Below are positions 1-64,000 of a stretch of 64,000 bases of DNA, piece by piece; position 1 is the first letter of the stretch, and each line of letters begins with the position of its first letter. The notes under the pieces are model-generated. The model saw nothing but the letters and a program-made list of their open reading frames with translations, did not search any database and was not told the origin of the DNA. The DNA comes from Oleisolibacter albus (GTDB taxonomy: Bacteria; Pseudomonadota; Alphaproteobacteria; Azospirillales; Azospirillaceae), in contig NZ_QGNJ01000010.1 in NCBI RefSeq assembly GCF_003336875.1, forward strand, positions 1-64,000, given 5' to 3'. Both the position numbers and the translations under genes were made by a program.

Positions 1-218
1 AATAGCCCGTCCAGGTGGCCCTGGCGGCGGTCGAGGGACGAGCGATAGCCGGCAAGGCTGCCCGGCCCGGGCGGTCCTGGACGGGACGGATCGGATGGGT
101 GGTGATGCGGTGACGCTTGTGCCCGGGGTGGCTGTGGTGGCAGAAATGGTCACCGCACGGTGGCGGATTATCTGTTGTCACCCATCGTCCGGGCGACGCA
201 AGAGGCGGAGAGGGAAAG

Positions 219-1130
219 GTGATATTCCATAATTCAAATAAATTTGACAAAATTATAGGCATAATTTCCCTTGGAACAAACAGATATTGGAAGATTTTCA
301 TAATTCTCATCTGCGCCGTTACCTCACATTCTGCGGTAGCGGGAGATTTCTTTCTGAGAAGTATCGGATACGTGCCGGAACATGATGGTCGAGGCAGATC
401 TCTGTTGTGGTATGATACGGATGAGTTTTCCGGGCTTTACAAAAACGAAGAAAATCTAGTTTTTATACTCAGCCAGGGAAATGCATATTTCATGAATGAT
501 GCTGACGAACATAGCATCGAGAAAGAATTAATCGAAAAGCCGCGATATTACATTCCGGATGGCAATAAAATAGATAATATTCTTGTTTTCATTGGCCCCG
601 ATGACGCAGCGAAAAAATACATAAGCAATATATCTGCCTTGTCGAGCGGACTTTTTTTAAACTGGGAACAAATCGAAGATGTTTGCAAATATCCTTTTGG
701 AATGACACTTGCCGTGTACGATAAAAATTCCTCAATTAGAAGCCGATTTATGTTTATAGCGAAAAGTCGGTTCGCCAAGCATCTGCTCGGCAATGAATGC
801 ATTCCAGACGATACCAGCAAGACATTCCTAATTTCCTCAATATATGGAGAAATATTTGAAATTGATAAAAATAAAATTGTCGTCGAATCGGCACGAGACA
901 ATGTGATTTTTCTGCTGGAATTGAGCGAAGACGCGCCAAAGACTAATCATTTTGGAGAGAATCATATTGTACTGAAATTTTCAGAAAAAGAGTATAGCGA
1001 TTTCAAGTCAAGAAGAAACCATATAATGAATATGGTTGAGGCGAATTGTCTTCGCAACAACTATAGCAATGATGATTGTGCGCGAGAAATGGAAAAAGAA
1101 ATGGAATTATTTATTAATGGAATGAAATAA
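219..1130 (+). CDS. AT-rich exported protein of unknown function
   Basis: I do not recognise this protein family. The frame is open further upstream, but the AT-rich coding character begins at a GTG at 219 that has GGAGAGGG just before it, so I start there (303 aa). Residues 26-41 form a hydrophobic signal-peptide core ending SAVA before GDFF, so export to the periplasm or beyond is likely. The mature part carries four cysteines (in EDVCK, NECIP, EANCL and DDCAR contexts), which could form two disulfides. It has no recognisable catalytic motif. Base composition is far more AT-rich than the neighbours, much like the gene at 6273-7454, which suggests recent transfer. Bases 1-218 before it hold no gene I can support. 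Confidence 0.6.
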   Translation: MIFHNSNKFDKIIGIISLGTNRYWKIFIILICAVTSHSAVAGDFFLRSIGYVPEHDGRGRSLLWYDTDEFSGLYKNEENLVFILSQGNAYFMNDADEHSIEKELIEKPRYYIPDGNKIDNILVFIGPDDAAKKYISNISALSSGLFLNWEQIEDVCKYPFGMTLAVYDKNSSIRSRFMFIAKSRFAKHLLGNECIPDDTSKTFLISSIYGEIFEIDKNKIVVESARDNVIFLLELSEDAPKTNHFGENHIVLKFSEKEYSDFKSRRNHIMNMVEANCLRNNYSNDDCAREMEKEMELFINGMK

Positions 1131-1316
1131 TCATTAGAGAAATCGGAAGAATGCGCAATTCTGGAAGGGTGTACAGATTCAGCAATCCCCTGACAGTCGC
1201 CCCCTCTGCTTAACCCATCAGACGGCTGTCTTGCGTTTGACGCCGGTGGGCCGGCATGTCCCGGCGCGGCGAACGATGCGCGCCCTCTGAGACCGCCCTC
1301 CGCCTGTGCCCCGCCC

Positions 1317-2024
1317 CTACCGCCAGGCATAGTTGAAGCTGATGGAGATGCGCTCGCTCTCCGCCGCGTTCATCACCACCTCATGGCGCAGCCAGCTTTC
1401 CCACAGCAGCAGCGTGCCCGGCTTCGGCTCCAGGGCGACGAAGGGCTGTGTCTCGCGGGCGGCTTTGCGCTTGCGCGGCGGCGCCGCCATCATCAGCCCC
1501 AGCCGCGGGTCCTCCAGTCGCAGTGCGCTGGCCCCGGGCGGGATCTCCACATAATAGGTGCCGCTGACCACGCTGTTGGGGTGGATGTGGCTGCCATGGA
1601 AGCCGCCGGGATCGAGGATGTTGATCCAGAGATTGTCCAGCACCAGCTTGCGGTCGCCCAGGTCCCAGTCCTGCAGCTTGGCGAAGGCCTTGACGTGGCG
1701 GTCGATCAGGCCCTTCAGCGTCTTCACCGCGGGATAGCGCCAGGGCAGGTCGTCCACCGAGGCGTAGGAGGTGTAGCCGGGATAGAGGTTGCGCGCCGAC
1801 CAGTCCTGGCCGGCACCGTCATCCTCGGCGGCGCTGCGGCAGCTGGCCGCCAGCTCGGGGTTCAGGGCCAGGGCCTCGGCCAGCTCGGCCCGGTAGATCC
1901 GGGTGGCGAACAGGGTTTCCACCACAGGCCCGCCAGCGGGTGTGGCCGCGGGTGTGGTGGCGGGTCCGGCAGCGGGGCCGGTGGCGGAAGCGGGCGGCGT
2001 GGCGGCGGGGGGCGTCTCGGTCAT
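1317..2024 (-). CDS. Putative 2OG-Fe(II) oxygenase (TIGR02466-like)
   Basis: Residues 1-32 are a low-complexity Ala/Pro/Thr tail that is probably not part of the fold. From about residue 34 the protein looks like the small bacterial 2-oxoglutarate/Fe(II) oxygenases of the TIGR02466 / PF13759 type. The motif HGSHIHPNSVVSG (residues 143-155) supplies the proximal iron ligands, H214 in WLRHEV the distal one, and R225 fits the 2-oxoglutarate-binding arginine. The substrate is unknown for this family; prolyl-hydroxylase-like chemistry is only an analogy. The gene is transcribed away from the acetate permease gene. The ATG at 2024 is the only good start. The family call is firm and the function is not. 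Confidence 0.8.
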   Translation of the reverse strand: MTETPPAATPPASATGPAAGPATTPAATPAGGPVVETLFATRIYRAELAEALALNPELAASCRSAAEDDGAGQDWSARNLYPGYTSYASVDDLPWRYPAVKTLKGLIDRHVKAFAKLQDWDLGDRKLVLDNLWINILDPGGFHGSHIHPNSVVSGTYYVEIPPGASALRLEDPRLGLMMAAPPRKRKAARETQPFVALEPKPGTLLLWESWLRHEVVMNAAESERISISFNYAWR

Positions 2025-2156
2025 GATCCCCAGCCTCTAATCCAAGCCCCGCCTGCCGTCAACGCGCACCCCGGCGCAGATGCCGCAGGCCCTGCGTCCC
2101 TTTGATCCGTTGTGGCGCCTGCATACGCATGGTTCCTTGCGCCCTCACCTCAGCAG

Positions 2157-2189
2157 GCCCCCGCGGGACAGCATCCCCGGGGGCTTTTT
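2157..2189 (+). terminator. Intrinsic terminator-like hairpin in the satP leader
   Basis: A 7-bp perfect stem (GCCCCCG at 2157-2163 with CGGGGGC at 2178-2184) is followed by five T residues on the plus strand. No plus-strand gene ends upstream; the neighbour at 2024 runs the other way. The hairpin therefore sits in the presumed 5' leader of the permease gene, about 30 bases before its start codon. Either it attenuates satP or it ends a short unannotated RNA. Confidence 0.55.
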
Positions 2190-2217
2190 GTTTCCCCGCG
2201 ACAAGGACCTTTTTCCG

Positions 2218-5161
<2,944 letters not shown>

Positions 5162-5213
5162 TCCGCGGCCGCTGCGGGTCCGGGGGCGCCGCCGCACGCC
5201 CCCGGCAGGGGCC

Positions 5214-5354
5214 TCAGCTGCCGGTATTGCCGTCGCCCAGACCGCCGTTGAATGCCTGCGTCAGCTCTTCCACCGCCAGCGTGGACACGGCCGGAGCGGT
5301 CCATGGCCGGCGCTCCGGCTGTGACGGCGTCTCGTCGCGATGTTCTTCCGCCAT
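5214..5354 (-). CDS. 46-aa RiPP-precursor-like small peptide
   Basis: This short gene has a good Shine-Dalgarno sequence (GGGAG about ten bases before the ATG at 5354). The product is charged at the N-terminus (MAEEHRDETPSQ). It then shows a Trp-x-x-Pro ... Leu ... Leu-Thr arrangement (RRPWTAPAVSTLAVEELT) and ends in a Gly/Asn/Asp-rich tail (GGLGDGNTGS). That layout resembles leader peptides of lasso-type and related RiPP precursors (Y/W-x-x-P-x-L ... T), with the tail as the possible core. No synthetase, protease, PqqD-like or HPr-kinase-like gene is beside it, so it would be an orphan or a relic. An AT-rich stretch with TTGACC at 5428-5423 lies upstream and could hold a promoter. The gene call is moderate and the RiPP reading is inference. 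Confidence 0.5.
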   Translation of the reverse strand: MAEEHRDETPSQPERRPWTAPAVSTLAVEELTQAFNGGLGDGNTGS

Positions 5355-5609
5355 CCTTGTTCTCCCGCGCTTGATGCTGGGCCTCAACGCCCACCAAAGG
5401 TGGTAATCGCAATGGTTGCATCGGTCAAATATATAATATGACCACCTCCGCCGTACCCTGATCCGTCCCGCCAGAGCGGGGCAGGCTCACCCCGCCGGGC
5501 GCCGGACCGCCGGGTGGACAGGCCGCTGATCATCCCCGGCCGGGGCACGGATCTTCCCCTGATCTCCGCCCATCTCGGCCGCCAGCGCATGATCCAGGCA
5601 GTGGCATGA

Positions 5610-5850
5610 CAGGCGGCAAAGCTGTCCTGCATGGGCCACGCACTGATGGAGAACCGCCACACCCTGGCGGTGGATGTACGGTCGGCGCCGGCTACCGGCA
5701 CTGCCGCGCGGTGAGGCAGCGGTCACCCTGATCGAGGCCATTCCAGTCCGCCACCGCATCACCGTGGGCGCCGCCCCGCACGTCGCCCCGATCACCCGCA
5801 ATCTCTGTTCCGTCATCGGCGGCCGGACCGTTCCGCCGTCAGCCTGCGTC
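5610..5850 (+). pseudogene. Decayed DDE transposase remnant
   Basis: The plus strand encodes AAKLSCMGHALMENRHTLAV and, after a stop and a frame change, EAAVTLIEAIPVRHRITVGA and then APHVAPITRN. These pieces follow in the same order as the MGHALMENR ... EAAL-(M)IE ... PGRHRITLGADKGYD ... THVAQN blocks of common IS5-superfamily transposases. The catalytic ADKAYD block has been deleted, an internal TGA interrupts the frame, and neither end of the protein is present. No terminal inverted repeats could be picked out. It is a dead fragment, but it marks past mobile-element activity next to the AT-rich gene at 6273. Confidence 0.6.
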
Positions 5851-6272
5851 CACTCCCGGACCTATCACATAGCAGTTTGTCGCTTTCGTTCCGGCAAGGT
5901 ACAATTGAAGGGAGGGCATCGCTGTGCCGGTCGTGCCCGTGGTGGGTTTGCCGTCCGCAGCCCCCAAAAGAGCCTTGCGGAGCCGCGAATTCGACAGAGG
6001 AGCCAACCGTGCCGAAGACGAAAGACCCGGGCCTGTAGGGCCGCACGGACAATCTCGTCCGCGCGGGCCTTGAAGTCGCCTCCCGGTCCCGCCCCAATCA
6101 CCACCCCGGCAAATGGGAGGCACACCACTTTGCAGACCGACCTGCCCACTCCCCCTCCCAACCTGGGCGACGAGGCGAAGCACCTGGCCGGTATGTCCGA
6201 CTGTCTGATGGCTGGATCTATTACACCTCCGCCGTCGCTGTCATTGAATGCCGATTCGATGAGGCACTGCGA
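5851..6272. other. Intergenic stretch without a supportable gene
   Basis: About 420 bases lie between the transposase remnant and the lipoprotein gene. Several frames are open, as expected at this GC content, but none has a start with a ribosome binding site or a recognisable protein. The frame directly upstream of the 6273 gene is open back to a TAG near 6037 without a credible start codon. Confidence 0.4.
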
Positions 6273-7454
6273 ATGAGAGCCACGACAACAACCTTGTTCA
6301 TGTTGTCCTCGGTCCTGGTTGCCACGGCGCTCACCGGATGTGGACGGTCCTGTCGTCAGGAGCCCACATGCGCTATTGCGAGCGTAGGTGCGATCAGCCT
6401 GGTGACAGCGCCGCTGTGGGGGCCACCTGTCGTCATATCTAAAACGATAAAGACTATATTTGACGCCGGTCCAATTCCACAGGTCTCTGAAACGCAAAAT
6501 GAAACTATACTCGATCAAAGAGAACTTGCAATAGAACAAAAAGGCATGTTTAAAGAAAGTTATGAACAAAGACTATTTTCAGTCGGAAATGGTCGCTTTC
6601 TCCTGATGAGAAATGGAAGCGAAAGGTGGACAGGAATTTTTATCTCGACCACCGGGGAGCACGCGCCTTTCCAAGCTGAATTGCCAGATGGCTACGAGCC
6701 AATTATGATTACGCCCCTTGGACTTGTGATAAAAAATGAATCCTATAGAAAGAGTAGCCATTTCATTATAGACCTTAATGATTTTTCGTTTAAGGAAATT
6801 CCATGGCTTAATTCTGTGTGCCAAACGATAATTCCAGGTCCTTCTTTGTCCAGAAATTTTATTTCGTGCGCACTTCAAAACGGCTCGTTTGGCACATTTG
6901 ACATTTTATCTGGCCAGCGCCGCTCCAATTTAACAACAGAAAATAAAACTAATTATTCGAACGTTTCTGCAGATGATTATGGTCGAACACTAGCCTTAAT
7001 AGACCATGAAAACGCCGTCTACATCGGAGAAGATGGTGGCCAGAGGAAAATCAACATATCCGCGACTAAATTAATCTCAGTAGGCGCGACCAAAGAAAGC
7101 ATGGGCATATGGGCATACATTGCTCCAGGAGAGAGCAAAGATGTCTCTCGCCTTTTTATTTTTGATCCAGAAAAAAACATGATCATGAACAGTGCCGTCT
7201 GCGAGCGATTTAAAACAATAGACAGCAGCGCACAATTCGCCTCAAGCCCACACAGGATAGCGGCAATCCGGTGGCATGAGGTTGTTATCGCGTCTTTAGG
7301 GCAGAGCAACATCAATAGCTTTGTTCGTATTTCTGTCGGCGAGAAGCACAGAATTGAAGCAGCGGCATTTGATTCAACTGGGGAATGGCTTCTGGTTATA
7401 AGTGATGGGCCGACCGCAAAGCTGTTTCGTTTCGCGGCGCCATCGCGCCCATGA
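6273..7454 (+). CDS. AT-rich lipoprotein of unknown function
   Basis: The 393-aa product begins with a lipoprotein signal peptide: a hydrophobic stretch at residues 8-20 followed by the lipobox LTGC, with C23 as the lipidation site. It should therefore be anchored in the inner or outer membrane. The rest is rich in beta-strand-like stretches, and the last 40 residues (AAAFDSTGEWLLVISDG) resemble a WD40/beta-propeller blade, so a propeller-like fold is possible. I recognise no family. From about base 6430 the gene is strikingly AT-rich compared with its surroundings, like the exported protein at 219-1130. A transposase relic lies upstream, so horizontal acquisition is likely. Confidence 0.65.
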   Translation: MRATTTTLFMLSSVLVATALTGCGRSCRQEPTCAIASVGAISLVTAPLWGPPVVISKTIKTIFDAGPIPQVSETQNETILDQRELAIEQKGMFKESYEQRLFSVGNGRFLLMRNGSERWTGIFISTTGEHAPFQAELPDGYEPIMITPLGLVIKNESYRKSSHFIIDLNDFSFKEIPWLNSVCQTIIPGPSLSRNFISCALQNGSFGTFDILSGQRRSNLTTENKTNYSNVSADDYGRTLALIDHENAVYIGEDGGQRKINISATKLISVGATKESMGIWAYIAPGESKDVSRLFIFDPEKNMIMNSAVCERFKTIDSSAQFASSPHRIAAIRWHEVVIASLGQSNINSFVRISVGEKHRIEAAAFDSTGEWLLVISDGPTAKLFRFAAPSRP

Positions 7455-7551
7455 GAGGCTGTCTGAAAACGGCTGGAATCGGGCACGCCTCATGATTGAA
7501 ACGTCCCATGTGGATGCGGGACGCGCAGCCGAGGCCATGTGAGTCCCCATC

Positions 7552-8337
7552 CTAACGCTCCGTCCGGTGCAGCGCGAAGCCGGTGGCGCCCGGCGCTTCC
7601 AGACCGGGGCGGAGCTGCATGGCGGGAATGGTGTAATCTCCACCATTCTGCCGGCGGAACGCGATCGGCGCCGTCGTCTCCAGCGTGCGCATCCGCTCGC
7701 GCAGATGCGCCGCCGCCGCCGCGAAGCCGGCCGCATCCAGGCGGTCGGCCCGGTACAGGACATAGGGCGGCAGCACCGTGAAGCCGGGATAGAACAGCAC
7801 GCCGTGCTGGATCGGGAACAGCAGGTCGTCGATGGGGCCGTTGATGCCGCGGGGACCGTAATGCTCCGCCCAGCCGCCGGCCGTGACCAGCAGCATGGCC
7901 CGCTTGCCGGCCAGGGTGCCTTCACCATAGCGGTCGCCCCAGCGCCGGTCGCTGTGCTCGCCGACGCCATAGCCGAAGCCGTAGGCATAGACCCGTTCGA
8001 CCCAGCCCTTGAGGATGGCCGGCATGCCGAACCACCAGAGCGGAAACTGGAACAGCACCGCATCGGCCCAGCGCAGTTTCTCCTGCTCGGCCCGCACATC
8101 CGCCGTCAGCGCGCCGGCGGCGAAGGCCCGGCCGGAGGCGGCGGCCACCATCAGCCGCTCCTCCGGCTCCAGCACCGGGAAATCAGCGCGGTCCACCTGG
8201 GCCTTCCAGCCCTGGGCGTACAGATCGGACAGGCGCACCCGGTGGCCCTGTGCCGTCAGTTCGGCCACGGCGACATCGCGCAGGGCGCCCGTCAACGAGC
8301 GCGGTTCGGGATGGGCAAAGACAAGAAGGACATTCAT
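7552..8337 (-). CDS. NAD(P)H oxidoreductase, flavodoxin-like fold (NQO1/MdaB/KefF type)
   Basis: The start MNVLLVFAHPEPRSLTGAL is the typical beta1-loop that binds the flavin phosphate in NAD(P)H:quinone reductases of the Flavodoxin_2 family. A second flavin-contact region, FQFPLWWFGMPAILKGW, is near residues 92-108, and LLVTAGG lies near residue 150. The product (261 aa) should be a cytosolic FMN or FAD enzyme that reduces quinones by two electrons. I start at the ATG at 8337 because the fold begins there; 15 extra in-frame codons upstream add nothing conserved. The gene is divergent from a LysR regulator, the usual arrangement when the regulator controls the oxidoreductase. Confidence 0.88.
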   Translation of the reverse strand: MNVLLVFAHPEPRSLTGALRDVAVAELTAQGHRVRLSDLYAQGWKAQVDRADFPVLEPEERLMVAAASGRAFAAGALTADVRAEQEKLRWADAVLFQFPLWWFGMPAILKGWVERVYAYGFGYGVGEHSDRRWGDRYGEGTLAGKRAMLLVTAGGWAEHYGPRGINGPIDDLLFPIQHGVLFYPGFTVLPPYVLYRADRLDAAGFAAAAAHLRERMRTLETTAPIAFRRQNGGDYTIPAMQLRPGLEAPGATGFALHRTER

Positions 8338-8461
8338 GGCCGCACGCTCCTGGACGACAACCGAGGCGCCCACCCTAGACAATGTCCCGCTGTTCCATCA
8401 GATGGCATGAATGGATAGGATTATGCTGGTAAGCGGATAAATCGCACGGGAGCGACAGCGC

Positions 8462-9373
8462 GTGGACATCACCCTGGACCGTCTGCGGACCTTCGTCCGT
8501 GTGGCCGAGCGCGGCAGCCTGTCGGCGGTCGCCCGCGAACTGGGGATCGGCCAGTCCACGGTCACGCGCCAGGTGCAGGAGTTGGAAACGGCCCTCGGCG
8601 TACCGCTGCTGGGCCGGACCACGCGCCGCGTCGTCCTGACGGAGGAAGGCGGCCGCTACTACGCCAACGCCCTGCAGATCCTCCGTCTGGTGGAGCAGGC
8701 CGGCGACGAGGTCCGCAGCACCCGCGGTGCCACGGCCGGCACCGTCCGCGTGTCCTGCACGGCGGCCTTCGGCGTCCGCTGCATCAGCCGGCTGATCTTC
8801 GCCTTCCAGGACCTCTATCCCGAGATCGGCATTGATTTCAGCCTGACCGACGAACGCATCGACCTGCTGCGCGAGGGGGTGGACATCGCCCTGCGCCTCG
8901 GCCCGCTCAACGACAGCGCGCTGAAGCGGCGGGCCCTGGGCCACAGCCGGCGGCTGCTGGTGGCCGCCCCCGCCTATCTGGCGGCACGGGGCAGGCCCGC
9001 CGGCCCGCAGGACCTGCCGGCGCAGGAAGGCATCCGCATGGCGAACGTGGCCGGCAGCGATATGCTGGTGCTGACCGGGGCCGACAGGACACGCCATGCT
9101 GTCCCCTTCGGCGGGCGCCTGCGCCTCGACCACGGGCTGGCCGTGCGGGAGGCGCTGCTGGCCGGCCGCGGCATCGCCCCGACCCATCACTGGCTGGTGG
9201 ATGACCTGCTGGCCGATGGCCGGGTCGAGGCGATCCTGACCGGCTATGCCCTGCCGCCGGTGCCGCTGACCATGCTGATCCTGCCGGAGCGCGCCGGCAT
9301 CGCCCGGGTCCGCCTGCTGGCGGATTTCCTGGCCGCCAGCATCGCCCGGATCCCCGGCATCGACCGGCCCTGA
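8462..9373 (+). CDS. LysR family transcriptional regulator
   Basis: Residues 1-60 form the LysR winged helix-turn-helix (RLRTFVRVAERGSLSAVARE, then QSTVTRQVQELE). Residues 90-300 match the periplasmic-binding-protein-like effector domain (GTVRVSCTAAFG ... FQDLYPEIGIDFSLTDERIDLLREGVDIALRLG). The total of 303 aa is normal, and this variant is close to the group that regulates quinone and redox enzymes. The start codon is GTG. The gene is divergent from the flavodoxin-like reductase, with 124 bases between the two starts, where its operator should lie. Its ligand cannot be told from sequence. Confidence 0.92.
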   Translation: MDITLDRLRTFVRVAERGSLSAVARELGIGQSTVTRQVQELETALGVPLLGRTTRRVVLTEEGGRYYANALQILRLVEQAGDEVRSTRGATAGTVRVSCTAAFGVRCISRLIFAFQDLYPEIGIDFSLTDERIDLLREGVDIALRLGPLNDSALKRRALGHSRRLLVAAPAYLAARGRPAGPQDLPAQEGIRMANVAGSDMLVLTGADRTRHAVPFGGRLRLDHGLAVREALLAGRGIAPTHHWLVDDLLADGRVEAILTGYALPPVPLTMLILPERAGIARVRLLADFLAASIARIPGIDRP

Positions 9374-9378
9374 TCCCG

Positions 9379-9434
9379 GCCCTGACCCTGGCCCTGCCCC
9401 TGGCCCTGACCCTGGCCCTGCCCCTGGCCCTGAC
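9379..9434. repeat. 12-bp tandem repeat (minisatellite)
   Basis: About 4.7 copies of a 12-bp unit alternate between GCCCTGACCCTG and GCCCTGCCCCTG, so the higher-order period is an exact 24 bp. The array lies entirely between the converging lysR and lipid A acyltransferase genes. It is a candidate for length variation between strains. Confidence 0.85.
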
Positions 9435-9467
9435 CACGGATGCCCCGCGGGCCGGGCGGAACAGTGC

Positions 9468-10370
9468 TCAGTCCGGCCAGCGCCGGTGCTGCCACAGCCA
9501 CTGGCCCGGCGCCCGCCGCACCCAGTCGGACAGAAGATCGTTGACCTGCCGCATGGCCGCGGCCACGTCGGCGCGCAGGTCGCCGCTGCGGGCGAAGTCC
9601 AGCGGCGGGAAGGCCTCGACCCGGAAGCGGGCGCCGCCCAGCCGGGTGGTGCGGATCGGCACGACCGGCGCGTCATAGCGCAGGGCCAGATCGGCCAGCA
9701 CGGTGCCGGTCATGGCGTCGCGGCCCAGGAAGGGCACCGCTATGCCCTCGTTCAGCTTCTGGTCCACCAGCAGCCCGGCATGGCCGCCCCGGCGCATGGT
9801 CAGCATCAGCCCGCGCGCCGCCTCGCGCCCCTTCGGCACCATGGCGCCGCCCAGGGGCGCGCGGGCCTCGGCCAGCATGCGGGCGACATAGGGATTGTTG
9901 GGCTGGCGGAAGACGAAGGTCAGTTCCACCCCGGCGCGGGCGCAGGCCAGGGCCGTCAGCTCCCAGTTGGCGAAATGGCCGGTCATGGCGATGCCGGGCC
10001 GGCCGTCGCCGGCCAGGGCCTGCAGATGCTCCGCCCCCACCATCTCCACCCGCTGGTCCCATTCCGCCGCCAGCGTGCCGAGATGCACATATTCGGCCAT
10101 GGTGCGGCCGAAATTCTCCCAGGCGTCGGCCAGCACCGTGGCCCGCTCCGCCGCCGTCATGGCCGGGAAGGCCCGGTCGATGTTGCGCAGCACCGTCTTC
10201 GACGCGCCCAGCCGCGGCCCCAGCGTCCGCGCCAGCCAGCCGCCCAGGGCCGAGGCCCGGTCGATCCCCAGCCGCCGCAGCAGCCCCAGGAACAGCCACG
10301 CCGCCGCGGCCTCCAGCCGGTAGCCCACCCGTCGGTCCCAGCGCCGCCGCGCCTCACTGTGCCTGGCCAT
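9468..10370 (-). CDS. Lipid A biosynthesis acyltransferase, LpxL/HtrB family
   Basis: The enzyme adds a secondary acyl chain to Kdo2-lipid IVA in the inner membrane. The HX4E catalytic motif is H132-FANW-E137, within MTGHFANWEL. One hydrophobic segment near residues 18-34 fits the usual N-terminal membrane anchor. The C-terminal block APGQWLWQHRRW is typical for the family. The length (300 aa) is normal. The start overlaps the end of lpxK by 17 bases, so it is translationally coupled as the last gene of waaA-lpxK-lpxL. Which acyl position it uses (LpxL versus LpxM) is not decided by the sequence, so I leave the symbol blank. Confidence 0.93.
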   Translation of the reverse strand: MARHSEARRRWDRRVGYRLEAAAAWLFLGLLRRLGIDRASALGGWLARTLGPRLGASKTVLRNIDRAFPAMTAAERATVLADAWENFGRTMAEYVHLGTLAAEWDQRVEMVGAEHLQALAGDGRPGIAMTGHFANWELTALACARAGVELTFVFRQPNNPYVARMLAEARAPLGGAMVPKGREAARGLMLTMRRGGHAGLLVDQKLNEGIAVPFLGRDAMTGTVLADLALRYDAPVVPIRTTRLGGARFRVEAFPPLDFARSGDLRADVAAAMRQVNDLLSDWVRRAPGQWLWQHRRWPD

Positions 10371-11364
10371 GGCCCCGTTCCAGCATGCGATCCAACAGCC
10401 CCTCCAGCGCCGCCGCGTCGGCCCACTCCACCGTCACCGGCAGCACATGGACCGCATCCCGCAGATCCGCGGGCAGCCGCACCGCGTCCTTCTCCGTCGT
10501 CACCGCCACCAGCCCGTCCCGCGCCGCCCGGCGCAGCAGATCCTCGATCTCGGCCCGGCTGTAGGGGTGATGGTCGGCGAAGGCAAGCGTTTCCGCCAGC
10601 ACCGCCCCCAGATCCGCCAGGGTGGCGAAGAATTTCTGCGGCCGGCCGATGCCGGCGAAGGCCAGCACCCGCCGCCCGGCCAGGGCCGCCGCCGCGGCCG
10701 GGTCCGGTGCCAGCCGCCCGCGCAGCAGCGGCAGCCGGCGGCGCTCCTCCCGCGCCGCCAGCAGGGCCGCGACCCCGGCCCGGTCCTCGCCCAGCAGCAC
10801 CAGCCCGTCGGCCCGCGCCAGCCCGTCGGCCAGCGGTTCGCGCAGCGGCCCGGCCGGGATCACCCGGCCATTGCCGAAGCCCGCCGCGCCATCCACCACC
10901 AGCAGCGACAGGGACTTGGCCGGGTCCGGGTTCTGGAACCCGTCATCCATGATGATGGCGCCGGCCCCGGCCGCCACCAGGGCCGCGGCCCCGGCGGCGC
11001 GGTCGCGGGCGATCCAGGCCGGCCCGCGCGCCGCCAGCAGCAGCGGCTCGTCGCCCACCGCCGCCGCCCCGTGCCGGGCCGGGTCCACCGCCAGCGGTCC
11101 GGCCAGCCGGCCGCCATGGCCGCGCGACAGGGTGCGGGCATCGATGCCGCGCGCGCGCAGCCGCCGGGCCAGGTCCAGCACCACCGGCGTCTTGCCGGCG
11201 CCGCCGGCCACGAGATTGCCCACGCACAGCACCGGCACCGGCGCCGTATAGCGCGGCGGGCGCGCCAGCCGCCGCCGCGTGGCCAGGGTCCACAGCCCGG
11301 CCAGCGGCGCCAGCAGGACAGCGGCCGGCCCCGGCGGCCGGCTCCAGAAGCCCGGCGCCCTCAC
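10354..11364 (-). CDS. lpxK: Tetraacyldisaccharide 4'-kinase
   Basis: LpxK phosphorylates the 4' position of the lipid A disaccharide using ATP at the inner membrane. The P-loop GNLVAGGAGKTPVV is intact, and MDDGFQNP, a family signature, follows about 100 residues later. AFAGIGRPQKFF and TTEKDAVRLP near the C-terminus are also conserved in LpxK. I start at the GTG at 11364 (GTG-AGG-GCG, V-R-A-P-G-F-W), 336 aa, the usual family length; the frame is open much further upstream but there it only shadows waaA. It follows waaA by 28 bases and overlaps the acyltransferase gene, so the three form one operon. Confidence 0.94.
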   Translation of the reverse strand: MRAPGFWSRPPGPAAVLLAPLAGLWTLATRRRLARPPRYTAPVPVLCVGNLVAGGAGKTPVVLDLARRLRARGIDARTLSRGHGGRLAGPLAVDPARHGAAAVGDEPLLLAARGPAWIARDRAAGAAALVAAGAGAIIMDDGFQNPDPAKSLSLLVVDGAAGFGNGRVIPAGPLREPLADGLARADGLVLLGEDRAGVAALLAAREERRRLPLLRGRLAPDPAAAAALAGRRVLAFAGIGRPQKFFATLADLGAVLAETLAFADHHPYSRAEIEDLLRRAARDGLVAVTTEKDAVRLPADLRDAVHVLPVTVEWADAAALEGLLDRMLERGHGQAQ

Positions 11365-11392
11365 GCCCGCCCCCCGCCTGCGGCCCCGCCCA

Positions 11393-12682
11393 TCAGCCCG
11401 CCCCCTGCCCGATGCCGGCGCGGGCCAGCAGCGGCCCCAGCGCCTCCACCATGCGGTCGGCGGCATGGCGGTTGCGCTCCGCCACCTCCAGCGCCGCCTG
11501 GCTCTGCGCCCGGCAGGCGGCGGGATCGGCCAGCAGCCGGGAGAGCTGGGTGCCCAGGGCGTCGGCGTCATGCACCCGCAGCGCGCCCTCCGCCGCCTCC
11601 AGCTCGGCCGCCACCTCGGCGAAATTGTGCATATGCGGACCATAGAGCACGGCGCTGCCCAGCAGGGCCGGCTCGATGGGATTGTGCCCGCCGACGGGGG
11701 TGAAGGAGCCGCCGACCACGGCGATGGGCGCCAGCCGGAACACCAGCCCCAGCTCGCCCAGCGTGTCCACCAGCCAGACCTGGGTGTCGGCGGCCGGGCT
11801 TTCCCCGGCGGAGCGCCGGGCCACGCGCAGGCCCCGCGCCGCCAGCAGGGCGGCGATGGCGTCGCCGCGCTCGGGATGGCGCGGCGCCAGGATGGTCAGC
11901 AGGTCCGGCCGCGCCGCCCGCAGCACCGGGTCCAGCCCGGCGGCGATCTCCTCCTCGCCGGGATGGGAGCTGGCGAAGGCCCACACCGCCCGCCCGGTCA
12001 GGGCGTCGGCCAGCCGGGCCAGCTCGGCATCGTCACAGGGCAGCGGCTCGGCCGAATATTTGAGATTGCCGACACAGCGCGTGTCGGCCAGCCCCAGCCG
12101 GCGCAGGCGCTCGGCCTCCACCGCCGTCTGCGCCAGGGCCAGGGTGAAGCCCGACAGCAGGTGGCGCACCGTCTTCGGCACCCGCCGCCAGCGGGCGAAG
12201 CTGCCGGCACTGAGCCGGGCATTGACCAGGGCGCAGGGGATGCGGCGGCGGCGCACGCCGCCCAGCAGGTTGGGCCAGAACTCCGATTCGACCCACAGCG
12301 CCAGATCGGGCCGCCAATGGTCCAGGAAGCGCTCCACCGCCGCCGGCAGGTCCACCGGCACATATTGATGGAAGGCGCGCGGCGGCAGCCGCCGGGCCAT
12401 AAGGTCGGCGGAGGTGACGGTGCCCGTGGTCACCAGGATCGACAGGGCCGGGTCGCGGGCCAGCAGCCGCCCGATCAGCGGCAGCACCGCCAGGCTCTCG
12501 CCCACGCTGGCCGCATGCAGCCAGATCAGCGGTCCGGCCGGGCGCGGACAGGCGGTCCGGCCCAGCCGCTCGCCCCGCCGCAGCGGGTCCTCCTTGCCGC
12601 GGGCGGTGCGGCGGCGCAGCAGCAGGTGGACGGCGGGGGCGGCCAGACAGGTGAGGCCGCGATAGAGCAGGTCGAGGATCAA
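11393..12682 (-). CDS. waaA: 3-deoxy-D-manno-octulosonic acid (Kdo) transferase
   Basis: WaaA (KdtA, glycosyltransferase family 30) transfers Kdo from CMP-Kdo to lipid IVA on the cytoplasmic face of the inner membrane. Visible signatures are the N-terminal anchor (LYRGLTCLAAPAVHLLL), HAASVGESLA with the catalytic glutamate, WVESEFWPNLL, NARLS, ASSHPGEEE and VVGGSFTPVGGHNPIEPA. The start is uncertain: the frame is open for about 190 codons upstream. The family N-terminus (ILDLLYRGLT) is preceded by a TTG at 12682 but no clear Shine-Dalgarno; with that start the product is 429 aa, as expected. It is the first gene of the waaA-lpxK-lpxL operon, and TAGGGTGC near 12755 on the minus strand could belong to its promoter. 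Confidence 0.93.
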   Translation of the reverse strand: MILDLLYRGLTCLAAPAVHLLLRRRTARGKEDPLRRGERLGRTACPRPAGPLIWLHAASVGESLAVLPLIGRLLARDPALSILVTTGTVTSADLMARRLPPRAFHQYVPVDLPAAVERFLDHWRPDLALWVESEFWPNLLGGVRRRRIPCALVNARLSAGSFARWRRVPKTVRHLLSGFTLALAQTAVEAERLRRLGLADTRCVGNLKYSAEPLPCDDAELARLADALTGRAVWAFASSHPGEEEIAAGLDPVLRAARPDLLTILAPRHPERGDAIAALLAARGLRVARRSAGESPAADTQVWLVDTLGELGLVFRLAPIAVVGGSFTPVGGHNPIEPALLGSAVLYGPHMHNFAEVAAELEAAEGALRVHDADALGTQLSRLLADPAACRAQSQAALEVAERNRHAADRMVEALGPLLARAGIGQGAG

Positions 12683-12935
12683 GGCGGGGACAAGGGTCAG
12701 GGCGGGAGGGGGACAGGATCGGGCCGGGTCGGCGGCGATGGCGGCGGGCACCCTAGCACGGCCATTGTGGCGGGAGTAAGGGCCGCACATCCTGCCGTCG
12801 CCCGCACGGCGGGGACGGCGGCGGGAAAAACCGCGCCGCGCGCGTCCTTTGGGGTCTTGACGCACGGCCCGGCAGGGCCGACCTTTGGGGATGCGGGGAT
12901 ATGGCTGTCCCCTCTGGTTTGACGGGAGCGTTGGT

Positions 12936-13466
12936 ATGACATCGGCCAAATTCCTCACGACCCTGCGCCTGGCGGCCCTGCCCCTGGCGGTGATGGTCGC
13001 CGTGGCCGCCGTTTCCGCGCCGGCTGCGGCCCAGCAGCCGGGTTCAGCGCAAGCGGGCATGGCGCAGACGGTGAACGGGTTCGAGCGCCTGCCGCCGCGG
13101 GCGCCGCTGCCGGGTGAGCGCGCCGCCGGTCTGGCCCAGGCGGCCCCGGCCCTGCCCGGCACCGACACCGCCCTGGCGCTGCAGCAGAGCCGGGACGCGG
13201 CGGAGGATGACCAGCCGGTCCGCTTCTCCATGACCGGCACCCGCATGATGGGCGGCAGGACCACCGGCGCCCGCGCCGACCATTATCTGGGCGACGGCGT
13301 CGCCGTCTATGACAGCCGCGGCATCGAGACCGGTCCCTATTACGGCTTCGGCTACGGCCAGACGCCGCACATGGCCTACAACGAATCGTATCTGCGCTAC
13401 CGCTACAATGGCAACATCGCGGGCGTGCCGTCGGTCAGCGCCCCGTCCACGCTCTGGCGGGACTGA
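12936..13466 (+). CDS. Exported protein of unknown function
   Basis: The 176-aa product has a clear Sec signal peptide: TTLRLAALPLAVMVAVAAV followed by cleavage near APAAA-QQ (about residue 33). The mature part is Ala/Pro/Gln-rich first and then Tyr/Gly-rich (PYYGFGYGQTPHMAYNESYL), without any motif I recognise. GGGAG lies about nine bases before the ATG at 12936. The stop codon overlaps the start of the next exported protein by one base (TGATG), so the two are translationally coupled and probably work in the same compartment. Confidence 0.65.
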   Translation: MTSAKFLTTLRLAALPLAVMVAVAAVSAPAAAQQPGSAQAGMAQTVNGFERLPPRAPLPGERAAGLAQAAPALPGTDTALALQQSRDAAEDDQPVRFSMTGTRMMGGRTTGARADHYLGDGVAVYDSRGIETGPYYGFGYGQTPHMAYNESYLRYRYNGNIAGVPSVSAPSTLWRD

Positions 13467-14089
13467 TGCGCCGGGACGCATGGGGCTCCGCTGTCCTGTG
13501 TGTCCTGCTGACTACACCCGGCGCCCTGGCCGAACAGGCCGTGCCGGGCGCTCCGGCCATGGCCCAGGCCCAATCCGGCTTGGCCCAGTCCGGCTTGGCC
13601 CAGATCAGCCCGGCCCAGTCCGGCCCGGCCACAGCCCGCCTCGGCGGCGTGACCACCATCATGATTCCCCGCACCGCCCCGGCCGGCCCGTCCCCGGGCG
13701 GGTTCACGCTGCTCAACCCGGAGGAGGTGCAGACGGCCGCGCGGGACGCCGCCCTGCGCCCGCCGCCCTGTTCCGGCCGCAGCCATGCGGGGCGGGAGAT
13801 CGGCAGCCTGATCGGCGGCCTCGCCGGGCTGGCCGCGGCCATCGCCCTGTCCGATGACGATGACGGCCGCGACGACCAGCGCGCCGCCCAGGCGGCCGGC
13901 GCCATCATCGGCGGCACCGCCGGCTATCTGGCCGGGGCCTGGTATGACGGCCCCGACAGCTGCGGCACCACCCGCCTGCCCGACCGGGTGCCGGTGATCT
14001 TCCTCAGCGACGACCAGCTGGACCGGCTGGAGCACCGGCGGCAGACGCCGGGACAGGCCACCCTGCCCCCGCGCGAACCCGGCCGCTGA
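13466..14089 (+). CDS. Exported glycine-zipper-like protein
   Basis: This 207-aa product has a signal peptide (VLCVLLTTPGALAEQ). A short tandem repeat follows (QSGLAQSGLAQISPAQSG, residues 36-53). The region GREIGSLIGGLAGLAAAI ... AAGAIIGGTAGYLAGAWY (about residues 109-156) is a glycine-zipper pair separated by an acidic loop (SDDDDGRDD), as seen in outer-membrane or periplasmic glycine-zipper proteins. It is coupled to the preceding exported gene by a TGATG overlap. The function is unknown; envelope structure or membrane association is an inference from the zipper. Confidence 0.65.
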   Translation: MRRDAWGSAVLCVLLTTPGALAEQAVPGAPAMAQAQSGLAQSGLAQISPAQSGPATARLGGVTTIMIPRTAPAGPSPGGFTLLNPEEVQTAARDAALRPPPCSGRSHAGREIGSLIGGLAGLAAAIALSDDDDGRDDQRAAQAAGAIIGGTAGYLAGAWYDGPDSCGTTRLPDRVPVIFLSDDQLDRLEHRRQTPGQATLPPREPGR

Positions 14090-14207
14090 CCCGCCGCGCC
14101 GCGACAGGGCGGCGGGCATGGACGACAGCTCCGCCATCCCCGGACCGCCATTTTCCGCTCGCCTCGCCGCCGGCTTCGTGCCAGCAAGGGCCGGATCTGG
14201 AGGAGCC

Positions 14208-14660
14208 ATGCTGGACATCTATATCGACGCCGATGCCTGCCCGGTGAAGGAGGAGAGCTTCCGCGTCGCCCTGCGCTACGACCTTCAGCTCTATCTGGTG
14301 GCCAACGGCCCGTTGCGCGTGCCGGCGGAGGGCAAGGTCCAGCTGGTGGTGGTGCAGGACAGTTTCGATGCCGCCGATAACTGGATCGCCGAGCGCTGCG
14401 GGGCGGGCGACATCGTCGTCACCGCCGACATCCAGCTGGCCAAGCGCTGCCTGGACCGCGGGGCCAGGGTGGTCGGCCCCAACGGCCGCCCCTTCACGGC
14501 GGCCAATATCGGCAGCGCGCTGGCTTCGCGGGCGCTGATGCAGGATCTGCGCGACATGGGGCTGGTCCAGGGCGGCGGCCCGCCCATGAGCCGGCAGGAC
14601 AAGTCCCGCTTCCTCCAGGCCCTGGACCAGGCCGTCAACGACGCCCGGCGGGGCCGCTGA
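14208..14660 (+). CDS. YaiI/YqxD family (UPF0178) protein
   Basis: The sequence opens with the family hallmark IYIDADACPVK and continues with VVVQDSFDAADNWIAERC, GDIVVTADIQLAKRCLDRGA and NGRPFTAANI, so it is a 150-aa UPF0178 protein with a PIN-like acidic centre. The biochemical role is not established. Start choice is easy: GGAGGA stands seven bases before the ATG at 14208. The in-frame upstream extension is rejected. The gene stands alone between the exported pair and the convergent terC-like gene. Confidence 0.93.
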   Translation: MLDIYIDADACPVKEESFRVALRYDLQLYLVANGPLRVPAEGKVQLVVVQDSFDAADNWIAERCGAGDIVVTADIQLAKRCLDRGARVVGPNGRPFTAANIGSALASRALMQDLRDMGLVQGGGPPMSRQDKSRFLQALDQAVNDARRGR

Positions 14661-14691
14661 CGGCGGATCGGAGGGGGCGCCGCTGCCGGGC

Positions 14692-15429
14692 CTACTGAGC
14701 CCGGCGCCTGGCCCGGCGGGACATCATGTTCAGCCCCTCGATCAGGGCCGAGAAGGCCATGGCGGCGTAGATATAGCCCTTGGGCACATGGGCGCCGAAG
14801 CCCTCGGCGATCAGCGTGGTGCCGATCAGCAGCAGGAAGCCCAGGGCCAGCATGACCACGGTCGGGTTGTTGTGGATGAAGGTGGCCAGCGGCGTGGCCG
14901 CCACCAGCATCACCGCCACGGTCACCAGCACGGCCACCACCATGATCGGCACATGCTCGGTCATGCCCACGGCGGTGATGATGCTGTCGATGGAGAACAC
15001 CAGATCCAGCAGCAGGATCTGGCCGATGGCGGCGCCGAAGCCCAGCGTGGCCGTCTTGCCGTCGAACAGGTCGGGGCCGGGATCCGGGTCCACAGTGTGA
15101 TGGATCTCCTTGGTGGCCTTCCACACCAGGAACAGGCCGCCGGCGATCAGGATCAGGTCGCGCCAGGAAAAGCCCTTGCCCAGGATGCTGACCACCGGCT
15201 CGGTCAGCTGCACGATGATGGCGACCGTGCCCAGGAGCGCCAGCCGCAGCACCAGCGCCCCGCCGATGCCGAAGCGGCGCGCCCTGGCCCGCTGCGCCTC
15301 CGGCAGCTTGTTGGTCAGGATGGAGATGAAGACCAGATTGTCGATGCCGAGCACGACCTCCATGGCGATCAGCGTCGCCAGGGCCGCCCAGGCGGCCGGG
15401 TCGGCCAGAAGAAGCATCAGGCTATCCAT
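14692..15429 (-). CDS. TerC family integral membrane protein
   Basis: This 245-aa protein has seven or so membrane helices and the TerC signatures [15 protein letters not shown] near the N-terminus and [15 protein letters not shown] in the middle. The acidic residues inside these helices fit a metal-ion transport role; relatives such as Alx and MeeF/MeeY export manganese or metallate secreted enzymes. It ends in a basic tail (SRRARRRAQ), so the C-terminus is probably cytoplasmic. I looked upstream for a yybP-ykoY manganese riboswitch and did not see its conserved core. It is preceded on the same strand by a strong terminator (15621-15656), so it has its own promoter. Confidence 0.9.
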
Positions 15430-15620
15430 GGATTAACATCCTCACCGGGAAACAGCGGAAAGACGGGCGGAGCCTATGACGCGCCGCCGCATCGGACTGG
15501 TACAATAAGCGCACCGCGGGCGCCACTCCCGTTGCAGCAGGCAGCGCGGCGGCGCGGAACCGAAAACGGTAGGGGACGAAAACGGCACGGGGCGGAGACG
15601 GCGGGGGTTGGGCGCACACG

Positions 15621-15656
15621 AAAAAGCGCCGCGACCTCTGGGGAAGGTCGCGGCGC
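15621..15656 (-). terminator. Rho-independent terminator downstream of DUF2076 gene
   Basis: A perfect 11-bp stem (GCGCCGCGACC with GGTCGCGGCGC) and a 9-base loop are followed on the minus strand by five T residues (15625-15621). It ends the minus-strand transcript of the 15761-16342 gene and separates it from the terC-like gene. Confidence 0.88.
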
Positions 15657-15760
15657 CCGGTCCGGGGCCGGCGATGTGGTGAGAGGGGGGCACGGGGGCC
15701 ACACCGCCCGCGGTCCGGTCCGTTTCTGTCAGCGGCCCGGCAGCGGGCCGCCCATGGCGA

Positions 15761-16342
15761 TCAGATCTCCTCGTCGCCGAAGCCGCCCTCGTCGAAGCCG
15801 CCCTCATCGAAGGCCGCCGCCTCGGCCGGCAGGTGTTCACCGGCGGCATTCATGGCCTCCTGGGCCACGGCCTCCCCGCCGGAGAACATGTCGGCCAGGG
15901 CATTGCCCAGCAGCATGCCGCCGGCCACACCCATGGCGGTCTGCGCCGCACCGGCCAGGAAGCCGCCGCCGGCCCGCGGCTGGGCGGCATAGGCTGCCAG
16001 CCGCGGATCGGTCTGGGCCGGCTGCCCCCAGGGGGCCGCAGCCGGCGCGGCGGCCGTCTGCACCGGCCGGGACGGCGGACGCGATCCGCCGAACAGGCTG
16101 CCGAACAGCCCGCCGCTGCGCGACGGCTGCACCTGCTGCTCCAGCGCCGTCACCCGCTGCTGCGTGGCGGCCAGCGCCTGCTCCAGCATGACCAGGCTCT
16201 GGGCCATGAGATAGGGGGCCGCCGGCTGGCGGCTCACCTGGTCGCGGATATAGGCCTCCGCCTCGGGGTCGCGCGGGCCGCTGTCGGCCTGGCGCAGCTT
16301 GGCGAACAGGTCATCAATGATCTGACGTTCGGTCTGATCCAT
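15761..16342 (-). CDS. DUF2076 domain protein
   Basis: The N-terminus (MDQTERQIIDDLFAKLRQ, then RDPEAEAYI and APYLMAQSLVMLEQAL) matches the DUF2076 pattern. The middle is Ser/Gly/Pro-rich with a GGLFGSLFGG stretch. The C-terminal third has a glycine-rich hydrophobic segment (AAQTAMGVAGGMLLGNALAD) and ends in an acidic repeat (DEGGFDEGGFGDEE). The function is unknown; relatives are often described as periplasmic ligand-binding sensor-like proteins, but no signal peptide is visible here. Its transcript ends at the hairpin 15621-15656. Confidence 0.8.
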   Translation of the reverse strand: MDQTERQIIDDLFAKLRQADSGPRDPEAEAYIRDQVSRQPAAPYLMAQSLVMLEQALAATQQRVTALEQQVQPSRSGGLFGSLFGGSRPPSRPVQTAAAPAAAPWGQPAQTDPRLAAYAAQPRAGGGFLAGAAQTAMGVAGGMLLGNALADMFSGGEAVAQEAMNAAGEHLPAEAAAFDEGGFDEGGFGDEEI

Positions 16343-16561
16343 GGTCGTCTCGAAGAATCGTCTCGGATAGGGAGAGGGGAAGGTTCCGCCGGACGCACAG
16401 ATTCCGCAGTCACCGGCGGCAGGGCAGCAACCGCCATGGGCGGAACCGCTGCGGCCGCGGCGCTTGGCATCGATCTGCGCTCATTCCGTCGGGGACCCTG
16501 CCGCCCTGCGGCAGACGCCGGCGACAGGGGGTAAAGCGGGTCAGTGCCTGGGGAAGGGTCG

Positions 16562-16795
16562 ATGCAGGCTGGTCATATGATCACTCCAAGTGCGGTCACG
16601 CCCGTCGGCGCAAGAGCAGGTGAAGAGATCCGACATCGCGACTACGTCTATGTCGCCAGAGGGGCCCGGATCCGAACGCTGCAGACGTGGGAAGACCCCG
16701 CCCCCCTGTCAAGGGCGCGGCGCATGGAAATCGTCTGCCGGGCGAACGGCATTCTCCCGTATGGCACCCTCTTGCGCCGGGGCCAGACCGCCTAG
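16562..16795 (+). CDS. Possible small protein of unknown function
   Basis: A 77-codon frame starts at an ATG at 16562 with GGAAGGG close upstream. The translation (middle part RHRDYVYVARGARIRTLQTW) has a believable amino-acid mix but no family I recognise. It lies in the 540-base gap between the DUF2076 start and the histidine kinase. Nothing else supports expression, so it could be a chance frame. Confidence 0.3.
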   Translation: MQAGHMITPSAVTPVGARAGEEIRHRDYVYVARGARIRTLQTWEDPAPLSRARRMEIVCRANGILPYGTLLRRGQTA

Positions 16796-16799
16796 CGGT

Positions 16800-16825
16800 G
16801 GAACTTTGGCTGGCTTCCACCCGTC
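16800..16825 (+). promoter_or_regulatory. Candidate EcfG (general stress sigma) promoter
   Basis: GGAAC at 16800-16804, a 17-base spacer and CGTC at 16822-16825 match the alphaproteobacterial EcfG consensus GGAAC-N16/17-CGTT at eight of nine defined positions. It ends about 60 bases before the start of the histidine kinase gene, a normal leader length. Confidence 0.6.
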
Positions 16826-16886
16826 TCAATCTCCTAGGCTGACAGCAGAAAATTGGCGCTCAGCCGGTACGGTGCATGGAGGGGCC

Positions 16887-18230
16887 ATGTCCGAGGAACT
16901 GAAGCTCCGGGTCCGGCGGGCCGCCTTCGGCACGCTGGCGGCCCTGGCGCTGCTGCTGATCCTGCTCCAGGGCATCTTCGCCGTCGTCGTCGGCGGCGAA
17001 CGCTGGGTCGATCACACCCATGATGTGCGGCTGACGGCCCAGCGCCTCGCCACCGCCCTCGGCACAGCCGAAGCGGCCCAGCGCGCCCAGCTGCTGTTCG
17101 GCGACCATCTCTCCCTTCCCCGCTACCAGCTGGCCCGGCAGGACACCATCGAGGCACTGGACCGGCTGCACCGCCTGGTCCAGGACAATCCGGACCAGGT
17201 GGCCGCCGTTGCCGCCCTGCGCCCGCTGGTGGAACGGCGCCTCACCGATCTGGCCCGGACCCTGGATCTGGCCGGGGGCGGCGCCCGCGATGCGGCGATC
17301 ACCTTCGCCCGCGAGGCCGCCCAGCGCGCCCTGCCGATCCCCGAGCGGCTGGCCGCCATCCAGGCGGCGGAGGGAAAGCTGCTGGCCGAGCGCGAGGGGC
17401 GGGTTGAGATCCTGCGGCTGGTTTTCCTGGCCGGCGGCATCGCCATGGCCGTGCTGCTGGGTCTGCTGCTGTGGCGCCAGTTCCGCCGGGCCGTCAGCGA
17501 GGCGGAGCGGGAAATCGTCGAGCGGGCCAACCTGGAACGCGTTCTGGAGGAGAAGCTGGGCCTGCTGCGGGAGATCAACCACCGTGTCGGCAACAGCCTG
17601 GCCATGGTCGGCGCCCTGCTGCACATCCAGACCACCGGCGCCGCCGACACCCGCATCCGCACCGCCCTGCAGGAGGCGCGGGCACGGGTCACCGCCGTCG
17701 GGCGCGTGCATCAGCGGCTGATGAACGCCGGCACGGTGGACACGCTGGATCTGGCCGAGCATCTGCCGGCCCTGTGCGACGAGATCGTCCTGGCGCTGGA
17801 CCGCACCGGGCAGATCGACAGCCGTGTCCGGGGCAGCATCGTCGTGCCGGTGGAAACCGGCGTGGCCCTGTCGCTGCTGATCAACGAACTGGCCGCGGCC
17901 ACCCTGCTGGCCCGTGGGTCAGCGGAACCCGGTCCGTTGCGGCTGGCGCTGCGGCGCGAGGGGGAGGCGATCCTGCTCACCCTGACCGATCCCGCCGGCT
18001 GCCTGCCCGAAGACCTGTTGGGGCCGCACCGGCTGGACCGGACGGGTGACTGGGATGCGCCGGGTGGACAGGAGATGGGCGTCCGCAGCATGGTCGTCGC
18101 CGCCCTGCTGGGCCAGTTGGGGGCGACACCGGTGCTGAAGCCGGACAGCAGCGAACTGCGCCTGACCATTCCCGTCGTCTGGCCCGTGCCCCGCCCCGCC
18201 CCCGCGGCCGCCGCGGCCGGCGGCTCCTGA
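16887..18230 (+). CDS. Membrane sensor histidine kinase, HisKA_2/HWE-like type
   Basis: The 447-aa protein has two membrane helices (about residues 13-35 and 175-193) enclosing a periplasmic helical domain of about 140 residues. A short coiled linker (AEREIVERANLERVLEEKLG) leads to the kinase core. The phospho-acceptor block LLREINHRVGNSLAMVGALL is the HisKA_2 form of the H-box, and LLINELAAATLLARG occupies the N-box place. The ATP domain is compact and its G-box poorly conserved, so activity could be reduced. The ATG at 16887 has GGAGGGG just upstream. Kinases of this class feed PhyR in the general stress response, and an EcfG-type promoter precedes the gene, but no phyR, nepR or ecfG is in view. 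Confidence 0.82.
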   Translation: MSEELKLRVRRAAFGTLAALALLLILLQGIFAVVVGGERWVDHTHDVRLTAQRLATALGTAEAAQRAQLLFGDHLSLPRYQLARQDTIEALDRLHRLVQDNPDQVAAVAALRPLVERRLTDLARTLDLAGGGARDAAITFAREAAQRALPIPERLAAIQAAEGKLLAEREGRVEILRLVFLAGGIAMAVLLGLLLWRQFRRAVSEAEREIVERANLERVLEEKLGLLREINHRVGNSLAMVGALLHIQTTGAADTRIRTALQEARARVTAVGRVHQRLMNAGTVDTLDLAEHLPALCDEIVLALDRTGQIDSRVRGSIVVPVETGVALSLLINELAAATLLARGSAEPGPLRLALRREGEAILLTLTDPAGCLPEDLLGPHRLDRTGDWDAPGGQEMGVRSMVVAALLGQLGATPVLKPDSSELRLTIPVVWPVPRPAPAAAAAGGS

Positions 18231-18263
18231 CAGCGCCGGCCGCGCGTCACCCGGCCGCGACCG

Positions 18264-19025
18264 TCACTGGCCCGTCCCGCTCCGTTCGGTCTTCCCCTGC
18301 CCGCCAGATCCCTGGCTTCCCGTACCTTGGCGTCCGGTGCCCTGGGACCCCGTACCCTGTGTCGTGGCGTTGCGGTCGGTCTGGGTCACCGCCCCCCCGT
18401 CACCGGCCCCGCCGCTGATGGCGCCCTGCCGCTGCCCGGCCAGGGAGCGGTCGGGCAGGGTTCCCGTCGCCGTGCTGCCGGTGCCGCCGGTATCGGTGCT
18501 GCCGGTGGCCGCAGGTCCCGTGGCGGCGCGATCCTGCCCGCCGCTGCCCGTCCCGGCGCTGCCGGAACCCGGACTGCCGGTGCTCGAACTGCCGGACGTC
18601 GAACTGCCGGAGGTCGAACTGCCGGAGGCCTTGCCGCTGGACTGCCTGTCCCCCGCCGCCGGCATGTCGGAATCGGTATTGCCCGTGGCGGTGGCGTCCT
18701 GGCCCGGCGGGGTCTCGGTGCCCTGTGACGCGGTGCCGCCCGCCGCCGCCCCCTGACGCTTTTCAGCCAGGGACCCGTCGGGCAACGCGCCCGTGGTGCC
18801 GCCCTGATCCACCCGGTTGCGCTCCGCCCCGCTGCGGGCGTCCTGGCCCGGCCCGCTCTGGCCCGGCCCGGCCTGATCGGTCCCGGTCCGGTCGGCGGGC
18901 ATGGCGGAGCTGCCGCCGGTGGACTGTCCGGCGGCCGGCAGGGCGGCGGCGAACAGCAGGGCGCAGGCGGCGGTCATCCCGCGGAATCCGCCGCGGCGGA
19001 ACGGCATCAGGCGAAGCGTGGTCAT
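18264..19025 (-). CDS. Exported low-complexity Ser/Thr/Gly-rich protein
   Basis: A signal peptide (residues 18-33, ending PAAG) is followed by about 220 residues composed almost only of Gly, Ser, Thr, Gln, Ala and Asp, so the mature protein should be disordered. Two short units stand out: LPDGSLAEKRQGA (81-93) and LPDRSLAGQRQGA (190-202), a 13-residue repeat that may be the functional element. A GSSTSGSSTSGSS tract and a GTGSQGTGRQGTGSQGSG tract are internal repeats. GGAGGAG lies six bases before the ATG at 19025; an ATG six bases upstream is too close to it. The family is unknown to me. The gene converges with the histidine kinase. Confidence 0.6.
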   Translation of the reverse strand: MTTLRLMPFRRGGFRGMTAACALLFAAALPAAGQSTGGSSAMPADRTGTDQAGPGQSGPGQDARSGAERNRVDQGGTTGALPDGSLAEKRQGAAAGGTASQGTETPPGQDATATGNTDSDMPAAGDRQSSGKASGSSTSGSSTSGSSSTGSPGSGSAGTGSGGQDRAATGPAATGSTDTGGTGSTATGTLPDRSLAGQRQGAISGGAGDGGAVTQTDRNATTQGTGSQGTGRQGTGSQGSGGQGKTERSGTGQ

Positions 19026-19159
19026 CGGCATCTCCTCCCGGCCCGGTGGTCCCGGGCCCTTGGCTGCTTTGGTTGACCGGCCGGCTGGGTGTCAGCCGGT
19101 CTGCCGGGCCTCAACAGCCGATGCCGCGATTCATCCGGCCCGTTCTTCGTTCCCCCGCC

Positions 19160-20038
19160 TCACACCGCCAGCCGGTCCAGGGCGGCGAACTCGTCATCGC
19201 TGAGGCGGATGCCGGCGGCCGCCACATTCTCCTCCAGATGCCGGACCTTGGAGGTGCCGGGGATCGGCAGCATGACCGGGCTGCGCTGCAGCAGCCAGGC
19301 CAGGGCGATCTGGCTGGGGCCGGCGCCGTGGGCCTTGGCGATGCTGTCCAGGGTCGATCCCGCCTTGGCCAGATCGCCGGCGGCCAGCGGATACCAGGGG
19401 ATGAAGCCGATGCCGGCCTGTTGGCAATGGGCCAGCACGGCCTCGGCCCGGCGGTTGCCGAGATTGTACAGGTTCTGCACCGTGGCCACGGGGAAGACGG
19501 CGCGCGCCGCCTCGATCTCCTCCACCGACACCTCCGACAGGCCGGCGCTGCCGATCACGCCCTCGTCCAGCAGGGTGCGGATGGCGCCGAACTGCTCGTC
19601 CCGCGGCACGGCCGGGTCGATGCGGTGCAGCTGCCACAGATCGATCTGCTCCACGCCCAGCTGCACGCAGCTCTTCTTGGCCTGCTGGATCAGATATTCC
19701 GGCCGCCCCACCGGCTTCCACACATCGGGGCCGGTGCGGGTCAGCCCGCCCTTGGTGGCGATCACCAGCCCGTCATAGGGGTGCAGCGCCTCGCGGATCA
19801 GCTTCTCCGACACGTCCGGCCCATAGGAATCCGCCGTGTCGATGAAGGTCACGCCCAGCTCGGGCAGGCGGCGCAGCGTGCGCAGGGCCTCGGCCCGGTC
19901 CGCCGGCTCGCCCCAGATGCCGGGGCCGGTGATGCGCATGGCGCCGAAGCCCAGCCGGTTGACGGTCTTGCCGGCGGGGCCAGTGCCGGTGGGCAGCGTG
20001 AACGTACCGGACAGACGGGCATCGGGCGTGCGGCTCAT
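19160..20038 (-). CDS. Aldo/keto reductase
   Basis: This 292-aa protein has the AKR (beta/alpha)8 signatures: GFGAMRITG near the N-terminus, FIDTADSYG with the catalytic Asp and Tyr, VIATKGGL with the catalytic Lys, WQLHRIDP with the catalytic His, and [13 protein letters not shown] near the C-terminus for NADPH binding. It is a cytosolic NADPH-dependent carbonyl reductase of unknown substrate. The ATG at 20038 follows AGAAGGA. The region just upstream (20051-20127) is a 13-bp tandem repeat lying in the promoter or leader. Confidence 0.92.
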
Positions 20039-20050
20039 GATCGGTCCTTC

Positions 20051-20127
20051 TGGTTTCTGGGCCTGGTTTCTGGGCCTGGGTGCAGGGCTGGTTGCCGGGC
20101 CTGGCTGCTGGGCCTGGCTGCTGGGCA
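20051..20127. repeat. 13-bp tandem repeat upstream of the aldo/keto reductase gene
   Basis: Six units follow each other: two identical TGGTTTCTGGGCC, one 12-base TGGGTGCAGGGC, then TGGTTGCCGGGCC, TGGCTGCTGGGCC and TGGCTGCTGGGCA. The array begins 13 bases before the start codon of the minus-strand reductase gene, so copy-number change would alter its leader or promoter spacing. Confidence 0.8.
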
Positions 20128-20312
20128 GGGGGGCACAACCGCGGTCGGTGCCGGGCACCCAGGCCAACAGGCGGCGGCCGGCCCCGTTGCCTGCCGATGC
20201 GCCAGCATCCGCCTGCCCGCCCCTTTATGCCACCGGAAATTGCCTGCGGCCGATCAGCGCCCGTCCCGGCCGCACCCGGGCCGCCAGCACCCGGGCCGGC
20301 CGCACGCCGGTG

Positions 20313-21689
<1,377 letters not shown>

Positions 21690-21922
21690 GATGACTCGTC
21701 ACGTCAGGGGGATCGGGGTGCGCCCGGCAGCCCCGGCGGCGGCCCGCCGCCCGGCCCCGGGCGGCCCGCACCCTAACACCGCCCTTCCCCCCCGGCAACC
21801 CGCGCCCGGGGCGGCGCCCCGCTGGCGCTCTGCACCGCAATGGGGATGCTCCACTTCGCCGGTCACCGGACCGTGCGCAGTGCAGATGATCAGCACGCGG
21901 AAGCGCCGTGCAGTGGACCGAC

Positions 21923-22000
21923 AAAAAAGGCGGCGCCGGAGCGCCGCCCTTATCTGGTGCGTTTGACTGCTTGTTAACAGCCAGACCGCGATCTCTGATT
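21923..22000 (-). ncRNA. Predicted tracrRNA of the type II-C CRISPR system
   Basis: On the minus strand the segment TCAGAGATCGCGGTC is identical to 15 bases of the plus-strand CRISPR repeat. Read as an anti-repeat it pairs with the minus-strand (crRNA-sense) repeat over about 24 bp, with one bulge, one mismatch and several G-U pairs, ending at the repeat's first bases GUU. It is followed by AACAAGCAGTCAAACGCACC and a GC-rich hairpin (GGCGGCGC / GCGCCGCC class, 21929-21948) with six T residues at 21928-21923, a good terminator. Predicted length is about 78 nt from a start near 22000. It is divergent from cas9. The call rests on complementarity, position and terminator together. Confidence 0.85.
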
Positions 22001-22005
22001 TGCCA

Positions 22006-22035
22006 TTCTTACCTTAGAATTGAAATAATGGTCAA
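22006..22035 (-). promoter_or_regulatory. Candidate tracrRNA promoter
   Basis: On the minus strand TTGACC (22035-22030) is followed after 18 bases by TAAGAA (22011-22006), which would start RNA about 22000, exactly at the anti-repeat. The -35 is good and the -10 only fair. The cas9 promoter must lie in the same 70-base AT-rich interval; TTGCCA (22000-22005) and AATAAT (22024-22029) on the plus strand are weak candidates. Confidence 0.5.
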
Positions 22036-22071
22036 GCGTCGGCACAGGACGAATTTGATGGGGATATGATC

Positions 22072-25000
22072 ATGCCGTGGCGTTTGGGTCTGGATATGGG
22101 CGCCGGGTCACTCGGCTGGTGCGCGGTTCGCTTGGATGAGCAGGGACAGCCCATTGGCATTTTGGCAGCCGGGGCTCACATTTTCGGTGACGGGCGCACC
22201 CCTGCGCGGGGAGACCAACAGGGTACGCCCTTGGCGGTGGAACGTCGGGCGGCGCGCGCCATGCGTCGCCGGCGGGATCGGTTCAAGCGGCGGCAGGCAG
22301 CCTTGCTGACACAGTTGGCGGCCCACGGCCTGTTCCCGGCCGACCCGGTGCGCGCCAAAGCCCTGGAATTGCTGGACCCCTATGAACTGCGAACCAGGGC
22401 CTTGGACCAGCCGCTGCCGCTTGAGCATCTCGGCCGCGCCCTGTTCCATTTGAACCAGCGGCGGGGCTTCAAATCGAACCGCAAGACCGATCGCGGCGCC
22501 GAGGAGGAAGCGGGAAAGATCGCCGTCGGCGTGGATCGGCTGCGTGCCGCCATGCGCGATGCGGGCGCCCGGACCATGGGCGAATTCCTGCATCGGCGGC
22601 GCCTCTCCGCCCCCGATGCCAACGCCATCCCCAGCGTGCGCACCCGGCTTCGTCCCGAAACCGGCGAAGATGCCAAGGGCGACGGCTATGACTTCTATCC
22701 CGGCCGCGATCTGGTCGAGGAGGAGTTCAAGGCCATCTGGGCCGCCCAGGTCCCGCATCACCCGGCGGTGTTGACCCCCGCGGTGCATGATCTGCTGCAC
22801 CGGACCATTTTCCACCAACGCCCGCTGCTCCGTCCCCGAATCGGAACCTGTACGCTGGTCGATGGCGAACAGCGTCTGCCCAAGGCGCACCCCCTGTTTC
22901 AGCGCCGGAGGCTGCTGGAAGAGGTCAATGCCCTGCGTATTGTGCGGCCGGGGACAGCGGCGGCCCCCCTCACCCGGATGCAGCGCGACCTGCTGCTGCT
23001 GAAGTTGAAGGACAAGGCCAAGGTCGGCTTCGAGAGTCTGCGCAAGCTGCTGAAACTTCAGCCCGAGGCCCGCTTCAACAAGGAAAGCGAGCATCGCAGG
23101 GATCTGGCGGGCGACGAGGTCTTTGCCCAGATGGCAGCCAGGACCCGGTTCGGCACGGCCTGGGCACATCTGCCCGTGGAGACCCAGTGGGCCGTCATCT
23201 CCCGCGTCCTGGAGGAGGAGGAAACCGAACCCCTGCTGGCCTGGCTGCAAGCCGAACATGGGCTGGATGCGGAGCGGGCAAAGGCCGTTGCCGGCGCCCG
23301 GCTGCCCCAGGGCTATGGCCGGTTCGGCGAGACGGCGACGCGCCGCCTGATCGAGGCTCTGACCGCCGACGTCATCACCTACGACAAGGCGGTGGTGGCC
23401 GCGGGGCTGGGGCATCACAGCGACCGGCGCACCGGCGAGGTCCTGGACGACCTGCCCTATTACGGCATCACACTCGAACGTCATCTTCTGCCGGGAACGG
23501 GGGACCGCTCCGATCCGGAGGAGATGCGCATCGGGCGCCTGACCAATCCGACGGTGCATATCGCCCTGAACCGCCTGCGCCGGGTGGTCAATCGCCTGAT
23601 CCGCACCTATGGCCGGCCGGCGGAGATCGCCATCGAGCTTGCCCGTGAGCTGAAGCTGACCGCAGAGGAAAAACAGCGGCTATCGAAGGAAAATAATCGC
23701 AACCGCGCCGAGGCCGAGGTCCGATCCAGGAAACTGGCGGAGCTGGGCCAGCCCGATACCGGCGCCAACCGCGCCCGGTTGAAATTGTGGGAGGAACTGA
23801 ACCCGGACAATGTGCTGGACCGTCGCTGCGTCTACAGTGGCGTCCAGATTTCACCGGCCATGCTCTTCACCGACGTGGTGGAGGTGGACCACATCCTGCC
23901 CTTCGATTCCACCTGGGATGACAGCCACGCCAACAAGATCCTGTGCCTGCGGGAATGGAACCGGCGCAAGCGCAAACAATCCCCCTTCCAGGCCTGGGGC
24001 CACACGCCGGATTGGCCCGACATCGCCGCCCGCGCCGCCCGCCTGCCACGGGAGAAACGCTGGCGCTTCGAGCCGGAGGCCATGCAGCGCTTCGATGAAA
24101 AGGGCGGCTTCATCGCCCGCCATCTGGTCGACACCCAGTACATGTCGCGGCTGGCGCGGGAATATCTGGAGGCCCTCTACCCCGAGCGCGGGGAGGGCAG
24201 CAGCCATGTCTGGGCCACACCCGGCCGCTTGACCGAGCTGATCCGGCGCAAGCTGGGGCTGAACGAACTGCTGCCTGACCATAATTACACCACCGGCAAG
24301 AACAGGTTGGACCATCGCCACCACGCCATCGACGCGGCGGTGGTCGCCATCACCGATCGCTCCTTGTTGCAGCGCATGGCCCGCGCCTCGGCGCTGGAAG
24401 GGGATGAAGGACGGGAACGCGTGGTGGTGATCCCGCCGTGGGAGAGCTTCCACGACGATCTGCGCGATGTTCTGACCGTCATGACGGTCAGCCACCGGTC
24501 CGACCATGGCACGGCGTCGAAGGCCGGCCTGCCGAAGGGGCGGGATCAGACGGCGGGCCGGCTGCACAACGATACCGCCTATGGCCTGACGGGGCTGAAG
24601 GACAGCCGCGGCAATGATCTGGTGGTCAGCCGCAAGCCCCTCACCGCCCTGAAACCCGCCGATCTGGAACCCGTGCCCGATGGCACCGCCATCACGACCG
24701 GCGTCCGCGACCCGGCGCTGCGCCGGGCTCTGCATCGCTTCACCTGCGGGCATGACGGCAAGGCCTTCCTCCAGGCCCTGGCAGCCTTCGCCAAGGACGG
24801 CCCCCTGCCCTTCCGCGGCATCCGCCGCGTCCGCCGCATCGAACCGTTGAAGGTCATTCCCATCCGGGGGGCGGACGGCCTGCCCTACAAGGGCTACAAG
24901 GGCGACAGCAACTACCGCTACGACGTCTGGGAACTCCCGGACGGCACCTGGAAAGCGGAGGTGCTGTCCATGTTCGATGCACACCAGCCCGGCTGGACCT

Positions 25001-25347
25001 CGGCCGTGCGGGCCGGCTGTCCCACCGCGCGCAAGGTCCTCAGCCTGCATCAGGACGACATCATCGCCATCGAGAGCGAGGGGGGAAGCCGCGAACTGAA
25101 GCGTGTCGTCAAGTTCGGCCAGAATGGTCAGATTACGCTGGCAGCCCCGAATGAGGCCGGCGACCTGAAACGGCGCAACGACCTGCCGCTGGATCAGGAC
25201 CCGTTTGTCTACAGCTCCCCGACGGCCGGCGGTTTGAAGCGGCTGAAAGCCCGGCAGGTGCGGGTGGACGAGTTGGGCCGCGTCCAGGACCCCGGGTTCC
25301 CTGCCCGCAAGGTCCGCCGCCGCACCCGCGCCAAGGTCGGGACGTGA
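22072..25347 (+). CDS. cas9: CRISPR-associated endonuclease Cas9, type II-C
   Basis: The 1091-aa protein is a small Cas9 with all nuclease motifs intact: RuvC-I LGLDMGAGSLGW with D8, the arginine-rich bridge helix (RRAARAMRRRRDRFKRRQ), RuvC-II IAIELAREL with E522, HNH VEVDHILPFD with H607, and RuvC-III HRHHAIDAAVVAI with D754. The length and the lack of csn2 or cas4 nearby fit subtype II-C. I prefer the ATG at 22072 (GGGG eight bases upstream) over the ATG two codons earlier, which sits on top of the Shine-Dalgarno. Its stop overlaps the cas1 start (GTGA). It should cut DNA guided by crRNA plus the tracrRNA predicted at 21923-22000; the PAM cannot be read from sequence. Confidence 0.97.
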   Translation: MPWRLGLDMGAGSLGWCAVRLDEQGQPIGILAAGAHIFGDGRTPARGDQQGTPLAVERRAARAMRRRRDRFKRRQAALLTQLAAHGLFPADPVRAKALELLDPYELRTRALDQPLPLEHLGRALFHLNQRRGFKSNRKTDRGAEEEAGKIAVGVDRLRAAMRDAGARTMGEFLHRRRLSAPDANAIPSVRTRLRPETGEDAKGDGYDFYPGRDLVEEEFKAIWAAQVPHHPAVLTPAVHDLLHRTIFHQRPLLRPRIGTCTLVDGEQRLPKAHPLFQRRRLLEEVNALRIVRPGTAAAPLTRMQRDLLLLKLKDKAKVGFESLRKLLKLQPEARFNKESEHRRDLAGDEVFAQMAARTRFGTAWAHLPVETQWAVISRVLEEEETEPLLAWLQAEHGLDAERAKAVAGARLPQGYGRFGETATRRLIEALTADVITYDKAVVAAGLGHHSDRRTGEVLDDLPYYGITLERHLLPGTGDRSDPEEMRIGRLTNPTVHIALNRLRRVVNRLIRTYGRPAEIAIELARELKLTAEEKQRLSKENNRNRAEAEVRSRKLAELGQPDTGANRARLKLWEELNPDNVLDRRCVYSGVQISPAMLFTDVVEVDHILPFDSTWDDSHANKILCLREWNRRKRKQSPFQAWGHTPDWPDIAARAARLPREKRWRFEPEAMQRFDEKGGFIARHLVDTQYMSRLAREYLEALYPERGEGSSHVWATPGRLTELIRRKLGLNELLPDHNYTTGKNRLDHRHHAIDAAVVAITDRSLLQRMARASALEGDEGRERVVVIPPWESFHDDLRDVLTVMTVSHRSDHGTASKAGLPKGRDQTAGRLHNDTAYGLTGLKDSRGNDLVVSRKPLTALKPADLEPVPDGTAITTGVRDPALRRALHRFTCGHDGKAFLQALAAFAKDGPLPFRGIRRVRRIEPLKVIPIRGADGLPYKGYKGDSNYRYDVWELPDGTWKAEVLSMFDAHQPGWTSAVRAGCPTARKVLSLHQDDIIAIESEGGSRELKRVVKFGQNGQITLAAPNEAGDLKRRNDLPLDQDPFVYSSPTAGGLKRLKARQVRVDELGRVQDPGFPARKVRRRTRAKVGT

Positions 25348-26282
25348 CGGGGGTCGCCGTGGAGCGGATCGTGGACATTGCCACCGAGGGCCGGCATCTG
25401 TCGGCCTCGCGCGGGTTCCTGGTGGTCAGCGCCGACCGGCAGGAGGTGGGCCGCATCCCCCTGGACGATGTGGCGGCGGTCATCGTCCATGCCCATGGCG
25501 TCACCTGGACCACCAGCCTGCTGGTGGCCCTGGCCGAGCGGGGCGCTGTGATGGTGCTGTGCGGCAGCAATCACGCCCCCGTCGCCCTCTGCCTGCCGCT
25601 GGACGGGCATCACGCCCAGAACGCCCGCCTGCGCGCCCAGTGGCAGGCCGGACGCCCCCTGGTCAAGCAACTCTGGCGTCGGGTGGTGGTTGCCAAGATC
25701 CGCTGGCAGGCGGCGGTCCTGGCCGCCTTCGGCCGGCCGGCGGACGGATTCGACCTGCTGGCGCGGCAGGTGGCATCCGGCGATACCGGCAATGTGGAGG
25801 CCCAGGCGGCACGGCGCTACTGGCCCCTGCTGATGGGGCCGGACTTCCGCCGTGACCGGCAGGCCCCGGATGCCAACGCCCTGTTGAATTACGGCTACAC
25901 CGTCATGCGCTCCCTCTGCGCGCGGGCGGTGGTCGCGGCGGGATTGCATCCCTCCATCGGCATCCACCATGCCAATCGTACCAATGCCTTCGCCCTTGCC
26001 GACGATCTGGTGGAACCGTTCCGGCCGCTGGTCGATGCGCTGACGCTCCGGCTTCTGGACCGGGGGGTGACAGAGGTGACGCCCGTGGCCAAACACGCCT
26101 ATGCCGGCCTGATCGCGGTCGACCTTCCCGGCCCGGCCGGCACCACCACCGCCACGCTCGCGGCGATGCGGGCGGCGCAGTCGCTGGCCACGGCCTTCAC
26201 CCTCGGCCAGGCCGATTCCCTGGAGCTTCCGCTTCCACCAACGGCCGCCGTTCTGGCCGATCTCGACGGGTTGCTCCCATGA
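25344..26282 (+). CDS. cas1: CRISPR-associated integrase Cas1
   Basis: Cas1 with Cas2 integrates new spacers. The 312-aa protein shows the type II Cas1 pattern: the N-terminal beta domain (RHLSASRGFLVVSADRQEVG) and the all-alpha catalytic domain with the metal ligands in NVEAQAARRYW (E152), SIGIHHANRTNAF (H208) and LADDLVEPFRP (D221). The GTG start overlaps the cas9 stop by four bases, and the cas2 ATG overlaps the cas1 stop, so cas9-cas1-cas2 is one tightly coupled operon. Confidence 0.96.
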   Translation: MTGVAVERIVDIATEGRHLSASRGFLVVSADRQEVGRIPLDDVAAVIVHAHGVTWTTSLLVALAERGAVMVLCGSNHAPVALCLPLDGHHAQNARLRAQWQAGRPLVKQLWRRVVVAKIRWQAAVLAAFGRPADGFDLLARQVASGDTGNVEAQAARRYWPLLMGPDFRRDRQAPDANALLNYGYTVMRSLCARAVVAAGLHPSIGIHHANRTNAFALADDLVEPFRPLVDALTLRLLDRGVTEVTPVAKHAYAGLIAVDLPGPAGTTTATLAAMRAAQSLATAFTLGQADSLELPLPPTAAVLADLDGLLP

Positions 26283-26623
26283 CGCGCCAGCCTCCACAGC
26301 TCAGCGGATATAGGCTCATGTGGATCTTCGTGATGTTCGATCTGCCCGTCACGTCCAAGGCCGAATCGCGGGCGGCCACGAAATTCCGGGAATTCCTGCT
26401 GGACGAGGGATTCGAGAAAAGCCAGTTTTCGGTCTATGCCCGCTTCTGCAGCGGGAAGGAGCAGTTCGATGCCTATATCCGCCGGATCGAGGCCAACCTG
26501 CCATCGCAAGGGGAGGTCCACATCCTCACCTTCACCGACCGGCAGTATGAGAATATCGTCCGCTTCTCCGGCCGACGTCGGCGCAAGCAGCAGAAAAATC
26601 CCGGCCAGCTCGCCCTGTTCTGA
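26279..26623 (+). CDS. cas2: CRISPR-associated protein Cas2
   Basis: The 114-aa protein has the ferredoxin-like Cas2 core beginning WIFVMFDLPV with the conserved D21, followed by FREFLLDEGFEKSQFSVYAR. It is the structural partner of Cas1. Its ATG overlaps the cas1 stop by four bases (ATGA). The basic segment SGRRRRKQQKN near the end is usual for the type II version. The array's transcription terminator lies 26-67 bases beyond its stop. Confidence 0.95.
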   Translation: MTRQPPQLSGYRLMWIFVMFDLPVTSKAESRAATKFREFLLDEGFEKSQFSVYARFCSGKEQFDAYIRRIEANLPSQGEVHILTFTDRQYENIVRFSGRRRRKQQKNPGQLALF

Positions 26624-26648
26624 ACGGGCCTTTCCGTTTCGTCGGCGG

Positions 26649-26690
26649 AAAAGGCGGTCATGTCCTTTATGGATCAAGGACATGACCGCC
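26649..26690 (-). terminator. Rho-independent terminator of the CRISPR array transcript
   Basis: GGCGGTCATGTCCTT (26653-26667) and AAGGACATGACCGCC (26676-26690) form a perfect 15-bp inverted repeat with an 8-base loop. On the minus strand the stem is followed by TTTT (26652-26649); on the plus strand no T run follows. It thus ends RNA coming from the array towards cas2, supporting minus-strand crRNA transcription. It is five bases from the first repeat. Confidence 0.75.
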
Positions 26691-26695
26691 GATCC

Positions 26696-27390
26696 ATGAT
26701 AGCCGCTCAGAGATCGCGGTCCAGCGGCAACCGCAGGAGGTTCGCGAACGCAAACCCTTTCATGATAGCCGCTCAGAGATCGCGGTCCAGCGGCAACCAG
26801 GGAGGAGGCGCCCACGACTGCCCGCGATGATAGCCGCTCAGAGATCGCGGTCCAGCGGCAACGAACACATGGCGCCGGCGTGGATTGGCTGCATGATAGC
26901 CGCTCAGAGATCGCGGTCCAGCGGCAACCGCGCGGGGCGCCCAGGATCAGCCCCGGGCATGATAGCCGCTCAGAGATCGCGGTCCAGCGGCAACGCCTCC
27001 AGGCTCTCATACACCATGTCCGCGATGATAGCCGCTCAGAGATCGCGGTCCAGCGGCAACTGCGAGGACGGTGGCGACACCTGGAGCGACATGATAGCCG
27101 CTCAGAGATCGCGGTCCAGCGGCAACACTGGCGCTGCGTGCGCGGGCTGCGCACAGATGATAGCCGCTCAGAGATCGCGGTCCAGCGGCAACTAAATCGT
27201 TCCAGTCGCATTTCCCCCGCCGATGATAGCCGCTCAGAGATCGCGGTCCAGCGGCAACGGTGAGGGTTGCGGACGCAGTGGCGGCAGGATGATAGCCGCT
27301 CAGAGATCGCGGTCCAGCGGCAACGGACACAGCGACCGCGGCAGCGCCGCCCGCATGATAGCCGCTCAGAGATCGCGGTCCAGCGCCGCC
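26696..27390 (-). CRISPR. CRISPR array, 11 repeats of 36 bp and 10 spacers
   Basis: The 36-bp repeat reads ATGATAGCCGCTCAGAG followed by ATCGCGGTCCAGCGGCAAC on the plus strand. Copies start at 26696, 26762, 26827, 26893, 26959, 27025, 27091, 27157, 27223, 27289 and 27355. Spacers are 30 bp, except the second, which is 29. Ten repeats are identical; the last matches only its first 31 bases. The predicted crRNA sense is the minus strand, where the repeat starts GTTGCCGC, as type II repeats do, pairs with the tracrRNA and ends in TATCAT, a -10-like hexamer with TGGACC 16 bases earlier. GCCGCT/AGCGGC inside the repeat is an inverted repeat. Spacer targets cannot be named here. Confidence 0.98.
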
Positions 27391-27453
27391 CTTACAGCGC
27401 ACTGACGGGCATCCGGCGGCCCGGGCGGCGAAACCATAAGTCTTTGAAAATAT

Positions 27454-27529
27454 TGGTGGGCCCGGCAGGATTCGAACCTGCAACCAGACCGTTATGAGCG
27501 GCCGGCTCTAACCGTTGAGCTACAGGCCC
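27454..27529 (-). tRNA. tRNA with CAU anticodon, probably tRNA-Ile2 (lysidine)
   Basis: A 76-nt cloverleaf with encoded CCA folds cleanly: acceptor GGGCCTG/CGGGCCC, D stem GCTC/GAGC, anticodon stem GGCCG/CGGTC with loop CTCATAA, T stem GCAGG/CCTGC with TTCGAAT. The anticodon is CAU. Base pairs C4-G69 and C5-G68 are the features TilS uses to select tRNA-Ile2 over elongator tRNA-Met, so isoleucine is more likely than methionine. It is transcribed towards the CRISPR array, whose first crRNA-sense repeat is 63 bases downstream. Confidence 0.9.
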
Positions 27530-27681
27530 CACGCGGCGCGCACTGTGCCCCAGGAGGGGCGGCGGATGCAACAGGCTTGGCGCCCGCCGCCGGTCCGCCC
27601 CTCTCCGGGCCGCCTCTCCGTGCGGCCCCCCCCTTGCGGCCCCCTTGCGGCCCGTCTCCGGGCCGCCGTCATCGCGGCCGC

Positions 27682-29271
27682 TCACCAGCTGCGCAGGGCG
27701 CGCAGTTTGGGGGTCTTCTTCACCTGGTTCTCGGCCAGGCGGGACAGCAGCCGGTCCAGCGCCTGCACGGCGTCCACCACGCGCGGCCCCTTGTTCAGCA
27801 TGACACAGTCGGCGCGGCCGGCCATGAAGGCGTCGGTCATCTCGCCGCGGGTGGGCAGGCCCTTCTTCACCAGCGTCTCCAGCACCTGGGTGGCCCAGAT
27901 CACCGGCACATGGGCGGCCTCGGCCAGCCACAGCATCTCCTCCTGCATCTCGGCGGTGCGTTCGAAGCCCAGCTCCACCGCCAGGTCGCCGCGGGCGATC
28001 ATCAGGCCGAAGGGCTGGCGGCCGGCGGCGGCCACGATGATGCCGGGCAGGTTGCGCACGGCCTTGGGCGTCTCGATCTTGGCGATCAGGCCCAGCTGGC
28101 GCCAGTCCAGCGGCCGGCGCCGCTCCAGTTCGGCCTGAAGCTCGGCCACATCGGCGGGCGACTGCACGAAGCTGTAGCCGATGAGGTCGGCCTGGGCGGC
28201 CACGAAATCCAGGTCGCGCCGGTCCTCCTCGGTCAGCGCCGCCAGCCCCAGATCGGTCTCCGGGAAGTTCAGCCCCTTTTCCGGCTTCAGCTTCTCGCCC
28301 TCGGGGCCGGCGCGGGTCAGGCGCAGCCAGACGCCGGCGGCGTCCACCGTCTCCACCGTGCCGCCCAGCTTGCCATCGTCGATGAAGACGGGCTGCCCCA
28401 CCCGCACCCGGTCCAGGATGGCGGGGATGGAGCATTGGGCCTGGAACGGCGCGTCGGCGCGTGCCTCCGGCGCGGCGCGGGTCAGCAGGATGCGCTCGCC
28501 CAGGCGCACGCGCTTGCGCGCGGCCAGCACGGCCCCGGTGCGCACCTTGGGGCCGGCCAGATCCATCAGCACGGCCACGCGGCGGCCGCACGCCGCCTCG
28601 GCGGCGCGCAGATTGGCGATCATGGCGGCCCAGGCCGCCTGCCCGTCATGGGCGCAGTTTATGCGCACGGCGTCGGTGCCGGCGGCCACCAGATCGTGCA
28701 GCAGGGCGGGGTCGGTGGCGGCCTCCGGCGGCAGCGTCACCAGGATGCGCACCTGCCGCCCCGCCGGCCCGGGATCATGGGCGGGATCGGGGCGCGGGCC
28801 GAACAGCCGGGCCGTATTGGCGCGCAGCCAGCGCTCGCCGCGGAAATAGCGCCGCGCCCCCGGCGCCCGCACGCCGGCCGGCGGCGCCGCCGGCCCGGCG
28901 CCCGCCGGCGCCATGCCCTGGCCGGCCAGCGCCGCCAGGGCCAGGATCACGGCCGACAGCGTCTCTTCCACCCGGCCCTCGCAGCGGCCCAGCGATGACA
29001 GGCCCAGCGGCATCAGCGCCGTCTGCAGCGGGCGCAGATCATGGTGGCGCAGAGCCAGATAGCGGGCGAAGTTCCCGGCCGACAGGCGGAAGCGCCGCCG
29101 TTCCAGCCGCGGCCCCCATCCCGCCAGCGTGGCGGCGCCGTCGCGGCGCACCTGCGCCAGAAGCTCGCCCATCTCCGCCAGCAGCGCCGCGGCGTGGCGC
29201 GCCTGTGCCGCCTCCGGCGTTTGCGCTCCGGCCCCGTCGGTTCCGGGCGCGCCCGCCATCATCCCGTCCAT
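27682..29271 (-). CDS. Atypical pyruvate kinase-like protein
   Basis: The C-terminal 380 residues follow the pyruvate kinase barrel: VLMDLAGPKVRTG, VFIDDGKL, LIAKIETPKAVRNL (catalytic Lys and Glu), GLMIARGDLAVELG (metal-binding Asp), and the block ATQVLETLVKKGLPTRGEMTDAFM near the end. It differs from standard enzymes: about 150 extra N-terminal residues (helical and Ala-rich), RINCAHDG instead of RLNFSHG, NKGP where the usual text is SGET, and no C-terminal allosteric domain after the barrel. I start at the ATG at 29271, seven bases after GGGAGGA, giving 529 aa. Catalysis of PEP plus ADP to pyruvate plus ATP is plausible but unproven. Confidence 0.8.
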   Translation of the reverse strand: MDGMMAGAPGTDGAGAQTPEAAQARHAAALLAEMGELLAQVRRDGAATLAGWGPRLERRRFRLSAGNFARYLALRHHDLRPLQTALMPLGLSSLGRCEGRVEETLSAVILALAALAGQGMAPAGAGPAAPPAGVRAPGARRYFRGERWLRANTARLFGPRPDPAHDPGPAGRQVRILVTLPPEAATDPALLHDLVAAGTDAVRINCAHDGQAAWAAMIANLRAAEAACGRRVAVLMDLAGPKVRTGAVLAARKRVRLGERILLTRAAPEARADAPFQAQCSIPAILDRVRVGQPVFIDDGKLGGTVETVDAAGVWLRLTRAGPEGEKLKPEKGLNFPETDLGLAALTEEDRRDLDFVAAQADLIGYSFVQSPADVAELQAELERRRPLDWRQLGLIAKIETPKAVRNLPGIIVAAAGRQPFGLMIARGDLAVELGFERTAEMQEEMLWLAEAAHVPVIWATQVLETLVKKGLPTRGEMTDAFMAGRADCVMLNKGPRVVDAVQALDRLLSRLAENQVKKTPKLRALRSW

Positions 29272-29374
29272 GGCCATTCCTCCCGGCTGTGTCGTTGCAC
29301 ACGCAACAGCATGGGTGCGTTCCCGGTGTGACAACCTTGACCGGGATCAAGGGGGAGGCCCGATCACAAAAGGT

Positions 29375-29926
29375 TCATGAATCCGGCAGCGGCCGGCACA
29401 GCTCCAGACCGGCCGGTGCCGGCGTCCAGGTCTGGCTCTTGCCGATCCAGGGGATGGCGATATAGCCGCGCACGGTCAGCCTGTCCGGCCCCTGCGCCGT
29501 CAGCCGGGCGCGGTAGACGCGGCCGGAATGGGGGTCATAGACGCGGCCGCCGCCCCATTCCCCGTCGCCCTCCGGCTCCAGGCCCCAGATGATGGGGGCG
29601 TGGCACAGGTCGCGGCCGCGCAGGGCCGGGTCCATGTTGTTGATGTCGCGGCGCTGGCCCTGCGGCCACTGGTCGGCGCGGCCCCAGACCAGCCGCCCGC
29701 ACAGGCTGCGCCCGGCGCCGGCACAGGGCATCAGTTCGACCGCGGCCTTGCCGTTCTGCATGATCCAGATGCCGGAGGGCATGGTCGCGCCGGGGCTGGC
29801 GGCGATGGCCGTTGCGGGGCCGGCCGGCCCCGCCACCGACTCCGGCGCCAGCCCCAATCCGGCCAGCAGGGCAAGAACGCAGGGCAGCGCCCGGCGCCCC
29901 GGCCTGCGCGGACGTTGCGTCCGCAC
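29375..29926 (-). CDS. DUF2147 exported protein
   Basis: After a signal peptide ([20 protein letters not shown]) the mature part fits the DUF2147 pattern: [73 protein letters not shown]. The family has a lipocalin-like small barrel and is periplasmic; its role is not established. The start is probably the GTG at 29926, with AGGGG eight bases ahead, giving 183 aa. Longer frames overlap the divergent lepA start. Its promoter shares about 46 bases with that of lepA. Confidence 0.82.
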
Positions 29927-29972
29927 GGCGCAGCCCCTATCTTCCGGCAAACCTTTCTCTGGCCCGAGCTCC

Positions 29973-31775
<1,803 letters not shown>

Positions 31776-32339
31776 CCCTGGCCCCCGCCGGCAAGCCGCG
31801 GCCGGGGTGACGGCCGGATGCGTGTAGCCGCATCGCGGCCGGGGGTGACGGCCAGGGCGCGGGCCGGGGTGCCGCCGGGCAAGGGTGGACCCGGCCGGAT
31901 GCGAGAAGGTGGACCCGGCCGGATGCGCGAGGGGAAATCAGCGGATGCTCCCCTCTCCGGGCCGGGGCGCGGACCGGGGCGCGGATCGGGGCGAGCGCTG
32001 CCGGACGCGGCCCCGCGCAGGCAGGGACTCGTCCAGACCATGAAGGGCCTTCTTCGCCAGTCGGAAGGTGGCCCCGCGCAGGCAGGGACTCGTCTCGCCG
32101 ACCATATGCTCGGGCTCGACGATGGGCGTCGTCCCCGCGCAGGCGGGGACCCAGGGGCCACAGCCCCCCCCACGCCGGTCAGGACCCGCCCAATCCCCTC
32201 CGAACACCCCGCCTTCCCCGGACAGCGTCGCCGATCTCCGGTCGTGCTGCTCGCCTGTGGCCCCGCCTGCGCAGGCACGACGCCGAAAGGGCCGTAAGCG
32301 TCCGCGCCCGTCCGTGCCCCGTGTCCTCCGTGACCCTCA
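31776..32339. repeat. Intergenic cluster of REP-like palindromes and direct repeats
   Basis: No gene is supported here. Two 20-base direct repeats of GGTGGACCCGGCCGGATGCG start at 31884 and 31908. Further on, elements of the form CCCCGCGCAGGC-GGGAC occur at 32011, 32072 and 32133, and a related CCCCGCCTGCGCAGGC at 32261. Full-length versions are palindromic (GTCCCCGCG / CGGGGAC) and look like REP elements, which are common between genes in alphaproteobacteria. The block lies downstream of lepA, where several could serve as transcript ends. Confidence 0.6.
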
Positions 32340-32530
32340 ACCCCGCCCGCCCAGGCATGACGCGGATGCGGGCAAGCCCCCCCTCGCGGAGATCCTCCGT
32401 CAGGGCGTCGGCTTCGGTGCAGTCGGCAACCTGCCCGGCGGTCAGGCGCAGATCGACGGGGTGGCCTTGTGCATCGACAAGCGCGTGGATTTTGCTGGTG
32501 CGCTCCCCACGGGAACGCCCTCCGCAGCTA
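32340..32530 (-). pseudogene. IS5-family transposase fragment
   Basis: The minus strand encodes GRSRGERTSKIHALVDAQGH followed by PVDLRLTAGQVADCTEADAL, which matches the region around the first catalytic Asp of IS5-type (IS427-like) transposases. Only about 60 codons remain; the start and the DKGYD and C-terminal blocks are absent. It differs from the second remnant at 33919-34590, so at least two elements have been here. Confidence 0.65.
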
Positions 32531-32879
32531 GCTGGTTAGTCCCGTCATTTGCTCGCGACCGATCTCGCAAGAAACAACTCTGCCTCCTCTTTACGCCCCT
32601 TTACCGATAGCACGCGCTGACCGAGCCTCGCATGGCCGTTGATATCAGCGGAACACAGGGACGGTTACGGCCGAGACGGCCCCCTTCCCATCTCGCATCA
32701 GTGGTGAGGTCCGGCTTATAGTAGTGATGTTTGCAGCCGGCTGGTTGAGTCGGTGGCAGGTTGGATCCTACCATCGACATCCCTTCATTCGACGAACTGA
32801 TTCTGATCAATCTGCCGGGACTGCCACCCTTGATACGTATCCGCACCAGCACAACCACATAATCGCCGAGAAGGGTCAT

Positions 32880-33755
32880 ATGGACGGTCAACGGCTTCAA
32901 GTTTTCTGGAATCAGGAGGTCAAAGCACTCCTAGCTGTCTACAAGCAGTTCGAAACCTTGCTGCCGAATCCTAAGACCGCGGGAGCAGAGCACCGCGGCG
33001 AAGACGGGCGGTATGTGGAAACGCTAGTGCGCTCGTACCTTCAAAAGTATTTACCAAGAGACCTGGAGGTACTGACAGGCTTTATCCTTCGCCCAGCAGT
33101 TAAGCTGGGAAACAACGATCGCTCAAGATCCAAGGAGAAAGATTTTCATACAACGCAGCTTGATATAATTGTCTATGACACCGGAAATTATCCCGTTTTC
33201 CAGAGAATGGTTGATACGGTTATTGTCCCGCCCGAGGGTGTGGTCGCAGTGTTGTCTATAAAAAAGACTCTTCGGGATACAGAGATCAGTGCAGAATGCA
33301 ATGCGCTTCTGGAGGCTTCAAAGGCCTGCCGCTGTGACGAGAGAAAACCGGAAGCGCGCCGCCGCGGGCCTTTCCTAGCCTTAGTCGCAACCAACTCTGA
33401 CCTTGCTGATAAGCAAAAGCCGAAAGAAAGAAAAATATTCGAAAAGCTTGAAGCCCTATATGGGAGCGACAGTGTTTTCGACGACATGATAGGGTTCGTG
33501 GGCGACATTTCCTCTTGGCATGTATTCAAAACGCGCCCACCACTTAAAATTTATGATAATAATAGATTTGCGAAATACATGTATGCCGAACTGGATGACA
33601 ACGAACTGCATCAAGGATTTCAATTTATTCTTTCAGGAATATTGTCTGTATACTACGATAAAACAAGGGGAGGTTTGAAACGTCCTGGATACACAGCGTT
33701 TGCGTCGAAACGCGCCACCGAAATTGGAAAGATCGCCTTCAGTTCGCTGCGCTAA
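32880..33755 (+). CDS. DUF6602-like protein, possible PD-(D/E)xK fold
   Basis: The 291-aa protein resembles DUF6602 proteins often found in defence or restriction islands. GRYVETLVRSYLQKYLP (E49), TQLDIIVYD (D95) and PEGVVAVLSIKKTL (K128) line up with the E...D...ExK order of the PD-(D/E)xK nuclease fold, but the usual glutamate of ExK is S126 here. This points to an altered or lost nuclease. The ATG at 32880 follows GAGAAGGG; a frame 52 codons longer is rejected. The GC content is lower than the surroundings, and transposase remnants lie on both sides, so the gene is probably a transferred cargo gene. The function is not known. Confidence 0.65.
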   Translation: MDGQRLQVFWNQEVKALLAVYKQFETLLPNPKTAGAEHRGEDGRYVETLVRSYLQKYLPRDLEVLTGFILRPAVKLGNNDRSRSKEKDFHTTQLDIIVYDTGNYPVFQRMVDTVIVPPEGVVAVLSIKKTLRDTEISAECNALLEASKACRCDERKPEARRRGPFLALVATNSDLADKQKPKERKIFEKLEALYGSDSVFDDMIGFVGDISSWHVFKTRPPLKIYDNNRFAKYMYAELDDNELHQGFQFILSGILSVYYDKTRGGLKRPGYTAFASKRATEIGKIAFSSLR

Positions 33756-33918
33756 TCCTTGGCAACTAAAGCGAAAGCCGCCCCGGTTACGGAGCGGCTT
33801 TCTAACCCGGTTTTTTCCATTATAAGCCGTCAGGAGTGACCGGAAACACGCTTTGGCTGTCTCGCTGGCAACCCAGAAGCCGCCACTTCGGGAAAAGTAA
33901 GTGGCGGCAGCGCGAATG

Positions 33919-34590
33919 TCAAGCTCCCACACACGGCGTGAAGATTTGACCAAGTAAGAGCGTCGAACAGAGCCATTTCTGGACGAAGCGCCAGCAGATA
34001 AGGCCGGCGGCGATGTGGTGGAGGGCGGTGAAGATGTCGGCGCGGCGCTCGTAGCGGACGGCGAGGCGGCGGAAGCGGGCAAACCAAGCCAAGGTGCGCT
34101 CGACGACCCACCGGTGTCGGCCCAAGCGCTCGCGGTTGTCGATGCCGCGGCGGGCGATGCGCGGAATGATGGCCCGGCGTCGCCGCGCTTGTCGGCAGAA
34201 GGCGAAATCATAATAGCCCTTGTCGGCGTGCAACTTGATTGGGCGTCGTCGTGGGCGGCCCGCGCATTGCCGGATCGCCGGCACGGCATCGACCACCTCC
34301 TCCAGCAACTTGCTGTCGTGCCGGTTGGCTGGAGACATCCTCAAAGCCAGGGGATGCCCCGTTGGCATCGACGGGGAGGTGGCGCTTGGACCCCGGGTTG
34401 CCGCGGTCCGTCGGGTTCGACCCGGTCTCCTCACCCCCCCTTTTTTGCCGGGACAGCGGCGCTGTCCACGGCGGCTCGCTTCCAGTTGATCACGTTGGCA
34501 TAGCCCAGCCAGTCCAAGAGGACCCGGTGCAAACGCTCCCAGACACCGGCTTGGTGCCACGCGTGCAAGCGCCGCCAGCACGTCATGCCC
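33919..34590 (-). pseudogene. IS5-family transposase, truncated and frameshifted
   Basis: Reading the minus strand gives GMTCWRRLHAWHQAGVWERL and then AAVDSAAVPAKKGG in one frame. ETGSNPTDRGNPGSKRHLPV follows in a second, and LALRMSPANRHDSKLLEEVV, HADKGYYDF and RHRWVVERTLAWFARFRRL in a third. These are the blocks of an IS427-type transposase in order, including the three DDE regions. The first frame change is at the run AAAAAAGGGGGGG near 34440 (plus coordinates), which could be a programmed slippage site. The second, near 34358, is an extra G and is inactivating. The N-terminal domain before GMTCW is missing, so the element is dead. Confidence 0.8.
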
Positions 34591-34749
34591 CTCCCCGCGC
34601 AGCCACGGCGCGGAGAGGGCCGGGACCGTCCGTCCGCGCCTCCGCTCCGTGTCCTCCATGTCCCTCCCCCACCCCGCCCGTTGATTGCGTAAAGGCTTAT
34701 TTTCCTATATCCTGCCCCTTCCCCCCTCCAGCGGAAGGAGTACCGCCCC

Positions 34750-36129
34750 ATGTCGATGCCTGTGCGGATCATGCGGGAGCCGCCTGCCGGCTCGCCCATT
34801 GACAGCCCGATGCTGCCCTGGGGGGCGGAGGGGCCGCCGCCGGCGGACCGGCTGCCGGCCACGCGGCCGGAGGACTATCATCCTCTCGCCGCCTGGCCGC
34901 CCCGGCCCTATGGCGACTGGGAGCGGCGGCGGCATGCCGCCTGTTCCGCGGCGCCCAACGATGCGGCCAACCGGCTGTTCCTGCTGCTGCATCCCGAGGT
35001 GGCGCACGAGCTGCTGGTGCGGGCCTGCACCGGCCAGGGCGAGATGTCGGACATCCATGCCTTCCGGCGCGGCTGGGCCGTGCCGCTGGACGGCAGCTTC
35101 GACGATACGCTGCCGCCGGGCTTCGCCGGCTGCCGGCTGCGGGTGCGCGACGGGGTGGTGGTGTTCACGCCGGAGCCGACGCTGGGCCATGATTACACCG
35201 ACCTGATCCCGCCCCCCGATGTGGACATGCCGGGGCTGGTCTGGGCCGGGCACGCGGCGTCCCGGCCCGCCCCGCACCAGCCTGACACGCCCCGGCCCGC
35301 CGTCCCCCCGCCTGCCGCCCGCCCGCCCGCCGGCCCCTGGTCCGGGGCCACGCCCGCCGCGCCGCCGCCCGTGTGCTCCGCCCGCCCGCGCCCGGGGCCG
35401 GAGCCGGACTGTCCCGCCGCCCCGCCTGCCCGCGGGCGGACCAAGCGCTTCGACTGGGCGCGGGGGGCCATGCTGCTGGGCCAGGGGCACAGCGTCACCG
35501 CCGTGGCGCTGGAGCTGGGCTGTTCGCGCCAGTCGCTGTGGCGGGCGCTGAAGATCGCGCCACAGCTGCGCGCCCTGGTGGAGGAGGAGCGGATGAAGCG
35601 GGCCGCCGACTTCGCCGCCCGCCTGGACGGGGCCCGCGGCGCCGTGCTGGAAAGCCTGATCCTGGCGGCCTGCCATGACCGCAACCCCACGGTGCTGGTG
35701 CATCTGTCGCGCATGATGCGGCTGGGCGAGGGCGCCGACTATACGCGGCTGGCCCGGGGTCTCGACGCCGTGCGCCGCCCGCACCGTCCGGGGACCGGCG
35801 CGGCGCCGCCTGATGCCCTGCGGCGGGACGCTGCCCGCCCTGCCGCGAATCCCCCAGGCGATCCTCCCGCCGATCCGCCTGTTGGCTGGCCGGCGGTTCC
35901 GCCCCTGGCGGCGGGCATGGCGCCCTGGGCTTCCCCCGGCGGCCGCCGCACCGGCCGGCCCCAGGCTGGCGGACCGCTCCCCCTGCGGGCACCGCTGCCG
36001 GTGACCCTCGGGCCGGCGCCGCAACGCCCGGCCCCACAGGCGCCCCGCATCGCCGCGGGCGTCCGGATGCCCGCGGCAAAGGCGACGGCGGGCACGCCGG
36101 CCGCGGCGGCGTCATCTTTGTCGCCTTAA
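34750..36129 (+). CDS. Proline-rich protein with central helix-turn-helix
   Basis: The 459-aa protein is unfamiliar to me. Residues 1-165 form a possible globular part (NRLFLLLHPEVAHELLVRAC ... GCRLRVRDGVVVFTPEP). Residues 170-228 are Pro/Ala-rich linker. Around 230-290 the segment WARGAMLLGQGHSVTAVALE plus LGCSRQSLWRALKIAP is a clear helix-turn-helix of the homeodomain-like/resolvase kind, followed by a charged helix. The last 130 residues are again Pro/Ala-rich. GGAAGGAG stands ten bases before the ATG. It ends inside a GTCATCTTTG motif that recurs twice downstream. A regulator or small-terminase-like DNA-binding role is possible. Confidence 0.6.
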   Translation: MSMPVRIMREPPAGSPIDSPMLPWGAEGPPPADRLPATRPEDYHPLAAWPPRPYGDWERRRHAACSAAPNDAANRLFLLLHPEVAHELLVRACTGQGEMSDIHAFRRGWAVPLDGSFDDTLPPGFAGCRLRVRDGVVVFTPEPTLGHDYTDLIPPPDVDMPGLVWAGHAASRPAPHQPDTPRPAVPPPAARPPAGPWSGATPAAPPPVCSARPRPGPEPDCPAAPPARGRTKRFDWARGAMLLGQGHSVTAVALELGCSRQSLWRALKIAPQLRALVEEERMKRAADFAARLDGARGAVLESLILAACHDRNPTVLVHLSRMMRLGEGADYTRLARGLDAVRRPHRPGTGAAPPDALRRDAARPAANPPGDPPADPPVGWPAVPPLAAGMAPWASPGGRRTGRPQAGGPLPLRAPLPVTLGPAPQRPAPQAPRIAAGVRMPAAKATAGTPAAAASSLSP

Positions 36130-36320
36130 GCGGATTTCGCCAGGAAAGCCGCGGGTGTGAATGGCGACGGGCCGGACGGGACATGTCGCGTTTGTCACCT
36201 TTGCGTCATGCCGGGGTCACCTTTGTCGCCCACACTGCACAGGTCCCGGCCCGGCCGGCAGCGGCCAGGACGGGACCGGCAGGCCGGAACAGGCGGCCAG
36301 AACAGGCGGCCAGAACAGGC
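36111..36320 (+). repeat. Repeated decamer GTCAYCTTTG and 13-bp tandem repeat
   Basis: GTCATCTTTG occurs at 36111-36120, and GTCACCTTTG at 36194-36203 and 36216-36225; the first and third continue with TCGCC. Three copies of a 13-bp unit (GGCCGGAACAGGC once, GGCCAGAACAGGC twice) follow at 36282-36320. The remaining interval to 36593 holds no gene I can support. The decamers lie at and just after the end of the HTH gene and before the exported-protein gene at 36594, so they may be binding sites. Confidence 0.55.
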
Positions 36321-36593
36321 AGGGGTCGTCATCGTTCCGTCACCAGTGCAGACGCCGCCCGGTTGTCACAGGACAGCGGGCTGTTCTCCGGTTTTACTTA
36401 TGCCGCAGCGCAGCGGCACGCAGATCGACTGTGCGCGAAGGAGGTAGTTTCCCGCTCTGCTGTGGTTTTCCTGTCCGGACGCCGTGCCCTCTGCTGGTCA
36501 CGGGGTAATCCGGGCGGGGATGGATAGGGTACCGGCGCCCCGGCGGACCGGTGCCGCACCGGGGCAGGCCCCCTGATCTGGAGGACCCGAACG

Positions 36594-37427
36594 ATGCGCA
36601 GGATCCTGCTGCCTCTGCCCTTGGCGGCCCTGATGCTGGCCGCCGCCCTGGCCCTGCTGGCCGGGCCTGCCGCCGCCGGCTGGCCGGACCAGTACGGGGC
36701 CTGGGACGATCTGGCCCCGGCCCTGGGGCATGAGGATCTGCCGGCGCGGGATGAAGCGGCGGAGCAACAGGGCCGCAAGGCCAGTCTGGCCACGCTGACC
36801 GACTGGCTGGGCACGCTCTATGACGGGGCCATGGCCAAGCTGCGCGGCGATACCCCGGCGGTGGACGCGGCGCAGCGGCGGCTGGCGCTCAAGGCCGATC
36901 CGCGGGCCTATGCCGACCGGGGGGTGCAGGCCGCGGCGCATCTGGCGCCGCTGGGCCTGTCCAGCACGCTTCAAACCCAGCTGGGCACCCGGACCATGCG
37001 CCAGAGCATGGCCGTCTCCGCCGGCTGCGGCAGCCGCTGGCTGCCGCACCAGGTCAGCGGCAGCGTCTCCGGCATGCCGGGCCGCGACGACTGGAACGGG
37101 CAGGCCCGCGCCAGCTGGGGCAGCGCCTGCGCCGCCGGCCAGCCGGGCTGGCGCTTCACCGCCGCCATGCAGGATCTGGCCCATGACGCCGACGGCAGCC
37201 TGGGCCTGGAATACCGGCCGCGCCCGACCGGCAGCCTGGGCGGCCTCAGCGCCGTGCGCGCCACGGTGACGGAGACGGGGGGCAGCATCGGCCTTGACGG
37301 CCGGCTGGACCGGGGCCTGTTGCCGGCCAGCCTGCTGCCGGTGCGCTCGCTGCCGGTCAATGCCGATGTGGAATGGCAGCAGGACGGCTCGGCCCGGCTG
37401 CGCCTGGGCACCCGGCTCCGCTTCTGA
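36594..37427 (+). CDS. Exported protein of unknown function, envelope-like
   Basis: A strong signal peptide (residues 4-28, ending GPAAAG) precedes a 250-residue mature chain. The second half is built of alternating polar and hydrophobic residues (SGSVSGMPGRDDWNGQARAS, GWRFTAAMQDLAH, VNADVEWQQDGSARLRLGTR) and the protein ends LRF. Amphipathic strands plus a terminal Phe suggest an outer-membrane or periplasmic beta protein, but I do not know the family. GGAGG lies about nine bases before the ATG at 36594. It converges with purH. Confidence 0.65.
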   Translation: MRRILLPLPLAALMLAAALALLAGPAAAGWPDQYGAWDDLAPALGHEDLPARDEAAEQQGRKASLATLTDWLGTLYDGAMAKLRGDTPAVDAAQRRLALKADPRAYADRGVQAAAHLAPLGLSSTLQTQLGTRTMRQSMAVSAGCGSRWLPHQVSGSVSGMPGRDDWNGQARASWGSACAAGQPGWRFTAAMQDLAHDADGSLGLEYRPRPTGSLGGLSAVRATVTETGGSIGLDGRLDRGLLPASLLPVRSLPVNADVEWQQDGSARLRLGTRLRF

Positions 37428-37555
37428 CCGCCCCCGCCCGCACCAGCCGTTGAGGGGAACCGCACCAGGCCGGCGACCGCCGGCCCGCGGGCTCGTGCCC
37501 GCGTAAGCCAAGGCGGCGGATGCCGCCGCCCGGCGCCTGAGGGACCGCTACAAAC

Positions 37556-39139
37556 TCAATGCCGGAAATGGCGCATGCCGGTGAAGACCATGGCCAGACC
37601 GCGCTCGTCGGCGGCGGCGATGACCTCGGCGTCGCGCATGCTGCCGCCCGGCTGGATCACCGCCGTCACGCCGGCATCGGCCGCCGCCAGCAGCCCGTCG
37701 GCGAAGGGGAAGAAGGCGTCGGAGGCGACGACGCTGCCCCTGGTGCCCGGCTCGGCCAGCCCGGCCGCCTTGGCCGCGTCGGCCGACTTCCAGGCGGCGA
37801 TGCGCGCGCTGTCCACCCGGCTCATCTGCCCGGCGCCGATGCCCACCGTGGCCCCGTCCTTGGCATAGACGATGGCGTTGGACTTCACATGCTTGGCCAC
37901 GCGGAAGGCGAACAGCAGGTCGGCCAGCTCCTTGTCGGTCGGCGCCCGCTTGGTCACCACCTTCAGCCCGTCCAGGCTGACGCGGCCATTGTCGCGGGTC
38001 TGCACCAGATAGCCGCCGGACACCGACTTCACCGTCAGCCCCGGCGCCGCAGGATCGGCCATGGCGCCGGTCAGCAGCACGCGCAGATTCTTCTTCGACG
38101 CCAGCAGCCGGCGCGCGCCCTCATCGGCGTCGGGGGCGATGACCACCTCGGCGAACAGCTTCGCGATCTCCTCGGCCGTGGCCGCATCCAGCGTGCGGTT
38201 GCAGGCGATGATGCCGCCGAAGGCGCTGACCGGGTCGCAGGCCAGGGCGCGGGCATAGGCCGCGTGCAGGTCGGTCCCCTCGGCCACGCCGCAGGGGTTG
38301 GCGTGCTTGATGATGGCGATGGCGGGGGCCTCGAACTCCGACACCAGCTCGAAGGCGGCATCGGTGTCGTTGAGGTTGTTGTAGCTCAGCTCCTTGCCCT
38401 GCAGCTGGGTCGCCGTGGCGATGCCCGGCCGCGTCTCGCCGCTGGTGTAGAAGGCCGCACTCTGGTGCGGGTTCTCGCCATAGCGCAGGGTCTGCTTCAG
38501 CACGCCGCCGAAGCCCAGCCGCTCGGGATAGGCCTCGCCCAGCTGCCCGGCGAACCAGGCGGCGATGGCGGTGTCATAGGCGCCGGTGCGGGCATAGGCC
38601 TTGGCCGCCAGCGTGCGGCGGAAGGCCAGGGTGGTCTGCCCGTCATGCACGGTCATCTGCCCGACCAGCTCGGCATAATCGGCGGGATCGGTGACCACGG
38701 CCACGAAATCGTGGTTCTTGGCCGCCCCGCGGATCAGCGACGGGCCGCCGATGTCGATGTTCTCGATGCAGGTCTCGAAATCCGCGCCCTTGGCCACCGT
38801 GGCCTCGAACGGATAGAGGTTGACCACCACCAGATCGATGCCGGGAATGTCGTGGTCGGCCATGGCCTGGGTGTGGCCGGCCAGATCGCGGCGGGCCAGG
38901 ATGCCGCCATGGATCTTCGGGTGCAGGGTCTTGACCCGCCCGTCCATCATCTCCGGGAAGCCGGTATGGTCGGAGACCTCGGTCACCGGCACCCCCGCAT
39001 CGGCCAGCGCCTTGGCGCTGCCGCCGGTGGAGAGGATATGCACGCCGCGGGCGGCCAGGGCCTTGCCCAGATCGACCAGCCCCGTCTTGTCGGAGACGGA
39101 GATGATGGCGCGGCGGATGGGAACGAGATCAAGGGTCAT
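37556..39139 (-). CDS. purH: Bifunctional AICAR formyltransferase / IMP cyclohydrolase
   Basis: PurH catalyses the last two steps of purine synthesis. The 527-aa chain has the N-terminal MGS-like IMP cyclohydrolase domain ([63 protein letters not shown]) and the C-terminal transformylase domain ([56 protein letters not shown]). It ends with [11 protein letters not shown] as in homologues. It is the last gene of the rpe-heparinase-purH group, 121 bases after the heparinase-like gene. Confidence 0.98.
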
Positions 39140-39260
39140 GACAGGCGGTCCAGGTTGATGCCGCGACGGTCGGGGACGCCGTCGGCGGCAGGGGGAACGG
39201 GCCGGCCCGGTTGTCCGCCGGGGGAGCCCTGCCCCGGCCCGGTCCGGTCAGGCGAAAGGC

Positions 39261-40910
39261 TCAGGTCTCCAGATCGGTGCCCTCGCGGCGGAAGGCCCAT
39301 TTCACCGTGGTCTTGCCGGACTGGGTCACGCCACGGATCACCAGCTGGCAGCTGCGGCGCGGCTCGGTCCCGCTGCCGAGATAGATGCTGTCCATCACGT
39401 CGATGTCGCCGCCGGCGGCCCGCACCTTCCACAGATGGCCGGACGGCAGGCGCAGCATCACCGCCGGCTCATGGTCCAGCGGCGCCACCTGCACCCCGGG
39501 ATGCAGGTGGAAGCGCACGGCGAAATCGCGGCCGCCGGCGCCCTCCAGCGTATCCTCGCCGCGCAGATCCTCGCCGCTCTCGGCCAGGTACAGCCGGCGG
39601 CGGTGCAGCAGCCCGTGCGTCTCCTGATAGCCGTCATGGGCGCAATCCACCAGCTGCCCGCCGGGCACGTCGGCCCGCACGGCCTCCACCTTGCGCGGGC
39701 GCCGTCCCAGGCCCCCCTCCTCCAGCACGGCGGCGGAGTTGGTGTCGGCCACGGTGACGGTGGAATGGGCGGCCGTGGCCGCCAGGGCCGTGCGCCAGCG
39801 CCCGGCATCGGAGGGGTGGCTGCCGCAGTTCACCACCAGCCGCTCGCGCCCCACGCTCATCTCGAAGCTCAGGCTGCCGGCATGGGCATGGGTGTCCAGC
39901 CCCGGCGGCGGCGGCACGCCTGCATCCAGCAGGATGCAGGTCCGGCCGGCGGTCAGCCGTTCGAACCCCACATGGGGAATGGATTTCAGCGGCCGCCCGC
40001 GGGCGTCGGCCTGCCCCAGCACGGTGTCGAGCATCACCGGCTCCCCTTCCTGGGAGCCGTTGAACAGGGCCAGCCCCCCGTCGCCGTGGCGGAAGAAGCG
40101 CAGGGTCGGCGTCATGCGGTCGATGGCGTGCTGCAGCGGCTCCGGCACCTCCACGCGGGCGGCGCGGTAGCAGCCCCGCAGATCGATCAGGTGGCGCAGC
40201 ACGGCCAGCTGCCGGGCCGGGGAGTGCTCCACATGGCCGCCGTCGGGCAGCACCTGCCGCGGCAGTTCCTGCGTCAGCGCCGAGCGGGCGCGCTCGGCCA
40301 GCGGCATCAGGCCGGGCAGGCACAGGCTGCCATAGGTCAGCCCCTTCAGCCCCAGCAGCAGCGCCTCGCCCTTCAGCCGGCCGGGCACGACCCGGCCCAG
40401 ATGGCGGACCTGCCGGGCCAGGCTGTCCAGCACACGGGCGCGCAGCTCGTCATCGGCGCTGGCCAGGAAGAAATCATGCTGCCCGATCCAGGCGGCCACG
40501 CGGGCGGCGGCCACGTCGGGGGCCCAGGCGACGGGATGCCAGCGCTTGCCGAACTGGTCGACCCACAGGCTGACCAGCACCCGCGCCTGCCGCCGGGCGG
40601 CATCGCCGCCGGTGGCGCGCAGATGGCGCAGCCAGTCGAAGCCGTGCATCTCCGCCAGCCAGGCGGCGGAGGCATCCGCTGCCAGCCAGGGGGGCAGCTC
40701 GCCGGGGATCGACTGCCCGGCGAAGCGGAAGATGTTGTTCAGCAGCTCCTGCCCGGTGGTGGCGTCGCCGGGCCAGGGGTCGGGCGGCACCACCTCAAGC
40801 TGCTGGGGGGCCGGACCGGACAGGCGCATCAGCCCGTAGACCGGGCTGGCATACCAGGAGCCCCGCGCGCCGGGCTGGAACCGTCGGTGCAGGCTGCCGC
40901 CGGCGGCCAT
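39261..40910 (-). CDS. Heparinase II/III family protein
   Basis: The 549-aa protein has the all-alpha toroid region in its first half (residues 60-320, e.g. LPDGGHVEHSPARQLAVLRH) and the beta-sandwich Hepar_II_III region in its second (DTHAHAGSLSFEMSVGRERL, VNCGSHPSD, AHSTVTVADTNSAAVLE). DTHAHAGSLSFE carries the His expected in the lyase active site. Its natural substrate in alphaproteobacteria is unknown. It lies six bases from the end of rpe and upstream of purH, an order recurring in Rhodospirillales and relatives, so it is probably cotranscribed with them. Confidence 0.93.
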   Translation of the reverse strand: MAAGGSLHRRFQPGARGSWYASPVYGLMRLSGPAPQQLEVVPPDPWPGDATTGQELLNNIFRFAGQSIPGELPPWLAADASAAWLAEMHGFDWLRHLRATGGDAARRQARVLVSLWVDQFGKRWHPVAWAPDVAAARVAAWIGQHDFFLASADDELRARVLDSLARQVRHLGRVVPGRLKGEALLLGLKGLTYGSLCLPGLMPLAERARSALTQELPRQVLPDGGHVEHSPARQLAVLRHLIDLRGCYRAARVEVPEPLQHAIDRMTPTLRFFRHGDGGLALFNGSQEGEPVMLDTVLGQADARGRPLKSIPHVGFERLTAGRTCILLDAGVPPPPGLDTHAHAGSLSFEMSVGRERLVVNCGSHPSDAGRWRTALAATAAHSTVTVADTNSAAVLEEGGLGRRPRKVEAVRADVPGGQLVDCAHDGYQETHGLLHRRRLYLAESGEDLRGEDTLEGAGGRDFAVRFHLHPGVQVAPLDHEPAVMLRLPSGHLWKVRAAGGDIDVMDSIYLGSGTEPRRSCQLVIRGVTQSGKTTVKWAFRREGTDLET

Positions 40911-40916
40911 GGGCGC

Positions 40917-41603
40917 TTAGGCCCCCTGCCCGCGCAGGGATCGGATGTTGGGCGCGTAGGCCGCGGGCCCGCCCTGGAAGGTGGAGGTGCCGGCCACCAG
41001 CACGTCGGCGCCGGCCTCGATGCACAGGCGCGCCGTCTCCACATTGACGCCGCCATCGACCTCCAGATCGATGATCCGGCCGCCCTGGCTCTCCGACATG
41101 GCCTCGATGCGCCGCCGCAGTTCGCGGATCTTGTCCAGCTGGCTGCGGATGAAGCTCTGGCCGCCGAAGCCTGGATTGACCGACATGACCAGGACCAGAT
41201 CGATGTCGCCCAGCAGATAGTCGATCATCGACAGCGGCGTGTGCGGATTCAGCACGATGCCCGGCTTCTTGCCCAGCGACCGGATCAGCTGCACCGTGCG
41301 GTGCGGATGCGGACCGGCCTCGGGATGGAAGCTGATGATGTCGGCACCGGCCTCGGCGAAGGCGCCGACGAAAGCGTCGACCGGCGCGATCATCAGATGC
41401 ACGTCGAAGGGCTTCGCCGTATGCGGGCGGAGCGCCTTGACCACACCGGGGCCGATGGTGAGGTTCGGCACGAAATGGCCGTCCATCACGTCGATATGGA
41501 TATAGTCGGCCCCCGCCGCGTCCACGGCGCGGACCTCTTCCCCCAACTTGGCGAAGTCGGCGGAGAGGATGGAGGGGGCGATCTTCACGGGCTGCTGCGG
41601 CAT
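40917..41603 (-). CDS. rpe: Ribulose-phosphate 3-epimerase
   Basis: Rpe interconverts ribulose 5-phosphate and xylulose 5-phosphate. The TIM-barrel signatures are complete: [36 protein letters not shown] (metal His and catalytic Asp), [26 protein letters not shown] and VAGTSTFQG. The 228-aa length is normal. I start at the ATG at 41603 ([11 protein letters not shown]). It opens the rpe-heparinase-purH operon; in many relatives rsmB precedes it directly, whereas here rsmB is about 2.7 kb away. Confidence 0.97.
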
Positions 41604-41718
41604 GGCCGGTGTCCTACCAAGACGGACGCCCAGCCGCAAGGTCGATGGGGCCCGTGCATGTGTGGTTTTCCCTGGTGGAAGGCATCCGTCTTCGGGCCGG
41701 CGGTCCGGCGCCCTGCCC

Positions 41719-42504
41719 CTACCGCCCCTGGAAGCAGCCCGCGCCCAGCACCGGGCCGGCCAGCGGCACGGCGCCCAGGCCCAACTGCCGGGCCAGGCCG
41801 GTCCCGTCCGGCCATCGCACGATCCAGACGCCGCTGGCCGCATCGCCGTCGACCAGTCGTCCGTCCAAAGCGGCCACCCGCTGCAGCACCACCGTGGCCG
41901 GCAGGTCCCGCGGCGTCAGCAGCAGCGACATGCCGTTCCCTCCCGGCCGGGCCGCCACGCCGGCGGCGACCGGCACCAGCAGCGCCAGCAACAGGGCCAC
42001 CCGCCCGCCACCGCCGGCCTTCCCGCCGGCCTTCCCGCCGGACGGGATCCGCAGCAGCCGGACACCCGCCGCCGTCAGGGCCAGTCCCAGGACGAAGAAC
42101 AGCAGGTCCCAGAGCAGGCGGTTGCCGCTGTCCATGCGGATATGGTGCAGCCCCAGCAGCCAATGGCTCACCACGGCGTCGACAAGATGCCAGAGACCGG
42201 ACCCGATCAGGACTCCGGCGGCCAGGATCCGCCCCATGCCCGGCCATGCCAGCCGCCCGCGCAACCGCCACAGCTGCGCCAGACCGGCGACGGCGATCCC
42301 ATACAGGGCGGCGTGGAACAGCCCGTCGGCCAGCACCTGGACCCGCAGATCGCGCCATGGCTCCCCCTCCAGCCCGCTCAGAAGGTGGTGCCATTGCAGC
42401 ACCTGATGCAGCAGGATTCCATCGAAGAATCCGCCGAGCGCGACTCCAAGAAGGCCGCCGGCCCACAGGCCGGCCGCCGATCCGTCGGGACGGGACGCAG
42501 CCAT
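41719..42504 (-). CDS. DUF2243 membrane protein
   Basis: The first 180 residues contain the DUF2243 signature [20 protein letters not shown] and [20 protein letters not shown] within four hydrophobic segments; the His/Asp pattern inside membrane helices could bind a metal or haem. After residue 185 a basic Gly-rich linker and one more hydrophobic segment lead to a soluble tail of about 70 residues that is not part of the standard domain. I take the ATG at 42504 because AGAGG is nine bases ahead; the ATG two codons upstream has too short a gap. The function is unknown. Confidence 0.82.
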
Positions 42505-42719
42505 CGGCATGGGCCTCTTTCTGACGGCGATGGGGGAAGGGCAAAGCCCATCGCCGCAACCGGATCGCGGGCGGTCCGGTTCCATCCGCAGGCGCCGGCC
42601 CGCCCCATGGCCAGCAGTACGGCGACTGTTCCGCCGTCTCCCCCCTTCGCGCCGTCGCCAGAACCGTCGGACGCCGACATTCTGGACCTTGGCAAGGGAG
42701 CAGCCGGTGGGGGGGCGTT

Positions 42720-42935
42720 ATGGGGCAGGACAGCCGACAGGCGGTGCGCGATGTTCTGGCGCTGGCGCGTGCGCACCGCTCCGGTCTCGGCGCCGCAGCC
42801 CGTGCGTTGCGTGGCATCGACCAGCAGGCTGAATCCGCCAGCGCCAGACCCGTGCATCCGCCCTCGCCGGCCCCGCCCAGCGCCGCCATCGATCGTCTGC
42901 TGGAGGATTGGCGCCAGTGGGACATGAGTTCCTGA
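42720..42935 (+). CDS. Possible 71-aa protein of unknown function
   Basis: A purine-rich GGTGGGGGGG lies about five bases before the ATG at 42720. The product has a helical N-terminal half (DSRQAVRDVLALARAHRSG, LGAAARALRGIDQQAE) and a short Pro-rich middle, and ends DRLLEDWRQWDMSS. The amino-acid mix is natural, but no family is recognised. It is divergent from the DUF2243 gene and convergent with the next. Confidence 0.45.
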   Translation: MGQDSRQAVRDVLALARAHRSGLGAAARALRGIDQQAESASARPVHPPSPAPPSAAIDRLLEDWRQWDMSS

Positions 42936-42954
42936 ACGCCGGCCGGGTGCCCGC

Positions 42955-43359
42955 TCACGGCGTGCAGGGATATTTCTGCGGGAACAGCCGGCTGAAGACA
43001 TAGGTCTGGTTGCGGCTGCGCAGATCGGGATCGGCATCGACCCCGGCGACAAAGTCTGCGGCCACGATTTCGGTCGGGACCGAGCGGGGCAGACAGCCGA
43101 AGACCTTCCGGTAGGGCGTGGGCGCCGAGGGACCGAGGATCGATGTCAGGGCGTCGCTGGCCCGCTCCAGTTCCGCCCGATAGGCGCTGATCTGTGCCAG
43201 ACAGGCCACCCGCCCGTCGCCCACGCACAGGGCATAGAGCTGCCCCGCCTCCTGCACCAGCACGGTTGCCCCCTGCGCCGCGGCCGTCAGGGGAGCCGCC
43301 AGCAGCAACAACGGCCCGCCCAGGGCCGCAAGCCGCCTCCGCGCACCAATACAACGCAT
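42955..43359 (-). CDS. Exported Rap1a/Tai-like protein
   Basis: A signal peptide (LAALGGPLLLLAAPLTAAAQ) is followed by about 105 residues resembling the Rap1a/Tai family: YALCVGDGRVACLAQISAYR, then VFGCLPRSVPTEIVAADFV and a final FPQKYPC, with four cysteines in the typical places. Characterised members neutralise type VI secretion amidase effectors in the periplasm, but many chromosomal homologues have unknown roles. No effector or secretion gene is nearby. The ATG at 43359 has GAGAG five bases ahead; an ATG five codons upstream is possible. Confidence 0.6.
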   Translation of the reverse strand: MRCIGARRRLAALGGPLLLLAAPLTAAAQGATVLVQEAGQLYALCVGDGRVACLAQISAYRAELERASDALTSILGPSAPTPYRKVFGCLPRSVPTEIVAADFVAGVDADPDLRSRNQTYVFSRLFPQKYPCTP

Positions 43360-43727
43360 GTCGTCTCTCAGCACCGACCCGGCGGAAACTTTAACGCGGC
43401 GCTAACAGGCGGTGAAGATAAAATCTTTTTCTAGCAAAAGTCGCACTGACCTTCATGTCACATCCGGACGGGCGGAGCCGGGAAACGATCCTGCTTTCCG
43501 GGGCAGGCCGGTCGCGATCGGACGGGCTGTCATGCCGCATACGGATTGGTGCAGATGCGGGACATAGTCCAACATCTGGTTTCGGTGGCGTGCCATCCCG
43601 ATCCTATGCTTCAAGATAGAGGAGAAGCGCCCCAAAACGTCTTCTGGATAGATCGGCCAAGCACGGATCCCGATTTATATAAGGGCGACAGGAAGTGAGG
43701 ACGCCGGTTCGGCGACCTCGTGTGTTC
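43360..43727. other. Intergenic region upstream of the riboswitch
   Basis: About 370 bases contain no supported gene. The stretch is less GC-rich than average and must hold the divergent promoters for the Rap1a-like gene and the riboswitch-controlled gene. ATTTATATAAGG near 43675 is the most promoter-like segment for the latter. Confidence 0.4.
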
Positions 43728-43806
43728 AAGGGCAAACCGTCGGAAACGGCGGGACGCAAAGCCTCCGGTCCTCAGACCCCGACGGGTCCGGATAGCGGGG
43801 TTGCCA
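43728..43806 (+). ncRNA. Cyclic di-GMP-I (GEMM-I) riboswitch
   Basis: The leader contains the nearly invariant GEMM-I core in order: AGGGCAAACC, a short hairpin capped by a GGAAAC tetraloop, GGGACGCAAAGCCTCCGG, a variable second hairpin, then GGATAGCGGGGTTGCC. GGCAA and TTGCC close the outer P1 helix. The Shine-Dalgarno GGAGG begins four bases after P1 and the ATG follows at 43819, so ligand-dependent folding could expose or hide the ribosome binding site. No terminator is visible between the aptamer and the gene, which favours translational control. Confidence 0.93.
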
Positions 43807-43818
43807 GACGGAGGACAA

Positions 43819-44334
43819 ATGAACCGGATGCTTTTGGCGGCGGCCGCCTTCACGGCCGCCCTGCTCCTGGCTGGCGCCACGATGGCACAGACTCAGACGG
43901 CACAGGCCCAGACGGCGCAGGCCCAGACGGCGCAGACTGAGGTTGATCGCGTCGCCACGCTGCAACGGTGGGTCGAAGCCCAGTTCGCGACCGGTGAACT
44001 GCCGGCCCCCGCCGTTGTTGCCGACCGCACCGCGCTGGGCGCGGTGTCCGGCATGGCCGCCCTGACCCGGCCCGGCGAGCGGGTCAAGGCGCTCTATGTG
44101 CCCGGCATCGTCATCCTCGATCCACAGGCGTTCCAGTGGGACGACACGGATGAGGTCAGCTATCTGCTGCACGAGCTGGTACATCATGTGCAGGTCAGCT
44201 CCGGCCGCAGCTTCCCCTGCAACAACGCCATGGAGGCAGACGCCTACCGGTTGCAGAACCAGTGGCTGATCGAACAGGGACGGCAGCCGCTCTATTCCGA
44301 CCGCTGGATCGCCGGCAAGGCCACCTGCCCGTAA
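43819..44334 (+). CDS. Secreted putative zinc metallopeptidase (DUF6647-like)
   Basis: The 171-aa product has a signal peptide cleaved near ATMA-QT (residue 23-24) and then a repeated QTAQA linker (residues 26-40). Near the middle is the zincin motif HELVHH (H118, E119, H122), preceded by a hydrophobic strand (YVPGIVILDP) as in small metallopeptidases. EADAY about 20 residues later (NNAMEADAYRLQNQW) could supply the third zinc ligand. Peptidase activity is inferred only from the motif. Translation is probably governed by the c-di-GMP riboswitch directly upstream, so it should act outside the cytoplasm in a motile/sessile lifestyle switch. Confidence 0.78.
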   Translation: MNRMLLAAAAFTAALLLAGATMAQTQTAQAQTAQAQTAQTEVDRVATLQRWVEAQFATGELPAPAVVADRTALGAVSGMAALTRPGERVKALYVPGIVILDPQAFQWDDTDEVSYLLHELVHHVQVSSGRSFPCNNAMEADAYRLQNQWLIEQGRQPLYSDRWIAGKATCP

Positions 44335-44353
44335 CCCCCGGCCGGGCCATGGC

Positions 44354-45667
44354 TCAGCCGATGCGGCGCAGACGTCCGATGAAGAAGCCGTCCATTCCGC
44401 CTTTGTCCTTCAGCACGCCGGGGGTGCAGCGCACGTCGCCCTCGGCGGTGATCAGTTCGGCCAAGCCACCGACCTCGGCCGCCGTCACCGCCACCCGCTC
44501 GATATCGGTGCGCCGCTCCAGGATCCGGGCCATCTGCTGTTCCCCCTCCTCCGGCTGCAACGAACAGGTGCCATAGACCAGCAGCCCGCCGGGCTTCAGC
44601 AGGTCGAGCGCATGGTTCAGCATGCGGGCCTGCACCCGCGCCAGCGTCTCCACATCCTCCGGCCCCTTCAGCCGTGCCACATCGGGATGGCGACGGATGG
44701 TGCCCGTGGCGCTGCAGGGCGCGTCCAGCAGGATGGCGTCCGCCGCCGTGTCGGGAGTCCAGGTCACGGCATCCGCCGTCACCGTGGCGGCGGTCAGCCC
44801 CAGACGGGCCAGATTCTCCGTCACCCGCTGCAACCGCTTGCCGTTGCGGTCCACGGCCGTGACCACGGCCCCCAGGGCGGCCAGCTGTGCGGTCTTGCCA
44901 CCCGGCGCCGCGCACAGATCGTAAACGGTCTTGCCGGCCAGATCGCCGAACAGCCGCGCCGGAAGGGCGGCGGCGGCATCCTGCACCCACCAGGCCCCCT
45001 CGGCGAAGCCCGGCAGGTCGGTCACCTGCCCGCCGGCGGCCCGGCGCAGGCTGCCCGTGGGCAGCAGCTCCGCCTCCAGCCGTTCGGCCCAGGCGGCGGC
45101 ATCCCCCTTCACCGACAGGTCCAGCGGCGCTTCCTGCAGATGCGCCTCGACGATGGCGCGGGTGGCGCCGGTGCCATAGGCCTGGCGCCAGGCCAGCCAG
45201 AGCCAGTCCGGCGTGTTCAGCCGGCCCGCATCCTGGCCCGCCAGCATGGCCGCCCCTTCCCGCGACAGGCGGCGCAGCACGGCATTGATCAGCCCCTTGT
45301 AGGGCGCCTGCCCGCGGGCGACGGCCAGGTCCACCGTGGTGTCCACTGCCGCATGGGCCGGCGTGCCCAGGAACAGCAGCTGGGCCGCGCCCAGCCGCAG
45401 CAGGTCCTGCACCAGGGCCTTCAGCTGCTGCCCCGGCTTGGCCAGGCTGGCCTGGATCACCGCATCCAGCTGCCCCAGGCGGCGGAACAGGGTGGCGACC
45501 AGCAGGCGGACGAAGCCGCGGTCGCGCGGCTCCAGCTCCTTGACGGCCTTGTTGGCCTCCAGGGCATCATCGAAGGGCACCTGCCGGCGCAGCACGGCGG
45601 TGAGGAGGTCCAGGGCGGCGGCACGGGCGCCCAGGCTATCGGCACTGTCGGGGATCTTGTCGGTCAT
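44354..45667 (-). CDS. rsmB: 16S rRNA m5C967 methyltransferase family protein (RsmB/NOP)
   Basis: The 437-aa enzyme has an N-terminal NusB-like RNA-binding domain (ARAAALDLLTAVLRRQVPFD ... RLGAAQLLFL) and a C-terminal SAM domain with VYDLCAAPGGKTAQLAA, AVDRNGKR, the motif IV cysteine in LLDAPCSATGTIRRHPD and the catalytic cysteine in LVYGTCSLQPEEGE. It methylates C5 of cytosine in 16S rRNA. The ATG at 45667 begins MTDKIPDSAD. It usually sits next to rpe; here several accessory genes lie between, which may be an insertion into an ancestral operon. Confidence 0.95.
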   Translation of the reverse strand: MTDKIPDSADSLGARAAALDLLTAVLRRQVPFDDALEANKAVKELEPRDRGFVRLLVATLFRRLGQLDAVIQASLAKPGQQLKALVQDLLRLGAAQLLFLGTPAHAAVDTTVDLAVARGQAPYKGLINAVLRRLSREGAAMLAGQDAGRLNTPDWLWLAWRQAYGTGATRAIVEAHLQEAPLDLSVKGDAAAWAERLEAELLPTGSLRRAAGGQVTDLPGFAEGAWWVQDAAAALPARLFGDLAGKTVYDLCAAPGGKTAQLAALGAVVTAVDRNGKRLQRVTENLARLGLTAATVTADAVTWTPDTAADAILLDAPCSATGTIRRHPDVARLKGPEDVETLARVQARMLNHALDLLKPGGLLVYGTCSLQPEEGEQQMARILERRTDIERVAVTAAEVGGLAELITAEGDVRCTPGVLKDKGGMDGFFIGRLRRIG

Positions 45668-45811
45668 GACGGCCGATGTAGCGCGGGACACAGCGATTGT
45701 GAAACGCCGATCACGCACAGGTGACCGCTTCCGCGGCATGGCCGCCCTGGACAGGCGGGATGCGGACGACTAGCTGAAGGGCAACAAACCGCAGCATCAA
45801 GGAGGCGCACC

Positions 45812-46339
45812 ATGGCGATCGAGACGGCAATCCTGGCCGGCGGCTGCTTCTGGGGCATGGAGGATCTCATCCGCAAGGTGCCGGGCGTGGTCGATACCCG
45901 CGTCGGCTATACCGGCGGTGGTCTGGCCAACCCCACCTACAAGGAGGTCAAGACCGGCACGACGGGCCATGCCGAATCCATCGAGATCCGCTTCGATCCC
46001 GCCCGGCTGAGCTATCGCCGGCTGCTGGAATTCTTCTTCCAGATCCACGATCCGACCACGGTCAACCGCCAGGGCAACGACATCGGCAGCCAGTACCGCA
46101 GCGCCATCTTCGTGACGGCACCGGAGCAGGAGGAAACGGCCCGCGACGTCATGGCCAAGGTCCAGGCGTCCGGCCGCTGGCCGGGGCGGCTGGCGACGGA
46201 AATCGTCCCGGCCGGCCCCTTCTGGGCGGCGGAAGACTACCATCAGGATTATCTGGAGAAGAATCCCGGCGGCTACACCTGCCACTGGGTGCGCCCGGAC
46301 TGGGTGCTCGGCGACGAGGGCCGCACGGCTGCCGAATAA
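45812..46339 (+). CDS. msrA: Peptide methionine (S)-S-oxide reductase
   Basis: MsrA repairs methionine-S-sulfoxide in proteins. The active-site motif is [10 protein letters not shown] with the catalytic C12, followed by [40 protein letters not shown] and [12 protein letters not shown]. The 175-aa length is normal. The ATG at 45812 follows AAGGAGG by six bases. It is divergent from rsmB and convergent with the DUF2332 gene. Confidence 0.97.
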
Positions 46340-46381
46340 CACCGGTAAGCGGACACCCGCGGAACTGGGGTGGCTGGCGGT

Positions 46382-47407
46382 TCATCCCGCCAGCCACGTC
46401 ACCGCCGCCCCGTGGGGATGGGCATGGGCCAGGACCCGGCGCCGCCGGTCCGGCCAGACGCTCAGGGTCAGGGCCGGCGGCCCGCCCTCCGGCGACAGCT
46501 CGAAGGCCAGATGCGCCAGCGGCGCGCGGGCGCCGTAGTGCTCCAGCGCCGTCAGGATGCGGTCCTTGGTGGCCTCCGGCAGGTACTGCCAGACGATGGT
46601 GTGATAAAGCACGGTCAGCTGGTCCGGCACCGGCTCGGCCAGCCGGGCCTCGACCCAGTCGGCGGCATCGGCCGCCTCCACCTGCACCGTTGCCGTCCGC
46701 GCTTGCGCAATCGCGGCATCCAGCAGGGCCGCCCGTTCCGTCTGGTCGGCCCAGACATAGGCACGCAGCCGCAGCACGGCCTCGTCCGATGCCAGATCCA
46801 CGGGATCACGGTCGCAGGCGGCCCGCGACGCGATGGTGAGCACGGCGTCCAGCGGCGGCAGCGGCCCTGACCAGTCAGTGATCACCTGCACGCCCGCGTT
46901 CGCCGGCCCCCAGACCGCATCACCCAACCGATAGCGGAACCGGTCCCAGTGTTGCAGCAGGCCGGCGCTGGCCCCGATCTCCAGCAGCCGCAGCGGCAGC
47001 CCGGTCTCCGCGGCCAGCGTCAGGAACCCGCCCAGCAGCACCACGGACCGCCGCGCCTCGTTGGTCTGCGGCGCCGTGCGCAGGACGGCGCGGAACCAGG
47101 CGGGCCGGGACGCGATCTCAGCGGCCAGCACGGCCCCCACCCTGTCCGTTTCCGCCTGTGGCGGATAACAGGCGGCCAGGGCCGGGGACGCGCCCGACAG
47201 CACCAGCGCATGCGCGGCCCCGGCCAGCCGCAGCGGCAGTGCATCCGCCGTGGGGTCACCCGGCCAGTCGCCCAGCAGCGCCGCCACCGGACCGCCCCGC
47301 TCCAGATCGGCCAGGGCCTGTTCCAGCAGCGCCGCAGTGAAGGGCGACCCCAGCGTCCGACACCAGCCGATCTGGGTGCGGAAACTATCGACGACGCGGC
47401 TGGACAT
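46382..47407 (-). CDS. DUF2332 family protein
   Basis: The 341-aa protein follows DUF2332: an N-terminal helical part (GSPFTAALLEQALADLERGG), then PLRLLEIGASAGLLQHWDRF, which looks like motif I of a SAM-dependent methyltransferase, and TVLYHTIVWQYLPEATKDRI and LTLSVWPDRRRRVLAHAHPH at the end. Methyltransferase-like chemistry is suspected but not known. Its start is four bases after the end of htpX, so the two are probably one transcript. Confidence 0.85.
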   Translation of the reverse strand: MSSRVVDSFRTQIGWCRTLGSPFTAALLEQALADLERGGPVAALLGDWPGDPTADALPLRLAGAAHALVLSGASPALAACYPPQAETDRVGAVLAAEIASRPAWFRAVLRTAPQTNEARRSVVLLGGFLTLAAETGLPLRLLEIGASAGLLQHWDRFRYRLGDAVWGPANAGVQVITDWSGPLPPLDAVLTIASRAACDRDPVDLASDEAVLRLRAYVWADQTERAALLDAAIAQARTATVQVEAADAADWVEARLAEPVPDQLTVLYHTIVWQYLPEATKDRILTALEHYGARAPLAHLAFELSPEGGPPALTLSVWPDRRRRVLAHAHPHGAAVTWLAG

Positions 47408-47410
47408 GGC

Positions 47411-48373
47411 TCACCCCCAGGGTCCCCGGCTGCCTCTGCCGGCGGAGGGAACACTGCCGCGGCCGGCCCGGTGCGGTGGACTCGAAACGGGTGCCGTGGT
47501 CGCCGCCGTCGGCCCGCCCTGTCCACGGCCAGCGCCCATGGCGCGCAGCCGCCGTACCCGCTCCTCGGTGCTGGGATGGGTGGAGAACAGGCTGTCCATG
47601 GAGCGGCCATGCAGCGGATTGATGATGAACAGATGGGCCGTGGCCGGGTTGTGCTCGGCCTGCACATTGACGGTCTGGGCGGCACCATTGTGGATGCCGA
47701 TCAGGGCGTCAGCCAGCCAGTCCGGGTTGCCGCAGATCTCGGCTCCGCCCTTGTCGGCCTCGTACTCGCGCGACCGGCTGATGGCCATCTGCACCAGCAT
47801 GGCTGCCAGAGGCGCCAGCAGGGCCGTCAGCACCACGCCGACCATGCCCAGCGGATTGTTGCGGTTGTCGCTGTTCCCGCCGAAGAACAGACCGAAATTG
47901 GCCAGCATGGACAGGGCACCGGCCAGGGTCGCCGTCACGGTCATGATCAGCGTGTCATGGTTGCGCACATGGGCCAGTTCATGGGCCATGACCCCGGCCA
48001 CCTGCTCCGGCGTCAGGCGCCGCAGCAGTCCCGTCGTGGCGGCCACGGCCGCGTTCTGCGGGTTGCGGCCGGTGGCGAAAGCGTTGGGCTGGTCATTGTC
48101 GATGACATAGACCCTGGGCATGGGCAGGCCGGCATTGGCGGCCAGCCGCTGCACCATGCCGTAGAACTGGGGGGAGGTGGCGGCATCGACCTGGCGCGCG
48201 CCATACATGCGCAGCACCATGGTGTCGGCGTTCCAATAGGCGAAGGCGTTGGTGGCGATGGCGACCAGCAGCGCGATCATCATGCCGCCCTGGCCGCCGA
48301 TCATGTATCCCACCGCCAGGAACAGGCCGGTCAGACCGGCCAGGAGCATCGCGGTGCGGAAATAGCCGTGCAT
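47411..48373 (-). CDS. htpX: Membrane zinc metalloprotease HtpX
   Basis: HtpX degrades damaged membrane proteins. The zinc site HELAH (H131, E132, H135) is within [15 protein letters not shown], and the third ligand is E in [10 protein letters not shown]. Two hydrophobic hairpins (residues 6-45 and 140-200) place it in the inner membrane with the active site in the cytoplasm. [16 protein letters not shown] before the motif is typical. The last 35 residues are an added Pro/Gly-rich tail. It is followed at once by the DUF2332 gene. Confidence 0.96.
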
Positions 48374-48494
48374 GGCGTCTCATACCCTCGGACTGGACGG
48401 GCCGCCCAGGACCCGGATCACCGACATATGGGCATGGCGGCCGGCCTGCGCAAAGGCTTGGCGGACGCGGTTTCCTGCGCCATATCTCGGGGCC

Positions 48495-48701
48495 ATGATA
48501 CAGACGCCCCGAACCACCCCCGTCCCCTCGCCGGCCGAAGAGCCGGTCCCCGCAGCCTCCGGCACGCCCGCCGCCAAGGCCGGCGCACAGCCGGCCGCCC
48601 AACCCGCCGCCCAACCCGCCGGGGAGATCGGTGGCCCTGCCGGTCCCGAGCCCACCCGGTACGGCGACTGGGAGAACAAGGGGCGCTGCAGCGACTTCTG
48701 A
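48495..48701 (+). CDS. DUF1674 protein (SDHAF4-like)
   Basis: This 68-aa protein ends with the DUF1674 signature EPTRYGDWENKGRCSDF after an Ala/Pro-rich linker. The family includes the succinate dehydrogenase assembly factor SDHAF4 of mitochondria, which protects the flavinylated SdhA subunit, so a similar role is likely in this bacterium. The ATG at 48495 gives the usual short N-terminus. It is divergent from htpX. Confidence 0.85.
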   Translation: MIQTPRTTPVPSPAEEPVPAASGTPAAKAGAQPAAQPAAQPAGEIGGPAGPEPTRYGDWENKGRCSDF

Positions 48702-48928
48702 CTTGTGCAGCCCAGTTCTGCGCCGCCGGCAACTTGCCGGCGCGGAGCACCGCCGCTATGGTCGCCCCCGCATCAAGAGTTGGGCTGACGCCCAACGCCA
48801 ACCTGCTCCCCAGCAAGGTGGCGCTCCCCGCGGGGGAGGATGTGGCCGATCCGGCAACAACGGGCCCCAGCCACAGACGCGTCAGCCCGCTCACGCCCTG
48901 TGAGTGACGAAAGAGGCTGTCAACCGCC

Positions 48929-49978
48929 ATGACCACGCATCCGCAGCAGTTCGCCAGCGACAATTATGCCGGCATCTGTCCCGAAGCCTGGGCCGCCATG
49001 GCCGAAGCCAACAGCGGGCATGTTCCGGCCTATGGCGAGGACCCGTGGACGCAGCGGGCCGCGGATGCCTTCCGCACCCTGTTCGAGACGGAGTGCGAAG
49101 TCTTCTTCGCCTTCAACGGCACGGCCGCCAATTCCCTGGCTCTGGCCGCGCTTTGCCAGTCCTATCACAGCGTCATCTGCTCGGCGACGGCCCATGTGGA
49201 AACGGACGAGTGCGGCGCACCGGAGTTCTTTTCCAACGGCTCCAAGCTGCTGGTCGCCCCCGGCAGCAACGGCAAGTTGACACCGGAGGCGGTGCGCGCC
49301 GTTGCCACCGGCCGCTCCGACATCCATTTCCCGAAGCCGCGCGCCGTCACCATCACCCAGCCGACCGAGACGGGACAGGTCTATACCCTGGAGGAGATCC
49401 GGGCGCTGTCGGCCGTCTGCCGCGAGCTGGGCCTGCACCTGCACATGGATGGCGCCCGCTTCGCCAACGCCTGTGCCAGCCTGGGCTGCAGCCCGGCCGA
49501 GATGACCTGGAAGTCCGGCGTGGACGTGCTCTGCTTCGGCGGCACCAAGAACGGCATGGGCGTGGGTGAGGCCATCCTGTTCTTCGACCATGCCCTGGCG
49601 GAGGATTTCGACTATCGCTGCAAGCAGGCCGGCCAGCTGGCATCGAAGATGCGGTTCCTGGCGGCACCCTGGGTCGGTCTGCTCCAGGACGGGGCCTGGC
49701 TGCGCAACGGCCGCCACGCCAACGAGTGTGCCCAGCGGTTGCTGCGTCAGATCAGCGGCCTGCCGGGGGTGGAGCCCATGTTCCCGGTGGAAGCCAACGC
49801 CGTGTTCCTGCGGGCGCCGGAACCGCTGCTCGACGGGCTGCGCCAGCGCGGCTGGCGCTTCTACACCTTTATCGGCGGCGGTGCCCGCTTCATGTTCGCC
49901 TGGGATGCCGATCCGGCCCAGGTGGATGCCCTGGCCGCCGATCTGCGCGATCTGGCCCGGACCCGCGCGGCGGCCTGA
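48929..49978 (+). CDS. ltaE: Low-specificity L-threonine aldolase
   Basis: This PLP enzyme cleaves threonine or allo-threonine to glycine and acetaldehyde. The 349-aa sequence has the fold-type I pattern: FASDNYAGICPEAWAAM, FFAFNGTAANSLALAA for phosphate binding, LHLHMDGARFANA with the cofactor Asp, and the PLP lysine K207 in LCFGGTKNGMG. The length and order are normal. GAGG precedes the ATG at 48929. It stands alone between the DUF1674 and nuclease genes; the 227-base gap before it contains only a short palindrome (GTTGGGC/GCCCAAC near 48780). Confidence 0.95.
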   Translation: MTTHPQQFASDNYAGICPEAWAAMAEANSGHVPAYGEDPWTQRAADAFRTLFETECEVFFAFNGTAANSLALAALCQSYHSVICSATAHVETDECGAPEFFSNGSKLLVAPGSNGKLTPEAVRAVATGRSDIHFPKPRAVTITQPTETGQVYTLEEIRALSAVCRELGLHLHMDGARFANACASLGCSPAEMTWKSGVDVLCFGGTKNGMGVGEAILFFDHALAEDFDYRCKQAGQLASKMRFLAAPWVGLLQDGAWLRNGRHANECAQRLLRQISGLPGVEPMFPVEANAVFLRAPEPLLDGLRQRGWRFYTFIGGGARFMFAWDADPAQVDALAADLRDLARTRAAA

Positions 49979-50192
49979 GCATTCCCGGCGGGCGGTCTGC
50001 CGCCCGCCCTTCCTCCACATCGCCTCCCGCCGCGCGACACCCGGTTCGCAGCGCCGCCGGACGGCAACCTCAACACGAACATAAGCCACAATTCCTCAAC
50101 TTTTTGTCGCAATAGGATCGTCGTCATAGTTGCTCTTTTGTTTTTCTAGAACGCGGCGTAAAATCCTCGACATCGTCTGGAGATGTCGTCCC

Positions 50193-50636
50193 GTGCGCCC
50201 GTTCCCTGCCCTCTTGCTGTCCTGCCTGCTCCCGTTCGCCCCGGCCGTGGCCGATGCCGCCGACATGCTGCCCGGCCCGGTGGAAGCCACGGTGCTGAAG
50301 GTGGTGGATGGCGATACGCTGGCTGTCAGCGCCCGCGTCTGGCTGGGGCAGGAAGTACAGACCCGCGTGCGGCTGGACGGCATCGACACGCCCGAATCCC
50401 GCTCCAAATGCGCCCAGGAAAAAGCCATGGCGGCGGAGGCGCGCCGGAAGCTGGAGGAGCTGGTCCGCACCGGGGCCGATCAGGTCCGGCTGGTCAACGT
50501 GGTCGATGACAAGTTCGGCGGCCGTGTGCGCGCCCGGGTGCTGCTGGCCGACGGAACCGATCTGTCCCATGCCCTCATCGCCAGCGGCCTTGCCCGCAGC
50601 TACAACGGCGGCAAGCGCAAGCCCTGGTGCAGCTGA
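50193..50636 (+). CDS. Exported thermonuclease-like protein (SNase domain)
   Basis: After a signal peptide (PALLLSCLLPFAPAVADAA) a single staphylococcal-nuclease domain follows: VLKVVDGDTLAV, RVRLDGIDTPESRSKC with R60 and E68, and GGRVRARVLLADG with R111, matching the catalytic Arg, Glu and Arg of the family. LIASGLARSYNGG is the usual C-terminal helix. It should be a periplasmic or secreted calcium-dependent nuclease. I choose the GTG at 50193 (GGAG nine bases ahead), which starts the signal peptide cleanly; a TTG 21 codons earlier is less likely. Confidence 0.88.
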   Translation: MRPFPALLLSCLLPFAPAVADAADMLPGPVEATVLKVVDGDTLAVSARVWLGQEVQTRVRLDGIDTPESRSKCAQEKAMAAEARRKLEELVRTGADQVRLVNVVDDKFGGRVRARVLLADGTDLSHALIASGLARSYNGGKRKPWCS

Positions 50637-50708
50637 CCGGGCCACGCGCGGGAACAAGCACGCCCCCCTTCCGTTCCGCCCCCAGGCGCCGCAACGGAGG
50701 AGACCACC

Positions 50709-51302
50709 TTGCGACCCATCGCTTTTGCCCTGCTGCTGCTGGCATGGCCGGCAGCGGCCCAGCAGACGCCGCCTGTCGGTGCGACCTCGACCGCGGCAGG
50801 CCCGGCCGGTCCCGGCTTCGTCGTCAAGGTCCAGGGCGCCATGCCCGGCATGGAGCCGGACGCCTTCGCCGATCTGGTGATGCAGTCCCTGCCGGAGCAG
50901 CTGCGCAATCCGGAAGCCAATTTCACCCGGCATGAATCATTCGACCGCAACGCCGATTACCGGCTGGTCATGCTGTTCCATGGCGATGAGGGGCCGGCGG
51001 ATGGTGCCACCGGGACCCGGGGTCCGGATCCGGCCCGCCTCTGCCGCACGGTGGCACAGGACACCGCCCTGCCGGCGGAAGCGCCGGAATTCCAGGCCCT
51101 GACCACCACGACGCGCCTGACAGCGGCCTTCTGCAAAAATGATCAGGCGCTCAGCACGGCCCGCAACCAGCTCTCCGGTGAAGTGCGGCCGGATCAGGCC
51201 GGCTTCCGCTTCCTGGTCCGCGATACGGCCCAGCAGCTGTTCCCGGACGGCTTCAGCCTGCCGCCCGGCCTGCCGCCCACCGCCACCACGGCCACGCGCT
51301 GA
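50709..51302 (+). CDS. Exported protein of unknown function
   Basis: The 197-aa product has a short signal peptide (PIAFALLLLAWPAAAQ) and a mature part without any family I recognise; blocks such as PNARLCR-like DPARLCRTVAQD and LTAAFCKNDQAL contain the only two cysteines and may form a disulfide. The start codon is TTG at 50709, preceded by GGAGGAG. It is 72 bases after the nuclease gene on the same strand, so they may share a transcript. Confidence 0.7.
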   Translation: MRPIAFALLLLAWPAAAQQTPPVGATSTAAGPAGPGFVVKVQGAMPGMEPDAFADLVMQSLPEQLRNPEANFTRHESFDRNADYRLVMLFHGDEGPADGATGTRGPDPARLCRTVAQDTALPAEAPEFQALTTTTRLTAAFCKNDQALSTARNQLSGEVRPDQAGFRFLVRDTAQQLFPDGFSLPPGLPPTATTATR

Positions 51303-51389
51303 GGCGCTGTCCGGCGGGAAAGGGGTGCTGCGATAGGAAAGGGCGGCCGGATCACCCGGCCGCCCCGTTCCTTCCGTCTGCGGACCGGC

Positions 51390-53330
<1,941 letters not shown>

Positions 53331-53745
53331 AGGCTGTATCTCTCCCCGATAATGGTTGTTCGGCTCCGGCACCCCGCCGTGGCTGTTTTGATCGCCGACG
53401 GCACCGACGGTGCATGAAGGTGAGGCGATTTTCTTTGGCCTCGCAATAATGAACCATGCCCGGGATCTGGTCCAGCAGGACGCCGCCGGCTGCCGCCGTG
53501 GCGCGGCCCCGATCCGTCACCCGCACCAGTCAGACCAGGGCCGGGCCGACAAATCAACGCGACCTTGGTCGAACCGGTCACAGATTTGACGTGGGGAACC
53601 CCCTCCATGCACAGCTCGCCGCGCGAGCCATGCCTGTGCAGGCATCCGCCGGATGTGGTACTCTTCACTTCCGGGATGAGAACGCACGAACCCTCTGGGA
53701 ATGTCCCGGGCCAACCGCTTCAGGCCCGGGCGGGGAGTGACGACA
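53331..53745. other. Intergenic region upstream of acs
   Basis: This 415-base stretch holds the divergent promoters of acs and the small gene at 53746. Open frames are present but have neither starts with ribosome binding sites nor recognisable products. I see no riboswitch, terminator or repeat. Confidence 0.4.
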
Positions 53746-53985
53746 ATGGGACGGTTCACGGAATCGACATCGGATGGCCTGCTGGACGATCTCCAGGGGG
53801 AGACGACGGCCGAGCTCATCCGTCTCAGCCATGAGACGACGCTGATGGCGCTGGATGCCCTCCTGGCCAGCCTGCCACGGGGGCCGCACCGTCTCGCCGA
53901 CGCCGCGCTGGAGGCACGGGTGGTGGCCCGGCGGATGCGCCTGGCGACGGAGGATTTCCGCGCCACGGTGGACGCGCTGGACTGA
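53746..53985 (+). CDS. Small helical protein of unknown function
   Basis: The 79-aa product is almost entirely alpha-helical by composition (TAELIRLSHETTLMALDALL, ALEARVVARRMRLATEDFRA) with no signal peptide or membrane segment, so it should be cytosolic. GGGGAG is ten bases before the ATG at 53746. I recognise no family. Confidence 0.6.
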   Translation: MGRFTESTSDGLLDDLQGETTAELIRLSHETTLMALDALLASLPRGPHRLADAALEARVVARRMRLATEDFRATVDALD

Positions 53986-54082
53986 GCGTCGCTGATCCTG
54001 GCCTCAACCCCGCTTGCAGCCGCCGGCCCGCCCGCCGCGGGCCGGACGCCAGCCATGGCCCGCATCACGCCGGCAGACAATG

Positions 54083-54430
54083 TCAGCCATAGGGGCGGCG
54101 CTCGCTGAGACGCAGCAGCCCTTTCACCACCACGAAGATGTTGTAGACCCAGACGGCCGCCAGGATCAGGAACCCGATCCCGAGCCAGACCAGAAGCCAG
54201 CCGATCACGTTGCCGATGAAGATGATCAGGCCGCTGCGGATGATGGCGCTGAAATGGCTCTCATAGGCGGTGTTGATGGCATCCGCCCGTTTGACCAGGG
54301 CGATGATGAAGCCGACGGGGCCGGTCACCCAGGCGGTCAGCAGGCCGACAGCATAGCAGATCCAGGCCACGAGGGCCGCGTTGCGCAGGCTTTCACTGCG
54401 GCTGGTGATGTCGTATTCGCGATAGGCCAT
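54083..54430 (-). CDS. DUF4870-like membrane protein
   Basis: The 115-aa protein has a short polar N-terminus (MAYREYDITSRSES) and three to four membrane segments: LVAWICYAVGLLTAWVTGPV, IIRSGLIIFIGNVIGWLLVW and LGIGFLILAAVWVYNIFVVV. The spacing with YESHF between the first two matches DUF4870. The function is unknown. The ATG at 54430 is taken because the upstream frame lacks a membrane-protein character. Confidence 0.75.
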   Translation of the reverse strand: MAYREYDITSRSESLRNAALVAWICYAVGLLTAWVTGPVGFIIALVKRADAINTAYESHFSAIIRSGLIIFIGNVIGWLLVWLGIGFLILAAVWVYNIFVVVKGLLRLSERRPYG

Positions 54431-54651
54431 GAAGCGGTCTCCGACGACAGCGGTGCATCCGTCATGCTTCAACGGGCGGCGCCACATTTCAACTCCGGAT
54501 CGCTGCGCGATGGAGCCGCCCCACGCCGGCATGACGGATCCACGTCGCGGCGGCGGCGGGAGAACAGGCCATAAGCGGCCTCTCCCCTGTTGCGCCGGCC
54601 GGCCAGGACTGGCAAAGCGTCTGCCGATCATCGTTGCAGGAGCCGGATCGC

Positions 54652-55296
54652 ATGCCCGCCCCCATTCGTGTGGATTTCTATTTCAGCCCGGCCAGTCCCT
54701 ACGCCTACCTGGCCAGCACTCAGATGATGCAGTTGCAGGTGGAAACCGGCTGCCGCGTGGACTGGCACCCGCTCTGGGGCCGGGCCCTGGTCAATGCCGC
54801 CGGCTACAACCCGTCGCAGGCCGCCGCCGTATCCGGCCAGTTCCGTCCGGAATACCGCAGCACCGATCTCGCCCGCTGGGCCCGGCTCTACAACGTGCCG
54901 TTCCGCAACCATGCCGACGTGGTCATTCCCGATCCGCAGCGCCTGGCCATCGCCTGCGTCGCCGCCAAGCGCTTCGATGCCGGTCAGGTCTTCGCCCGCG
55001 CCCTGATGAAGGCCATCTTCGTCGAGGGCAGGACCCCGGCCGATGAGGCGCTGTGCCTGTCTATCGCCAATGATACCGCCGGCATCGAACCGCACCTGTT
55101 CCAGCCGAAGATGGACGATCCGGAGACGGCCGCCCTGCTGGACGCCAGCGTCCAGGCGGCCGTGGCGGCGGGCTGCTTCGGCGTGCCCAGCTTCGTGGTC
55201 CACCACCCCGACGGCGGCAGCGAAATGGTGTTCGGCAATGACCGGCTGCCCCTGCTGAAGCAGGCCGTGCGCGCGGCCCGGGACGCCGGGGCCTGA
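54652..55296 (+). CDS. 2-hydroxychromene-2-carboxylate isomerase-like protein
   Basis: This is a DsbA-like thioredoxin-fold protein of the HCCA isomerase / kappa-class glutathione transferase kind. Signatures are FYFSPASPYAYLAS at the glutathione site (Ser replacing the DsbA cysteine), DWHPLWGRAL, an alpha-helical insertion, and GCFGVPSFVV with the cis-Pro near the C-terminus. It is 214 aa, a normal length. Known members isomerise naphthalene-pathway intermediates, but chromosomal copies without such a pathway have unknown substrates. CAGGAG precedes the ATG at 54652. Confidence 0.9.
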   Translation: MPAPIRVDFYFSPASPYAYLASTQMMQLQVETGCRVDWHPLWGRALVNAAGYNPSQAAAVSGQFRPEYRSTDLARWARLYNVPFRNHADVVIPDPQRLAIACVAAKRFDAGQVFARALMKAIFVEGRTPADEALCLSIANDTAGIEPHLFQPKMDDPETAALLDASVQAAVAAGCFGVPSFVVHHPDGGSEMVFGNDRLPLLKQAVRAARDAGA

Positions 55297-55342
55297 TCCG
55301 GTCTCCGTCCCGCCGCCTGCGGGCGGCGGGACGGGCACTGTC

Positions 55343-56506
55343 TCAGCCCAGGGCCTGCTGCAGATCGTGGCGCAGATCGTCGAGATCCTCCACGCCCACG
55401 GACAGACGCACCAGCCCGTCATCGATTCCCAGCGCCGCCCGCTGGTCGGCGGGGATCGAGGCATGGGTCATGATGCCGGGGTGCTCGATCAGGCTTTCCA
55501 CCCCGCCCAGGCTCTCGGCCAGGCTGAACAGGTCGCAGCGTTCCAGCATGCGCCGGGCCGGCTCCAGGCCCCCCTTCAGATGGATGGTGATCATGCCGCC
55601 GCCGGCCCGCATCTGCCGCCGGGCCAGATCGTGCTGGGCATGGCTTGGCAGGAAGGGATAGCGCACCCGGGCCACGGCCGGATGCGCTTCCAGCCAGTCC
55701 GCCAGGGCCGCTGCATTCTGGCAGTGGCGTTCCATGCGCAGCGCCAGCGTCTTCAGGCCGCGCAGGGCCAGGAAGCTGTCGAACGGCCCCTGGATGCCGC
55801 CCACGGCGTTCTGCAGGAAGGCCAGCTTGTCGGCCAGCTCGCCGGCTTCCCGCACCACCACCAGCCCGCCGACCATGTCGGAATGGCCGTTCAGATATTT
55901 GGTGGCGGAGTGGGAGACGATATCGAACCCGAACTCAAGCGGCCGCTGCACCCAGGGGCTGGCGAAGGTGTTGTCGCAGACGGTGATCAGCCCGTGCTTG
56001 CGCCCCAGAGCCGCCAGCGCTTCCAGATCGGCCAGCTTCAGCAGCGGGTTGGTCGGCGTCTCCACCCACAGCATCCGGGTTTCCGGCCGGATGGCGGCCT
56101 CGACCGCGGCCAGATCGGACAGGTCCACAAAGCTGAAGGACAGGCCGGCCGTGCGCTTGCGCACCCGCTCGAACAGCCGGTAGCTGCCGCCATACAGGTC
56201 ATCCATGGCGATGACATGGCTGCCCGCATCCAGCAGTTCCAGGATGGTCGCCTCGCCCGCCAGGCCGGAGGCGAAGGCGTATCCCCGGTGGCCGCCTTCC
56301 AGATCGGCAACACAGGCCTCATAGGCGAAGCGGGTCGGATTGTGGCTGCGGCTGTACTCGAAGCCCTTATGCACGCCGGGGCTTTGCTGCACATAGGTGC
56401 TGGTCTGGTAGATCGGCACCATGATGGCGCCGGTGGTGGGGTCCGGCTGCTGCCCGGCATGGATGGCGCGGGTGGCGAAGCCTTGACGGTTCGGACGGTC
56501 GGTCAT
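55343..56506 (-). CDS. Cystathionine gamma-lyase/synthase family PLP enzyme
   Basis: The 387-aa protein belongs to the Cys/Met metabolism PLP family: TRAIHAGQQPDPTTGAIMVP, YSRSHNPTRFAYE, FASGLAGEA for phosphate binding, ETPTNPLLKLAD, VCDNTFASPW and the PLP lysine K203 in SHSATKYLNGHSDMVGG. Because it is last in an operon with cystathionine beta-synthase, a gamma-lyase that releases cysteine from cystathionine is the best reading. Gamma-synthase or other specificities cannot be excluded from motifs. Its ATG overlaps the stop of the CAT-like gene (ATGA). Confidence 0.92.
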   Translation of the reverse strand: MTDRPNRQGFATRAIHAGQQPDPTTGAIMVPIYQTSTYVQQSPGVHKGFEYSRSHNPTRFAYEACVADLEGGHRGYAFASGLAGEATILELLDAGSHVIAMDDLYGGSYRLFERVRKRTAGLSFSFVDLSDLAAVEAAIRPETRMLWVETPTNPLLKLADLEALAALGRKHGLITVCDNTFASPWVQRPLEFGFDIVSHSATKYLNGHSDMVGGLVVVREAGELADKLAFLQNAVGGIQGPFDSFLALRGLKTLALRMERHCQNAAALADWLEAHPAVARVRYPFLPSHAQHDLARRQMRAGGGMITIHLKGGLEPARRMLERCDLFSLAESLGGVESLIEHPGIMTHASIPADQRAALGIDDGLVRLSVGVEDLDDLRHDLQQALG

Positions 56507-57159
56507 GCGGCGGGTCCTTGGGTCGGGGACGATGCGGCCGGCGCCAGGGAGGCGGCGACATCATCCATGATCTGTTCCAGGCGGGCGATGAAACGGTGGA
56601 TATGCAGCCCGTCCACCAGCCCGTGATGGGCCTGGACGGCGATGGGGAAACGCAATCGTCCCTCCACCTGCTCGAAGCGGCCGACGGCGATGCTGGGGAT
56701 GGAGCAGTCGCCCAGCCGGGCGATGGGATGCTGGATCGCGGTGAAGCGCAGCCAGGGCAGGCAGGTCACGAAGACATAGTCCCGGTCGGTCATCGGGGCC
56801 AGCCGCAGCGCCGTGGCCGTGCGGGCCTGGTCCCGGTCGGACAGATAGTCCGCCAGGAACCCCTCCCGGTCCGCCCGGTAGTCCAGGGTGGAGAAGTTCA
56901 GCTGCTCCTCCCGCCCCAGCACCGTATAGGACAGGCGCAGCCGCTCCACCGGGACCGGCCGACCCTCCAGCAGGCGCCAGCGGAAATTCTCCACCTCCAG
57001 GCTGGCCCGGCCGATGCCCTGCAACAGCAGGGCGAAGGGCGGCAGTCCCGCCCGCTTGGCCGGCCCGGCGAAATCGGCGCAGGCCGCCTCCGCCGTGATA
57101 TTGACCACGGGCAGGTCATAGCCGGCGAACAGGGCGATCTGGGCTTCGCGCTGGTGCAT
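56503..57159 (-). CDS. Chloramphenicol acetyltransferase-like acyltransferase
   Basis: The 218-aa protein has the CAT fold signatures: NFSTLDY in the middle, LPWLRFTAIQHP (like the CAT PWxxFT block), and the active-site motif AHHGLVDGLHIHRF with H178/H179 and D183. Catalytic trimers use acetyl-CoA. It lies 13 bases after cbs and overlaps the lyase gene by four bases, so it is translated with the sulfur-amino-acid enzymes. An acyl-CoA-dependent step on a pathway metabolite is more likely than drug resistance, but the substrate is unknown. Confidence 0.85.
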   Translation of the reverse strand: MHQREAQIALFAGYDLPVVNITAEAACADFAGPAKRAGLPPFALLLQGIGRASLEVENFRWRLLEGRPVPVERLRLSYTVLGREEQLNFSTLDYRADREGFLADYLSDRDQARTATALRLAPMTDRDYVFVTCLPWLRFTAIQHPIARLGDCSIPSIAVGRFEQVEGRLRFPIAVQAHHGLVDGLHIHRFIARLEQIMDDVAASLAPAASSPTQGPAA

Positions 57160-57172
57160 GCGATGACTGGTC

Positions 57173-58543
57173 TCACCCCATCTGCCGGCGCAGATGGTTC
57201 AGCAGGTCGACCCGGGTCAGCAGGCCCAGGAACTTGTCGCCATCCATGATGATGGCCACCAGATTGCGGTCGAACAGCCGGGTCAGGTCTGTCATCGCCG
57301 CCGTCACCGGCAGCGTCTCCAGGCGGTTGACCATGGCGGTGTAGACCTTGTCGCGGAAGCGCTTGGGGTCCTTCTCCACATGCAGCAGCAGGTCGGACTC
57401 GTCCAGGATGCCGATGACGCGGTCGCCTTCCATGACCGGCAGCTGCGACACGTCGCTGATGCGCATGCGCTTATAGGCGGTCAGCAGCGTGTCCTCCGGT
57501 CCGACGCTGACCACCTGCCCCTTGTCCCAGCGGCGGGTCATCAGGTCGCGCAGGTCGCCGTGACGGTCACGCGGGACAAAGCCCTGGTCTTCCATCCAGG
57601 CGTCGTTGAACATCTTCGACAGGTACTTGTTGCCGGTGTCGCAGACGAAGGTGACGACGCGCTTCTTTTCCGTCTGGTCGCGGCAATATTTCAGGGCCGC
57701 CGCGAACAGCGTGCCGGAGGACGACCCGCCCAGGATGCCTTCCTTGCGCAGCAGATCGCGGGCAGCGGTCAGGCTTTCGGCGTCGGAGACGTAATAGGCG
57801 GCCTTGGCATAGTGCAGGTCGCAGTTGGGCGGGACGAAATCCTCGCCCACGCCTTCCACCACCCAGCTGCCCGGCTCCTCATGGCTTCCCGTGTTGACCA
57901 GATCGGCGATGATGGAGCCGGCCGGGTCGGCGATGACCATCTTCGTCTTCGGGCTGGCCTTGGCGAAGAAGCGGCCCAGACCGGTCATGGTGCCGCCGGA
58001 GCCGACGCCCACCACCACGGCGTCGATGTCGCCGTCCAGCTGGCGCAGCATCTCCGGTCCGGTCCAGTCCTCATGCGCCTGCGGGTTGGCCGGGTTGGCG
58101 AACTGGTTCATGTAGACGCTGCCGGGGATCTCGGCCGCCAGCCGCTCGGCGATGTCCTGGTAATAATCCGGGTGCCCCTTGCCCACGTCGGAGCGGGTGA
58201 TGCGGATCTCCGCCCCCAGGGCACGCAGATGGTTGATCTTCTCCACCGCCATCTTGTCGGGGATGACCAGGATCAGCCGGTAACCCTTGGCGGCGCAGAC
58301 CAGCGCCAGCCCCAGACCGGTATTGCCGGCGGTGGCCTCGATCACGGTCCCACCGGGCTTCAGCCGTCCGTCAGCCTCGGCCGCCTCGATCATTTTGAGA
58401 CCGATACGATCCTTGATGGAGCCGCCGGGATTCTGGTTCTCCAGCTTCAGGTACAGCTCGCAGGGACCGGTATCGAACTTGGTGACACGGATAACCGGCG
58501 TCTCGCCGATCATGGACAGGATGGCAGGCGCGGTGGTCGGCAT
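57173..58543 (-). CDS. cbs: Cystathionine beta-synthase with CBS domain pair
   Basis: The first 320 residues are a fold-type II PLP enzyme: IGETPVIRVTKF, NPGGSIKDRIG with the PLP lysine K44, EATAGNTGLGLALVCAAKGY, VGVGSGGTMTGLGRF and GILGGSSSGTLFAA. Residues 335-456 are two CBS modules (VSVGPEDTLLTAYKRMRISD ... LPVTAAMTDLTRLFDRNLVA), the regulatory pair found in authentic cystathionine beta-synthase. It condenses serine and homocysteine. The ATG at 58543 follows GGGAGGA. It is the first gene of cbs / CAT-like / lyase, the reverse transsulfuration route to cysteine. Confidence 0.93.
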   Translation of the reverse strand: MPTTAPAILSMIGETPVIRVTKFDTGPCELYLKLENQNPGGSIKDRIGLKMIEAAEADGRLKPGGTVIEATAGNTGLGLALVCAAKGYRLILVIPDKMAVEKINHLRALGAEIRITRSDVGKGHPDYYQDIAERLAAEIPGSVYMNQFANPANPQAHEDWTGPEMLRQLDGDIDAVVVGVGSGGTMTGLGRFFAKASPKTKMVIADPAGSIIADLVNTGSHEEPGSWVVEGVGEDFVPPNCDLHYAKAAYYVSDAESLTAARDLLRKEGILGGSSSGTLFAAALKYCRDQTEKKRVVTFVCDTGNKYLSKMFNDAWMEDQGFVPRDRHGDLRDLMTRRWDKGQVVSVGPEDTLLTAYKRMRISDVSQLPVMEGDRVIGILDESDLLLHVEKDPKRFRDKVYTAMVNRLETLPVTAAMTDLTRLFDRNLVAIIMDGDKFLGLLTRVDLLNHLRRQMG

Positions 58544-58621
58544 GGTTCCTCCCGGACGGGGTTTTGCCGGCAAGGGAACCCGATCCGGCAACGTCCGGCA
58601 AGGGCGTTGCGACAGCGGAAA

Positions 58622-59263
58622 TCAAGCTGCCGCAGAATGGTTCCGCAGGTAACTTTCCGGCGGAACGGGGCGGCCATCCGCATCAATCAGTCCGCGCTGC
58701 AGCAGCAGGGCCAGATTGGCCTCCAGATTCTCGGCACAGGCCGGGCGGTCCCAGCCCTCCATCCAGTTCTGCTCCAGATAGGCCAGGATGGCGGGCTGCC
58801 CCAGCTCCACCTCCCACAGGATGCCGATCAGGCTGGCCAGGGCCTCCTCCTCGATCTGCTCCTCCTTGTCCACGCACAGCTGTGCGTCGGCCTCGGCCTT
58901 GCGGCCGGATTCCGGTCCGGCCCCCAGCCCGAAATCCAGCATGCCGCGCCGCGCCGGCGCGGCCACCAGCCAGTGCCCGACCTCATGGATCAGCACATAG
59001 GCCTCGGAACGCGTGCGGATGTTGGTGCCGTCATAGCTCCAGGCATCCTGCGGCTCCTCATCGACCGTTCCGATTCCGAAACGATGGGCAAGCTCGATAC
59101 CGGCCTGACGGTGGGCCGGCGTGTCCACGCCCAGCGGGATCAGGTCGCGGGTGGCGGCGATGCGGTCGAACACGCGCCTTGCCATGCTGCCGGGCACCAG
59201 CTTGGCGCGCACGGTCTCGATGGCTGCGGGCAGGGCTTCGTCGGGGATCTGGGTCAGCTGCAT
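58622..59263 (-). CDS. Zincin-like HExxH protein of unknown function
   Basis: The 213-aa protein contains LIHEVGHWLV (H93, E94, H97), a zinc-peptidase-type motif, followed about 35 residues later by an acidic stretch (KEEQIEEEALASLIGILW) that could hold the third ligand. It has no signal peptide, so it should be cytosolic. The pattern is reminiscent of ImmA/IrrE-type or plasmid-encoded metallopeptidases, but I cannot place it in a family. It ends 79 bases before the cbs start on the same strand. Confidence 0.7.
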   Translation of the reverse strand: MQLTQIPDEALPAAIETVRAKLVPGSMARRVFDRIAATRDLIPLGVDTPAHRQAGIELAHRFGIGTVDEEPQDAWSYDGTNIRTRSEAYVLIHEVGHWLVAAPARRGMLDFGLGAGPESGRKAEADAQLCVDKEEQIEEEALASLIGILWEVELGQPAILAYLEQNWMEGWDRPACAENLEANLALLLQRGLIDADGRPVPPESYLRNHSAAA

Positions 59264-59350
59264 GGGCGCCTAGATAAGCGATTCGCCGCCGGCCGGGAAT
59301 GCGCGCTATTGGCGCGGCAGGCATCCTCTCCGGCCGCGCCCGGCACCGGT

Positions 59351-59860
59351 TCAGCCGATGCGGTCCAGTTGCAGGATACGATAGGCCGGGCTGTCCGGGC
59401 CTGCCGCCGGGGCCTGCTCCAGAATCGTTTCCCGGAACCGGCTGTGGTCGAAGGCCGGGAACAGGATATCGCCCGCCGGTTCGGCCGCCACCTCGGTGTA
59501 ATAGATCCGGTCGGCCCGCGGCAGCGTCGCGGCGAACAGCCGGCCGCCGCCGATGACCATGATCTCGTCCACGCCCAGCTCCGCCGCCTGCCGCCTGGCC
59601 TCGGCCAGCCCGGCGTCGAGGTCCTGCCGCACCGTCGCCCCCTCGGCCTGGAAGCCGGGATCGGCCGTCAGCACGATATGGGGACGGCCGGGCAGCGGTC
59701 GTCCGCCGAAACTCTCCCAGGTCCGCCGCCCCAGCAGCAACGGCTTGCCCATGGTGGTGCGCTTGAAGAACTTCAGGTCGCCGGGCAGCTTCCAGGGCAG
59801 GCGGTTGTCCACCCCGATGACCCGGTTGCGGGCCACGGCGGCGATCAGTGACGTCAACAT
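59351..59860 (-). CDS. folA: Dihydrofolate reductase
   Basis: FolA reduces dihydrofolate with NADPH. The 169-aa protein has the standard motifs: LIAAVARNRVIGVDNRLPWK with the Met20-loop region, LPGDLKFFKRTTMGKPLLLGRRTWES, LPGRPHIVLT and VIGGGRLFAATL. The catalytic acidic residue is the D of LPGDLKFF, as in other bacterial type I enzymes. It is divergent from thyA, its functional partner, which produces dihydrofolate. Confidence 0.96.
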   Translation of the reverse strand: MLTSLIAAVARNRVIGVDNRLPWKLPGDLKFFKRTTMGKPLLLGRRTWESFGGRPLPGRPHIVLTADPGFQAEGATVRQDLDAGLAEARRQAAELGVDEIMVIGGGRLFAATLPRADRIYYTEVAAEPAGDILFPAFDHSRFRETILEQAPAAGPDSPAYRILQLDRIG

Positions 59861-59976
59861 GGCCGGTCTCCAGACAGCGGGCAGTCCCGCCGGGCTGCGG
59901 GGCGGGTGACATTATCCGGCGGGCGCGATAATGAACAGGTTCGCCTGTCCGCACGCAATCCCGGAGCCGCCGGCCC

Positions 59977-60873
59977 ATGCGCCATCCCGAGCACCAGTAC
60001 CTGGATCTGATGGCCCATATCCTGGACAAGGGCGACCGGCGGGTGGACCGCACCGGCGTCGGCACCCTGTCCGTCTTCGGCGCCATGATGCGCTTCGACC
60101 TCGGCGACGGCACCGCCCCGATCCTGACCACCAAGCGCGTCTACTGGAAGATGGCGGTCAAGGAGATGCTGTGGTTCCTGACCGGCGGCACCAATATCCG
60201 CCCGCTGCTGCAGGACAAGGTCACCATCTGGACCGACTGGCCGCTGGCGGCCTACCGCAAGGCCACGGGCGAGGAGATCTCCCAGACCGACTTCGAACGC
60301 CGCATCGTCGAGGATGCGGATTTCGCTGCCCGCTGGGGCGAGCTGGGACCGGTCTATGGCAAGCAGTGGCGGCGCTGGCTGGGGCCGGACGGGGTCGAGC
60401 ACGACCAGATTTCCGCCCTGCTGCACGGGCTGACGCACACGCCCGCCAGCCGCCGCCTGCTGTTCCATGCCTGGAACGTGCCGGACATCGCGGCCATGGC
60501 CCTGCCGCCCTGCCACATGGTCTACCAGTACCATGTGACCACCGATGGGCGGCTGAACAGCCTGATGTTCCAGCGGTCCTGCGACCTGCTGCTGGGGGCG
60601 CCCTTCAACTTCACCGGGGCCGTGGCCCTGCAGCTGATGCTGGCCCAGCAGGCCGGCCTCACCCCCGGCGAGTTCGTCTGGATGGGGGGCGATGTGCATC
60701 TGTACCTGAACCATCTGGAGCAGGCGCGCGAACAGCTGCGCCGCGAACCCCGCCCCTTTCCCCGCCTGTCGCTGGCCCGCAAGCCCGACAGCATCGATGC
60801 CTACACCATCGCCGACTTCGTGCTGGACGGGTACGATCCCCACCCGCCGATCAAGGCCGACGTGGCGGTCTGA
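59977..60873 (+). CDS. thyA: Thymidylate synthase
   Basis: ThyA methylates dUMP to dTMP with methylenetetrahydrofolate. The 298-aa sequence has DRTGVGTLSVFGAMMRFDLG at the N-terminus, the active-site cysteine C179 in LPPCHMVYQYHV, QRSCDLLLGAPFNF and GDVHLYLNHLEQAREQL. It is longer than the 264-aa E. coli enzyme owing to an insertion before the active site, as in many alphaproteobacteria. GGAG precedes the ATG at 59977. ssrA follows downstream. Confidence 0.97.
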   Translation: MRHPEHQYLDLMAHILDKGDRRVDRTGVGTLSVFGAMMRFDLGDGTAPILTTKRVYWKMAVKEMLWFLTGGTNIRPLLQDKVTIWTDWPLAAYRKATGEEISQTDFERRIVEDADFAARWGELGPVYGKQWRRWLGPDGVEHDQISALLHGLTHTPASRRLLFHAWNVPDIAAMALPPCHMVYQYHVTTDGRLNSLMFQRSCDLLLGAPFNFTGAVALQLMLAQQAGLTPGEFVWMGGDVHLYLNHLEQAREQLRREPRPFPRLSLARKPDSIDAYTIADFVLDGYDPHPPIKADVAV

Positions 60874-60954
60874 CCGGGCCGGCGGGCCGAACCGGCAGGC
60901 CGCTCCCAACAAGCCCCTTCCAACCGCCGCCCGCACTCCCTATATTCACAAGCG

Positions 60955-61300
60955 TCGGGGCAACCCGACTATGGGGATAAACGCGGTGTGGAATAGACGT
61001 TGCGGACCCGGGGGCGGTACCCGGCGCCTCCACCATTCCCCCTCCGGTCATGCGGTTATCGCGGCTGCCGGCGGGTCGATGGGGGCGAACTAGGATCGAC
61101 GCGCGTAATAAAGGCACAGTCTTCTCCCGGCATGATACCGCCGTTATCGGGTCAAACCTCATAGATGCCAACGATAACTCGGCGTCTGACCTTCGCATGG
61201 CTGCCTAATTCCCCCTAAAGGGCGTTAGTCAGTTTGCTTAAGTCGCAGCCCGGGGGGAGCTGGGCAACAGAATCCCCCCACCTCATCCGTACCCTGTCCG
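60955..61300 (+). ncRNA. ssrA: Permuted two-piece tmRNA
   Basis: The acceptor piece comes first, ending CGCCTCCACCA at 61025-61035, with a T-arm CCCGG-GGGCGGTA-CCCGG before it. After a 45-base loop that is removed, the coding piece begins GGGGGCGAACTAGGATCGAC at 61081. GGGGGCG pairs with CGCCTCC across the two pieces to form the acceptor stem. The resume codon is GCC at 61167, and the tag ANDNSASDLRMAA is encoded up to the TAA at 61206-61208. A C-run/G-run pseudoknot closes the piece near 61250-61295. Circular permutation is characteristic of alphaproteobacteria. Exact outer ends are approximate. sspB follows 160 bases later. Confidence 0.9.
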
Positions 61301-61463
61301 GCATATGCCTCGCTCCTGCGCGGGAACCGGACCGTCCGTGGCACACCGTGGGCGTCTGCCGCGCCCTGGACCCATGCGCCCCCCTTGATTGTTGGGGCGT
61401 TATCGGGTTGTCTTGGGCCTTGAGCGACTGTGCGGCTTTGCTTGAAGAAGGTGTGTTGCGGGA

Positions 61464-61967
61464 ATGTCGAAGGATCTGCTGCGGTACGACCGGATGGTGG
61501 AAGCAGCCAAGCGGAGCGTCGTCCGTGCGGCCCTGCGTGAGGTCGTGACCCAGGGCGGCGAGCTTCCCGGGGACCACCATTTCTATCTGACCTTCCGCAC
61601 CGACAGGCCGGGCGTCGATATCCCGGACTATCTGCGTACCAAATACCCGCAGGAGATGACCATCGTCCTGCAGTACCAGTTCTATGATCTGGAGGTGACG
61701 ACGGAAGCGGTCAGCGTCACCCTCAGCTTCGGCGGCGTGCTGCGCCGGCTGGTGATCCCCATGGCGGCCCTGCTGACTTTCGCCGACCCGTCGGTCAATT
61801 TCGTCCTGCAGTTCCAGCCGGATGAGGATGGCATCGACCTGCCGGACGAAGAGGATGAGGTCCTGATGGACTCGTCCGCCCCGGACGAGGTCGCCGCGGA
61901 AGACCAGGATGGAGAGCCGGCCAAGGGGGCCACGGTGGTGGCCCTGGACGCCTTCCGCAAGAAGTGA
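61464..61967 (+). CDS. sspB: ClpXP adaptor SspB, alphaproteobacterial type
   Basis: SspB tethers ssrA-tagged proteins to ClpXP. The 167-aa sequence matches the alpha-type (PF04386): LLRYDRMVEAAKRSVVRAAL, HHFYLTFRTDRPGVDIPDYL, YPQEMTIVLQYQFYDLEVT, TLSFGGVLRRLVIPMAALLT. An acidic linker leads to the C-terminal ClpX-binding tail VVALDAFRKK. It directly follows ssrA, whose tag it should recognise, so the two may share regulation. The transcript ends at the hairpin 62021-62044. Confidence 0.95.
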   Translation: MSKDLLRYDRMVEAAKRSVVRAALREVVTQGGELPGDHHFYLTFRTDRPGVDIPDYLRTKYPQEMTIVLQYQFYDLEVTTEAVSVTLSFGGVLRRLVIPMAALLTFADPSVNFVLQFQPDEDGIDLPDEEDEVLMDSSAPDEVAAEDQDGEPAKGATVVALDAFRKK

Positions 61968-62014
61968 CCCTTTGCCGCGGCCCGGACGCGGCGGATTAAA
62001 CCGGCGTACCGGCG

Positions 62015-62047
62015 AAAAAAGGGGCGGCCCCGCGGGACCGCCCCTTT
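62015..62047. terminator. Bidirectional terminator between sspB and the OM protein gene
   Basis: GGGGCGG (62021-62027) pairs with CCGCCCC (62038-62044). TTT follows on the plus strand, and on the minus strand six T residues follow (complement of A62015-62020). It can end both converging transcripts, more strongly for the outer-membrane protein gene. Confidence 0.8.
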
Positions 62048-62084
62048 CTCATGCCCGTCGGGCTCATGCCCGTCGGGCGACCGC

Positions 62085-62699
62085 TCAGAAGTTGTAGCGG
62101 ACGGCGACGCGGAACAGGCTGGCGGTGCTGTCGTCCACGCCGCTGCCGCCATTGTTGATCCAGACATAGCGGTAGGACGGGACCAGATCCAGTTCCTTGG
62201 TCATCGGGATGGCCACGCCGACCTCACCGAACATGCTGAGGTCGGTGCTGGAGCCGCCGTCGATGGTGGAGCCGCCGAAGGTGAAGTTGTCGATGTCCAC
62301 ATCGGCGAAGCCGATACCGGCGCCCACATACGGGGTGAAGCCGGCGATGGCGACGTCATAGTAGCCGGCGACGGTGCCGGTGAAGACCGACTGGTCGGCA
62401 CCGAACTTCACCTTGGTGCCGTTGCCCTTGACGTGACCGCCATCGGTCTCGCCATAGCCCAGCTCGCCCTCGAAGCGGAACGAGCCCATGCGGTAGCCGA
62501 CAGCGCCGGTGAACATCCAGCCATTGTCGAAATCGATCGAGCCCTTGCCGCCCGCGACGCTGATGTCGCTATGATTCGGCACCAGCCAGCCGAAACCCGG
62601 GGCAACATAGAACCCGTCCTTCGCGGAGGCCGCGGCGGAAGCGCCTGTGGCCAGCAGAGCCGTGAGGGCCGTGGTCGCGAGGATCTTCTTCATGCTCAT
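62085..62699 (-). CDS. Outer-membrane beta-barrel protein (OmpA/OmpW-like)
   Basis: A signal peptide (KKILATTALTALLATGASAA) is followed by an eight-strand barrel pattern of alternating residues (GFYVAPGFGWLVP, SFRFEGELGYGET, VAGYYDVAIAGFTPYVGAGIG, LVPSYRYVWI). The protein ends SLFRVAVRYNF, where the terminal Phe is the BAM insertion signal. It belongs to the opacity/OMP_b-brl group; the ligand is unknown. I use the ATG at 62699; an ATG two codons later is equally possible. The preceding TTG is less likely. Confidence 0.88.
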   Translation of the reverse strand: MSMKKILATTALTALLATGASAAASAKDGFYVAPGFGWLVPNHSDISVAGGKGSIDFDNGWMFTGAVGYRMGSFRFEGELGYGETDGGHVKGNGTKVKFGADQSVFTGTVAGYYDVAIAGFTPYVGAGIGFADVDIDNFTFGGSTIDGGSSTDLSMFGEVGVAIPMTKELDLVPSYRYVWINNGGSGVDDSTASLFRVAVRYNF

Positions 62700-62929
62700 G
62701 ATTAACAACGCCTTTGAAAGGTCTGAAAACAGAACGACGGGACTATGCGCGCCGGAATCTGTCAGAAAAGTGTCATCCCGGCCGGGCGTTTCCTGAACGC
62801 GCCATCCTGTTGCCGTTCAGCAACATTTCCGAACCAGCCGGCGGCCTTGACAGGGCCGCAGCCGCATCCGAGCCTTGTTCCTTCCGCGTCGGCTCTCCGC
62901 TGCAGCGCCAGGAAGGAGCGTGCCCCGCC

Positions 62930-63310
62930 ATGTCCCGCGATTATGTCGACCATCTGCTGGAACTGCTGGCCCCCCTGGGTCCGGTGCGGGCCCGGGCCAT
63001 GTTCGGGGGCTGGGGGCTGTCGCTGGACGGGGCCACCTTCGCCCTGGTCGCCGCCGATATCCTCTATTTCAAAGTCGATGCGCAGACGCGGCCCGGCTAT
63101 GAGGCGTTGGGGTTGCGGCCCTTCGCCCCCTACCCCGACCAGCCGCACCGGGTCATGGGCTATTTCCCGCCCCCCGATACGGTGTTCGACGACGAGGATG
63201 AGCTGCTGTCCTGGGCCCGGCCGGCCGTGGATGTGGCCCTGCGGGCCCGCGCCGCCAAGGTGGCCAGACCCCGGCGCGGCACCGCTGCCCGCGTTCCCAC
63301 CCGGACATGA
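62930..63310 (+). CDS. TfoX N-terminal domain protein
   Basis: The 126-aa protein has the TfoX_N fold signature: [45 protein letters not shown] and [12 protein letters not shown]. It contains only the N-terminal domain, without the C-terminal helix-hairpin-helix of competence Sxy/TfoX, so it need not be a competence regulator. A basic tail ([17 protein letters not shown]) might bind nucleic acid. GGAAGGAG precedes the ATG at 62930. It converges with rpoD at a shared terminator. Confidence 0.9.
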
Positions 63311-63339
63311 AAAAGGCCGGTGGGATGCACCGGCCTTTT
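63310..63339. terminator. Bidirectional terminator between the TfoX-N gene and rpoD
   Basis: GGCCGGTG (63315-63322) and CACCGGCC (63328-63335) form an 8-bp stem with a 5-base loop. Four T residues follow on the plus strand, and five A residues precede it, giving T residues on the minus strand. It serves both converging genes. Confidence 0.9.
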
Positions 63340-63364
63340 CCGTCTCGACACACCAGCGTCCGGA

Positions 63365-64000
<636 letters not shown>

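Follow-up and report, generated by a model that had tools for sequence, protein, structure and literature searches.

An apparently intact type II-C CRISPR-Cas locus in Oleisolibacter albus with a conserved hairpin at the acquisition end of its array

Described type II-C systems and CRISPR leaders

EHCas9 is a metagenomic type II-C Cas9 of 1070 amino acids with alphaproteobacterial closest homologues. Its PAM is NGG, and a 73-nt fragment of its tracrRNA was functional within an sgRNA (PMC10281378, accessible part). By this published description the EHCas9 system is similar to the locus analyzed here, which likewise displays the order cas9-cas1-cas2, 36-bp repeats and a tracrRNA upstream of cas9, and which encodes a Cas9 of 1091 amino acids (PMC10281378). 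In the type II-C systems of Neisseria and Campylobacter the promoters are borne by the repeats (PMC8616872, accessible part). Their enzymes Nme1Cas9 and CjCas9 possess HNH and RuvC residues, as does the Cas9 of O. albus. The repeats of O. albus contain promoter-like sites.

Leader-repeat hairpins reportedly occur in Cas13 arrays. Hairpins that pair leader with repeat have been described for type II-A arrays (PMC12080349, accessible part). Both kinds share with the hairpin discussed below a position at the leader end of the array (PMC12080349 for type II-A), but the latter lies wholly within the leader, downstream of the array in the crRNA sense. In type II-C, 60 % of the extra repeats were found to carry at least one mutation; many are mutated in the first 15 nt, suppressing ecrRNA, and the hairpins treated in the accessible part of that study are those of the oldest end, not of the acquisition end (PMC12080349). 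Types I-E and I-F have IHF-dependent leaders, in which a short and constant spacing separates the site from the first repeat (accessible parts of PMC13034035 and PMC8616872).

Organization of the locus

Between positions 21923 and 27390 the window (the whole stretch of 64,000 nucleotides analyzed) carries a predicted minus-strand tracrRNA, the genes cas9, cas1 and cas2, and an 11-repeat array:

21923-22003, minus strand: predicted tracrRNA gene with anti-repeat, weak nexus and terminator hairpin with T6
22072-25347, plus strand: cas9, type II-C, 1091 amino acids from ATG 22072
25344-26282, plus strand: cas1, type II (NMENI kind), GTG start, 4-base overlap with cas9
26279-26623, plus strand: cas2, 4-base overlap with cas1
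26653-26690, no strand assigned: perfect inverted repeat, 15-bp arms and 8-nt loop, separated by 5 nt from the start of the array
26672-26684, minus strand: IHF-like site CATGTCCTTGATC, agreeing with 7 of 9 defined positions of YAANNNNTTGATW
26696-27390, minus strand (presumed crRNA sense): CRISPR array, 11 repeats and 10 spacers
27355-27390, minus strand: oldest or extra repeat with an intact promoter-like part and changes at positions 2, 3 and 5 of the crRNA sense

Judged by these parts, the locus is very probably a type II-C CRISPR-Cas adaptive immune system, to all appearance intact. It is an ordinary representative of a known subtype, and its most interesting part is the acquisition-end hairpin, which was absent from a previous sequence-only reading. 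That reading described a complete compact II-C locus with a tracrRNA of ~78 nt, which at the sequence level is borne out by the genes, the Cas9 residues, the array and a tracrRNA model. Its statement that all pieces needed for function lie within 5.5 kb is true of the encoded parts, and the tight coupling of cas1 and cas2 that it noticed is seen in the two gene overlaps.

The gene content is that of subtype II-C: cas9, cas1 and cas2 only, with csn2 and cas4 absent from the locus and the array directly after cas2. One cas4 is located on a separate contig (C33). The Csn2 model had no match in the genome, though the same model matched no control either. Cas1 and Cas2 scored over the cut-offs of TIGR03639 (type II Cas1; 226 bits) and TIGR01573 (66 bits), respectively.

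Cas9

Cas9 matched TIGR01865 with 541 bits, over the cut-off; an alternative in-frame ATG at 22066 would yield a protein of 1093 amino acids. Based on their motifs, we take D8, E522, H607, H751 and D754 to be the catalytic residues. These residues and N630 are invariant in an alignment of 25 rows, i.e. the window Cas9 and 24 relatives. The RuvC and HNH domains that mark a type II Cas9 were recognized by family models and by the residue alignment, and the earlier claim of a 1091-residue Cas9 with intact catalytic residues in both domains holds. The solved structures closest by sequence are compact Cas9s, e.g. ThermoCas9 and Nme1Cas9 (9ar4 and 8ja0 are among the entries). The predicted fold (pLDDT 76, pTM 0.50) is closest to Nme1Cas9 among solved structures, with TMq values of 0.32-0.48 in the ten best rows, representing a weak global superposition, and about 22 % identity in the structural alignment.

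TracrRNA

The tail of the tracrRNA differs from that of the Neisseria/Campylobacter kind. The strict anti-repeat core comprises 21984-21998, the terminator (hairpin plus T6, minus strand) ends at 21923, and transcription would start at about 22000-22010. Type II loci are recognized by an anti-repeat tracrRNA near cas9, for which this is the candidate; its duplex with the consensus repeat was calculated at -44.0 kcal/mol. The earlier placement from complementarity and a terminator is supported by these elements and by a covariance model of the clade, R1, which matched the window with 98 bits at E 8.5e-24; nothing else in the genome reached E<=0.001. The training set of R1 included the window sequence; independent support comes from matches in loci left out of the model. 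R1 also detects a tracrRNA in L019 and L023, both without a detected array. With Rfam no tracrRNA family reached the gathering score, and the matches at 21700-22200 were all sub-threshold. A second R1 match in a search of the window only (62017-62100; 24.6 bits, E 1.4e-4) is a GC-rich hairpin with a T-run and was taken as a terminator.

The layout anti-repeat, GTTAACAAG or a close variant, nexus of 11-25 nt, ACCAGA or a close variant, and terminator was found in 42 of 48 loci, and R1 detects a tracrRNA in four of the six loci that fail it (L030, L033, L035, L044). Compared with these sequences, the length and the single strong hairpin of the window tracrRNA are the clade norm, and the view that it is short for the family is not upheld; the one feature below that norm is its nexus stem, which is unusually weak. 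The nexus, GCAGTCAAACGC, is the sole member of the 12-14-nt class without a predicted stem, and the nearest relative, L080, retains a GCAG/CTGC stem. It does not fold on its own, as is the case in 11 of 41 other tracrRNAs, all with 11-nt nexuses. Such a non-folding nexus could mean weakened function. A 3-bp stem with one bulge can be drawn by hand.

No tracrRNA promoter passed in a consensus scan. A repeat-derived promoter was rejected for the window (p 0.30); it is strong in the relatives L011, L038 and L048 (p 0.0025 each), and 6 of 41 loci reach p<=0.01 and 9 of 41 p<=0.05. The locus adds one more compact Cas9, for which the guide parts can now be written by means of the clade-wide tracrRNA model.

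Array, repeat promoters and spacers

The repeats are 36 nt long, and the spacers 30 nt in nine cases and 29 nt in one. Ten of the 11 repeats are identical, in line with the nearly uniform array noticed before, and the last one has three changes. With up to 3 mismatches allowed, the 4.69-Mb genome yielded no further copy of the repeat. The crRNA sense is presumably the minus strand, because of the strand of the tracrRNA. On this strand a promoter-like sequence (TGGACC-16-TATCAT) is present in all 11 repeats; the region has 12 such sites in total, whereas shuffled sequence gave a mean of 0.6. This is the strand on which the repeat promoters of II-C, directed against the cas operon, would lie.

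From the observed genes, residues and array, and the observed conservation of tracrRNA and hairpin, we infer how transcription, processing, cutting, acquisition and termination would proceed. Each repeat would start a short minus-strand transcript that extends across one spacer and on into the repeat that follows. Divergent transcription from cas9 would supply the tracrRNA, which would form about 25 bp with the repeat part, and Cas9, guided by this pair of RNAs, would use its HNH and RuvC sites to cut matching DNA. Cas1-Cas2 would insert new spacers on the cas2 side of the array. The changed repeat at the far end is consistent with spacer entry at the cas2 side.

The oldest repeat is mutated inside the first 15 nt, as are many published II-C extra repeats (PMC12080349, accessible part). 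In addition, a 13-mer of its new 5' end recurs in the terminator arm of the tracrRNA. This repeat keeps its promoter-like part and may have lost part of its handle. Its folded duplex has almost the energy of the consensus duplex (-43.8 against -44.0 kcal/mol), and therefore energy gives no support for the handle loss.

The matches listed for 82 family genomes comprised the array of this genome itself and others that were weak and partial, with no convincing self or family protospacer among them; the query consisted of the ten spacers joined, so that matches at junctions occur. Exact 22-mers of six of the ten spacers gave 0 matches in IMG/VR. Spacer matching therefore yielded neither a targeting history nor a PAM. 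Spacers without a match, together with the nexus that stands alone in its class although L080 keeps its stem, would fit a decaying or inactive system in which the nexus drifted and spacer addition ceased. We regard this as very improbable, since cas9, cas1 and cas2 are open with the Cas9 catalytic residues intact, the repeats are nearly all identical, the leader hairpin is perfect, and the hand-drawn nexus stem is possible.

The hairpin between cas2 and the array

On the minus strand the inverted repeat is followed by T4, forming a terminator-like structure for array transcripts, which would run toward cas2 and probably end here. An intrinsic terminator has a GC-rich stem with a T-run after it; here the 15-bp stem precedes TTTT, and the hairpin is absent from the results of a terminator consensus scan that requires 5 or more T in 8. 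The hairpin is conserved in 42 of 43 arrays of relatives analyzed, L022 being the exception. These were drawn from 51 loci: L019 and L023 were dropped for having no array, L007, L021 and L049 for having no clean 36-nt repeat, and L025, L028 and L045 were left out by the analyst. Among these, the hairpin is missing in L025 and at the L028 array nearest cas9, and present at L007 and L049; L021 gave an ambiguous z of -2.7, its rows being noise from a truncated repeat. When tested more strictly, with no gaps allowed, 29 of 45 scored better than every one of 60 shuffles, with L025 and L045 failing.

The hairpin starts 29 nt past the cas2 stop codon, as would suit a cas2 terminator serving the cas operon rather than an array element. 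This is improbable in our view: the plus strand lacks a T-run, and 7 of 15 secondary arrays (at least two repeats, no detected cas2 adjoining) carry hairpin and motif directly before the first repeat, in Bartonella and Woodsholea. The other eight lack the combination; two of them fold otherwise, without the motif. Of the 19 own-family arrays, 12 have the minus-strand T4 after the hairpin and 1 has the control A4; in the clade set of 43 the T4 is found in only 11 and the control A4 in 6.

The hairpin presumably acts as array terminator and/or integration element. The putative IHF site lies within the palindrome, 12-24 nt from the array, and in Alphaproteobacteria hairpin and IHF-like motif overlap at a fixed phase. 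At offset 12, YAANNNNTTGATW scores 6.6 of 9 in the clade set (34 nonredundant) and equally in the family set (15), and no other offset or strand scores higher (means 2.97, sd 0.72, and 2.74, sd 0.77, respectively). The genome also encodes IHF-alpha. It is quite possible, though we would sooner expect otherwise, that the region serves above all as DNA into which spacers are guided for integration, an IHF-bent leader as in types I-E and I-F, with the dyad secondary. The fixed offset and the IHF-alpha gene speak for this, whereas the arms keep pairing despite sequence change (in a 16-locus set picked for best arm pairing at one register, with L017 added and L027 omitted, which favours pairing). 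Moreover, on the crRNA strand G.T wobbles exceed A.C (47 to 24, p 0.009; 32 against 17, p 0.044, without conserved positions) in cells that are not independent and with the hairpin-less leaders L022, L025, L028, L045, L083 and L100 omitted; this excess points weakly to an RNA hairpin. The hairpin also occurs in other classes, and beyond Alphaproteobacteria it is mostly terminator-like with a patchy motif (29 of 31 type II Cas1 places over the cut-off outside the window examined, 5 of the 29 without array; L153 shares the leader of L011 and is not independent).

We tentatively propose, while considering it rather unlikely, that the 50 bp adjoining the newest repeat form a single element with a double role in the II-C systems of Alphaproteobacteria. 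A terminator RNA hairpin would halt the repeat-driven crRNA transcripts ahead of any antisense reading into the cas genes, and an overlapping IHF-bent site at fixed phase, 12-24 nt from the array, would guide Cas1-Cas2 to that repeat. The short, constant spacing between motif and first repeat would be shared with types I-E and I-F; a type II context and a putative site embedded in a palindrome would set this leader apart (PMC13034035 and PMC8616872, accessible parts). If true, the IHF-type leader enters type II, and crRNA termination is coupled to memory formation. The conserved hairpin and motif provide a testable hypothesis of how cas-ward II-C arrays end their transcripts and mark the integration site. 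No report of an acquisition-end hairpin or IHF site in II-C was found in the open literature, subscription papers being mostly outside the scope of the search. The same search surfaced the Cas13 leader-repeat hairpins and the II-C oldest-end hairpins.

Origin and flanks

The cas gene set is patchy within the genus. In a Cas9 tree (FastTree, no bootstrap, with some long branches meeting) the window protein groups with L080 and Rhodoplanes, and its genus-mate L094 with the family clade. The clade of the window Cas9 occurs in Rhizobiales and Sphingomonadales, apart from most Cas9 of its own family. Given the patchy gene set and this grouping, the locus was therefore probably gained horizontally. 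An empty insertion site in the genus was sought among other genomes in which both flanks gave listed matches; there the serine ammonia-lyase flank had its best match on a different contig from that of the pyruvate-kinase-like flank, giving no clean comparison. A tRNA beside the far array end is no rule: of 50 sources, only the window, L007, L015, L041 and L091 have one at a distance of up to about 200 bp. The five flanking ORFs matched the serine ammonia-lyase and LepA models over the cut-off; matches to the models for pyruvate kinase, an oxidoreductase and a histidine kinase stayed below it.

Locus layout and history

The locus is a sound, ordinary type II-C system, with the following parts.
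22072-25347, plus strand: cas9, 1091 aa (1093 from an ATG six bases upstream)
25344-26282, plus strand: cas1
26279-26623, plus strand: cas2
26653-26690: leader hairpin, a perfect inverted repeat
26696-27390: CRISPR array, 11 copies of a 36-nt repeat separated by 10 spacers
27454-27529, crRNA strand: tRNA-Met, 63 bp past the far array end

Genes overlap by four bases at both the cas9/cas1 and cas1/cas2 junctions, on the plus strand. A family-model search of the three products gave matches above cut-off to TIGR01865, TIGR03639 (type II Cas1) and a Cas2 model. The Cas9 RuvC and HNH residues were placed at D8, E522, H607, H751 and D754; along with N630, all five are unchanged across an alignment with 24 relatives. 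No repeat copies were found outside the array in the 4.69-Mb genome, allowing up to three mismatches. The central claim of the sequence-only reading, a complete II-C CRISPR-Cas9 locus with a tracrRNA, stands with small corrections; its stress on a short tracrRNA does not. Flanking genes match a model for serine ammonia-lyase and, at scores under the cut-off, models for pyruvate kinase. Because the tRNA-Met lies beyond the array on the crRNA strand, its read-through could enter the array. Same-strand tRNA neighbours also occur at the relatives' loci L015 (tRNA-Ser) and L041 (tRNA-Leu).

The Cas9 is 76 % identical to that of L080, from the same genus. Identity is 56-67 % with its nearest clade, of genomes from rhizobia and sphingomonads, and mostly 42-47 % within its own family. 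A Cas9 match was found in 3 of the 11 genus genomes searched, this one counted, and in one of the three the Cas9 falls in the family clade. The locus was likely gained horizontally.

The tracrRNA

As the anti-repeat is on the minus strand, crRNA sense for the array is minus as well. The tracrRNA had been regarded as short for the family. However, the order anti-repeat, GTTAACAAG-like element, nexus, ACCAGA-like element, terminator was seen in 42 of the 48 loci examined. A covariance model (R1), trained on 37 sequences including the present one, scores 98 bits here, the sole match in the genome at E<=0.001. Among 36 loci outside the model, R1 detected a tracrRNA in L019, L023, L030, L033, L035 and L044, as well as in Bartonella (four more loci) and Devosia (two more). 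Of the 22 own-family loci, 20 gave E<1e-5, L096 gave 2.2e-4 and L100 had no match; L045 and L012 yielded no clear tracrRNA, the L012 sequence beginning inside cas9. R1 also gave weak matches to CRISPR repeats, which are expected since the model holds the anti-repeat. The layout counts and outside matches indicate that the clade norm is a tracrRNA of such a length with a single strong hairpin.

Both-side changes were found at 7 of the 11 predicted pairs of the terminator stem. The nexus, GCAGTCAAACGC, is peculiar in being the only one of 12-14 nt in the layout survey without a predicted stem; that of L080, the nearest relative, has the stem GCAG/CTGC, and 11 of the 13 nexuses of 11 nt lack a predicted fold. 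In Devosia loci L034 and L047 the nexus has grown to 24-25 nt and its inner stem is longer, the other 40 loci having 11-14 nt.

In L011, L038 and L048 the tracrRNA promoter region nearly copies the crRNA-sense repeat (28/32, 26/30 and 27/34 letters, respectively), and the anti-repeat starts 7-12 nt after it. Such a pair is perhaps a fossil inverted repeat from which the tracrRNA arose, and a read-through transcript there would be a natural single-guide RNA. No repeat-like tracrRNA promoter region was seen in the window.

The leader hairpin and its overlapping motif

The part of the locus worth a specialist's time is the leader hairpin, between cas2 and the acquisition end of the array, with its overlapping motif. 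In 43 of 51 loci used for a fold survey (L007, L019, L021, L023, L025, L028, L045 and L049 were left out), the stretch of 50 nt next to the first repeat on its leader side gave z<-3 in 42, with a median of -6.8; among controls, z<-2 was reached inside cas2 in 0/43 and in the far flank in 2/33. The leader fold (z<-3) was also found in 17/19 own-family arrays, a second set, and in a phylum sample of 12 further Alphaproteobacteria arrays (9/12; one of them, L153, repeats L011) and 12 of other classes (11/12). Across 16 loci picked for one register, the arms vary in sequence while pairing is kept: 66 % of pairs are Watson-Crick, where 500 shuffles reached no more than 56 % and sliding no more than 41 %; pair types number 44 vs a maximum of 38. 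The hairpin is present at 7 of 15 secondary arrays away from cas2 and can therefore accompany an array without cas2. A second L033 array (5050-5418, minus strand, upstream of cas9) carries a separate leader hairpin that differs in sequence and has the motif in an identical phase.

Runs of at least four T after the stem, in crRNA sense at positions 37-56, occur in 11/43 clade loci, the window counted (A4 control 6), and 12/19 family loci (A4 control 1). A scan of the phylum sample over a wider stretch, loop letters included, gave 9/12 for Alphaproteobacteria (A4 2) and 10/12 for other classes (A4 4). On the fold, array and T-run counts, the plainest reading is that the hairpin would act as the array terminator, although the T-run is absent in many clade members.

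Read in crRNA sense, the 60 nt that directly follow the array carry GAT (2-4), A (13), TTGA (19-22) and AAA (57-59) in 33 nonredundant clade loci; A13 and TTGA are common to the family set, GAT and AAA are not. TTGA that follows YA(A/T) at a distance of exactly four letters is similar to the IHF consensus, YAANNNNTTGATW. The mean consensus score in both clade and family sets is 6.6/9 at offset 12, the highest across offsets and strands; the site here scores 7/9. The motif is patchy outside Alphaproteobacteria (3/12 arrays, loose pattern). An IHF-alpha gene is present in the genome. For type II, excerpts from the literature on CRISPR leaders describe a leader-anchoring sequence; they mention IHF for types I-E and I-F and do not name it for II-C (PMC13034035, PMC8616872). 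We infer that IHF may be used at this II-C leader.

Array transcription and the extra repeat

TGGACC-16-TATCAT occurs on the minus strand in 11/11 repeats, and the array region holds 12 promoter-like sites vs a shuffle mean of 0.6. In the list of repeats compiled across loci, 39 of 46 full-length repeats start A-N-N-N-T-A, and so end in crRNA sense with T-A-N-N-N-T, as a -10 element would. Promoters within repeats and spacers entering at the last repeat have been published for II-C, according to excerpts (PMC12080349, PMC6008519, PMC8092290).

The extra repeat, the far and oldest one (27355-27390), is altered at crRNA-sense positions 2, 3 and 5; the farthest repeat is unaltered in 19 of 40 rows of the list, the window counted. 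Of II-C extra repeats, 60 % are reported to carry one or more mutations, which fall mainly in the first 15 nt (PMC12080349). The 13-mer TAAGGGCGGCGCT occurs twice in the genome, at 21940-21952 (tracrRNA terminator arm) and 27382-27394 (altered extra-repeat end). Co-folded with the tracrRNA, the extra repeat gives -71.0 vs -65.5 kcal/mol for the consensus repeat, its altered end pairing with the other terminator arm; the simple duplexes hardly differ, at -43.8 and -44.0 kcal/mol. The sharing may be chance, as the repeat itself supplies part of the word.

Other features

On another contig of the same genome, C33 (6193-7588), a weak Cas1 match adjoins a cas4 above cut-off; the two probably belong to a further CRISPR-Cas system, of a different type. 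The window also holds:
43722-43809: c-di-GMP-I-GGC riboswitch match, gathering score
48765-48871: SAM-I/IV riboswitch match, gathering score
60914-61282: tmRNA, matching alphaproteobacterial and permuted tmRNA models, tag peptide ANDNSASDLRMAA
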